A stretch of 39,345 bases of DNA, from assembly GCF_900491935.1 (NCBI RefSeq), contig NZ_UEXK01000004.1:1473971-1513315 (forward strand), in the 5' to 3' direction. The DNA comes from Klenkia terrae (GTDB lineage Bacteria > Actinomycetota > Actinomycetes > Mycobacteriales > Geodermatophilaceae). Below are positions 1 through 39,345 of the stretch, one piece after another. A program made the translations under genes and the position numbers. Numbering within the stretch: position 1 is the first letter of the stretch; the number at the start of each line of letters is the position of its first letter. The notes beneath the pieces are model-generated. The model made no database searches and was not told the DNA's origin. It worked only from the letters and a program-made list of their open reading frames with translations.

Positions 1-267
1 CGACGGCGGCGGGGTGGTCGTGTTCGGACGGGGCGAGGACGACGGCGCCGGGCGGGACGGCGGGGCGCTCGAGGGGGCCCGTCGATCGGCGCGCCGGCGC
101 CCACCGGACCCGGCAGCGACGGCGGCCCAGGACCGGGCCAGCAGCGCGTCGACGGTCAACTGCGCGTCGGTGGTGGCACCGCGGGCGGGCGCCGGGGCAG
201 CCGCGTCGACCTCGGGACCCTCGTCGGGTCCGCCGAGCCTGCCGTCGTCCGCCACCGGTGTGGACAC
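1..267 (-). CDS. N-terminal part of an unidentified low-complexity protein (runs off the left edge)
   Basis: An open frame on the minus strand runs without a stop from a GTG at 267 to the window edge. It begins MSTPVADDGRLGGPDEG and continues with an Ala/Pro/Ser/Arg-rich stretch after a short helix-like segment (DAQLTVDALLARSW). No family is recognised. Third positions are strongly G/C, as in neighbouring genes, whereas the overlapping plus-strand frame looks like a shadow. An upstream in-frame GTG at 339 is an alternative start; it lies 11 nt after a TACTCT hexamer (351-356, minus). The gene would be divergent from the repeat protein at 471. The coding call rests on frame openness and codon use only. 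Confidence 0.4.
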   Translation of the reverse strand, partial: MSTPVADDGRLGGPDEGPEVDAAAPAPARGATTDAQLTVDALLARSWAAVAAGSGGRRRADRRAPSSAPPSRPAPSSSPRPNTTTPPPS

Positions 268-320
268 CCTCGTCGTCGTGGTTCCCGGTCGAGGGGTCCC
301 GTGCCGAGACGCCCCGCGTG

Positions 321-337
321 GACGCTCCCGCAGCGTC
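321..337. repeat. Small inverted repeat in the divergent intergenic region
   Basis: GACGCT and AGCGTC arms are separated by five bases. It lies between the leftward gene starting at 267 (or 339) and the rightward gene at 471. It could be an operator or a leader hairpin; nothing decides between these. Confidence 0.35.
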
Positions 338-457
338 ACCGTTCGCCTACAGAGTACGGATCGAACTACAGCTGTGGGATTCCCACGCCCTGCCGTCGAC
401 AGATCGACAGGGAGTCACGTCGCCGGCGGTCCGATCGCGCACCACCGATCCGCTGCG

Positions 458-463
458 TAGCGT
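458..463 (+). promoter_or_regulatory. Candidate -10 (TAGCGT), leaderless start of the 471 gene
   Basis: TAGCGT ends seven bases before the GTG at 471, the spacing expected when transcription starts at the start codon. The longer upstream reading frame has no comparable support, so this favours 471 as the start. Confidence 0.55.
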
Positions 464-470
464 CGCGACC

Positions 471-1271
471 GTGAAGATCCCTCTGCTGCCCGGCCCGGCC
501 GACCTGGTGTCCGCCGCCGAGGGGCTGCGCGACCTGGTCACCGAGTCCCTCGCCCTGGTGCCGCGCGTGGTCACCGCCGTCGGCCAGGCCGAGCTGCTGC
601 TGGACCGGGTGTCGGTGCTGCTGGCCCGGGTCGAGGCCGTGGTCGACCGCGCCGAGGACGCCGTCGCGGGGGTCGCCGTCGTCAAGGACCGCGCCGACGC
701 CGCGATCACCGGGGTGGAGCAGACCAAGCACCGGGCCGACGCCGCCATCGCCGGGGTGCAGACCACCAAGGACGCCGCCGACGCGGCCATCGCCGGCGTG
801 CAGTCCACCCGGCACGCGGCCGACGAAGCCATCGCCGGGGTCGCCGGCACCCGGGCGGCGGCCGACGCCGCGATCGCCGGCGTGGACGGCACCCGGGCCG
901 CCGCCGACCAGTTGGTGGGCCGGGCGTCCGGGCTGCTGGACACCGCGACGCCGCTGGTGGCCGCCTACGAGCCGACGCTGGAGAAGCTGGCCCCGCTGCT
1001 CGCCCGCTTCGCCGATGACCTGGACCCCGCCGAGGTCGAGGCCCTGGTGAAGCTGGTGGACCGGCTGCCCACCCTGGTCACCCACCTCGACGAGGACGTG
1101 CTCCCCGTGCTCGCGACGCTGGACAACGTGGCGCCCGACGTGCACGCCCTGCTGGACACCGTGCAGGACCTGCGCGAGCTCGCCAAGGGCTTCCCCGGCT
1201 CGAAGCTCTTCCGCCGCCGGGGCGCGGAGGAGATCGCCGAGGAGGAGGCCGAGGAGCGCGGCCGGCGCTGA
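471..1271 (+). CDS. Alanine-rich helical protein with six tandem 14-residue repeats
   Basis: This 266-residue protein matches no family I can name. Residues 61-144 are six tandem 14-mers of consensus ADAAIAGVxxTRxA; the preceding ~60 residues and the following ~100 residues (LLDTATPLVAAYEPTLEKL, DLDPAEVEALVKLVDRL) are also predicted helical. The C-terminus is charged (RRRGAEEIAEEEAEERGRR). There is no signal peptide or membrane segment. Fourteen residues is close to four helical turns, so the repeats should form a long amphipathic or coiled-coil rod. The GTG at 471 is chosen over the upstream start at 258 because a TAGCGT hexamer sits seven bases before it and residues upstream are low-complexity. 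A structural or envelope-associated role is possible but speculative. Confidence 0.8.
   Translation: MKIPLLPGPADLVSAAEGLRDLVTESLALVPRVVTAVGQAELLLDRVSVLLARVEAVVDRAEDAVAGVAVVKDRADAAITGVEQTKHRADAAIAGVQTTKDAADAAIAGVQSTRHAADEAIAGVAGTRAAADAAIAGVDGTRAAADQLVGRASGLLDTATPLVAAYEPTLEKLAPLLARFADDLDPAEVEALVKLVDRLPTLVTHLDEDVLPVLATLDNVAPDVHALLDTVQDLRELAKGFPGSKLFRRRGAEEIAEEEAEERGRR
651..902 (+). repeat. Six tandem 42-bp coding repeats
   Basis: Six consecutive 42-bp units encode the 14-residue repeats AEDAVAGVAVVKDR, ADAAITGVEQTKHR, ADAAIAGVQTTKDA, ADAAIAGVQSTRHA, ADEAIAGVAGTRAA and ADAAIAGVDGTRAA. The AxxAIAGV half is the best conserved; the second half varies in charge from K/H-rich to A-rich along the array. 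The array is in frame throughout. Confidence 0.9.
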
Positions 1272-1289
1272 GCCGGCCGCGCCCGGGGC

Positions 1290-1727
1290 TCACGCCGGGG
1301 GCGGCGCCTCGGTCTCGTACCCCAGCGCCCGGACGACCTCGCCGACCCGGGTGTAGGTCTCCCCCTCGGGGAGCCGGGACAGCTCGTCGGCCACGGCGTC
1401 GGGTGCCCGGTGGTCCCGGGCGGCCTCGACCAGCTCGGGCCCGGTGGCCGGGAAGTCGGCCCGGTCCAGCCAGCGGGCCAGCTCGGCCCGCAGCCGCACG
1501 GTGTCGGGGTCGACGCCCTCGGGGGTGCCGCCCAGCAGGGCGCCCCCGGCCGACCGGTCGACGCCGGGCTCGTCCTCGCCCGAGGGCTCGGGGTCGGTGA
1601 ACTCCTCGGCGTGCGTGGACCGGCCGGCCCGCACCAGGCCCTCGACCTCGGACGCCATCTCGTCGTCCAGGCGCGGGCTGTGGGTCGTGCTGCGCTCGGC
1701 GGAGACGTCCCCGCCGTCGGCGCTCAC
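1290..1727 (-). CDS. DUF2795 domain protein
   Basis: The protein has 145 residues. The N-terminal half is acidic and probably disordered (SGEDEPGVD region). Residues ~75-140 match the DUF2795 pattern: LRAELARWLDRADFPATGPELVEAARDH followed by APDAVADELSRLPEGETYTRVGEVVRALG (quoted here as separate pieces). DUF2795 proteins are small actinobacterial proteins of unknown biochemical role. The GTG start overlaps the TGA of the upstream DUF2945 gene by four bases, so the two are translationally coupled. It converges on the repeat-protein gene with an 18-bp gap. Confidence 0.9.
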   Translation of the reverse strand: MSADGGDVSAERSTTHSPRLDDEMASEVEGLVRAGRSTHAEEFTDPEPSGEDEPGVDRSAGGALLGGTPEGVDPDTVRLRAELARWLDRADFPATGPELVEAARDHRAPDAVADELSRLPEGETYTRVGEVVRALGYETEAPPPA

Positions 1728-1933
1728 TTCTTGTCCAGGGCGTCGGGCTTGTGCACCGCCGTCTTGCCCGACTTGTCGCTCTCCACCTCGTACTGCGGCT
1801 CGTCCGGGCTGGCCTTGACCTTGCGGCCGGCCGCCTCGGTCTCCGAGGTGATCTTCTTGGTCACGGTGCCCTCGGTCTCGGTGCCGTGGGTCTTCCAGGT
1901 GACGTCGTCACCCTTCTTCAGGTCGTCGCTCAC
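1724..1933 (-). CDS. DUF2945 (HVA1 TUDOR-like) small protein
   Basis: This 69-residue hydrophilic protein, MSDDLKKGDDVTWKTHG..., has the DUF2945/hypervirulence-associated TUDOR layout: a KGDxVxWxTHG strand, then GTVTKKITS, a basic RKVKASPDEPQYEVES segment and a KTAVHKPDALDKK tail. Family members are usually annotated as stress-related with no known reaction. A GGAGG (minus strand, 1938-1942) precedes the GTG by four bases. Its stop overlaps the start of the DUF2795 gene (GTGA), indicating a two-gene operon. Confidence 0.92.
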   Translation of the reverse strand: MSDDLKKGDDVTWKTHGTETEGTVTKKITSETEAAGRKVKASPDEPQYEVESDKSGKTAVHKPDALDKK

Positions 1934-1957
1934 GGGTCCTCCAGGGGTCGGGATCCA

Positions 1958-1963
1958 GCGCTA
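1958..1963 (-). promoter_or_regulatory. Candidate -10 for the DUF2945-DUF2795 operon
   Basis: TAGCGC on the minus strand would place the transcript start near 1951, leaving a leader of about 18 bases that contains the GGAGG ribosome site. No convincing -35 was seen. Confidence 0.4.
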
Positions 1964-2127
1964 CCCCCGCCGCCCCCGGCTGCACACCTGGGTGCGCGCG
2001 GGCGGGTCTCCCCCGTCGTGGTGAGCCGGGCCGCGCAGCCGTTCCGGTCCGGCCGGGGCGCCCCTACGGTGATCATCGGTCGACCCGGTCGGTCCCCTCC
2101 CCCGGGGCCGTCCGGGTCGGCTCTCCC

Positions 2128-2133
2128 TAGGCT
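2128..2133 (+). promoter_or_regulatory. Candidate -10 (TAGGCT), leaderless start of the SIP gene
   Basis: TAGGCT ends eight bases before the GTG at 2142, and no Shine-Dalgarno sequence lies between them. The transcript would begin at or next to the start codon. Confidence 0.5.
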
Positions 2134-2141
2134 GGCTGGTC

Positions 2142-2918
2142 GTGACCGCCCCGCAGGGAACCCGCCCCGTCGACGTGCTGACCGTCGTGTCCGCCGCGTC
2201 CGTGACCCCGGCCGTCCGGCGGGTCACCCTGCGCGGGGCGCCGGAGGTGGTCGCGGCCGCCGGCCCGACGCTGGCCCTGCTGGTCCCCCGGGTCGACGAC
2301 ACCGCCCCGCGCTGGCCCGACGTCGCCCGGGACGGCCGGATCGTCTGGCCGCAGGGCAGCCACGGGGTCAGCCTGCGCAGCTACACCGCCCGCCGGCAGG
2401 ACCCGGTCACCGGCGAGGTGGACGTCGACTTCGTGCTGCACGGGGACGGCCCGGCCGCTGCGTGGGCGACCGCGGCGGCGCCCGGTGCGGTGCTCGGGGT
2501 GGCCAGCACCGCCCCGCTGGGGGCCGCCACGGCCGGCTGGCTGCTGCTGGTCGCGGACGAGACCGCCGTCCCCGCCGTCGCCCGCATCCTGGCCGCGGCC
2601 GACCCCGGCACCCGGGGGCTGGCCCTGCTCGAGGTCGCCGGGCCGGCGGAGGAGCAGCCGCTGGTCGCGCCGCCCGGTGTCGAGGTGCGCTGGCTGCACC
2701 GCGGCGACGTCGAGCCCGGCGCCTCCACCCTGCTGGTCGACGCGGTCGCCGGCCTGGACCACCCGGGCACCGACGACGTCTTCGCCTGGGTCGGCGCGGA
2801 GTCCGCCGCCGTCCGGGCCGTGCGCGCCGACCTCCGCGGGCGCTGGGGGCTGGGCCGCACCCAGCACCACGCGATCGGGTACTGGCGGCGCGGCCGCGCG
2901 ATGTCACCCGCCGGGTGA
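2142..2918 (+). CDS. Siderophore-interacting protein (FAD-dependent ferric-siderophore reductase family)
   Basis: The 258-residue protein belongs to the ViuB/YqjH family of NAD(P)H-dependent flavoproteins that release iron from imported ferric siderophores in the cytoplasm. Visible family features: SLRSYTARR at ~73-81 (FAD-binding RxYT/S), VDFVLHGDGPAAAWA at ~94-108, the pyridine-nucleotide segment WLLLVADETAVPAVARIL at ~133-150, VFAWVGAESAAVRAVR at ~210-225, and a C-terminal GYWRRGRA. The start is fixed by a TAGGCT hexamer eight bases upstream. No siderophore transporter or biosynthesis gene is adjacent. Its stop lies only five bases before a PhoP-box-like repeat that serves the next gene. 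Confidence 0.9.
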   Translation: MTAPQGTRPVDVLTVVSAASVTPAVRRVTLRGAPEVVAAAGPTLALLVPRVDDTAPRWPDVARDGRIVWPQGSHGVSLRSYTARRQDPVTGEVDVDFVLHGDGPAAAWATAAAPGAVLGVASTAPLGAATAGWLLLVADETAVPAVARILAAADPGTRGLALLEVAGPAEEQPLVAPPGVEVRWLHRGDVEPGASTLLVDAVAGLDHPGTDDVFAWVGAESAAVRAVRADLRGRWGLGRTQHHAIGYWRRGRAMSPAG

Positions 2919-2923
2919 GGTCT

Positions 2924-2947
2924 TCGCAGCGACCTCACAGGTAGCGT
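2924..2947 (+). promoter_or_regulatory. PhoP-box-like direct repeat abutting the phoP -10
   Basis: TCGCAGC (2924-2930), four bases, then TCACAGG (2935-2941) form a direct repeat with 11-bp periodicity, matching the TCACAGC-N4-TCACAGC type of site described for mycobacterial PhoP. The second half-site directly abuts a TAGCGT -10 candidate (2942-2947), so bound PhoP would occupy the -35 region. The transcript would start near 2954, giving a ~70-nt leader to the phoP ATG at 3025. Confidence 0.6.
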
Positions 2948-3024
2948 CCAGGGCGACCTCAGCAGCTGTCCCGATCGTGTGCACCATGACGACGACGGCG
3001 CCCGAGCGGTCCCTGGGAGGACAG

Positions 3025-3747
3025 ATGTCCGGCAGCACGGGGCAGCGAGCGCCCGAGGCACGACTCCTGGTCGTGGACGACGAGCCCAACATCCGCGAGC
3101 TGCTGTCGGCCAGCCTGCGCTATGCCGGCTTCGAGGTGGCCACCGCGGCCGACGGCCAGCAGGCCCTCGCCGCGGCCGCCCAGTTCCGCCCCGACCTGCT
3201 GGTGCTCGACGTGATGATGCCGGGGCTGGACGGCTTCGGCGTCGTCCGCCGGCTGCGCCAGAACGGGACCCACACCCCGGTGCTGTTCCTGACCGCGCGC
3301 GACGCGGCCGAGGACAAGGTCTCCGGGCTGACGCTGGGCGGCGACGACTACGTCACCAAGCCGTTCAGCCTCGACGAGGTGCTGGCCCGCATCCGCGCGG
3401 TGCTCCGCCGCACCCAGGGCGCCCGGAAGGTGGAGGAGGCCCCGCGGCTGACCTTCGCCGACATCGAGCTCGACGAGGAGTCGCACGAGGTCCTCAAGGC
3501 CGGTGAGCTGATCAGCCTGTCGCCCACGGAGTTCAAGCTGCTGCGCTACCTGATGAGCAACCCGGGCCGGGTGCTGTCCAAGGCGCAGATCCTGGACCAC
3601 GTCTGGAACTACGACTTCAACGGCGAGGCCAACGTCGTGGAGTCCTACATCTCCTACCTGCGCCGCAAGATCGACACCACCGAGCCCCGCCTGCTGCACA
3701 CCCTGCGCGGCGTGGGCTACTCGCTCCGGCTGCCGCGCGGGAGCTGA
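3025..3747 (+). CDS. phoP: Response regulator PhoP (OmpR/PhoB family)
   Basis: This 240-residue regulator has an N-terminal receiver domain with the acidic pair DDE at ~18-20, phospho-acceptor Asp62 in LVLDVMMPGLDGFGV, the Thr/Lys switch residues (LFLTARDAAEDK; DDYVTKPFS), and a C-terminal winged helix containing LSPTEFKLLRYL and NVVESYISYLRRKID. It closely resembles Mycobacterium tuberculosis PhoP over its whole length, including LTLGGDDYVTKPFSL, FADIELDEE and LLHTLRGVGYSLR. The ATG at 3025 has GGGAGG six bases upstream; an in-frame ATG at 2986 lacks a ribosome site. A PhoP-like box in its own promoter suggests autoregulation. phoR follows directly. Confidence 0.93.
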   Translation: MSGSTGQRAPEARLLVVDDEPNIRELLSASLRYAGFEVATAADGQQALAAAAQFRPDLLVLDVMMPGLDGFGVVRRLRQNGTHTPVLFLTARDAAEDKVSGLTLGGDDYVTKPFSLDEVLARIRAVLRRTQGARKVEEAPRLTFADIELDEESHEVLKAGELISLSPTEFKLLRYLMSNPGRVLSKAQILDHVWNYDFNGEANVVESYISYLRRKIDTTEPRLLHTLRGVGYSLRLPRGS

Positions 3748-3748
3748 C

Positions 3749-5278
3749 ATCTCCAGCACCGACACGACGACGTCGCCGACGGGCGGGGAGGACACCTCCC
3801 CGCCCGTCCCGGCGTCCAGGAGGTCCCAGCCCCGGGTCCCGCTGCGGCTGCGGCTGGTCGCGCTGCTGGTCGTGCTCGTCGCGGTGGCGCTGGCGGTCAC
3901 CGGCTACGTGGCCACGTCGCAGCTGCGCCAGTACCTCATCGGGCAGCAGCAGACCCAGCTGCAGGACCAGGTGCGCTCGCTGGGCGAGCGGATCGCCAAC
4001 ACGATCCAGCTGTGCAACACCGACATCCGGTACCCCGGGCCCACCCTGATCGCCTGCGCGAACGACGACACCTCGGCGATCGTCCAGGGCGGGGGCGGGG
4101 ACGGATCGCTCCCCGACGTCTCCGGGATCACGCCGTCCTCCATCGGCTCCTACGACGACGCACCCTTCACCCTGCCCTCGCGCGACGGCACGACGTCCTG
4201 GCTGCTGATCTCCGCCGACCTGACCGACAGCACGGTCATCACGGTCGGCATCGACCTGTCCGACGACCAGCGCATCCTGGCCCGCCTCATCCTGGTGCAG
4301 CTGGTCGTCGGCGCGCTGGTCCTGGTGCTGCTCGGCGTCGCCGGCTACGTGCTGGTGCGCAACTCCCTGCAGCCCCTCGTCGAGGTCGAGCACACCGCGG
4401 CGGCGATCGCGGCCGGTGACCTCTCCCGCCGCGTGCCCGAGGGCGACGACCGCACCGAGGTCGGCCGGCTGGGCCGGGCGCTGAACGGCATGCTCGCCCG
4501 GATCGAGGGGGCCTTCCAGGCGCAGGCCGCCTCCGAGGAGCAGGCCCGCACGTCCGAGGGCCGGATGCGCCGCTTCGTCGCCGACGCCAGCCACGAGCTG
4601 CGCACCCCGCTGACCTCCATCCGCGGGTTCGCCGAGCTCTACCGGCACGGGGCCTCCGGCGGGGCGGGTGGGGACAATCCGGAGACCGGCCGGATGATGG
4701 GCCGGATCGAGGCCGAGGCCACCCGCATGGGCGCCCTGGTCGAGGACCTCCTGCAGCTGGCCCGCCTGGACCAGCACCGCCCGGTGGAGTCGCTGCCCGT
4801 CGACCTGGGCGAGCTGGCCGCCGACGCCGTGCACGACGCCCGTGCCGTGCAGCCCGACCGGTCCGTCGAGCTGGACCTCACCGACTCCCTGACCGACGTC
4901 CCGGTCGTGCTGGGCGACGAGGGCCGGCTGCGGCAGGTCATCGGCAACCTGGTCACCAACGCCCTCACCCACACCCCGCCCGGCACGCCGGTCACCGTGC
5001 GGCTCTCCGAGGAGCCCGGCGACCCGGACGCCGTCACCGTCACCGTCGCCGACCAGGGCCCGGGCATGTCCGCCGAGGACGCCGAGCGGGTGTTCGAGCG
5101 CTTCTACCGGGCCGACGCCTCGCGCACCCGTGCGGCCGGCGGCACCGGCCTGGGCCTGTCGATCGTCTCGTCGCTGGTCGCCGCGCACCACGGCACGGTC
5201 ACGCTGACGACGGCACCCGGCGAGGGGGCCGCCTTCGCCGTCCGGCTGCCCCGGTCGGGTCCGGCCGGTCAGGACTGA
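3749..5278 (+). CDS. phoR: Sensor histidine kinase PhoR, apparently starting at an ATC codon
   Basis: The predicted 509-residue membrane kinase has TM1 at ~34-56, a ~120-residue extracytoplasmic loop, TM2 at ~178-203, HAMP at ~204-257, HisKA with phospho-acceptor His282 in VADASHELRTPLTSI, an HATPase N box (GNLVTNALTHTP), G1 (VADQGPGMS), F box (ERFYRAD) and G2 (GGTGLGLSI). The first ATG/GTG/TTG in frame is the GTG at 3872, which lies inside TM1 and would remove its N-terminal arginine-rich flank. Translating from ATC at 3749 gives (M)SSTDTTTSPTGGED...SRRSQPRVPLRLRL, a typical kinase N-terminus, with CGGGAG five bases upstream and phoP's TGA at 3745-3747. The ATC start is an inference; a CTG start (codons 32-36) or a base error is the alternative. 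It should phosphorylate PhoP. Confidence 0.85.
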   Translation: MSSTDTTTSPTGGEDTSPPVPASRRSQPRVPLRLRLVALLVVLVAVALAVTGYVATSQLRQYLIGQQQTQLQDQVRSLGERIANTIQLCNTDIRYPGPTLIACANDDTSAIVQGGGGDGSLPDVSGITPSSIGSYDDAPFTLPSRDGTTSWLLISADLTDSTVITVGIDLSDDQRILARLILVQLVVGALVLVLLGVAGYVLVRNSLQPLVEVEHTAAAIAAGDLSRRVPEGDDRTEVGRLGRALNGMLARIEGAFQAQAASEEQARTSEGRMRRFVADASHELRTPLTSIRGFAELYRHGASGGAGGDNPETGRMMGRIEAEATRMGALVEDLLQLARLDQHRPVESLPVDLGELAADAVHDARAVQPDRSVELDLTDSLTDVPVVLGDEGRLRQVIGNLVTNALTHTPPGTPVTVRLSEEPGDPDAVTVTVADQGPGMSAEDAERVFERFYRADASRTRAAGGTGLGLSIVSSLVAAHHGTVTLTTAPGEGAAFAVRLPRSGPAGQD

Positions 5279-5290
5279 CCGGCCGCGGGT

Positions 5291-5296
5291 TACGGT
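5291..5296 (+). promoter_or_regulatory. Candidate -10 (TACGGT), leaderless start of the thioesterase gene
   Basis: TACGGT ends six bases before the GTG at 5303 with no ribosome site between. It lies just after the phoR stop, so the thioesterase-cysQ unit may be transcribed separately from phoPR. Confidence 0.5.
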
Positions 5297-5302
5297 CCGC
5301 GG

Positions 5303-6013
5303 GTGAGCACGGAGACCGGGTACGACCCGGAGTTGATGGCCGCGGTGACCGAGCTCGGGAGTGCGCTGCGCGGGTTGGTGGCCGCCTCCGTGCGCACCAC
5401 CGTGCCGCCGGCGGAGCTGGTGCAGGTCGCCGCGACCGCCCGGGAGCTCGCCGAGCGGCTGGGCACCCGGACCCGCGAGCGGCACCAGCTGCCGGAGCTG
5501 GACGACCCGATCGCCTTCCGCCGGGTGTACTCGCCGGTCACCGGGGTGGGCAGCGCGGTCGCCCCGCCCCTGCAGATCCGGCCGGACGCCGACGGGCCGG
5601 GCGTCGTGGCCGAGGCATCCTTCGGGCTGCAGTACGAGGGGCCGCCCGGGTTCCTGCACGGCGGGATGAGCGGCCTGCTCATGGACCAGATGCTGGGGAC
5701 GGCGGCCATCCGCGCCGGCCGGTGGGGCATGACCGCCCACCTGGAGCTGGACTACCGCGGGCCGGTGCCGCTGGACACCCCGGTCGTGCTGCGCGGCTGG
5801 GTCGCCGAGGAGCACGGCCGCCGGACGACGATGGCCGGCTCGATCGCGCTGGCCGCCGAGCCGGAGCGGGTGCTGGTCGAGGTGACCGGCGTCTTCGTCA
5901 CCCCGCGCGAGGACACGCTGGCCACCTACTTCGGCGACGTCGTCGACGCCTCCGGGCAGCACCGCCCGCCGGGCCGCGCCACCGACGCCACCGCGCTGCA
6001 CGAGGACCGGTAG
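5303..6013 (+). CDS. PaaI-type hotdog-fold thioesterase
   Basis: The 236-residue protein has an N-terminal helical extension of ~90 residues (MAAVTELGSALRGLVAAS...) and a single hotdog domain from ~100 to ~225. The signature is FGLQYEGPPGFLHGGMSGLLMDQMLG: the HGG motif ahead of the central helix carrying the Asp is the usual active-site region of PaaI/YbgC-like acyl-CoA thioesterases. Strands TAHLELDYRGPVPLDTPVVLRGWV follow. It probably hydrolyses an acyl-CoA thioester in the cytoplasm; the substrate cannot be read from sequence. Its TAG stop shares a base with the GTG of cysQ (TAGTG), so the two are coupled despite having no obvious shared pathway. Confidence 0.85.
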   Translation: MSTETGYDPELMAAVTELGSALRGLVAASVRTTVPPAELVQVAATARELAERLGTRTRERHQLPELDDPIAFRRVYSPVTGVGSAVAPPLQIRPDADGPGVVAEASFGLQYEGPPGFLHGGMSGLLMDQMLGTAAIRAGRWGMTAHLELDYRGPVPLDTPVVLRGWVAEEHGRRTTMAGSIALAAEPERVLVEVTGVFVTPREDTLATYFGDVVDASGQHRPPGRATDATALHEDR

Positions 6014-6744
6014 TGGACGACGTCCAGCTCGCCGCCGCGGCCGCCCGGGCCGCCGCCGACGTGCTGCTCCCCCTCCGCGGCGGTCAGCTGCGCGACGGCG
6101 CGCTCGGGGACGCCGGGGACGCCGCGGCGCAGCGGGCGATCGCCGCGCTGCTCGCCGAGCACCGGCCCGGGGACGCCGTGCTCAGCGAGGAGGCGACCGA
6201 CACCGCTCAGCGGCTGGGCGCCGACCGGGTCTGGATCGTCGACCCGCTGGACGGCACCAAGGAGTACCGGGCCGGCGACCGGCACGACTGGGCGGTGCAC
6301 GTCGCGCTGTGGGAGCGCGCAGCCGGCGACCTCACCGTCGGGGCGGTGGGGTTGCCGGCGCTGGGCGAGGTGCTGACCACGCATCCCGCACCCGTCGTCC
6401 CGCCGGTGCCCGCCGGGCCGCTGCGGGTCGCGGTGTCCCGGTCCCGCCCACCGGAGGTCGCCCGGGCCGCCGCGGCCGCGCTGGACGCCGTCCTGGTCCC
6501 GATGGGGTCGGCGGGCTACAAGACGCTGGCCGTCGTCCGCGGCGAGGCCGACGCCTACGTGCACGCCGGCGGCATGTACCAGTGGGACTCGGCCGCGCCG
6601 GTCGCCGTCGCCCGGGCCGCAGGCCTGTTCACCTCGCGGCTGGACGGGTCCCCGCTGGTCTACAACGCGGCCGACACCTGGCTGCCCGACCTGGTCGTCT
6701 GCCGCCCCGAGCTGGCCGGACGGGTGCTGGCTGCGGTCCGCTGA
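6013..6744 (+). CDS. cysQ: 3'(2'),5'-bisphosphate nucleotidase CysQ (inositol monophosphatase superfamily)
   Basis: The 243-residue protein has the lithium-sensitive phosphatase motifs in order: VLSEEA at ~56-61 (metal-binding Glu pair), WIVDPLDGTKEY at ~75-86 (DPxDGT, metal and phosphate binding) and YQWDSAAPVAVARAAG at ~190-205 (WDxAA). KEY after DPLDGT is the CysQ pattern rather than the inositol phosphatase one. CysQ dephosphorylates 3'-phosphoadenosine 5'-phosphate (or PAPS), the by-product of sulfate activation, which fits its position just upstream of cysD and cysN. The GTG start overlaps the thioesterase stop. Length is slightly below the usual ~250. Confidence 0.88.
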   Translation: MDDVQLAAAAARAAADVLLPLRGGQLRDGALGDAGDAAAQRAIAALLAEHRPGDAVLSEEATDTAQRLGADRVWIVDPLDGTKEYRAGDRHDWAVHVALWERAAGDLTVGAVGLPALGEVLTTHPAPVVPPVPAGPLRVAVSRSRPPEVARAAAAALDAVLVPMGSAGYKTLAVVRGEADAYVHAGGMYQWDSAAPVAVARAAGLFTSRLDGSPLVYNAADTWLPDLVVCRPELAGRVLAAVR

Positions 6745-6773
6745 CCGGCATGGCGGAGACTGGTCGCCGGAAT

Positions 6774-6811
6774 CCCCACCACACCGGTGTGGTTGGGCGG
6801 TTCGACCGCCG
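6774..6811. promoter_or_regulatory. 16-bp perfect palindrome plus a second hairpin upstream of cysD
   Basis: ACCACACCGGTGTGGT (6778-6793) is a perfect 16-bp palindrome, extended after one mismatch by CCC/GGG arms (6774-6797). Immediately after it, GGCGGT and ACCGCC flank TCG (6797-6811). The block lies 30-60 bases before cysD, in a place suited to an operator or to an attenuator between cysQ and cysD. There is no T-run, so it is not a classical terminator. Confidence 0.5.
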
Positions 6812-6838
6812 TCGCCGAGCACCCCGGAGCACCCGCGC

Positions 6839-7747
6839 GTGAGCACCCCCGACCTGCACCTGACCCAGCTGCAGACGCTCGAGGCCGAGTCCGTGCACGT
6901 GCTGCGGGAGGTCGCCGCCGAGCTGGAGCGCCCGGTGCTGCTGTTCAGCGGCGGCAAGGACTCCATCGTCATGCTGGAGCTGGCCCGCAAGGCGTTCGCG
7001 CCGGCCCGCATCCCGTTCCCGGTGATGCACGTGGACACCGGGCTGAACTTCCCCGAGGTGCTGGCCTTCCGCGACCGGCGGGTCGCCGAGCTCGGCGTCG
7101 AGCTGGTGATCGCCTCGGTGCCCGACGCGATCGCCGCGGGGACGGTGAAGCAGGAGCCCAACGGCTCGCGCAACCGGATCCAGACCCCGGTGCTGCTGGA
7201 CGCCGTCGAGGAGCACGGCTTCACCGCGCTGTTCGGCGGGGCCCGCCGGGACGAGGACAAGGCGCGGGCCAAGGAGCGGGTGTTCAGCTTCCGCGACGAG
7301 TTCGGCCAGTGGGACCCGAAGAACCAGCGCCCCGAGCTCTGGGACCTCTACAACGGCCGCATCCACCTCGGTGAGTCGATCCGGGTGTTCCCGCTGTCGA
7401 ACTGGACCGAGCTGGACATCTGGTCCTACATCGCCCAGGAGCAGATCGCGATCCCCGACCTGTACCTGGCCGCCGAGCGCGACGTCGTCGACCGCGGCGG
7501 CATGCTCTACGCGGTCAACGAGTTCATCACCCCCAAGGACGGCGAGCAGGTCGAGCGCCGGTCGGTGCGCTACCGGACCGTCGGCGACGCCAACCTCACC
7601 GCGGCGGTGCCGTCCACCGCCTCGACGGTCGAGGAGGTCATCGCCGAGATCGCGGTGACCCGGCTGACCGAGCGCGGCGCCACCCGGGGCGACGACAAGG
7701 TCAGCGACGCCGCCATGGAGGACCGCAAGAAGGAGGGCTACTTCTGA
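6839..7747 (+). CDS. cysD: Sulfate adenylyltransferase subunit 2 CysD
   Basis: This 302-residue subunit of ATP sulfurylase makes adenosine 5'-phosphosulfate from ATP and sulfate together with the GTPase CysN. The N-type ATP pyrophosphatase PP-loop SGGKDS is at 37-42; other family blocks are HVDTGLNFPEVLAFRD at ~61-76, FGGARRDEDKARAKER at ~131-146, FPLSNWTELDIW, and the C-terminal RYRTVGDANLTAAVPS. Length is standard. The GTG at 6839 is chosen because it starts the conserved helix LTQLQTLEAES. Unusually, cysN does not follow directly: 271 bases with an opposite-strand gene intervene. Confidence 0.96.
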   Translation: MSTPDLHLTQLQTLEAESVHVLREVAAELERPVLLFSGGKDSIVMLELARKAFAPARIPFPVMHVDTGLNFPEVLAFRDRRVAELGVELVIASVPDAIAAGTVKQEPNGSRNRIQTPVLLDAVEEHGFTALFGGARRDEDKARAKERVFSFRDEFGQWDPKNQRPELWDLYNGRIHLGESIRVFPLSNWTELDIWSYIAQEQIAIPDLYLAAERDVVDRGGMLYAVNEFITPKDGEQVERRSVRYRTVGDANLTAAVPSTASTVEEVIAEIAVTRLTERGATRGDDKVSDAAMEDRKKEGYF

Positions 7748-7983
7748 TGGCGCCTGCGGCGGCGGACCACGAGCCAGCGCACCAGGGCGACCAGCAGGGC
7801 CACCCCGAGCAGCCAGCCCACGACCTCCGGGACGCCGGCGCCCAGCGGGGCACCGAACGCGGCGTCCAGCCCCCGGCTGAGCAGCACGGTGAGGCCGTAG
7901 CCGACCAGGTAGCCCACCAGGACGACCAGCAGTCCGGGGACCAGCGGGGCGAAGAACACCCGGTGAGCGTCCGCCCGTTGCAC
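7738..7983 (-). CDS. Small two-TM membrane protein, antisense, between cysD and cysN
   Basis: The predicted 81-residue product starts MQRADAHRVFFAPLVPG, has two hydrophobic segments (LLVVLVGYLVGYGLTVLL and VGWLLGVALLVALVRWLVV) joined by a short Gly/Pro-rich loop, and ends with the basic tail RRRRRHQK. Codons are strongly G/C at position three, as in real genes here, whereas the plus-strand frame over the same bases is low-complexity. GTG at 7983 is preceded by GGGCGAG; an in-frame TTG at 7995 is the alternative. The 3' end overlaps the last ten bases of cysD. No family recognised. A membrane component linked to sulfate uptake is conceivable but unsupported. Confidence 0.7.
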   Translation of the reverse strand: MQRADAHRVFFAPLVPGLLVVLVGYLVGYGLTVLLSRGLDAAFGAPLGAGVPEVVGWLLGVALLVALVRWLVVRRRRRHQK

Positions 7984-8018
7984 CTCGCCCGCCAACCCGA
8001 CTCCCAGGAGGTGGCCGC

Positions 8019-9311
8019 GTGAGCGCCCCCGAGATCCACGACGAGCTGGCCGCCGCGGCCGCCGAGATCGCCACCGCCCGCAAGGACATGCTGCGGATCG
8101 CCACCGCCGGCTCCGTGGACGACGGCAAGTCCACGCTGATCGGCCGGCTGCTCTACGACTCCAAGGCGGTCTTCGAGGACCAGTACGAGGCGATCTCCCG
8201 GGCCAGCCGGGGCGACCACGTCGACCTGTCGCTGCTCACCGACGGCCTGCGCGCCGAGCGGGAGCAGGGCATCACCATCGACGTCGCCTACCGGTACTTC
8301 ACCACCCCGCGGCGCACCTTCATCCTGGCCGACACCCCCGGGCACGTGCAGTACACCCGGAACATGGTCACCGGCGCCTCCACCGCCGACCTGGCGATCG
8401 TGCTGGTCGACGCCCGCAAGGGGATGCTCGAGCAGTCCCGCCGGCACGCGTTCCTGGCCTCGCTGCTGCGGGTGCCGCACCTGGTGGTCGCGGTGAACAA
8501 GATGGACCTGGTCGACTGGTCGGAGGACGTGTTCACCGCGATCCGCGACGAGTTCACCGCGTTCGCCTCCAAGCTCGACGTCCCCGACCTGACCGTCGTC
8601 CCGATCTCCGCGCTGGCCGGGGACAACGTGGTCACGCCGTCGGGGCGGATGCCCTGGTACGACGGGCCCTGCCTGCTGCACCACCTCGAGCACGTCGAGG
8701 TGGCCAGCGACGTGAACCTCGACGACGCCCGGTTCCCGGTGCAGTACGTCATCCGGCCGCAGTCCGACGCGCACCGCGACTACCGCGGCTACGCCGGCAC
8801 CGTCGCCGGCGGGGTGTTCCGGGTCGGCGACGAGGTGCAGGTGCTGCCCAGCGGTCTCACCACGACCGTGTCCGCGATCGACGGACCGTCCGGCCCCGTC
8901 GAAGCCGCGTTCCCGCCCATGGCGGTGACGATCCGGCTGGCCGACGACGTCGACGTCTCCCGCGGCGACCTGCTCTGCCGCCCGGATGGCGCGCCCACGG
9001 TCACCCAGGACGTCGAGGCGGTGGTGGCCTGGATGACCGACGAGCCGCTGCGGGTCCGGCAGAAGCTGGTGCTCAAGCACACCACCCGCTCCGTGCGGGC
9101 GGTCGTGAAGTCGGTGCACCACTGGCTGGACGTGAACACCCTGGACCACGACGTCGAGGCCGACCAGCTCGGGCTCAACGACATCGGCCGGGTCACCCTG
9201 CGCACCACACAGCCGCTGTTCGTCGACGACTACGCCCGCAACCGCGCCACCGGCCGCTTCATCCTGGTCGACGAGGCCACCAACGCCACGGTCGGCGCCG
9301 GCATGCTGTAG
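8019..9311 (+). CDS. cysN: Sulfate adenylyltransferase subunit 1 CysN (GTPase)
   Basis: This 430-residue elongation-factor-like GTPase drives APS synthesis by CysD. Motifs: G1 GSVDDGKST at 31-39, switch region REQGITIDVAYRYF at ~81-94, G3 DTPGH at 105-109, G4 NKMD at 160-163, then beta-barrel domains 2 and 3. The protein ends at VDEATNATVGAGML, the end of the CysN part; there is no fused CysC APS kinase as in many actinobacterial CysNC proteins, and no separate cysC in the window. AGGAGG lies a few bases before GTG 8019. It is probably co-transcribed with cysD through the intervening antisense gene. Confidence 0.95.
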   Translation: MSAPEIHDELAAAAAEIATARKDMLRIATAGSVDDGKSTLIGRLLYDSKAVFEDQYEAISRASRGDHVDLSLLTDGLRAEREQGITIDVAYRYFTTPRRTFILADTPGHVQYTRNMVTGASTADLAIVLVDARKGMLEQSRRHAFLASLLRVPHLVVAVNKMDLVDWSEDVFTAIRDEFTAFASKLDVPDLTVVPISALAGDNVVTPSGRMPWYDGPCLLHHLEHVEVASDVNLDDARFPVQYVIRPQSDAHRDYRGYAGTVAGGVFRVGDEVQVLPSGLTTTVSAIDGPSGPVEAAFPPMAVTIRLADDVDVSRGDLLCRPDGAPTVTQDVEAVVAWMTDEPLRVRQKLVLKHTTRSVRAVVKSVHHWLDVNTLDHDVEADQLGLNDIGRVTLRTTQPLFVDDYARNRATGRFILVDEATNATVGAGML

Positions 9312-9418
9312 CACCGGCTCGTCCGGCCCGGCTGCAGGGACCCGCGGCGTGCGGAGCACGTCGCGGGAGGCAGTCGGGTCCTTCTGCCTCCGGGCCCCCT
9401 CCTCGCGGTCACCGTGGT

Positions 9419-9453
9419 CACGCTCCCGGCCTCGCGACGAGGCCAGGAGCGTG
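9419..9453. terminator. Hairpin between convergent cysN and the molybdenum hydroxylase operon
   Basis: CACGCTCC (9419-9426) pairs with GGAGCGTG (9446-9453), and inside it GGCCTCG pairs with CGAGGCC around a CGA loop. One mismatch interrupts a 15-bp stem. There is no T-run on either strand. The place between two converging operons suggests a bidirectional terminator. Confidence 0.65.
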
Positions 9454-9463
9454 GTCCGCAGTG

Positions 9464-10327
9464 CTACGCGGCGGTGGACTCCGCGGTGCTCGCCTCGGTC
9501 TCGCCGGCGGCCACCTTCAGCGCCCGCTGGGTGAGCAGGCGGGCCAGGTGGGAGCGGTACTCGACGTCGGCGTGCATGTCCGACGAGGGCGAGGTGCCCT
9601 CGGCGGCCAGCGCGGCGGCCTCCTCGATGCTCTTCCCCTCGGCCAGCGCGGCCTCGACGGCCTCGGCCCGCAGGACGACGCCGCCCATGTTGGCCAGCGC
9701 CACGCCCACGGAGCCGTCGGGCAGGTGCACCGCCGCGGCGGCCACGATCGGCCAGTCGTTCTCCCGGCGGGTGAACTTCTCGTAGCCCCAGCCGGCGCTG
9801 CCGGTGCGCGGCACCCGCAGCTCGACGATCAGCTCCCCCTCCTCCATCGCGGTCTCGAAGAAGCCGAGGAAGAACGCGGTGATCGGGATCTCCCGGCGCC
9901 CGTTCGGCCCTGCGACCACCACGGTGGCACCGAGCGCGAGCAGCGCGGTCGGCAGGTCCGAGGCGGGGTCGCAGTGCGCGACGGTGCCGCCCAGGGTGCC
10001 GCGGTGCCGGACCTGCGGGTCGCCGACCCGGGAGGCCACGTGCGGCAGCAGCGGGACCTCGGCCTGCGCGACCTCGGACTTCTCCAGGTCGTGGTGCCGG
10101 GTGCCCGCCCCGATGGCGACCTGGTCGCCGTCCACGCGGACGTAGTTCAGCTCCTGCGCCCCGGAGATGTCGATCAGCACGGTCGGCACGGCCAGCCGCA
10201 GCTTCATGATCGGCAGCAGCGAGTGCCCGCCGGCCAGGATCTTCGCGTCCTCGCCGTGCTCGGCCAGGGCCGCTACTGCCTCGTCGACGGTGGACACCCG
10301 CACGTAGTCGAACTGCGACGGGATCAC
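9464..10327 (-). CDS. Molybdenum hydroxylase FAD-binding subunit (CoxM/XdhB-like)
   Basis: The 287-residue flavin subunit of a xanthine dehydrogenase/CO-dehydrogenase family enzyme passes electrons from the 2Fe-2S subunit to FAD. Two FAD-pyrophosphate motifs are visible: [14 protein letters not shown] with AGGHS at 32-36, and [16 protein letters not shown] with TLGGT at 111-115. The C-terminal CO_deh_flav_C-like domain contains [19 protein letters not shown]. The GTG start overlaps the TGA of the 2Fe-2S subunit gene (GTGA). It is the last gene of a leftward L-S-M operon. The tail ([15 protein letters not shown]) is low complexity. The substrate is unknown. Confidence 0.92.
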
Positions 10328-10827
10328 GCGCTGACCTCCTGCTGCGACGAGGGGACCTGGCCCGCGGCCGGACCGGCCTCGGCGGCCTTGAGGACCGCCT
10401 GCACGATGTTGTGGTAGCCGGTGCAGCGGCAGAGGTTGCCCTCCAGGCCCTCGCGGACCTCGCGGTCGGTCGGGTTCGGGTTGTCGGCCAGCACCCCGAT
10501 CGAGGCCATGACCATGCCCGAGGTGCAGAACCCGCACTGCAGGCCGTGCTCGGAGCGGAAGGCGGCCTGCACCGGGTGCATCTCGCCGTCGGTGGACAGC
10601 CCCTCCAGCGTGGTGACCTCCGACCCCTCGGCCTGCAGGGCGAGCACCGTGCAGCTCTTCACGGTCAGCCCGTCGACGATCACGGTGCACGCACCGCAGG
10701 ACGTCGAGTCGCAGCCGATGTTGGTGGCGGTCAGCCCCAGGTTGTCGCGCAGGTGGTGCGCCAGCAGCATCCGCGGCTCGACCTCGTCGGTCCGCTGCTG
10801 CCCGTTGACGGTCATCGAGACCTGCAT
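10324..10827 (-). CDS. Molybdenum hydroxylase 2Fe-2S subunit (CoxS/XdhC-like small subunit)
   Basis: The 167-residue protein holds two [2Fe-2S] clusters. The plant-ferredoxin-like cluster uses Cys39, Cys44, Cys47 and Cys59 ([12 protein letters not shown]...SC); the second, all-helical domain uses Cys98, Cys101, Cys133 and Cys135 (QCGFCTSGM and [12 protein letters not shown]). Electrons move from the molybdopterin site to FAD through these clusters. Its ATG overlaps the stop of the large-subunit gene (TGATG) and its stop overlaps the FAD-subunit start, so all three subunits are translationally coupled. A ~25-residue Ala/Ser/Gln tail extends past the usual end. Confidence 0.95.
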
Positions 10828-13115
10828 CAGTTGGTGCTCCCCTTCTGGGCTTCCTGGATCGCGCGCCAGACGCGCATGGAGGTGGCGGGCATGTCGACGT
10901 GTCGGACGCCGAGGTGGGCGACCGAGTCGACGACCGCGGACTGCACGGCCGGGGTGGACCCGATGGTCCCGGCCTCGCCGATCCCCTTGGCACCCAGCGG
11001 GTTCATCGGGGTGGGCGTGGCCATCTCGACCAGCTCGAAGCTCGGCAGCTCGGTCGCCGAGACGAACGGGTAGTCGGCGAAGGTCGACGTCTGCGGGTTG
11101 CCGTCCTCGTCGTAGAGGATCTCCTCCAGCAGCGCCTGCCCGACGCCCTGCGCGATCCCGCCGTGCCGCTGGCCCTCGGCCAGCAGCGGGTTGATGATCG
11201 TGCCGGCGTCGTCGACGGTGACCAACCGGGTGACGACCGCCTTGCCGGACTCGACGTCGGTCTCCACGACGGCCACGTGCGCGCCGAAGGGGAACGTCGG
11301 GGCGTTCGCGGTGAACGTGGTCTGCACGATGAGCTGCTCGTCGGCGGCCAGCTGCGCCCAGGTCACCCCGACCCCGGGCGTGCCCTTGACCGACAGACCG
11401 GCGTTGGCCAGGTCGACCTCGAGGTCGTCGGGGTTGGCCTCCAGCAGCTCGGCGGCCCGCTTGCGGGCCACCTCGACCAGCTCGACGGCGGCCTGGTGCA
11501 CCGCGGCCCCGCCCTGCTGCAGCGAGCGGGAGCCCATGGTCCCGCCGCCGTCGGGGATCCGGTCGGTGTCGCCGTGCAGCACGGTGATCTTCTCCACCGG
11601 GATGCCCAGCTGCTCGCTGGCCAGCATCGCCCAGGTCGTGGCGTGACCCTGGCCGTGCGGCGACGTGCCGGTGAGCACGGTCGCCGTGCCGTCGGCGTGC
11701 ACCTCGAGCTCGGCGTTCTCCGACGTCCCGTGGCCGGAGTCGGCCCCGGTGATCTCGACGTAGGCCGAGACGCCGATGCCCAGCTGGCGGGTGTCGCCGC
11801 GCTCGCGGCGGCGGGCCTGCTCGGCCCGCAGCTCGTCGTACCCGGCCGCCTGCAGCACCCGGTCCAGGGCGGCCTCGTAGTCGCCGCTGTCGTAGGTGGC
11901 GCCCGAGGAGGTCTGGGTGGGCTCGGTGAACGTCGGGATGAAGTTCTTCCGGCGGACGTCGGCGGGGTCCATGCCGATCTCGGCGGCGAACAGGTCCATG
12001 GCCCGCTCGACGGCGGCGGTCGCCTCGGGCCGGCCGGCGCCGCGGTAGGCCCCGATCGAGGTGCCGTTGGTGACGTAGCAGGTGGCCTGCGCGTGCACCT
12101 TGGGGATGTCGTAGACCGCGGCGGCCATCAGCATGGTCAGCGTCGGCAGCACGGTCCCGATCCGCGGGTAGGCGCCGCAGTCCTGCGACACCTCGAGGCT
12201 GTAGGCCTGCACCCGGCCGTCGCGGCTGCCGCCGATGGTGACGACCTGGTCCTGCGCGCGGCCCTGAAGCATCCCGGTCATGTTCTCCGAGCGGCTCTCG
12301 GTCCAGCGGACCGGCCGACCGGACTGCTGGGCCAGCCAGGCCACGAAGGCGTACTCCTGGTCGGCGCCGATCTTCGCGCCGAAGCCACCACCCACGTCGG
12401 GGGTGATCAGGTGCACCAGCGCGGGGTCCAGGCCCAGCCAGCCGGCGATCTGGCCCTTGGCCTGCTGGGCGCCCTGGTTGGTGCACCAGATGGTCACCCG
12501 GCCGTCCTCGCCCCAGGCGGCCGAGGCGGCCCGGGTCTCCAGCGGCGCGGCGGCCACCCGCTGGTTGACGATCTCGCGGCGGACGACGACCTCGCAGTCG
12601 GCGAAGAAGTCCTCGGGCGCCGGCTCGCCGAACGCGGCGACCTTGTTGGTGCCGACCGCGGGGAACAGGATCGTGCCGTCGGTCTTGGCCGCGGCGGTGC
12701 CGACGACGGCCGGCAGCGGGTCGATGTCGACGACCACCATCTCGGCGGCGTCCTCGCCCTGGTAGCGCTCCTCGGTGAGGACGACGGCCACCAGGTCGCC
12801 GACGAAGTGCACGCGCTCGCCGACCCCGACCAGCCACGGCCGGGAGAAGCCGGCGTCGAGGAAGGGCAGCGGCGGGGCCACCGGGGGCAGGTCGCCCAGC
12901 TCGGCGGCGGTGTAGACGCCGACCACACCGGGGGCCTCGGCGGCCGCCGAGGTGTCCACGGAGGTGACGGTGCCGTGCGCGACGGTGGAGCGCACGAACG
13001 TGGCGTGCACCGCGCCGGCGAGACGGGGGTCGGTGAGGTCGTCGGTGTAGACCGCCCCACGGGTGAGGAAGAGGGGGTCCTCCGTGCGGACGACCCTGGT
13101 GCCGAGGATGCTCAT
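10827..13115 (-). CDS. Molybdenum hydroxylase large subunit, form II CoxL type
   Basis: The 762-residue catalytic subunit binds molybdopterin cytosine dinucleotide. It starts [20 protein letters not shown], the usual CoxL N-terminus. The active-site loop is AYRGAGR at ~356-362, the form II signature, not the AYRCSFR of true aerobic CO dehydrogenase. The molybdenum-facing base Glu714 lies in [11 protein letters not shown]; the MCD-binding GGGFGAKIG is at ~246. It therefore probably hydroxylates an aldehyde or N-heterocycle rather than oxidising CO; the substrate is not deducible. It is the first gene of an L-S-M operon. No CoxD-type ATPase or XdhC-type maturation gene accompanies it here. Confidence 0.93.
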
Positions 13116-13288
13116 GCGCTCGCTTCCGCTGCTGGACGAGGGGGTGGAACGCGCCCCGACCGACAGCTCGGACGGGGTGCTCCCGGTCACTGTCGCACGG
13201 CGCGTGTGAGCGGGACCACCCCTGTGGGCACCGAGTGCCACCGACCCCGGTCGACGTCCCCGCCCGGGCGGCGTGGTCTGCTGGCCGG

Positions 13289-14515
13289 GTGGGTGCACAG
13301 GGTCCGGTCGCGACGTCCACGACGGCCCGGGTCGCACCCTGGTTGCTGGTGGTGGCGGTGGTCGTCGTCGCGCTGAACCAGCGGCCGGCGGTGGTGGGCG
13401 TGGCCCCCCTGCTCGGCGACCTGCGGGCCGACACCGGCCTGTCCAGCGCGCTCGGCGGGCTGCTGACCTCCCTGCCCGTGCTGTGCTTCGGCGCCTTCGC
13501 CCCGGTCGCGCCGCGGCTGGCCCGCAAGGTCGGCCTGGAGACCGCCGTGGCCGCCTCGCTGGTGCTGCTGGCCGTCGGGACGGCGCTGCGGCTGCTCACC
13601 CCGGTCGGCGCGCTCTACGGCGGCACCGTGGTCGCCGGCGGCGCGATCGCGGTGGCCAACGTCCTGGTGCCCGCCTACGTCAAGCGCGAGTTCGCCCAGC
13701 CCGGTCTGGTGATGGGCGTCTACTCCGCCGCGCTGAACATCGGCGCGGCGCTGGCCGCCGGGCTCACCGTGCCGCTGGGCCGGGCGCTGGGCCTGGACTG
13801 GCGGGACGCGCTGGCCATGTGGGGCGTGCTGGCCGTCCTGGCCCTGGCGGTCTGGCTGCCGGTCGCCGGGACCGGCCGGGCCGCCCGCGGTGCGGTGGCC
13901 GCCCCCGGTGCGTCGTGGGGCCTGCTCCGGCACGACCTGGGCCGGCGGGTGACGCTGTTCCTGGGCATGCAGAGCACGCAGTTCTACGGCCTGTCCGCCT
14001 GGCTGCCGACGCTGCTGACCGACGCCGGCCTGCCGACCGCGGAGGGCGGGCTGCTGCTGGCCGTGGCCACGGTGACCGGCGCCGTGGGCGCGTTCCTGGC
14101 GCCGACGCTGGCCGGGCGGCTGCAGCAGGGCTCCCGGGGGCAGCGGCCGCTCGTGGTGCTGCTGCTGGCCTGCTACGCCGCGGGGCTGGCCGGGCTGCTG
14201 GTGCTGCCGGCGACCGGGACCCTGGTGTGGGTGTCGCTGTTCGGGGTGGCCCAGGGCGGCGGGTTCGCCCTGGCCCTGACGCTGATCGTGCTGCGCAGCG
14301 CGACGCCGCTGACCGCGGCCCGGCTGGGCGGGGTGGCGCAGTGCCTGGGCTACCTGGTGGCCGCCACCGGCCCGGTCGTGCTGGGTGCGCTGCACGACCT
14401 CACCGGTGGCTGGTCGTGGTCGCTGGGCCTGCTGCTCGTGCTGCTGGTGCCCATGGCGTGGGCGGGGTGGGGGGCGGCCCGCGACGTCGTCCTGCCGGAG
14501 CCGTCGCGGGCCTGA
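13289..14515 (+). CDS. CynX/NimT-type MFS transporter
   Basis: The predicted 408-residue, 12-TM permease resembles the cyanate/nitroimidazole transporter branch: [46 protein letters not shown] (given as separate segments of that family) and [30 protein letters not shown]. Substrates in this branch are poorly defined small anions or nitro-compounds. GTG 13289 starts just before TM1; the frame stays open to GTG 13235, which is the alternative. It is divergent from the molybdenum hydroxylase operon and could supply its substrate, but that is only inference. It converges on the small acidic gene with three bases between stops. Confidence 0.85.
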
Positions 14516-14518
14516 GCC

Positions 14519-14701
14519 CTACTCGGTCGGCTTCGGGGCGTCCGAGGGGTCGCCGTCCCAGTCCTTGCCCGCGTTCTGGGCGTTCTCCGACGCACTGTCG
14601 GTCTGCTCCGCGACGGTCTCGACCATCTCGCGGTCGCTGAGGCCCTCGCCGGCCGCCTCGGTGTGCGACTCGAGCTGGCCCTCGGCACTGTGCTTGCTCA
14701 T
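14519..14701 (-). CDS. Small acidic hydrophilic protein
   Basis: The 60-residue product MSKHSAEGQLESHTEAAGEG then LSDREMVETVAEQTDSASENAQ and DWDGDPSDAPKPTE is acidic, has no Cys or membrane segment and is probably largely disordered, with one possible helix (SDREMVETVAEQ). AAGGGTCC lies upstream of its ATG. Codon use fits the neighbours. It sits downstream of hrpA in the same direction and almost touches the converging transporter stop. No named family recognised. Confidence 0.75.
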   Translation of the reverse strand: MSKHSAEGQLESHTEAAGEGLSDREMVETVAEQTDSASENAQNAGKDWDGDPSDAPKPTE

Positions 14702-14775
14702 CGTGTTCTGGACCCTTCGTCGATGGACGGTCCCGTGTGCCGTCCCCGAAGTCGGGCGATCACAAACAGTCCCGG

Positions 14776-17700
14776 TCAGCCGAGGGCGTCGATCGCCTTG
14801 TGGATGCGCTGCTCGCTGATGGAGCGGGGTGTGCCCACCGACGGTGCGAACAGCGACACCCGCAGCTCCTCCACCATCCACCGGATCCGGGCGACCGGGT
14901 CGTCGGGCCCGCCGACCGAGGGCACCCGGGTGCGCAGCCGGCGGTACTCGTCGGCGGCCGCCTCCACCTGGGCCTGCCAGACCGCGTCCCGCCCGGCGTT
15001 GGCCGGCAGCTTCTCCAGCCGCACGGCCATCGCCGCCAGGTACCGGACGGCGTCGCGCAGCCGCCGGTGGCCGAGGGTGGCCACGAAGCCACGGTGCAGC
15101 AGCCCGGTCATCTGCGCCCGCAGGTCGGCCACCACCGCGGCCGGCACGCCGCGACCCGGTGCCGCACCGATCGCGATCGCGGTCTCGCGCGCCTGGGTCA
15201 GCACGGCCTCGACCCGGCGCACGGTCTCGGCGGTGAGCGTGTGCAGCTGGGTCCGCGAGGCCTCCACCAGCGCGGCGAACGCCTCCGATGTCCGCGGCGG
15301 ACCGCCGTGCAGCGCGATCAGCTCGTCGGCCGACGCGTCCACGCAGTCGGCCACCAGCGCGGGGATCTCGCCGTCGGGGTTGAACTGCAGCGCCAACCGG
15401 GTGCGCGGCTGCAGGGACTTGACCACCTTGGTCGCCGGCGACCCGACGGCCAGCAGCAGCATCCGGCGGGCGCCCAGCCAGGTCAGCCGGGAGGCCTCGG
15501 CCGCGGTCGGCACCACCCGGACGCCGACCGTGGCGCCCTCGTCGACCAGCGCCGGGTACGCCGTCACCAGGTGGCCCTGCCGGTCGACCTGCACGGTCTC
15601 GGGCAGCGTGCCCAGCGTCCACGAGGTCAGCCCGGTGCGGGACACGTCGGCCGACGCCCGGGCCAGCGACCTCCGGGACTCCCCGGCCACCTGGCGACGC
15701 AGCGCCGCCAGGTCCTTGCCGGTGGCCAGCGGCCGGTCCCGGTCGTCGAGCACCCGGAACGTGGCCCGCAGGTGGTCGGGCACGCTGTCCGGCGCCCACG
15801 CGTCGTGCGGCACCTGCACCGCCACCGCGCGGCGGATCTCCCGCTCCAGCGCCGGCAGCAGCGGCTCGGTGGGCTCGACGTGCGGCAGCACCTCGCGCAC
15901 CCGGTCCGGGATGGGCACCAGTCCGCGGCGCAGCTGCTTGGGCAGCCCGCGCAGCAGCGCGGTCACCAGCTCCTCGCGCTGGCCGGGCACCGTCCAGGCC
16001 AGCGAGGCGCCCGAGGTCTGCTCGGCCACGGTGTCCAGCACGCCGAGCGGGACGTCGACGGTGACGCCGTCCTCGGCCGCACCCGGGTCGAAGGCGTAGC
16101 TCAGCGGCAGCACCAGGCCCTGGGTCAGGTGCACCTCGTCGGGGAAGTCGCCGGCCGCGACCTGCTCGGCGACCGCGGCGTCGGTGACCATCGCCGGGGT
16201 GAAGTCCAGCAGGTGCGGGTGCTGGCGGCGGGCCTGCTTCCACCAGGTGTCGAAGTGCCGGGCGCTGACCACCTCGGCGCCGACCCGGGCGTCGTACAGC
16301 TCGAACACCGTCTCGTCGTCGACCCGCAGGTCGCGCCGGCGGGCCCGCTCCTCCAGCTCGGTGACCTGGGAGATCACCGCCTGGTTGTGCGCCCAGAACC
16401 GGTGGTTGGTCTGCCACTCCCCCTGCACCAGCGCGTGCCGGATGAACAGCTCCCGGCTCACGACGGGGTCGATCGAGCCGTACTGCACCCGGCGGCCGAC
16501 CACCAGCGGGATCCCGTAGAGCGTGACCCCCTCGGTGGCGACGACGGAACCGCGCTTGGCGTCCCACCGCGGCTCGCTGTACTGCCGCTTGACCAGGTGG
16601 TCGGCCAGCTTCTCGATGGTCTCCGGGTCGACCCGGGCCACCCGGCGGGCGAAGAGCCGGCTGGTCTCGACCAGCTCCCCGGCGACCACCCACCGCGGCG
16701 GCCTGCGGGTCAGCACCGACCCGGGCGCGATGACGAACCTCGCGCCGCGGGCACCCAGGTACTCCCGGGAGCCCCGCCGCTTGTCCCCGGGCGAGGCGTC
16801 CTTCCCCAGGTCCTGCTGCAGCCCCACCTGGGACAGCAGCCCGGACAGCAGCGCGGTGTGCACCCCGCGCTCGTCGGGCTCGGCGGCCAGCTCGCCGGTG
16901 GTCATGCCCAGCCGGCGGGCGGTGCCGCGCAGCTGGCCGTGCAGGTCCTGCCACTCCCGGATCCGCAGCCAGTGCAGGTACTCGCGCTTGACGGTCCGGC
17001 GGAACTGGTTGCCCGACAGCTCGGCCTGCTTCTCGCCGAGGTAGCGCCACAGGTTGAGGATCGAGGTGAAGTCGGAGTCCTCGGCGGCGAAGCGGGCGTG
17101 GCTCTGGTCGGCGGCGGCCTGCGCGTCGGCGGGCCGCTCGCGCACGTCCTGCACGGTGAGCCCGGCGGCGATGACCAGCACCTCCTCCAGCACCCCGCGC
17201 CGGTCGGCCTCCACGACCATCCGGGCCAACCGCGGGTCCAGCGGCAGCGCGGCCAGCGCCCGCCCGGTCTCGGTCAGCTTCCCCTCGGGCGTCAGCGCGC
17301 CGAGCTCCTCCAGCAGCGCGATGCCGTCGGCGACCGAGCGGCGGTCCGGCGGGTCGAGGAACGGGAAGTCCTCGACCTCGCCCAGGCCCAGCGAGGCCAT
17401 CTGCAGCAGCACCGAGGCCAGGTTGGTGCGCAGGATCTCCGGGTCGGTGAACTCCGGGCGGCCCTCGAAGTCCTCCTGCGAGTACAGCCGGATGGCGATG
17501 CCGTCCGAGGTGCGCCCGCAGCGGCCCGAGCGCTGCCGGGCCGAGGCCTGGCTGATCGCCTCGATCGGCAGCCGCTGCACCTTGGTGCGATGGCTGTAGC
17601 GGCTGATCCGCGCCGTCCCGGGGTCCACCACGTAGCGGATGCCGGGCACGGTCAGCGACGTCTCGGCCACGTTGGTGGCCAGCACGATCCGCCGTCCGGT

Positions 17701-18714
17701 GTGCGCCTGGAAGACCTTGTGCTGGTCGGCCGCGGACAGCCGCGAGTAGAGCGGCAGGATCTCGGTGCTGCCCAGGGCCGCCTCGCCGAGGGCGTCGGCG
17801 GTGTCCCGGATGTCCCGCTCGCCGGCCAGGAACACCAGCACGTCGCCCGGCCCCTCGGCCACGAGCTCGCGGCAGGCGTCGACGATCGCCGTCGTCTGGT
17901 CCCGGTCGGGGTCTGCCTCGGGGTCGTCGGGGTCCACGACCGGCCGGTAGCGGACCTCGACGGGGAAGGTCCGGCCCGAGACCTCGACGACGGGTGCGTC
18001 GCCGAAGTGCTTGGCGATCCGGTCGACGTCGATCGTCGCTGACGTGATGATGATCTTCAGGTCGGGACGGCGGGGCAGCAGCTGGGCCAGGTAGCCGAGC
18101 AGGAAGTCGATGTTCAGCGACCGCTCGTGCGCCTCGTCGACGATGATCGTGTCGTACTGGCGCAGCAGCCGGTCGCGCTGCACCTCGGCCAGCAGCACGC
18201 CGTCGGTCATCAGCTTGACCAGGCTGGTGTCGCTCACCTGGTCGGTGAAGCGCACCTTGTAGCCGACCACCTCGCCCAGCGAGGAACCCAGCTCCTCGGC
18301 GATCCGCTCGGCCACGGTGCGGGCGGCGATCCGGCGCGGCTGGGTGTGCCCGATCCGGCCACGCACGCCGCGGCCGAGCTCCAGCAGGATCTTGGGCAGC
18401 TGGGTGGTCTTGCCCGACCCGGTCTCGCCGGCGACCACGACGACCTGGGCGTCGCGGATCGCATCGGCGATGTCGTCCTTGCGCTGGCTGACCGGCAGCT
18501 GCTCGGGGTAGGTGACCACCGGGACGGCGGCCGCGCGCGCCGCGATCCGGGCCTCGGCGCGGACGACGTCGGCGGCGATCTGCTCGTGCTTGCGGGCGCG
18601 GGCCGCCGGGTCGCGCACCCCGCGGAGCTGGTCCAGACGGCGGCGCAGCCGGTGCTCGTCCTCGAGGGTCAGCGCGGGCAGCCGGGACCGCAGCTCGTCG
18701 TGCTCGGTGCTCAC
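14776..18714 (-). CDS. hrpA: ATP-dependent RNA helicase HrpA (DEAH-box)
   Basis: The 1,312-residue protein is full-length for bacterial HrpA (~1,300). Helicase core motifs are visible: Walker A GETGSGKTT at 96-104, motif Ia TQPRRIAARTVA, motif II DEAH at 193-196, motif III SATID at ~225-229, motif V TNVAETSLTVPG and motif VI QRSGRCGR. The HA2/OB-fold region and the long HrpA-specific C-terminal domain (DUF3418-like) follow. HrpA remodels RNA and, in E. coli, resolves stalled ribosomes. The GTG at 18714 (STEHDELRSRLPALTLEDE) is preferred; the frame extends to 18834, but that part would cross into the marR promoter region. Confidence 0.95.
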   Translation of the reverse strand: MSTEHDELRSRLPALTLEDEHRLRRRLDQLRGVRDPAARARKHEQIAADVVRAEARIAARAAAVPVVTYPEQLPVSQRKDDIADAIRDAQVVVVAGETGSGKTTQLPKILLELGRGVRGRIGHTQPRRIAARTVAERIAEELGSSLGEVVGYKVRFTDQVSDTSLVKLMTDGVLLAEVQRDRLLRQYDTIIVDEAHERSLNIDFLLGYLAQLLPRRPDLKIIITSATIDVDRIAKHFGDAPVVEVSGRTFPVEVRYRPVVDPDDPEADPDRDQTTAIVDACRELVAEGPGDVLVFLAGERDIRDTADALGEAALGSTEILPLYSRLSAADQHKVFQAHTGRRIVLATNVAETSLTVPGIRYVVDPGTARISRYSHRTKVQRLPIEAISQASARQRSGRCGRTSDGIAIRLYSQEDFEGRPEFTDPEILRTNLASVLLQMASLGLGEVEDFPFLDPPDRRSVADGIALLEELGALTPEGKLTETGRALAALPLDPRLARMVVEADRRGVLEEVLVIAAGLTVQDVRERPADAQAAADQSHARFAAEDSDFTSILNLWRYLGEKQAELSGNQFRRTVKREYLHWLRIREWQDLHGQLRGTARRLGMTTGELAAEPDERGVHTALLSGLLSQVGLQQDLGKDASPGDKRRGSREYLGARGARFVIAPGSVLTRRPPRWVVAGELVETSRLFARRVARVDPETIEKLADHLVKRQYSEPRWDAKRGSVVATEGVTLYGIPLVVGRRVQYGSIDPVVSRELFIRHALVQGEWQTNHRFWAHNQAVISQVTELEERARRRDLRVDDETVFELYDARVGAEVVSARHFDTWWKQARRQHPHLLDFTPAMVTDAAVAEQVAAGDFPDEVHLTQGLVLPLSYAFDPGAAEDGVTVDVPLGVLDTVAEQTSGASLAWTVPGQREELVTALLRGLPKQLRRGLVPIPDRVREVLPHVEPTEPLLPALEREIRRAVAVQVPHDAWAPDSVPDHLRATFRVLDDRDRPLATGKDLAALRRQVAGESRRSLARASADVSRTGLTSWTLGTLPETVQVDRQGHLVTAYPALVDEGATVGVRVVPTAAEASRLTWLGARRMLLLAVGSPATKVVKSLQPRTRLALQFNPDGEIPALVADCVDASADELIALHGGPPRTSEAFAALVEASRTQLHTLTAETVRRVEAVLTQARETAIAIGAAPGRGVPAAVVADLRAQMTGLLHRGFVATLGHRRLRDAVRYLAAMAVRLEKLPANAGRDAVWQAQVEAAADEYRRLRTRVPSVGGPDDPVARIRWMVEELRVSLFAPSVGTPRSISEQRIHKAIDALG

Positions 18715-18816
18715 GGCGGTGCCGTCGTCCTCTCGTGCGGGGATCGCGACCCGCCGGTACCGGGGTCGCTCCCCCAGGGTCCCACCCGCCGGCCACCCGG
18801 TCGTCCCGGTTGCGCC

Positions 18817-18889
18817 GCGCAACGGGTTGCGCACATCACATCAACATGCACCCTGCAACTGATTGCATGTACCGCGCAACGAGTTGTAT
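18817..18889. promoter_or_regulatory. Three MarR-type operator palindromes at the marR promoter
   Basis: Three related 16-bp palindromes with core GCAAC-N2-RTTGY occur at 18817-18832 (perfect: GCGCAAC-GG-GTTGCGC), 18853-18868 (CTGCAAC-TG-ATTGCAT) and 18874-18889 (GCGCAAC-GA-GTTGTAT). Centres are 36 and 21 bp apart; 21 bp is two helical turns. A candidate promoter, TTGCAT (18863-18868), 18-bp spacer and TATCGT (18887-18892), is covered by the second and third sites, so MarR binding should block it. Confidence 0.75.
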
Positions 18890-18940
18890 CGTCCAACCGT
18901 TCCGCCACCGCGGAGCCGTACCTCCCTCCCCGAGGACCGC

Positions 18941-19474
18941 ATGACCGACTCCCTCACCATGGCGCCCTGCCAGGTGCACGACGCGGGTGCCCACGCACTG
19001 TCCGACGAGGTGTCCCGCCTCATGCGCGTGGTGCACGCCCTGAAGACCACCATCGCCGGCCAGGACGACGCCGCCCGCGAGCGCGCCGCGCACGTGCTGC
19101 TCTTCCCGCTGGTCCGCTACGGCCCGCAGCGGCAGAGCGCGCTGGCCGAGATGGTGCACGCCGACCCCTCCACCGTCAGCCGGCACGTCGCGCTGCTCGT
19201 CGAGCGCGGCCTCGTCCGGCGCGTCGCCGACGCCACCGACGGCCGGGCCAGCAACCTCGTCGTCACCGACGCCGGCGAGGCCGTGACCGCCACGATGCGC
19301 GCCGAGCGCGAAGCCCTCTTCGACCGGGTCACCAACGACTGGACCGCCGAGGAGCTGGGCACCTTCACCAGCCACCTGCACCGGTTCGTCGACGACCTCA
19401 CCGCCGTCCTCCCCGAGCTGACCACGATCGCCCAGCCCGATCCCTCCCTCCCCACCCCCGAGAAGGACCGATGA
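18941..19474 (+). CDS. MarR-family transcriptional regulator
   Basis: The 177-residue regulator has dimerisation helices at both ends and a winged helix at ~62-112: YGPQRQSALAEMVHADPSTVSRHV is the helix-turn-helix and RRVADATDGRASNLVVTDAG the wing with the DGR motif. The ATG at 18941 follows CGAGGACCGC; the longer frame from 18863 would run through the operators and promoter. It overlaps the downstream exporter by four bases (ATGA), so it most likely represses itself and the exporter until a ligand binds. The three palindromes upstream are the probable binding sites. Confidence 0.92.
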   Translation: MTDSLTMAPCQVHDAGAHALSDEVSRLMRVVHALKTTIAGQDDAARERAAHVLLFPLVRYGPQRQSALAEMVHADPSTVSRHVALLVERGLVRRVADATDGRASNLVVTDAGEAVTATMRAEREALFDRVTNDWTAEELGTFTSHLHRFVDDLTAVLPELTTIAQPDPSLPTPEKDR

Positions 19475-21429
19475 CCCAGACCACCGACCGCGCAGGCGCG
19501 GCAGCCGACAAGCGCGACGCCCGCGCGGCCGCCGCGGCACCGGACGCCTCCGGGGCCTTCACCCACCGGCAGATCATGACCATCCTGGTCGGCCTGCTGC
19601 TGGGCATGTTCCTGGCCGCACTGGACCAGACCGTGGTCTCCACGGCCATCCGGACCATCGCCGACGACCTGCAGGGCTACGACCTGCAGGCCTGGGCGAC
19701 GACCGCCTTCCTCATCACCTCGACGATCGCCACGCCGCTCTACGGCAAGCTGAGCGACATGTACGGCCGCCGGCCGTTCTTCATCTTCGCGATCAGCGTC
19801 TTCGTCGTCGGGTCGTTCCTCTGCGGCATCTCGACCTCGATGTACGAGCTCGCCGCGTTCCGCGCCCTGCAGGGCATCGGCGCCGGTGGCCTGATGTCGC
19901 TGGCGCTGACGATCATCGCCGACATCGTGCCGCCCCGGCAGCGCGCCAAGTACCAGGGCTACTTCATGGCCGTCTTCGGCACCTCCTCGGTGCTGGGCCC
20001 GGTCATCGGCGGCTTCCTCGCCGGTCAGGACTCGATCCTGGGCCTCGCCGGCTGGCGCTGGATCTTCTGGGTCAACGTCCCGCTGGGCGCCATCGCGCTG
20101 GCCGTCGTCTTCAAGAACCTGCACCTGCCCGTGCGCAGCAACCGGCACAAGATCGACTGGCCGGGTGCGCTGGGCCTGATCGTCTTCCTGGTCCCGCTGC
20201 TGATCGTCGCCGAGCAGGGCCGCACCTGGGGCTGGACCGACCCGAAGGCCCTGATCGCCTACGTCGTCGGCGCCCTGGGCTTCGTCTGGTTCTTCCTCGC
20301 CGAGCGCTCCTACGGCGACGACGCCCTGCTGCCCATCCGGATGTTCAAGAACCGCACCTTCACGATCAGCGCGCTGTCCTCGATCGTGCTGGGCGCCGGC
20401 ATGTTCGGCGGCATCCTGCTGCTCCCGCAGTACCTGCAGATCGTGCACGGCTCCAGCCCGACCGTGGCCGGCCTGCAGATGATCCCGCTGGTCGGCGGCA
20501 TCATGCTCGGCTCGATCTCGGCCGGCCAGATCATCGCCCGCACCGGCAAGTACCGGCTGTTCCCCATGGTCGGCGTCGTGCTCATGGTGATCGCGCTGGT
20601 GAGCCTGTCGTTCATCGTCGACTCCGACACCTCGGTGTGGTCGCTGGTGCCGTTCATGGTCCTGCTGGGCGTCGGCCTGGGCTGGAACTTCCAGCCGATC
20701 ATCCTGGCCGTGCAGAACGCCGTCAGCCCCCGCGAGATCGGCGTGGCCACCTCCTCGGTGACCTTCTTCCGCCAGATGGGCGGGACCCTGGGCACCGCGG
20801 CGTTCCTGTCGGTGCTGTTCTCCGCGCTGGGCGACAAGGTGCCGGCGGCCTACGCCCAGGCACAGGGCACCGAGGCCTTCCAGGCCGCGGCGGCCGCGAA
20901 CCCGGACCAGGCGGCGCAGCTGCAGGGTGCGGGCACGGACCTGGCCGACACGTCGATCTTCCAGCGCATCGACGCGACGCTGGCGGCCCCGTTCAAGGAC
21001 GGGTTCTCCAGCTCCATCGACCTGGTGTTCCTCATCGCCGCGGGCGTCGTCGCCCTGGGCTTCCTGGTCCTGGTCTTCCTGCCCCAGCTCGAGCTGCGCA
21101 CCACCTCGGGCATGCAGGGCCAGGCCGAGGGCGAGGGTTCCGCGGACGCCGCCACCCGGTCGGCCAACGCCGCCGGCGCCGCGGCACCCACCTCGGCCGC
21201 CGCCACGGGCGCTCCCTCCCAGGACGGCGCCCCGACCGCGGACCCCGCGCAGGACACGGACACGCTGACCGACACCGGTCGGCACGCCCGGGTGGCCGAC
21301 CAGCCGCTGGGCCGGCACGAGGACACCGCCGCGGCCGACCACGGCAAGCACGAGGGGGACGGCGACACCCCGACCGGCCTGGCCAGCATCCCGGCCGACC
21401 ACCTGCCCGGTGACCGCCGCGACAGCTGA
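19471..21429 (+). CDS. DHA2-family 14-TM drug-type exporter with a long C-terminal tail
   Basis: The 652-residue major-facilitator protein of the EmrB/QacA branch probably extrudes drugs or other amphiphiles by proton antiport. Motif-like segments: LDQTVVSTAIRTIADDL in TM1 (the LDxTVVNVALP region), YGKLSDMYGRRPFF (motif A), RALQGIGAGGLMSL and TSSVLGPVIGGFL (motif C). After the last TM (~545) a ~108-residue Ala/Gly/Asp/His-rich tail with no predicted fold extends into the cytoplasm; ordinary members are ~480-540 residues. It is translationally coupled to marR. A strong hairpin follows at 21446-21482. Confidence 0.92.
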   Translation: MTQTTDRAGAAADKRDARAAAAAPDASGAFTHRQIMTILVGLLLGMFLAALDQTVVSTAIRTIADDLQGYDLQAWATTAFLITSTIATPLYGKLSDMYGRRPFFIFAISVFVVGSFLCGISTSMYELAAFRALQGIGAGGLMSLALTIIADIVPPRQRAKYQGYFMAVFGTSSVLGPVIGGFLAGQDSILGLAGWRWIFWVNVPLGAIALAVVFKNLHLPVRSNRHKIDWPGALGLIVFLVPLLIVAEQGRTWGWTDPKALIAYVVGALGFVWFFLAERSYGDDALLPIRMFKNRTFTISALSSIVLGAGMFGGILLLPQYLQIVHGSSPTVAGLQMIPLVGGIMLGSISAGQIIARTGKYRLFPMVGVVLMVIALVSLSFIVDSDTSVWSLVPFMVLLGVGLGWNFQPIILAVQNAVSPREIGVATSSVTFFRQMGGTLGTAAFLSVLFSALGDKVPAAYAQAQGTEAFQAAAAANPDQAAQLQGAGTDLADTSIFQRIDATLAAPFKDGFSSSIDLVFLIAAGVVALGFLVLVFLPQLELRTTSGMQGQAEGEGSADAATRSANAAGAAAPTSAAATGAPSQDGAPTADPAQDTDTLTDTGRHARVADQPLGRHEDTAAADHGKHEGDGDTPTGLASIPADHLPGDRRDS

Positions 21430-21445
21430 TCGACCAGCACCGCAC

Positions 21446-21482
21446 CGAGGCCCCCGACCGCACCCCGCGGCCGGGGGCCTCG
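21446..21482 (+). terminator. Strong GC hairpin after the marR-exporter operon
   Basis: CGAGGCCCCCG (21446-21456) pairs perfectly with CGGGGGCCTCG (21472-21482) across a 15-base loop. It is 17 bases after the exporter stop. There is no T-run, which is common for actinobacterial hairpins. Confidence 0.75.
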
Positions 21483-21504
21483 TGCGTGCACGGGCCCGGA
21501 GGGG

Positions 21505-21510
21505 CAGGGT
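21505..21510 (+). promoter_or_regulatory. Weak -10 candidate (CAGGGT) before the hydrolase gene
   Basis: CAGGGT keeps the A2 and T6 of the -10 hexamer and ends six bases before the ATG at 21517, the same geometry as the stronger leaderless candidates in this window. Confidence 0.35.
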
Positions 21511-21516
21511 GGGCGC

Positions 21517-22422
21517 ATGGCCACCGACCCGCTGTTCCCCGGCTCCGCCGTCGTGCACACCGACGTGGAGCACGAGCACGGCGGGACGACGGTGCACGCG
21601 GTCACCTTGGGCGAGGGGCCGCCGCTCCTGCTGCTGCACGGCTACCCGCAGACCCACGTCATGTGGTCCTCGGTCGCCCCGGACCTGGCCCGCGACCACA
21701 CCCTGGTGGTCCCGGACCTGCGCGGCTACGGCGACTCCGGCAAGCCCGCCGACGGCGAGGGCCACGCCGGGCACTCCTTCCGCGCGATGGCCGCCGACGT
21801 CGCCGCGCTGATGCGGGAGCTGGGCCACGAGCGCTACGCCGTGGTGGGCCACGACCGCGGCGCCCGGGTCACCCATCGGCTGGCCCTGGACCACGCGGGT
21901 GCCGTCGAGCGGGCCGCCGTCCTCGACGTGCTGCCGACCACCCACGTCTACGGCCACGTCGACCGCCGGCTGGCCACCGCCTACTACCACTGGTTCTTCT
22001 ACCTGCAGCCCGAGCCGGTGCCCGAGCGGCTGATCGCCGGCGACCCGGTCGGCTACCTGCACAGCCTGCTCGGCGGCTGGGGCAGCGCGGCGCTGGACGC
22101 CTACTCCCCGGCCCAGCCCGCCGAGTACGAACGCTGCTTCGCCGACCCCGCCACCCGGCACGCCATGCTCGAGGACTACCGGGCCGGCGCCTCGGTCGAC
22201 CTGGAGCACGACGAGGCCGACGCCGCCGCCGGGCGCCGGGTCACCTGCCCGCTGCTGGTGCTGTGGGGGTCGAAGGGCGTCGTCGGCACCGGCCCGGACG
22301 ACGTCCTGGCGGTCTGGCGGGAGCGCGCCGACGACGTGACCGGCCAGGCCGTCGACGCCGGGCACTTCCTGGTCGACGAGCGCCCGGCCGAGACCGTGGC
22401 CGCCCTGCGCGCCTTCCTCTGA
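21517..22422 (+). CDS. Fluoroacetate dehalogenase-like alpha/beta hydrolase
   Basis: The 301-residue cytoplasmic hydrolase resembles fluoroacetate dehalogenase along its length. Recalled key positions of the Rhodopseudomonas enzyme (Asp110, Arg111, Arg114, Asp134, His155, Trp156, Tyr219, His280) have counterparts here: nucleophile Asp113 with Arg114 and Arg117 (GHDRGARVTHR), Asp137 (LDVLPT), His158-Trp159 (YYHWFF), Tyr221 (EDYRAGA) and His283 (AGHFLVDERP). The oxyanion segment is LLLLHGYPQTHVMW. Such enzymes displace halide from haloacetates through an ester intermediate. The alignment was from memory, and epoxide hydrolase relatives share much of the fold, so a different substrate remains possible. 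An acyl-CoA dehydrogenase gene follows. Confidence 0.75.
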   Translation: MATDPLFPGSAVVHTDVEHEHGGTTVHAVTLGEGPPLLLLHGYPQTHVMWSSVAPDLARDHTLVVPDLRGYGDSGKPADGEGHAGHSFRAMAADVAALMRELGHERYAVVGHDRGARVTHRLALDHAGAVERAAVLDVLPTTHVYGHVDRRLATAYYHWFFYLQPEPVPERLIAGDPVGYLHSLLGGWGSAALDAYSPAQPAEYERCFADPATRHAMLEDYRAGASVDLEHDEADAAAGRRVTCPLLVLWGSKGVVGTGPDDVLAVWRERADDVTGQAVDAGHFLVDERPAETVAALRAFL

Positions 22423-22431
22423 CGCCCGGCC

Positions 22432-22437
22432 TACCGT
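22432..22437 (+). promoter_or_regulatory. Candidate -10 (TACCGT), leaderless start of the acyl-CoA dehydrogenase
   Basis: TACCGT ends seven bases before the GTG at 22445 and lies ten bases after the hydrolase stop. It argues for the GTG at 22445 rather than 22436, which overlaps the hexamer, and for a promoter separate from the hydrolase gene. Confidence 0.55.
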
Positions 22438-22444
22438 GGCGGGC

Positions 22445-24235
22445 GTGGCCGACTCCCTGATCCTGTCCCGTCGCGACCTGGACTTCCTGCTGCACGAGTG
22501 GCTGCAGGTGGAGACCCTGACGGAGCGGGAGCGGTTCGCCGGGCACGACCGGGAGACCTTCGACGCCGTCCTGGACCTGGCCGCCGAGATCGCCACGGAG
22601 CACTTCGCGCCGCACAACCGCAAGGCCGACGAGAACGAGCCGCACGTCGTCGACGGCAAGGTGGTGTTGATCCCCGAGGTGGCCGCGGCGCTCAAGGTGT
22701 TCGGCGAGGCCGGGCTGGCCGCGGGCACGCTGCCCGAGGAGCTCGGCGGCATGCAGCTGCCCCAGGTGGTCAGCAAGGCCGCCACCGCGTGGTTCCAGGC
22801 GGCCAACGTGGGCAGTTCGGCCTACCCGTTCCTCACCATGGCCAACGCCCACCTGCTGCTCGCCCACGGCAGCCAGGAGCAGATCGACACCTACGTCCGG
22901 CCGATGGCCGAGGGCCGCTGGTTCGGCACGATGGCGCTGTCCGAGCCGCAGGCGGGCTCCTCGCTGGCCGACATCACCACCAAGGCCGTGCCCCAGGACG
23001 ACGGCACCTACCGGCTCACCGGCACCAAGATGTGGATCTCCGGCGGGGACCACGAGCTCAGCGAGAACATCGTCCACCTGGTGCTGGCCAAGGTCCCGGG
23101 CGGACCGGCCGGGGTGAAGGGCATCTCGCTGTTCGTCGTCCCGAAGTTCCTGCCCGAGGGGGACGGCCTGGGCGAGCGCAACGACGTCGTGCTGGCCGGC
23201 CTGAACCACAAGATGGGCTACCGCGGGACGACGAACACCCTGCTGAACTTCGGCGAGGGCGTGCACACCCCCGGTGGCGCCCCCGGTGCAGTCGGCTGGC
23301 TGGTCGGCAGCGAGAACCGCGGCCTGGCGGCCATGTTCCACATGATGAACGAGGCCCGGGTCGGCGTCGGCCTGGGCGCGACGGCGCTGGGCTACACCGG
23401 CTACCTGCACGCCGTGGAGTACGCCCGCACCCGCACGCAGGGCCGCCCGCCGGCGGGCAAGGACCCGGCCGCTCCCCCGGTGCCGATCGTCGAGCACAGC
23501 GACGTGCGCCGGATGCTGCTGGCCGCCAAGAGCTACGTCGAGGGCGGCCTGGCGTTGGGCCTCTACTGCGCCAAGCTGGTGGACGAGGAGACGACCGCCG
23601 ACACCGAGGACGCGCGGGCCCGGGCGCACACGCTGCTCGAGGTGCTCACCCCGATCGCCAAGAGCTGGCCGTCCCAGTGGGGGCTGGTCGCCAACGACCT
23701 GGCCATCCAGGTGCACGGCGGCTACGGCTACACCCGCGACTTCCCGGTCGAGCAGTTCTACCGGGACAACCGGCTCAACCCCATCCACGAGGGCACCGTC
23801 GGCATCCAGGGCCTGGACCTGCTCGGCCGCAAGGTGGTGGCCGGCGGCGGCGAGGGGCTGCGGGTGCTGGCCGAGACCATCACCGCGACGACGGCCCGGG
23901 CGGCCGGCACCGAGTGGGCGGGGTTCGCCGCGGAGGTCGACGCCGCGGTGACCCGGGTGGGCGAGGTGACGGCGGCGCTCTGGGCGGCCGGCGACCCCGA
24001 CGTCACCCTCGCCAACGCGACGGTCTACCTGGAGGCCGTGGGGCACGTCGTCGTGGCCTGGCTCTGGCTGGAGCAGGTGCTGGCCGCGGGTGACGCGACC
24101 GGTGACTTCTACGCCGGCAAGCGCGCCGCGGCGCGGTACTTCCAGCGGTACGAGCTGCCCCGCACGGGGCCGCAGCTGGACCTGCTGGCCAGCCTGGACC
24201 GGACGACGCTGGAGGCGCAGCCCGGCTGGTTCTGA
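22445..24235 (+). CDS. Long acyl-CoA dehydrogenase (DmdC-like, ~600 residues)
   Basis: The 596-residue flavoenzyme has the three acyl-CoA dehydrogenase domains plus a C-terminal extension as in DmdC-type enzymes. The FAD/substrate loop MALSEPQAGSSLADITTKA is at ~178-196, KMWISGGDHELSENI follows, and the C-terminal FAD half contains QVHGGYGYTRDFPVEQFYRDNRLNPIHEGTVGIQGLDLLG (seen as separate blocks); the Glu of HEGT is at the usual catalytic-base position. The last ~140 residues are the helical extension. It oxidises an acyl-CoA at alpha-beta, passing electrons to ETF; chain type is unknown. The start is set by the -10 hexamer upstream. Confidence 0.92.
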   Translation: MADSLILSRRDLDFLLHEWLQVETLTERERFAGHDRETFDAVLDLAAEIATEHFAPHNRKADENEPHVVDGKVVLIPEVAAALKVFGEAGLAAGTLPEELGGMQLPQVVSKAATAWFQAANVGSSAYPFLTMANAHLLLAHGSQEQIDTYVRPMAEGRWFGTMALSEPQAGSSLADITTKAVPQDDGTYRLTGTKMWISGGDHELSENIVHLVLAKVPGGPAGVKGISLFVVPKFLPEGDGLGERNDVVLAGLNHKMGYRGTTNTLLNFGEGVHTPGGAPGAVGWLVGSENRGLAAMFHMMNEARVGVGLGATALGYTGYLHAVEYARTRTQGRPPAGKDPAAPPVPIVEHSDVRRMLLAAKSYVEGGLALGLYCAKLVDEETTADTEDARARAHTLLEVLTPIAKSWPSQWGLVANDLAIQVHGGYGYTRDFPVEQFYRDNRLNPIHEGTVGIQGLDLLGRKVVAGGGEGLRVLAETITATTARAAGTEWAGFAAEVDAAVTRVGEVTAALWAAGDPDVTLANATVYLEAVGHVVVAWLWLEQVLAAGDATGDFYAGKRAAARYFQRYELPRTGPQLDLLASLDRTTLEAQPGWF

Positions 24236-24236
24236 G

Positions 24237-24404
24237 CTAGGCCGAGACCGGGGCCGAGGCGGGCTCGGCGGCGTGCCGGGCCCGGGGGGCGGAGGCGGTG
24301 CGCTTCTCGGCCTCGTAGCGGGAGGTCGAGTGGGTCCCCATCATGATCACCACTCCGGTCAGCAGCAGGAACCCCACGAGGGTCACGAGCGGCCACAACA
24401 CCAT
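24237..24404 (-). CDS. Small single-TM protein
   Basis: The 55-residue product starts MVLWPLVTLVGFLLLTGVVI, a single membrane helix, and ends with a hydrophilic Ala/Arg/Pro tail (TASAPRARHAAEPASAPVSA). ATG 24404 is chosen because GGGGAG lies ten bases upstream; an in-frame start at 24437 would add a charged leader. It converges on the acyl-CoA dehydrogenase with one base between stops. No family recognised. Confidence 0.65.
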   Translation of the reverse strand: MVLWPLVTLVGFLLLTGVVIMMGTHSTSRYEAEKRTASAPRARHAAEPASAPVSA

Positions 24405-24497
24405 CGGGTCTGTCTCCCCATCCTGTCGAACAAGCACCAGCAGTCACCGGCGCGACGTCCGAAACCGTCCTGCCCGCATCTTCGGCATCTGAACCCC

Positions 24498-24511
24498 GTT
24501 CCTGCAGGAAC
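24498..24511. promoter_or_regulatory. 14-bp perfect palindrome upstream of an exporter
   Basis: GTTCCTGCAGGAAC is a perfect palindrome in the divergent region between the small TM protein (24404, minus) and the exporter (24603, plus). It could be an operator for either gene. Confidence 0.4.
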
Positions 24512-24602
24512 CCAGGTGAACGTTGGGTAACGCTCCTCACGGCCCGCGCGGTCGTGGTCTGATGCAACCGTCTCCGTCGTCGACCCACCCCCAGGAGGAC
24601 CC

Positions 24603-26075
24603 GTGCGCACCCGCACCCCCGCGGCCGGGCTGCTGGTGCTCACGCTGGCACTCGCCGTCACCACGCTGTCCCTGCTGCAGTCCCTCGTCGTCCCGATGCT
24701 GCCGGTCATCGCCGAGCAGCTGGGGGTGGGCGCCGGCGCCGCCGGGTGGGTGCTGACGGCGAACCTGCTGGCCGCGGCGGTGCTCACCCCGGTGATCGGC
24801 CGGCTGGGCGACACGCTCGGCGAGCGCCGGGTCGTGCTCGGCGTCCTCGTCGTCATCAGCGTCGGCACGCTGCTGGCCGTCCTGACCACCTCGCTGCCGC
24901 TGCTGCTGGTCGCCCGGGTGCTGCAGGGGGCCTCCTACGGGCTGTTCCCGCTGTCCATCTCGATCCTGCGCCGCGAGCTGCCCGCCGCCCGGCTGACCGT
25001 GGCCATGTCGATCGTGTCGAGCACGCTGGCCGTCGGCGGCGTCATCGGCCTGGTGGTCACCGGCCTGCTCACCTCCGACGGCGGGGACTACCACCGCCCG
25101 TTCTGGCTGGGGCTGGGCATCGCCCTGGTGGCCCTCGCGCTGGCCGCCTGGGCCCTGCCCGACCGGCCGGCCAGCGCCACCGGCGGCGTCGACTGGTGGG
25201 GCGCCGTCGTCCTCGGGGCCGGGCTCGTGCTGCTCCTGCTGCCGCTGTCCCAGGGCCACACCTGGGGCTGGGGCTCCCCCGGCACCATCGGCTGCCTGGT
25301 CGGCGCGGTCGTCGTGCTGGCCGGCTGGGTCGTGCTGCAGCGCCGCCGGACCCACCCGCTCGTGCGCCCGCAGCTGCTCACCGACCGGCGGATGCTGGTG
25401 CCCAACATCGCCGGGCTGATGACCGGGTTCGGGCTGTTCGCCTCCTTCCTCGCGGTCACCCAGTTCGTCCAGGTGCCGGCCGCCGCGGGTTACGGGTTCG
25501 GGGCGTCGACGCTCGAGGCGGCCGTGGTCTACCTGCTGCCCGGCGGCGTCGCGGGCATCGTGCTGGCCCCGTTCGCCGGGCAGGTGGTCGCCCGGATCGG
25601 CGGGTTGACCACGCTGCTGATCGGCGCCGGGTCCGGGCTGGTCGGGTTCACCCTGTTCGCCACCGCGCGGGCCACGCCCTGGGTGGTCGTGCTGGTCGGC
25701 CTGCTCACCCAGCTCGCGGTCACCGTGGCCTTCGCCGCGCTGCCGGCCCTGGTCGTGCAGGCCGTGGAGCCGGCGGAGACCGGCGTGGCCAACGGGGTCA
25801 ACTCGATCACCCGCTCGGTGGGCAGCGCCCTGGCCAGCGCGCTGATCATCACCGTGGTCGCCGGGTCGGCCGACGCCACCGGGTTGCCCAGCAGCGGGTC
25901 CTTCACCGTGGTGGCGATCCTCGGCGGCGGCAGCGCGCTGGTCACCGCAGCCGCGGCGCTGTGGGGCCGGGCCGGCGAGCGGCGCGCCGGGGGACGGCGA
26001 CCCGATGAGCTCGAGGACGTCGAGCGGGCCACCGCGTGCGCCGGGGAGTGGTCCCCGGTCAGCGGGATCCGCTGA
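24603..26075 (+). CDS. DHA2/EmrB-type MFS exporter
   Basis: The 490-residue transporter has about 14 membrane segments. Segments typical of the family are LGDTLGERRVVLG (motif A-like loop), ARVLQGASYGLFPLSISILRREL and SIVSSTLAVGGVIGLVVTG (motif C-like). The last ~40 residues (GERRAGGRRPDELEDVERATACAG...) form a hydrophilic tail. CCAGGAGGACCC precedes the GTG. It is separated by six bases from the converging hxlR gene. The exported substrate is unknown. A regulatory gene is not in the same operon; the nearby HxlR regulator is more likely paired with the azoreductase. Confidence 0.9.
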   Translation: MRTRTPAAGLLVLTLALAVTTLSLLQSLVVPMLPVIAEQLGVGAGAAGWVLTANLLAAAVLTPVIGRLGDTLGERRVVLGVLVVISVGTLLAVLTTSLPLLLVARVLQGASYGLFPLSISILRRELPAARLTVAMSIVSSTLAVGGVIGLVVTGLLTSDGGDYHRPFWLGLGIALVALALAAWALPDRPASATGGVDWWGAVVLGAGLVLLLLPLSQGHTWGWGSPGTIGCLVGAVVVLAGWVVLQRRRTHPLVRPQLLTDRRMLVPNIAGLMTGFGLFASFLAVTQFVQVPAAAGYGFGASTLEAAVVYLLPGGVAGIVLAPFAGQVVARIGGLTTLLIGAGSGLVGFTLFATARATPWVVVLVGLLTQLAVTVAFAALPALVVQAVEPAETGVANGVNSITRSVGSALASALIITVVAGSADATGLPSSGSFTVVAILGGGSALVTAAAALWGRAGERRAGGRRPDELEDVERATACAGEWSPVSGIR

Positions 26076-26081
26076 GGCGGG

Positions 26082-26432
26082 TCAGCCCGCCGACGGGCAG
26101 CGCGGGGGCAGGTTCTGCGCCGCCCACCCGGCCAGCTGGTCCAGCACCGGGGTCAACGAGCTGCCCGTCGCGGTGAGCGCGTAGGTCACCCCGACCGGAG
26201 GGCCCTCGTCCACCGTGCGCTGCACCAGACCGGCCGTCGCCAGCTCGGAGAGCCGGTCGGACAGCACCGAGTCGCTGATGCCGCCCACCGCCCGGCGCAG
26301 CTCGCTGAACGTGGCGGGGCCGCCGCTGAGCACCCCCAGCACCATGCCGTTCCAGCGCTTGCCCAGGAAGCCGAACGCGTGCGCCAGCGCCGCGTCGCAG
26401 GCGCGGGGCTCGTGCTGCACGTCGTCGACCAC
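26082..26432 (-). CDS. HxlR-family transcriptional regulator
   Basis: The 116-residue winged-helix protein has the HxlR layout: an N-terminal Cys in EPRACDAALAHAFGFLGKRWNGMVLGVL, the recognition region FSELRRAVGGISDSVLSDRLSELATAGLVQRTVDEG, and wing TYALTATGSSLTPVLDQL. In the YodB/HypR branch the N-terminal Cys senses quinones or electrophiles, and here Cys12 is at that position. It is divergent from an FMN-dependent azoreductase, the classic target of YodB-type regulators. A TACGCT -10 candidate ends six bases before its GTG, so it is probably leaderless. A second Cys occurs near the C-terminus (PPRCPSAG). Confidence 0.9.
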   Translation of the reverse strand: MVDDVQHEPRACDAALAHAFGFLGKRWNGMVLGVLSGGPATFSELRRAVGGISDSVLSDRLSELATAGLVQRTVDEGPPVGVTYALTATGSSLTPVLDQLAGWAAQNLPPRCPSAG

Positions 26433-26438
26433 GGGTGG

Positions 26439-26444
26439 AGCGTA
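26439..26444 (-). promoter_or_regulatory. Candidate -10 (TACGCT), leaderless start of hxlR
   Basis: On the minus strand TACGCT is followed by six bases and then the GTG at 26432. The adjacent CTAGC element (26451-26455) falls inside the probable spacer region. Confidence 0.55.
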
Positions 26445-26450
26445 CTCGTG

Positions 26451-26504
26451 CTAGCTTCTGCGGCGTCGCTCTGTTTTTCCTAGCGACCTCTACGAACCTA
26501 GCGA
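26451..26504. repeat. Three CTAGC elements between hxlR and the azoreductase gene
   Basis: CTAGC occurs at 26451-26455, 26480-26484 and 26498-26502; the last two are within identical CCTAGCGA octamers (26479-26486, 26497-26504) spaced 18 bp apart. They cover both divergent promoters and are candidate HxlR sites. Confidence 0.5.
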
Positions 26505-26511
26505 GGTAGCC

Positions 26512-27165
26512 ATGTCCCTGTTCCGCCTGGACGCCAGCATCCGCACCGAGGGCTCCGCCAGCCGCGCCATCGCCGACATCGTGGAGGCGAAGTGGCAGGC
26601 CGGGAACGCCGACGCCCCCGTCACCCGCCGGCACGTGGGCACCGAGCCGCTCCCGGCCGACGCCTGGGGCGCCGCGGTCGCCGGCTCCTACCTGCCGGCC
26701 GACCAGCGCACCCCTGAGCAGGCCGGGGCCCTCGCCCTGGCTGCCACGCTGACCGACGAGCTGGTCGACGCCGAGGCACTGCTGCTCGCCGTCCCGCTGT
26801 ACAACTTCGGCGTCTCCCAGCACGTGAAGACCTGGGTCGACCTGGTCATCACCGACCCCCGCATGGGCCCGCGGGCCGAGCCCGCACTGGCCGGCAAGCC
26901 CGCCGTCCTGGTGACCGTGCACGGCGGCAACTACAGCGCCGGCACCCCGCGCGAGGACTGGGACCACGCCACCGGCTGGCTGCGCCGCATCCTGGCCGAC
27001 GTCTGGCAGCTCGACCTCACCGTGGTCACCCGGGAGTTCACCCTGGTCGGGGTCAACCCGGCGCTGGACGACTTCACCGAGATGGCCGCCGAGCTCAAGG
27101 AGGCCGCCGAGGTCGAGGCCGCCGAGCACGGCCGCCGGCTGACCTCGGTCCGCCAGGCGGCCTGA
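26512..27165 (+). CDS. FMN-dependent NADH-azoreductase-like flavodoxin-fold protein
   Basis: The 217-residue protein has the AzoR/NAD(P)H-quinone reductase flavodoxin-like fold: an N-terminal LDASIRTEGSASR phosphate-binding loop for FMN, LLLAVPLYNFGVSQHVKTWVDLVI (the MYNF-type FMN contact and dimer helix, ~95-118), and VTVHGGNYSAGTP (~137-149). These enzymes reduce quinones and azo compounds by two electrons and protect against electrophile stress. GAGG lies six bases before the ATG. The divergent hxlR gene and shared CTAGCG repeats suggest quinone-type regulation. The annotation as azoreductase rests on fold and context. Confidence 0.88.
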   Translation: MSLFRLDASIRTEGSASRAIADIVEAKWQAGNADAPVTRRHVGTEPLPADAWGAAVAGSYLPADQRTPEQAGALALAATLTDELVDAEALLLAVPLYNFGVSQHVKTWVDLVITDPRMGPRAEPALAGKPAVLVTVHGGNYSAGTPREDWDHATGWLRRILADVWQLDLTVVTREFTLVGVNPALDDFTEMAAELKEAAEVEAAEHGRRLTSVRQAA

Positions 27166-27203
27166 CCGGTCCCGGCGGGGGCTGCGTCCCCCGCCGGACC
27201 GGT
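27165..27203 (+). terminator. Sixteen-bp hairpin after the azoreductase gene
   Basis: The left arm (27165-27181, ACCGGTCC then GGCGGGGG with one bulged C) pairs with CCCCCGCC and GGACCGGT (27188-27203) around a CTGCGT loop. It begins at the last base of the stop codon. No T-run follows. Confidence 0.75.
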
Positions 27204-27287
27204 CCGTGGTTCCCGGGCGCACGGGCGGGGCACGGCGGCATGGACGGGGAAGCAGACCACCGCCCACACCGACCGCCCGGAGCACCG

Positions 27288-28310
27288 ATGTCCAGCAGCG
27301 CACACACCGGCCGACCCCGCACCGCCGACCCGGCCCCCGGCGACGAGCAGATCTCCGCCGGCGGCCGGGCCGACCACGCCCCGACCGGCGCACCGGGGAA
27401 GGCCACCACCGGTGGCACCTTCCGCCGGCTGCTCAGCGAGACCAGCGAGGACAACCTCACCGACTGGGCCGCCTCGCTCACCTACTACTTCGTGCTGGCG
27501 ATGTTCCCGGCGCTGATCGCGCTGGTCTCGATCGTCGGGCTGGTGTTCGACCCGCAGCAGGTCACCGACGCGCTGACCCAGGTGCTGAACCAGGTGGCGC
27601 CCGGGACCGCGGCGGACACCTTCAGCGGGGTCATCGAGCAGGTCGCCGGCAGCACGTCGACCGCCGGCATCGGCCTGGTCGTCGGCCTGGCCGGGGCGCT
27701 GTGGTCGGCCTCGGGCTACGTCGGGGCGTTCACCCGCGCGGCCAACGTCATCTGGGAGACGCCCGAGGGACGGAAGTTCTACGTCCTCAAGCCGCTGCAG
27801 CTGCTGATCACCCTGATCGGCATCCTCTTCGTGGTGCTCATCGCGCTGTCGGTGGTGGCGACCGGCCCGCTCACCGACGCCATCGGCAACGCCCTGGGCC
27901 TGGGCAGCACCGCGACCACGGTCTGGGACATCGCCAAGTGGCCGGTGATGGTGGTCATCGTCGCGATCATGATCGCCGTCCTGTACTGGTCGACGCCCAA
28001 CGTCCGGCTGCGCGGCTTCCGCTGGGTCTCCCCGGGTGCGGCGTTCGCGCTGGTCGTCTGGATCGTCGCTTCGGCGCTGTTCGCCTTCTACGTGGCCAAC
28101 TTCGGCAGCTACAACAAGACCTACGGCGCGCTGGCCGGCGTCGTGGTCTTCCTGGTCTGGCTGTGGATCACCAACCTGGTCCTGCTGATCGGCCTGGAGC
28201 TCGACGCCGAGCGCGAGCGGACCATCGAGCTGCGCGAGGGCGTGCCCCGCGCGGACAAGGAGATCCAGCTCGACGCCCGCGCGGAGCCCGAGGAGCAGAA
28301 GACGACCTGA
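27288..28310 (+). CDS. YihY/BrkB (UPF0761) family membrane protein
   Basis: The 340-residue protein starts with a ~50-residue disordered cytoplasmic region, then the YihY domain with six membrane helices. Family signatures include DNLTDWAASLTYYFVLAMFPALIALVS (ASLTYY), ALWSASGYVGAFTRAANVIW, RGFRWVSPGAAFALVVWIVAS and NKTYGALAGVVVFLVWLWITN. The function of YihY proteins is unsettled; they were once called ribonuclease BN in error. GGAG lies seven bases before ATG 27288; an in-frame ATG at 27240 falls before the ribosome site. It converges closely on the crotonase gene. Confidence 0.9.
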   Translation: MSSSAHTGRPRTADPAPGDEQISAGGRADHAPTGAPGKATTGGTFRRLLSETSEDNLTDWAASLTYYFVLAMFPALIALVSIVGLVFDPQQVTDALTQVLNQVAPGTAADTFSGVIEQVAGSTSTAGIGLVVGLAGALWSASGYVGAFTRAANVIWETPEGRKFYVLKPLQLLITLIGILFVVLIALSVVATGPLTDAIGNALGLGSTATTVWDIAKWPVMVVIVAIMIAVLYWSTPNVRLRGFRWVSPGAAFALVVWIVASALFAFYVANFGSYNKTYGALAGVVVFLVWLWITNLVLLIGLELDAERERTIELREGVPRADKEIQLDARAEPEEQKTT

Positions 28311-28313
28311 GGG

Positions 28314-29057
28314 TCAGCCCTGTTCGGCGGACCGGCGCATCGACCACATCTGCGCCGGCCGCTCGAACTGGGTGGCGATCTCCCAGCTGACGTGCGGCGG
28401 GCCGGTCTCCTTGCGGAAGTTGCCGACGGCGACCCGGGCCAGTGCGGGGTCGGCGGCGACCCGGGCGGCCAGCTCCCGCGCGCGGGGCTCGACGTCCTCG
28501 GCCGGCAGCGCGGCCCAGGCCAGGCCGAGCTCGGCCGCCCGCGCACCGCTGACCTCCTCGCCGAACAGCGCCATCGCGGCGGCGGCCTCGCGCCCGACCA
28601 GCCGGGACAGCAGCACGAAGTGACCGCCACCGGGGTGCAGCCCGCGCTTGAGGAACCCGCAGATCAGCCGGGCGTCGGTGGCCACGACCCGCAGGTCCGC
28701 GGCCAGCAGCATGTTCATCCCGGCACCCACGGCGGACCCCCGGACCGCGGCCACGGTCGGGACGGCGACCTGGCCCAGCCGGTAGAACGAGTCGTAGATC
28801 GCGCCCATGCCGTCCCAGGCGGCCTCGGCGGCGGGGTCCTGGCCGGCGTCCAGCAGGGTCTGCACGTCGCCGCCGGCGCAGAAGCTCTTGCCGACCGCGG
28901 TCAGCACCAGCGCGCCGACGTCGGACCGGCCGTCGACCTCGTCCAGCACCGCGATGAACTCCGCGGCCATCGCCGGGGTCAGGGCGTTGCGCCGGTCGGG
29001 CGCGTTGAGGGTGACCACGGCGACGCCGTCGGCGACCTCGAGCAGGACCTCGGGCAC
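28314..29057 (-). CDS. Crotonase-family protein without the usual catalytic acids
   Basis: The 247-residue protein has the enoyl-CoA hydratase/isomerase fold with both oxyanion-hole segments (KSFCAGGDVQTL and RGSAVGAGMNMLLAADLRVV). At the positions holding the hydratase glutamates (PE and MEM) it has FLKRGLHPGGGHF and AAAMALFGEE, with no acidic residue at either place, nor the Asp of PaaG-type isomerases (PD becomes PG). It still should bind acyl-CoA and stabilise an enolate, but the reaction is unknown. GTG 29057 has GGAGGT four bases upstream; the GTG at 29069 overlaps that site. Confidence 0.82.
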   Translation of the reverse strand: MPEVLLEVADGVAVVTLNAPDRRNALTPAMAAEFIAVLDEVDGRSDVGALVLTAVGKSFCAGGDVQTLLDAGQDPAAEAAWDGMGAIYDSFYRLGQVAVPTVAAVRGSAVGAGMNMLLAADLRVVATDARLICGFLKRGLHPGGGHFVLLSRLVGREAAAAMALFGEEVSGARAAELGLAWAALPAEDVEPRARELAARVAADPALARVAVGNFRKETGPPHVSWEIATQFERPAQMWSMRRSAEQG

Positions 29058-29072
29058 TCGTACCTCCACGGG

Positions 29073-29104
29073 ACAGGGCCCCGGCAGCTCTGCCGGGGCC
29101 CTGT
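29073..29104 (-). terminator. Fifteen-bp perfect hairpin after the tetR-exporter operon
   Basis: ACAGGGCCCCGGCAG (29073-29087) pairs perfectly with CTGCCGGGGCCCTGT (29090-29104). It lies 17 bases past the exporter stop (29121, minus) and just upstream of the crotonase gene, so it should separate the two units. Confidence 0.75.
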
Positions 29105-29120
29105 GATCAGACCATGCCGC

Positions 29121-30686
29121 TCAGGGAGCGGTGCGCTCCTCCTCCAGCCGCTGGGCGCCGGTGGTGGTCTTGAGCGCCTTCTCCTTGATGAACAGGACGA
29201 CGATCAGGGCCAGCGCGGCCAGCGGGGTCGCGATGAGGAACAGCTCGGCGGTGGCGTTGCCGTAGGCGTCCTGCACCAGGGTGCGCACCTCGGCCGGCAG
29301 CGTGGAGACGTCCGGGACCGCGGCCTCGCCGGAGCCCGATCCGCCACCGAGGGCACCCAGGTCGGAGGCGACCCGGGCGGCCAGCACGGCGCCGAGGACG
29401 CTGACGCCGATGGTGCCGCCCAGGCTGCGGAAGAAGCTCAGCACCGAGGTGGCCGAGCCCAGCTGCGCGGCGGGGACGTCGTTCTGCGCGGCGAGCACCA
29501 GGTTCTGCATGAGCATGCCGACCCCGGCGCCCATGACCAGCATGTAGACCCCGATGAGCACGATCGAGGTGTCCGCCGAGATGGTGGCCAGCGCCCCGAA
29601 GCCCAGCGTCATCAGCGCGGCGCCGACGACCAGGTAGCGCTTCCAGACGGCGGTCCGGGTGATCAGCTGGCCGGCGACGGTGGAGGAGACCAGCAGACCG
29701 AAGATCATCGGCAGCGAGAGCAGCCCGGCGGCGGTCGGCGAGTAGCCCAGCGAGATCTGGAAGTACTGGCTCAGGAACACCGTCCCGCCGAACAGCGCGA
29801 TGCCGACCAGGGCGCTGGCGACGACGGTGAGGGCGACGGTGCGGTTGCGGAAGATCGTGAGCGGCACGACGGGGTCCGACACCCGGGACTCGACCCAGAC
29901 GGCGAGGGCCAGCACGACCAGGCCGCCGGCCACCAGCAGCGCACTGGGCACCGACACCCAGTCGTAGCTGTTCCCCGCCAGGGTCACCCAGATCAGCAGC
30001 GTCGAGACGCCGGCGGTGATCAGCAGCGCGCCGAGCCAGTCGACCCGGACGCCCTCGCGCGTGACCTGGGTGAGCTTCAGCGTCTTCTGCAGCAGCACGA
30101 TCGCCAGCAGCGCGAACGGCACGCCGATGAAGAAGCACCAGCGCCAGCCCAGCCAGGAGGTGTCCACCAGGACGCCGCCGATCAGCGGTCCGGCGACGGT
30201 GCCGACGGCGAAGACGGCGCCGAAGATGCCGGCGTACCGGCCCAGCTCGCGCGGCGGGATCATCGCGGCCATCACGATCTGCACCAGCGCGGTCAGACCA
30301 CCGGCGCCGATGCCCTGCACCACCCGGGCGGCGATGAGCATGGTGGTGTCCTGAGCGAGGCCCGAGGCCAGCGAGCCGACGACGAACAGGCCCAGCGAGG
30401 ACTGCACCAGCAGCTTCTGGCTGAACAGGTCGGCGAGCTTGCCCCACAGCGGGACGGTCGTGGTCATCGCCAGCAGCTCGGCGGTGACCACCCAGGTGTA
30501 GACGGACTGGCTGCCGCCGAGGTCGGCGATGATCGTGGGCAGCGCGTTGGACACGACGGTCCCGGCGAGGATCGCCACGAACACGCCCATCATCAGGCCG
30601 GACAGGGCCTGCAGCACCTGGCGGCGGTCCATCACCGCCCGGGTGCTGGCAGCGGTCCCGGCGGCCGGGTCCTGGGTGGTGGTCAC
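29121..30686 (-). CDS. DHA2-family MFS exporter (EmrB/QacA type)
   Basis: The 521-residue transporter has 14 predicted helices. Family segments: AILAGTVVSNALPTIIADLGG in TM1, LWGKLADLFSQKLLVQ (motif A), ARVVQGIGAGGLTALVQIV, and GAVFAVGTVAGPLIGGVLVD (motif C). A loop with GGGSGSGEAAVPD precedes the last helix. GGAAGG lies just before the GTG at 30686. It follows tetR in the same direction with a 37-base gap, and a perfect hairpin ends the unit, so it is the likely TetR-controlled efflux pump. The substrate is not deducible. Confidence 0.92.
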   Translation of the reverse strand: MTTTQDPAAGTAASTRAVMDRRQVLQALSGLMMGVFVAILAGTVVSNALPTIIADLGGSQSVYTWVVTAELLAMTTTVPLWGKLADLFSQKLLVQSSLGLFVVGSLASGLAQDTTMLIAARVVQGIGAGGLTALVQIVMAAMIPPRELGRYAGIFGAVFAVGTVAGPLIGGVLVDTSWLGWRWCFFIGVPFALLAIVLLQKTLKLTQVTREGVRVDWLGALLITAGVSTLLIWVTLAGNSYDWVSVPSALLVAGGLVVLALAVWVESRVSDPVVPLTIFRNRTVALTVVASALVGIALFGGTVFLSQYFQISLGYSPTAAGLLSLPMIFGLLVSSTVAGQLITRTAVWKRYLVVGAALMTLGFGALATISADTSIVLIGVYMLVMGAGVGMLMQNLVLAAQNDVPAAQLGSATSVLSFFRSLGGTIGVSVLGAVLAARVASDLGALGGGSGSGEAAVPDVSTLPAEVRTLVQDAYGNATAELFLIATPLAALALIVVLFIKEKALKTTTGAQRLEEERTAP

Positions 30687-30723
30687 GGGTGTGCCTTCCT
30701 GTTCTGGTTCGCGACGGGGTGGG

Positions 30724-31326
30724 TCAGGGGGTGGGCAGGCCGGCGGCGAGGGCGTCCAGCGCCTCGTCGACGACGGCGGCCAGCGGGGTGTCGGGCATCC
30801 GGTGCCAGCGCATGACGGCCACCCGGGTCGCCGCGGTCAGCACGGCCGCGACGAGGGCCGGGTAGAGGTCGGCGTCGACGTCGGTGCCCGTGCGGGCCGC
30901 GACCGCGCCGGCGATCGACCGCTCGTCGCTGGCCGACAGCTCGACCAGCCGGGGCAGCAGCGCCGGGGTCGCGGCGAAGACGGCGAACCGCGCGCGCCAG
31001 GTGCCGGCGTCGGCCTCGAACCGCTCGAGCTCGGTGCGCAGCGCGGCCCGGACGGCGTCCAGCAGGTGCAGCGCCGGGTCCTGCTCGGCCAGCCGCTCCG
31101 CCAGGCCCGGCCGGCCGGCGCCCTCGGGCTGCAGCAGCGCCTCCTCCTTGGAGGCGAAGTGGTTGAAGAACGTCCGGTAGGACACGTCGGCGGCCCGGGT
31201 GACGTCCTCGACGGTGACGTGGTCGAAGCCGCGCTCGGAGGACAGCCGGAGCACCGCGGCCGCCAGCGCGGCCCGGGTGTCGGCCTTCTTGCGCTCGCGG
31301 AGCCCGGTGGTGGTCACCGACGACAT
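30724..31326 (-). CDS. TetR-family transcriptional regulator
   Basis: The 200-residue regulator has an N-terminal helix-turn-helix at ~10-58 (RERKKADTRAALAAAVLRL, TVEDVTRAADVSYRTFFNHF) and an all-helical ligand-binding C-terminal domain resembling TetR_C of mycobacterial efflux repressors (RFEADAGTWRARFAVF; AVMRWHRMPDTPLAAVVDEALDAL). GAAGGTG precedes ATG 31326; the in-frame start at 31353 would lie in the operator. A near-perfect 30-bp palindrome directly upstream indicates autoregulation together with the downstream exporter. Confidence 0.92.
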   Translation of the reverse strand: MSSVTTTGLRERKKADTRAALAAAVLRLSSERGFDHVTVEDVTRAADVSYRTFFNHFASKEEALLQPEGAGRPGLAERLAEQDPALHLLDAVRAALRTELERFEADAGTWRARFAVFAATPALLPRLVELSASDERSIAGAVAARTGTDVDADLYPALVAAVLTAATRVAVMRWHRMPDTPLAAVVDEALDALAAGLPTP

Positions 31327-31339
31327 CAGACACCTTCGC

Positions 31340-31369
31340 TGCACACTGTGCAACGTTGCCCAGTGTGCA
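31340..31369. promoter_or_regulatory. Near-perfect 30-bp palindrome, probable TetR operator
   Basis: TGCACACTG (31340-31348) is mirrored by CAGTGTGCA (31361-31369), and between them GCAACGTTGC is itself a palindrome; only one of fifteen base pairs fails (T at 31349 versus C at 31360). It lies 13 bases upstream of the tetR ATG. Confidence 0.85.
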
Positions 31370-31406
31370 TCCGATCACCGCGCGGCCGACGCCGTCCGGA
31401 CGGGTC

Positions 31407-31425
31407 CGGGATGGTTTGATCCCCG
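31407..31425. promoter_or_regulatory. Inverted repeat over the iclR promoter
   Basis: GGGAT (31408-31412) and ATCCC (31419-31423) flank six bases that overlap TTTGAT (31415-31420), a possible -10 for the iclR gene. Autoregulation is plausible for IclR proteins. Confidence 0.4.
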
Positions 31426-31452
31426 AACAGGCACGGGCGTGGAGGGTGGCGG

Positions 31453-32142
31453 GTGAGCGAGGACAGCGACGCGGTCCCGGCGTCCCAGACGCTGGACCGC
31501 GGCATCCGGGTGCTCGAGCACCTGGCGGCGACCCGCGAACCGCAGTCCATCGCCACCGTGGCCGCCGCCGTGGGCGTGCACCGCTCGATCGCCTACCGGC
31601 TGCTGCGCACGCTGGAGGCGCACCGGCTGGTCGAGCGGGACGCCGAGGGCAGCTACGGGGTCGGCCTGGGCGTCGTCGGGCTGTCCCGGTCGGTGCGGCG
31701 CACCCTGCAGGCCGCCGCTACCCCCGAGCTCGCCCGCCTGGTGCGGGAGCTCGGCATGACCGCGTTCCTGGTGGTCCGGGACGGCGACGAGGCGGTGACG
31801 GTGAACGCCGTGGAACCCCGCGACTCCCCCGCGCACGTGGCGTTCCGCCCCGGCAACCGGCACCCGGTCCACCTGGGCGCGACCGGGCTGGCCCTGCTCA
31901 TCCCCGAGCCCCCCGGCGACGACGACCGGCCGGTGCTGCTGGCCGCGCGCGAGCGGGGCTGGGTGTCGTCGCTGGGCGAGGTCATCGCCGGCATGCGGTC
32001 GGTGGCCGCGCCGGTGCGACGTCCCGACGGCTCGGCCGCCGGTGCGCTGGCCGTCATCTTCGTGGACCAGGCCGTGGACGACGGCCAGATCGGCCCGGTG
32101 CTGGTGTCCGCCGCCGATCGCGTGTCGGCGGTCCTGGGCTGA
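31453..32142 (+). CDS. IclR-family transcriptional regulator
   Basis: The 229-residue protein has the IclR winged helix at ~10-70 (TLDRGIRVLEHLAATREPQSIATVAAAVGVHRSIAYRLLRTLEAH as the HTH region) and a C-terminal effector domain (LVRELGMTAFLVVRDGDEAVTVNAV ... HPVHLGATGLALL ... GMRSVAAPVRRPDGSAAGALAVIF). IclR members often control catabolic operons; no clear target lies next to it. The effector domain is slightly shorter than usual (~250 total). GGAGGGTGGCGG precedes the GTG. Divergent from tetR. Confidence 0.9.
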   Translation: MSEDSDAVPASQTLDRGIRVLEHLAATREPQSIATVAAAVGVHRSIAYRLLRTLEAHRLVERDAEGSYGVGLGVVGLSRSVRRTLQAAATPELARLVRELGMTAFLVVRDGDEAVTVNAVEPRDSPAHVAFRPGNRHPVHLGATGLALLIPEPPGDDDRPVLLAARERGWVSSLGEVIAGMRSVAAPVRRPDGSAAGALAVIFVDQAVDDGQIGPVLVSAADRVSAVLG

Positions 32143-32143
32143 C

Positions 32144-32149
32144 TACCGT
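32144..32149 (+). promoter_or_regulatory. Candidate -10 (TACCGT), leaderless start of the small membrane protein
   Basis: TACCGT begins two bases after the iclR stop and ends six bases before the ATG at 32156, with no ribosome site between. Confidence 0.5.
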
Positions 32150-32155
32150 GCAGGC

Positions 32156-32398
32156 ATGACCGACCCCGCTCCCGACCCCGACCGCGTGGCCGATCCCGAC
32201 CCCGGCGCGACCCCCGAGAAGCCGAAGACCCCCGTCTGGTGGACGGCGGTCCCGGTGCTCGTGGGCGCCTACGCGGTCTACGGGCTGGCGCAGGGCGACA
32301 CCGGCTCGATCTGGCCCTGGGGCGACATCGTCATCCTGGTCGTCGCGCTGGTCCTGCTGGGCGTCGTGCTGGCTCCCCGGCTCCGCGGCCGCCGCTGA
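32156..32398 (+). CDS. Small two-TM protein with an acidic N-terminus
   Basis: The 80-residue product has a Pro/Asp-rich N-terminus (MTDPAPDPDRVADPDPGATPEKPKT, shown as DPDP repeats), then two hydrophobic segments (VWWTAVPVLVGAYAVYGLA and GDIVILVVALVLLGVVLA) and ends RLRGRR. The last 68 bases overlap, tail to tail, the 3' end of the FAD-dependent reductase gene on the other strand. ATG 32156 is supported by the leaderless-type hexamer. No family recognised. Confidence 0.78.
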   Translation: MTDPAPDPDRVADPDPGATPEKPKTPVWWTAVPVLVGAYAVYGLAQGDTGSIWPWGDIVILVVALVLLGVVLAPRLRGRR

Positions 32399-33509
32399 CC
32401 CGGTCGGGGAACGACCGGTCCCCGAAGAGGACGGCGCGGGCCACCGCCCGCCCCGGCGGGGTCCGCAGCAGCGGGAACCCGGCGCTCACCAGCGCCGGCG
32501 AGCGGACCGCGGACAGGCCCCGGCGCAGCAGCAGGCGGCCGCGGAACCGCTCCGGCAGCGCCGCGCCGTCGTAGCCGGCCAGCACCTCCCGGGACGACGT
32601 GCGCAGCGCGCGGTCCAGCACCTCGACGGCCAGCGCGGCCTGCCGCAGGCAGGGGTCCAGGCCACCGGCGGTGAGCGGGGAGACCGCCCCGGCGGCGTCG
32701 CCGACCAGCAGCCCGGCCGGCCCGGCGATCCGGCGGAGCAGCCCGCCGACCGGGATCGGGCCGCCGCGCTTCTCCACGTCGTCCGGGCGCGGGACGTCGG
32801 CGAGCCCCGGCGCGGTGGCGGCGAACTCCTGCAGCGCCGCCCGCATGCCGCGCGGGAAGCGGTCGGCGTGCCCGGCGACCCCGACGTGGGCGTGCTCGCC
32901 GTCGTCGACCACCCAGGCCAGGTAGCCCGGCGCCACCGTGGGGTCCAGCACGCAGTGGAAGGTCGGCGGCCGGTCGTGCCGCGGCACCGGGTAGACCTCC
33001 TCGGCGCCGGCCAGCAGCAGCCGGTTGCGGTCCAGCCCGAGGTCCGCGGCGACCCGGGAGCGGGCGCCGTCGGCACCGACCAGGAAGCGGGCCCGGACCC
33101 GGCTGGTGCCGCCCGGGCCGACCAGGGTGGCGGTGCCGTCGTCCCACCCGTCGTAGCGGGTGCCCAGGGCGAGCAGCACGCCGGCGTCGACGGCGTCGCG
33201 GGCGGCGGCGAGGTAGAGCGGGCCCATGTCACCGACCCGGAACTCCTCCCGCGGGCTGTCCAGCGTCACCGGACCGCGCAGCCCCGGCGGGTAGAGCACC
33301 ACCCGGTGGATCGGTGGGCCGAGGCAGTCCTCGGGCAGGTCGAAGTCGGCCAGGGTCTTGGCCACGAAGATGCCGGTGGTGCGGATCGCGCCGTCCAGGG
33401 CGGCCCGCCGGTCCACCAGCACGACGTCGTGCCCCTGCCGGGCCAGCCCGGTGGCGGTGTGCAGCCCGGCCAGGCCGGCACCGACCACGAGGACGTCGAC
33501 GGCGGTCAC
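32331..33509 (-). CDS. FAD-dependent oxidoreductase, geranylgeranyl-reductase-like
   Basis: The 392-residue flavoprotein has an N-terminal dinucleotide-binding fold (VDVLVVGAGLAGLHTATGLARQ, with GAGLAG at 10-15), a middle LVGADGARSRVAADLGL (GD-like DG motif) and LLVGDAAGAVSPLTAGGLDPCLR binding the FAD ribityl. The pattern is that of the geranylgeranyl reductase/p-hydroxybenzoate hydroxylase superfamily. It may reduce isoprenoid chains or hydroxylate a ring; the substrate is unknown. GTG 33509 overlaps the stop of the upstream HTH gene (GTGA). The last ~23 codons overlap the converging small membrane gene, and that tail (GGRGAGEPARRPAGPARRPG) looks low-complexity. Confidence 0.85.
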   Translation of the reverse strand: MTAVDVLVVGAGLAGLHTATGLARQGHDVVLVDRRAALDGAIRTTGIFVAKTLADFDLPEDCLGPPIHRVVLYPPGLRGPVTLDSPREEFRVGDMGPLYLAAARDAVDAGVLLALGTRYDGWDDGTATLVGPGGTSRVRARFLVGADGARSRVAADLGLDRNRLLLAGAEEVYPVPRHDRPPTFHCVLDPTVAPGYLAWVVDDGEHAHVGVAGHADRFPRGMRAALQEFAATAPGLADVPRPDDVEKRGGPIPVGGLLRRIAGPAGLLVGDAAGAVSPLTAGGLDPCLRQAALAVEVLDRALRTSSREVLAGYDGAALPERFRGRLLLRRGLSAVRSPALVSAGFPLLRTPPGRAVARAVLFGDRSFPDRVSGGRGAGEPARRPAGPARRPG

Positions 33510-33727
33510 GTGCGGTCGGCGGTGTCGGGGACCCACTCGAGCAGGTCGCCGGGCTGGCAGTCCAGCACCCGGCACATCGCCTCCAGGGTGCTGAACCGCA
33601 CCGCCTTGGCCCGGCCGTTCTTCAGCACCGCCACGTTGGCCGGGGTCAGGCCGACCAGCTCGGCGAACTCGGTCACCCCCAGCCCGCGCTGCGCCAGCGC
33701 CACGTCGATGCGCACCCGGATCGGCAT
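33506..33727 (-). CDS. XRE-family helix-turn-helix protein (YozG-like)
   Basis: The 73-residue Cro/CI-type protein is MPIRVRIDVALAQRGLGVTE... with the HTH at ~18-45 (GVTEFAELVGLTPANVAVLKNGRAKAVRF) and a C-terminal LEAMCRVLDCQPGDLLEWVPD, the usual pattern of the small regulators paired with DUF2975 membrane proteins. Its ATG overlaps the TGA of the DUF2975 gene (TGATG) and its TGA overlaps the reductase start. It is the most likely protein to bind the palindrome in the operon promoter. Confidence 0.92.
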   Translation of the reverse strand: MPIRVRIDVALAQRGLGVTEFAELVGLTPANVAVLKNGRAKAVRFSTLEAMCRVLDCQPGDLLEWVPDTADRT

Positions 33728-34206
33728 CAGATGACCCCGTCCAGGTCGCTGCGCAGCGCGGTGGCCTGGCGCAGCAGCGAGCGCAGCACCAGCACGACAA
33801 GCTCGACGACCACGATGCCGACGAGCACCAGGAAGAGCAGCAGCGGCAGGCCGGGGTCCTCGGCGGCGAACCCGACGAGCACGAAGCCGACCGCGAAGAC
33901 CGCACCCCCGGCGGCGGTGGCCCGCACGATGAGGTCCACCCAGGGCAGGGCGTCGGTGGTGAAGATGCGGTCGCGCTCGACCATGCCCAGCAGCTTCCAG
34001 GTGGCCACCACGACCACCTCGAACCCGAGCAGGGTGCCCACGGCGACCGCGGTCAGCGGCCAGCGCGCCCAGGCCAGGTCGGCGTCCTCGCGGGCCAGGG
34101 CGGCGAACTGGCCCGGGAAGGCGAAGGTCTGCAGGAACACCAGCAGGACGAACAGCAGGACGAGGGCGATCCGGAGCAGCGGGACGACCCCGACACGGCG
34201 CGACAT
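33727..34206 (-). CDS. DUF2975 membrane protein
   Basis: The 159-residue protein has four predicted membrane helices: LLRIALVLLFVLLVFLQTFA, PLTAVAVGTLLGFEVVVVAT, VRATAAGGAVFAVGFVLVG, LLLFLVLVGIVVVELVVLVL. A segment KLLGMVERDRIFTTDALPWVDLI lies between the second and third, which is typical of DUF2975. These proteins are nearly always encoded with a YozG-like HTH protein, as here; they are proposed membrane modulators of it. It is the first gene of a three-gene coupled operon. The ATG sits six bases after a -10 candidate. Confidence 0.92.
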   Translation of the reverse strand: MSRRVGVVPLLRIALVLLFVLLVFLQTFAFPGQFAALAREDADLAWARWPLTAVAVGTLLGFEVVVVATWKLLGMVERDRIFTTDALPWVDLIVRATAAGGAVFAVGFVLVGFAAEDPGLPLLLFLVLVGIVVVELVVLVLRSLLRQATALRSDLDGVI

Positions 34207-34212
34207 GCATCG

Positions 34213-34241
34213 AGTCTCGATAGATACCTATCGAAAGTCAA
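34213..34241 (-). promoter_or_regulatory. DUF2975 operon promoter with an 18-bp palindrome in its spacer
   Basis: On the minus strand TTGACT (34236-34241), a 17-bp spacer and GAGACT (34213-34218) precede the ATG at 34206 by six bases, giving a leaderless start. The palindrome TCGATAG-ATAC-CTATCGA (34217-34234, plus-strand reading) nearly fills the spacer. A protein bound there would block RNA polymerase. Confidence 0.7.
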
Positions 34242-34270
34242 TCGCTTCCCACCCGTGTCGCCCGGGTGGG

Positions 34271-34951
34271 TCAGACCAGGCCGTGCTCGTGGGCGAAGAC
34301 GACGACCTGCACCCGGTCGCGCAGGCCGAGCTTGCGCAGCACCGCGCCGACGTGGGTCTTCACGGTGGACTCCGACAGGTAGGCCGCCCGCGCGATCTCG
34401 CCGTTGGACAACCCCTGCGCCACCGCGGCGAACACCTCGCGCTCCTTCTCCGTCAGATCACCGAACACCCGCGGCACCGGCGACCGCGCCGGCGGCCGGC
34501 TGTCCAGCAGGGTGGCCAGGTCGCGCGGGGCCAGCACGGCGTTGCCGGCGTGCACCGTACGGATCGCGTCGCGCAGCTGCAGCGGCGTCGTGTCCTTGAG
34601 CAGGAACCCGCTGGCGCCGTGCCGGATCGCCGTCGCCGCCCGGTCGTCCAGGTCGAAGGTGGTCAGCACCACCACCCGGACCGGGCGGGCCCGGGCGGCC
34701 ACCGCGTCCGGGGCCAGGATCCGGCGGGTGGCCTCCACGCCGTCCAGCTCGGGCATCCGCAGGTCCATCAGGACGACGTCGGGCGCCAGCTCCTCGACCG
34801 CGCGGACCGCCTCGTGGCCGTCGCCGGCCACGCCGACCACGCGCATGCCCTCCTGGGCATCGACGATCACCTGCACGCCGGCGCGGAAGAGCTCCTGGTC
34901 GTCGACGAGCAGCACCCGGATGTCGTCGTCCACACCGGCATCCTGCGTCAC
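34271..34951 (-). CDS. NarL/LuxR-family response regulator
   Basis: The 226-residue regulator has a receiver domain with DD at ~17-18, phospho-acceptor Asp63 (VVLMDLRMPELDGVEATR), VVVLTTFD and LLKDTTP (switch Thr/Lys), and a C-terminal LuxR-type HTH: LTEKEREVFAAVAQGLSNGEIARAAYLSESTVKTHVGAVLRKL (read as LTEKE...SNGEIA...TVKTHV). GTG 34951 overlaps the TGA of the kinase gene; a GTG at 34933 is the alternative. It is the partner of the kinase upstream. Targets are unknown; the divergent VanY-like lipoprotein gene is one candidate by position. Confidence 0.93.
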   Translation of the reverse strand: MTQDAGVDDDIRVLLVDDQELFRAGVQVIVDAQEGMRVVGVAGDGHEAVRAVEELAPDVVLMDLRMPELDGVEATRRILAPDAVAARARPVRVVVLTTFDLDDRAATAIRHGASGFLLKDTTPLQLRDAIRTVHAGNAVLAPRDLATLLDSRPPARSPVPRVFGDLTEKEREVFAAVAQGLSNGEIARAAYLSESTVKTHVGAVLRKLGLRDRVQVVVFAHEHGLV

Positions 34952-36144
34952 CGGCGGACCGGCAGCCGGGCGGTGACGGCGAAGCGGTCGGGTCCGGGCT
35001 CGACGTCCAGCCGGCCGCCGACCGAGGCGAGGCGGTCCCGCATGCCGACCAGGCCGCGCCCACCCGGGGACGGCGCGGCGCCGTCGGTGCCGTTGGCCAC
35101 CCGCAGGCACAGGCCGTCGTCCCAGATCCGGTCGACCTGCACCGGGGCGTCCCGCCGGCCGTGCCGCAGGGCGTTGGTGACCATCTCCTGCAGCACCCGG
35201 TAGGCCACCTGCGCCAGCTCCGGCGGCAACGGCTGCGGCCGCCCGGTCTGCGCGTCGACGACCTCCCGGCCGCTGCGCCGCACGCCCTCCACCAGGTCGT
35301 CGAGGTCGGCGAGCACGACGTCCGGCGTCCGGCCGTCGGACCGGGTGGCCTGCAGCACGGTGCGCACGTCCTGCAGCGAGCTGCGGGCCGACGTCGCGAT
35401 CACCGCCAGGGTCTGCTTGAGGCGGGCCGGGTCGTCGTCGGGCAGGTACTGGCCGGACTCGGCCTGGGCCAGGATCACCGCCAGGGAGTGCCCGACGACG
35501 TCGTGCACGTCGGCGGCCAGCCGGGCCTGGTCGCTGCGCAGCCGGGCGACCTCGGCGCTCTCCTGCTCGCGGGCCTCGGCGGCCAGCTGCTGCTGCTGCG
35601 AGGTCCGCGCCCGCACCAGGAACCGGACGGCGAGCCCGGCCAGCCACGGCAGCGCCAGCGTGCCCAGCCCGAGACCGACGACGCCGACCTGCAGCGTGGT
35701 GCTGCTGGAGATGAGCGGGGCCAGGGCCTCGCGGAAGCTGCCGCCGCTGCCGGGGAACCAGCCGTCGCGGAACAGCAGCAGGCCGATCAGCACGCCCAGC
35801 GGCAACGAGATGCCGGCGACCGCGACGGTGGCCGGCCGGCCCCAGCGGGCCGCGCCGAACGCGACGAGGGCCAGGGCGACCTGGGTGACCAGCGGCGGCA
35901 CGTAGGTGACCACCTGCAGCGCGCAGGTCAGCCAGGCCAGCCCGATGCCCAGCGACGGCAGCCGCCGCCAGGTGAGGACGGCGGCCACGGTGCCCAGCAC
36001 CACGGCGGCCAGCTGCGCCCCCTGGCCGGGCAGGAACGGCAACAGCCGGACGACGTCGACCAGCCCGACACCGGCGACGACCAGCGCCGGCAGGGCGTCG
36101 ACCAGCCAGCCGCGGGGGGCGGGGCCGTCCGGGGGTGGCTGCAC
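34948..36144 (-). CDS. NarL-partner sensor histidine kinase (HisKA_3)
   Basis: The 398-residue kinase has an N-terminal membrane region of about five or six helices (to ~178), a coiled linker (RARTSQQQQLAAEAREQESAEVARLRSD), the HisKA_3 dimerisation domain with His214 in AADVHDVVGHSLAVILAQAESG (quoted as VHDVVGHSLA), and an HATPase domain (VLQEMVTNALRHG N box, GGRGLVGMRDRL G box). The membrane part looks like an integral sensor with little outside the membrane. GATGCT ends six bases before the GTG at 36144, so the start is probably leaderless. The response regulator gene is coupled downstream. Confidence 0.9.
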   Translation of the reverse strand: MQPPPDGPAPRGWLVDALPALVVAGVGLVDVVRLLPFLPGQGAQLAAVVLGTVAAVLTWRRLPSLGIGLAWLTCALQVVTYVPPLVTQVALALVAFGAARWGRPATVAVAGISLPLGVLIGLLLFRDGWFPGSGGSFREALAPLISSSTTLQVGVVGLGLGTLALPWLAGLAVRFLVRARTSQQQQLAAEAREQESAEVARLRSDQARLAADVHDVVGHSLAVILAQAESGQYLPDDDPARLKQTLAVIATSARSSLQDVRTVLQATRSDGRTPDVVLADLDDLVEGVRRSGREVVDAQTGRPQPLPPELAQVAYRVLQEMVTNALRHGRRDAPVQVDRIWDDGLCLRVANGTDGAAPSPGGRGLVGMRDRLASVGGRLDVEPGPDRFAVTARLPVRR

Positions 36145-36150
36145 AGCACG

Positions 36151-36156
36151 AGCATC
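36151..36156 (-). promoter_or_regulatory. Weak -10 candidate (GATGCT) before the kinase gene
   Basis: On the minus strand GATGCT is followed by six bases and the GTG at 36144. Only A2 and T6 of the hexamer match, so it is less certain than the TANNNT examples. Confidence 0.35.
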
Positions 36157-36270
36157 GCTGCCCGCGGCCGATCGGACATCCCCCTGGGGTACCGGTCGGT
36201 CGGCACCGGCGGCCCGATCCCGGCACCGCGGGTGGAGGTGGCCGGGGCCCTGGGCGGCGAGCGTGGCTGC

Positions 36271-36834
36271 ATGCCCCGCACCCGCCGTCCCCTGGCCCTG
36301 CTCCTGTCGTCGCTGGTGCTGGCCGCCTGCGCCAGCACCGCCGTGGCCGGTTCGCCGTCCCCCACCATGACCACCCCGGAGGGCACGGTGATCGGCCCCG
36401 AGGACGGCTACCTGCCCGACGGCACCTCGCTGTCGCCGTTCGACACCAGCCAGGCCGCGGTGTCGAACCTGGAGCGGGCGCTGCTGGACGCCCTGCAGGA
36501 CGCCACCACCGCGGCGGCCGGGGACGGCGTCCAGGTGCAGGTGACCAGCGGCTGGCGCAGCGCCGCGCTGCAGCAGTCGCTGTTCGACCAGGCCGTGGCC
36601 GAGCACGGCAGCGTGGAGGAGGCCCGCCGGTTCGTGCTGAGCCCCGAGCACTCCCAGCACGTCACCGGCCGCGCCGTCGACGTCGCGCCCTACGAGGCGA
36701 TGGACTGGTTGAGCCGGTTCGGGTCGGACTACGGGCTGTGCCGCACCTACGCCAACGAGGCGTGGCACGTCGAGCTGGCGACCTCGCGCGGCGGCGAGTG
36801 CCCGGAACCGCTGGCCGACGCCACGGCCGGGTGA
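36271..36834 (+). CDS. VanY-type D-alanyl-D-alanine carboxypeptidase lipoprotein (peptidase M15B)
   Basis: The 187-residue protein has an RR-containing N-terminus, a hydrophobic stretch and the lipobox LAAC with Cys20, so it should be a membrane-anchored exported lipoprotein. The M15 zinc-peptidase motifs are present: SGWRS at ~93-97, the zinc-binding SPEHSQHVTGRAVDV (SxHxxGxAxD) at ~127-141, and EAWHVEL near 168-174. It should trim the terminal D-Ala from peptidoglycan stems. It is short for the family but all motifs are there. Divergent from the two-component pair; no resistance ligase is nearby, so this is probably wall maintenance and not glycopeptide resistance. Confidence 0.9.
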   Translation: MPRTRRPLALLLSSLVLAACASTAVAGSPSPTMTTPEGTVIGPEDGYLPDGTSLSPFDTSQAAVSNLERALLDALQDATTAAAGDGVQVQVTSGWRSAALQQSLFDQAVAEHGSVEEARRFVLSPEHSQHVTGRAVDVAPYEAMDWLSRFGSDYGLCRTYANEAWHVELATSRGGECPEPLADATAG

Positions 36835-36848
36835 TCAGCCGATGCTGG

Positions 36849-37622
36849 TCAGGCGAGGCCGCGCACGGCCCGCTTGCGCTCGTACATCCCGGTGTCGACG
36901 ACGGCCAGCGCCTCGTCGACCGACTGGCCGGCGGCCATGACCACCACGCCGACCGAGGCCGAGGTGATCGCCGTCCCGCGTCCGGGGACGGGCACCTCCA
37001 GCCGGGCCAACCGCTGCCGCAGCCGGGCGGCCACGGGTCCGCAGCCCGGCGGGAGCAGCGCGACGAACTCGTCGCCGCCCAGCCGGCCGACGACCCCGCC
37101 GGGCGGCCGGCACACGCCCTCCACGACCCGGACCACCGCCTGCAGGACGACGTCCCCGGCGGCGTGGCCCAGGGTGTCGTTGACGGACTTGAAGTCGTCC
37201 AGGTCCAGCAGCACGACGACGGCGCCCTCGACCGCGATCGCCTCGGCGGCCTCGAAGAACCCGCGCCGGTTGGCGATCGCGGTCAGCGGGTCGGTGCGTG
37301 CCTGGTGCTCCAGCTCGTCCTGCAGCGCGGTGCGCCGGTCCACCTCCTGCGCCAGGCGCGCGTTCGCGGCGGCCAACCGGTTCTGCAGCCGGACCCACGG
37401 GATGGCCGTGATCGGCGCGATGACCAGCGGCATCAGGAACGGCAGCCCGTGCGCGACCAGCTTCACCGGCAGCGCGTCGAAGGTGAGCCCGAGCGCGAGG
37501 TAGGCCAGGTGCGTGATGACGACCGACGCGATCGTGCCGGCGACGACCAGGCGGACCACCGCCCGCACCCCCGACGGTGGGCGGTCGTCCGGTCGGGCGG
37601 CATCCGGTCCGGACGTGGTCAC
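36849..37622 (-). CDS. Membrane-bound diguanylate cyclase (GGDEF)
   Basis: The 257-residue protein has two membrane helices (~20-42 and ~55-75), a coiled-coil linker (RLQNRLAAANARLAQEVDRRTALQDELEHQA region) and a GGDEF domain starting at DPLTAIANRRGFF, with LDDFKSVNDTLGHAAGDVVL and the active-site GGDEF at 182-186. The inhibitory I-site RxxD upstream is absent (PPGG there), so product inhibition is not expected. It should make cyclic di-GMP from two GTP. No EAL domain is present. GTG 37622 is chosen; GATGAT ends six bases upstream. An in-frame start at 37712 would run into the tRNA gene. Confidence 0.92.
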   Translation of the reverse strand: MTTSGPDAARPDDRPPSGVRAVVRLVVAGTIASVVITHLAYLALGLTFDALPVKLVAHGLPFLMPLVIAPITAIPWVRLQNRLAAANARLAQEVDRRTALQDELEHQARTDPLTAIANRRGFFEAAEAIAVEGAVVVLLDLDDFKSVNDTLGHAAGDVVLQAVVRVVEGVCRPPGGVVGRLGGDEFVALLPPGCGPVAARLRQRLARLEVPVPGRGTAITSASVGVVVMAAGQSVDEALAVVDTGMYERKRAVRGLA

Positions 37623-37628
37623 GGGGTG

Positions 37629-37634
37629 ATCATC
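37629..37634 (-). promoter_or_regulatory. Weak -10 candidate (GATGAT) before the GGDEF gene
   Basis: On the minus strand GATGAT is followed by six bases and the GTG at 37622. The match to TANNNT is partial. Confidence 0.35.
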
Positions 37635-37687
37635 GACCACGACGCGCGATCGGCGTAGAGCTCGACCGGGGGACGCCGCGACGGGAG

Positions 37688-37760
37688 TGGGCCCCGTGGG
37701 GATCGAACCCACAACCCGCGGATTAAAAGTCCGCTGCTCTGCCAGTTGAGCTAGAGGCCC
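37688..37760 (-). tRNA. tRNA-Lys (anticodon TTT)
   Basis: The 73-base cloverleaf on the minus strand has acceptor stem GGGCCTC/GGGGCCC (one T-G pair), D arm GCTC-AACTGGCA-GAGC, anticodon arm GCGGA-CTTTTAA-TCCGC with anticodon TTT, a short variable loop, and T arm GTGGG-TTCGATC-CCCAC, with discriminator A at 37688. The 3' CCA is not encoded and must be added by the CCA enzyme. Confidence 0.97.
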
Positions 37761-37828
37761 GCGACGGATCGCCGCCCGACGAGCCTACGGTCCCGCGGCG
37801 CGACGGCCCGGCGATCCCGTGCCGCGCC

Positions 37829-37888
37829 CGGTCACCGGGGAGGGATCCGGTCACCGCGTGCCGTGACCGGATCCCTGCCGGGTGACCG
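37829..37888. repeat. 60-bp nested palindrome with GGTCACC elements
   Basis: AGGGATCCGGTCAC (37841-37854) and its exact reverse complement (37863-37876) flank an 8-base loop. An outer pair, CGGTCACC (37829-37836) and GGTGACCG (37881-37888), shares the same dyad centre, with four non-pairing bases between inner and outer arms. GGTCACC or its complement also occurs at 37900-37906, 37929-37935 and 37984-37990. The 276-base intergenic stretch 37761-38036 holds no gene that I can see. Confidence 0.75.
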
Positions 37889-37983
37889 ACTGCGGCCGCG
37901 GTGACCGAACGCAGCCGCCGGGGTCGGTGGTCACCCGTTCAGGGCCCGGTCGGCACCGATCGAGGGATGCCGCGACCACGCAG

Positions 37984-37996
37984 GGTCACCTAGCGT
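37984..37996 (+). promoter_or_regulatory. GGTCACC element abutting a TAGCGT -10 candidate
   Basis: GGTCACC (37984-37990) directly touches TAGCGT (37991-37996). The transcript would start near 38003, giving a leader of about 34 bases with AGGAAGCGAG before the ATG at 38037. Confidence 0.5.
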
Positions 37997-38036
37997 CGGC
38001 GGAGTCCCGGTGCACCCTGCAGGAAGCGAGCACGCC

Positions 38037-39302
38037 ATGACCGGCAAGGACCAGGTCGTCACGACCCGGCCGCTCGTCCGCGGCAGCGTGCTGCCCCAGC
38101 GCACCGGGGGCCGACCGCTGCGCGCCCGCCTGCGCCGTCGCCGTCCCGCCCCGGCGCCCTCGGGCCCGAAGCTGCTGGTGCTCGTCCCCGCGCACGACGC
38201 CGCTGCGACCGTCGCCGACACCCTCGCCTCGCTGCAGGCGCAGACCCGGGTGCCGCACCGCGTCGTCCTGCTCGCCGACGGCTGCACCGACGACACCGAG
38301 CAGGTCGCCCGCCGGTTCCCCGGGGTCACGGTCATGCGCACCGTCGAGAACACCGGCGGTCGCGCCGGCGCGCTGACCCAGGGCTGGCGCCGCTGGCAGA
38401 CCGGCCACGACCTGGTCGCCGTCGTCGACGCCGACACCGTGCTGGCCCCCGACTGCCTCGAGCTGCTCGTCGCCGACCTGGCCACCGCGCCCCGACCGGG
38501 TGCCGCGACCGCCCGCTTCGGGTTCGACCAGGGCCTGGGCTCGACCCCCGTCGCCCGCCTGCTCGTCCGCCGCCACCACCGCGAGCACACCGCCTGGATC
38601 ACCCGTGGGCTGGCCGGCGACCGGTCCGACCACGCCCTCGGCGGGCAGGTCGCCGTGCTCGACGCCCAGGCCCTCCGCGACCTGACCGCCGAGCAGGGCA
38701 CCCCGGGACCCTGGACCGGCACCGACGACCAGCTGGTCCGCGCCCTGCGCCGGGCCGGCCGCGACCCCCGCACCTCCGCGGGCGCCCGGGCGCACGCCGG
38801 TCCGGTGCTCACCCTGCGCACCCTCGCCGGCCACCGGCGGGCCGGCGAGGTGCGGACCGCCCTCGCGCTGCGCACCCGCTTCCGGCGCAGCACCGCGGCC
38901 GGGCTGCACCGACCCCAGCTGACCCTGCTGGCCGGCCTCGCCGTCCGGCTCGTCGTGCTCGGCGCGCTGGTCGGGGTGGTCCCGTTCGCGCCGTGGTCCT
39001 GGGCGCTGCCGCTGGCCGTCGGCGCGGTCGCCGGGACCGTCCGGGCACTGCGGGCGCCGCACCGCACCGTCGCCGACGTCCTCGGCGGGCTGCTGCTGGT
39101 CCCGGCGGAGCTGGACTTCTGGCTGCGGGTCACCGGCACCGCCGGCGCCTGGCTGCAGGTGCTCCGCGGCCGTCCCCGCACCCTGTCTCTCCTATCCTTC
39201 TCCCGCTTCTTACCCCCCTCTCTTCGCAGCACTCTGGGGGCGTGGCACACATACACAAACAAACACAGCAGACAGATCTGGGGACCTGAGCCCGCAGCGT
39301 AA
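38037..39302 (+). CDS. Family 2 glycosyltransferase with C-terminal membrane helices; 3' end unreliable
   Basis: The protein has a basic N-terminus (RPLRARLRRRRPAPAPSGP), a GT-A fold from ~41 (KLLVLVPAHDAAATVADTLASLQAQ), a DxD metal motif in VAVVDADTVLAPDCLELL, GGQVAVLDAQALR, an acceptor-side TGTDDQLVRALRRAG, and two or three membrane helices (LTLLAGLAVRLVVLGALVGVV, WALPLAVGAVAGTV). It probably adds sugars to a lipid or wall acceptor. From codon ~383 (base 39183) the composition changes abruptly and the peptide (LSLLSFSRFLPPSLRSTLGAWHTYTNKH, in part) no longer fits; the natural C-terminus is likely lost. The frame stops at 39302 only in that anomalous sequence. Confidence 0.82.
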   Translation: MTGKDQVVTTRPLVRGSVLPQRTGGRPLRARLRRRRPAPAPSGPKLLVLVPAHDAAATVADTLASLQAQTRVPHRVVLLADGCTDDTEQVARRFPGVTVMRTVENTGGRAGALTQGWRRWQTGHDLVAVVDADTVLAPDCLELLVADLATAPRPGAATARFGFDQGLGSTPVARLLVRRHHREHTAWITRGLAGDRSDHALGGQVAVLDAQALRDLTAEQGTPGPWTGTDDQLVRALRRAGRDPRTSAGARAHAGPVLTLRTLAGHRRAGEVRTALALRTRFRRSTAAGLHRPQLTLLAGLAVRLVVLGALVGVVPFAPWSWALPLAVGAVAGTVRALRAPHRTVADVLGGLLLVPAELDFWLRVTGTAGAWLQVLRGRPRTLSLLSFSRFLPPSLRSTLGAWHTYTNKHSRQIWGPEPAA

Positions 39303-39345
39303 GAAGGAGTAGGACACGTAGGCGATGGAGGGCACAGTCGGAAGA
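39183..39345. other. Composition break, possible sequencing-adapter remnant at the window end
   Basis: GC content and codon bias collapse at 39183. The first 19 bases (CTGTCTCT, then a degenerate stretch ending TTCT) match the Nextera mosaic-end complement at 14 of 19 positions by eye, including the first eight. Later pieces (GAGCCCGCAGCG, AGATCT) weakly recall the rest of that adapter. No gene is visible in it. Confidence 0.5.

Follow-up and report, generated by a model that had tools for sequence, protein, structure and literature searches.

What is the start codon of phoR in Klenkia terrae? In the window (the whole 39,345-nucleotide stretch of DNA that was analyzed), the stop codon of the upstream gene phoP, TGA at 3745-3747, is followed by a single spacer base, C3748, and then by ATC, a start codon very rarely used by bacteria. 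The phoR frame runs without a stop over 3557-5278, and no ATG, GTG or TTG occurs in it from 3557 up to the GTG at 3872. Between 3557 and 3841, the ATC is the sole ATN or NTG codon of the frame; the next ones are the CTG codons at 3842, 3848 and 3854. A prior sequence-only reading had placed the first canonical codon at GTG 3872, inside the first hydrophobic stretch, and our frame scan agrees. It had also reported neither a start nor a stop back to 3602, which holds and can be extended to 3557, and its placement of the ATC one base past the phoP TGA, with CGGGAG five bases before it, is exact to the base. Initiation at ATC would give a predicted PhoR N-terminus SSTDTTTSPTGGEDTSPP, with or without the initiator Met. 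We consider it likely, from the comparisons described below, that ATC is where translation of phoR begins in this genome and in five sister genomes.

Table 1. Features of the phoP-phoR junction and their positions in the window
Feature	Position	Strand	Remark
phoP, OmpR-type response regulator, 240 aa	3025..3747	+	ATG 3025, GGGAGG upstream
CGGGAG, Shine-Dalgarno-like, within the phoP tail	3738..3743	+	five-base gap to ATC
ATC, proposed phoR initiation codon	3749..3751	+	in frame in 6/9 Klenkia genomes
phoR, membrane sensor histidine kinase, 509 aa counted from ATC	3749..5278	+	HAMP, HisKA, HATPase_c
29-codon PhoR leader, ATC to the Arg preceding VPLR	3749..3835	+	third positions almost without A/T
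Perfect 14-bp hairpin, 3-nt loop, inside the leader	3778..3808	+	13-bp core common to relatives
First GTG of the phoR frame, within the first hydrophobic stretch	3872..3874	+	rejected start

The best solved relative of the regulator is by far Mycobacterium tuberculosis PhoP (3r0j, 346 bits, against 195 bits for the best other regulator, PrrA), hence the name phoR for the kinase. The pair resembles mycobacterial-type PhoP-PhoR systems in that the regulator is nearest to mycobacterial PhoP and the kinase carries HAMP, HisKA and HATPase_c domains. No NCBIfam model scored above its own cut-off among the best 25 of 104 and 84 matches for the two proteins. Membrane helices of PhoR were judged by eye from the sequence. 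A second in-frame ATG of phoP lies further upstream, at 2986. At the other end of the operon, a 10-bp hairpin spans the phoR stop codon (window 5262-5285) and has no terminator-like T run; the operon message may end there.

Start codons in Klenkia and related genera

An ATC in frame with phoR, one or two bases past the phoP stop, is found in six of the nine Klenkia genomes. The junction reads GGGAGCTGACATC in four of these (our genome, G001, G006 and G008), where the spacer is C, and GGGAGCTGACGATC in the other two (G002 and G003), where it is CG. The remaining three genomes read GGGAGCTGAGCCGCCCCCGTG, with a GTG nine bases past the phoP stop, indicating that the phoR start has stayed beside the end of phoP. 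All nine genomes have GGGAG at the CGGGAG site. Inspection of this codon in related genomes had been proposed by the sequence-only reading as a check on the ATC, and the codon came through it in the six genomes. The same reading had considered that a sequencing error could have turned ATG into ATC. Errors of this kind, in sequencing or assembly and from either ATG or GTG, are possible in single genomes; here the in-frame ATC recurs in five other genomes, two of them being the named K. soli DSM 45843 and K. marina DSM 45722 records, and an error is almost certainly not the explanation.

To place these start codons on a phylogeny, we used a tree of PhoP and PhoR comprising eight of the nine Klenkia genomes (G007 was omitted as partial) and five other family members. 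The six ATC genomes form one clade, present in 94% of 200 bootstrap trees and with a support of 91/93 that lies below the star threshold of the tree tool. G005 and G004, which have GTG, branch ahead of this clade, a topology suggesting that ATC probably arose once, out of a GTG-start ancestor. It has lasted through the divergence of the PhoR products to 62-81% identical alignment columns. Two features expected of an ATN start are thus found here: no ATG, GTG or TTG able to serve in this genome, and retention of the codon in relatives, namely in six of nine Klenkia genomes belonging to one clade. Common descent also means that the kept ATC and the coding signature described below are not six independent observations. 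No ATG, GTG or TTG precedes VPLR in four of the six ATC genomes. Counting against ATC, an in-frame GTG lies 28 and 40 bases past the stop in G001 and G006, respectively, and the V of VPLR is itself encoded by GTG in G001, G002, G006 and G008.

We then looked beyond the genus. A family search of 112 genomes (E <= 1e-110) gave a match in 100, and 99 junctions were read, G013 being left out. In 95 of the 99 junctions, the stretch from the last in-frame stop to the PLR anchor contains an in-frame ATG, GTG or TTG; the four without one are all from Klenkia (our genome, G002, G003 and G008), and all 90 non-Klenkia junctions have one, although the first canonical start lies 43 to 156 bases past the stop in some of them. 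The PLR motif precedes the first hydrophobic stretch in every junction read (99/99). The first start overlaps the phoP stop at position -4 in 75 of the 99 junctions (60 GTG, 15 ATG). This usual arrangement raises the question of whether a CTG at -4 (CTGA), in place of the ATGA or GTGA of the family, could be the start in Klenkia. In G002 and G003, CTG ACG ATC is in frame and the CTG could indeed serve; in our genome, G001, G006 and G008, however, a spacer shorter by one base puts the CTG out of the phoR frame, so that this explanation applies to at most two of the six ATC genomes. Parsimony on the tree further indicates that the spacer between stop and ATC was altered by one base at least twice, a change that would break a CTG start at -4 and not an ATC start. 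We regard initiation at this CTG as very unlikely.

The varying spacer also bears on whether PhoR could be made with no initiation at all, by ribosomes that shift frame at the UGA-C stop and extend PhoP. Such an event is favored by the weak stop context UGAC and by the Shine-Dalgarno-like element, which has a parallel ahead of the prfB shift site, as well as by the phoR frame being open across the end of phoP. Four genomes would need a +1 shift and two a +2 (or -1) shift, however, and the three GTG genomes plain readthrough, which makes frameshifting highly improbable.

Of 80 named loci surveyed in Klenkia and other actinobacteria, 40 were readable, and the scan reported a missing start in two, K. 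soli (L055) and a Mycobacterium (L058). The latter was rejected as an anchor artefact, its translation having a Met before IPLR. K. marina (L056) escaped the flag only because the GTG of VPLR was counted as a start. The 40 readable loci thus contain no true start-less phoR besides the two Klenkia loci.

A further feature, seen at junctions of other genera, is an insert like GAGCGGACAGGTGCGTGAGCATCGCAGCGAGG separating phoP from phoR: L140 (G012), L176 (G033), L182 (G047), L174 (G059), L145 (G062) and L170 (G068). It is present more than once in G012 and may be a small dispersed repeat.

Coding signature and hairpin of the leader

If phoR starts at ATC, the leader should look like coding sequence. 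With the hairpin excluded, A/T occupies 55/152, 21/152 and 2/146 of codon positions 1, 2 and 3, respectively, in the six leaders, while the phoR body of our genome has 24%, 50% and 2%. The match with the body is in the third position alone; second positions have 14% A/T in the leaders versus 50% in the body, a low value in keeping with the abundance of Thr, Ser, Pro and Gly in the leader. The Fisher p of 2.7e-12 for this signature overstates the case, as the six genomes are related. Leader lengths vary by whole codons, which is the same fact as the ATC being in frame. Third positions like those of coding sequence argue against starts at 3836, 3842 and 3872, and support the view that the leader is translated in the phoR frame from ATC.

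Under the alternative of a downstream start, at CTG 3842, 3848 or 3854, at GTC 3836 or at GTG 3872, ATC and hairpin would both lie in an untranslated leader. An AGGAGGT at 3818-3824 sits 12 bases ahead of GTC 3836, GTC has a precedent as a start codon in sigR (PMC5472188), and the hairpin is conserved as DNA sequence, all of which would suit such a leader. The third-position signature is nevertheless that of a translated sequence in the phoR frame, and it weakens the downstream CTG start that the sequence-only reading had put forward. K. soli, the nearest relative, has no AGGAGG in its leader, and the PLR motif comes before the first hydrophobic stretch throughout the family. GTG 3872, in addition, would spare only part of that stretch, and was rejected on this ground and for the coding signature of the leader. 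A downstream start thus appears unlikely. As to the AGGAGGT itself, its GGAGGU is paired to AUCUCC at the proposed start in the minimum-energy fold, though not in the centroid fold.

Returning to ATC as the preferred start, the hairpin would lie within the translated leader. The region 3730-3850 has a fold z-score of -4.68. Searched as an exact pattern, the 13-bp core occurs in one place per genome, always this junction, in seven of the nine Klenkia genomes; it is missing from G004 and G007. Counted from the first start-codon base, the hairpin begins 29 to 68 nt downstream. In its core, all seven amino-acid-invariant columns are also codon-invariant, versus 151/297 across the whole of phoR, and perfect inverted repeats of at least 12 bp are found in 12 of the 99 family junctions (six of them Klenkia) versus 2 of 1119 other windows from the same loci. 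Covariation is sparse: 1 of 13 pairs is altered on both sides (in G005), 1 of 78 cells is broken (in G006), and 167 of 500 shuffles reach this level. This is no proof of an RNA structure, and the case for the hairpin is made by conservation and occurrence in a single place. No Rfam element matches it at gathering score, and no terminator-like site with the T run of an intrinsic terminator was detected there. The hairpin may act as a second brake on phoR, through pausing, attenuation or message processing. Its presence beside a GTG start in G005 shows that it is not bound to ATC.

Strong hairpins of other sequences closely follow the phoR start in other genera (G053, G067, G072, G073, G074 and G096), those of G053, G072 and G073 being alike. 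The window has two more 14-bp hairpins, at 29073-29104 and 37841-37876; in contrast to that of the leader, they appear to be placed between likely genes.

IF3 and the comparison with known systems

A link between phoR and initiation factor IF3 is suggested by infC, the gene of IF3. In all nine Klenkia genomes (L204-L212), infC reads GGAGAGGCC-ATC-ACC with GGAGAGG just upstream, and no in-frame ATG, GTG or TTG is found upstream of this codon in any of them; infC of Klenkia thus reads as starting at ATC. The infC start is reported as ATT in E. coli and ATC in Streptomyces, where sigR has a GTC start that is repressed by IF3, affecting the sigma/anti-sigma ratio (PMC5472188). IF3 is described as allowing Watson-Crick pairing alone at the first and second codon bases and excluding weak third-base pairs (PMC10158994), and excess IF3 as reducing re-initiation (PMC2268962).

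From this known biology we infer that phoR initiation would be weak, dependent on IF3 and coupled to phoP. The first and second bases of AUC would be read by fMet-tRNA, with help from the CGGGAG five bases upstream and from ribosomes terminating on phoP; IF3 would disfavor AUC, and the resulting weak initiation would keep PhoR well below PhoP. The ATC of Klenkia infC and the IF3-repressed GTC of Streptomyces sigR make it plausible that IF3 holds the kinase low, and we propose this mechanism tentatively, rating its chances at slightly less than even. Two-component systems usually keep the kinase low relative to the regulator, and ATC may simply be the route of this clade to a low kinase. A further possibility, which we find rather doubtful, is that the ATC shared by PhoR and IF3 makes the kinase:regulator ratio follow the IF3 level (with growth rate, cold or stress), the conserved hairpin beyond the initiating ribosome tuning ribosome passage. 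Were this true, the shared ATC and the hairpin would give a two-component system a translational set-point.

Very few non-canonical start codons have been characterized experimentally (PMC5472188). E. coli N-terminomics reports one ATC among upstream sites (PMC13245402), and 68,906 reconstructed AUG/GUG/UUG starts from 36 genome triplets included two switches to AUU, "AUC" being missing from the main text of that study (PMC5622118). No kinase with an ATC start appears in the titles and abstract openings of the matches listed for literature on non-AUG starts, kinases and IF3, which is weak evidence of absence; the matches listed for ATC start codons concern mainly mitochondrial genes, judging by title. 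Searches on Klenkia start codons, on the AUC initiation codon and on infC with an ATC start codon gave no match in the literature collection searched. The phoR ATC would be an addition to this small known kind of non-canonical starts. A kinase held to ATC across six species would represent a natural case of start-codon choice setting two-component stoichiometry. It also calls for caution in annotation, where PhoR could be cut off within its first hydrophobic stretch.

Three known systems invite comparison. The mycobacterial-type phoP-phoR operon is like that of Klenkia in gene order and in the PhoP protein (346 bits to that of M. tuberculosis); it differs in the phoR start, none of the 90 readable non-Klenkia family junctions being without an in-frame ATG, GTG or TTG before the PLR anchor. 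The infC gene has an ATN start, as does phoR by our reading, and in Klenkia infC too reads as starting at ATC. Unlike infC, however, phoR encodes a membrane kinase, is second in its operon, has its Shine-Dalgarno-like element within the upstream gene and is not expected to form an autoregulatory loop. Streptomyces sigR is likewise part of an actinobacterial two-gene regulatory operon in which one partner has a non-canonical start, kept within the genus. An effect on the ratio of the partners has been shown for sigR and is expected for phoR. The GTC of sigR, known by experiment, lies in the upstream gene, whereas the phoR ATC, proposed by genome comparison, lies in the downstream sensor.
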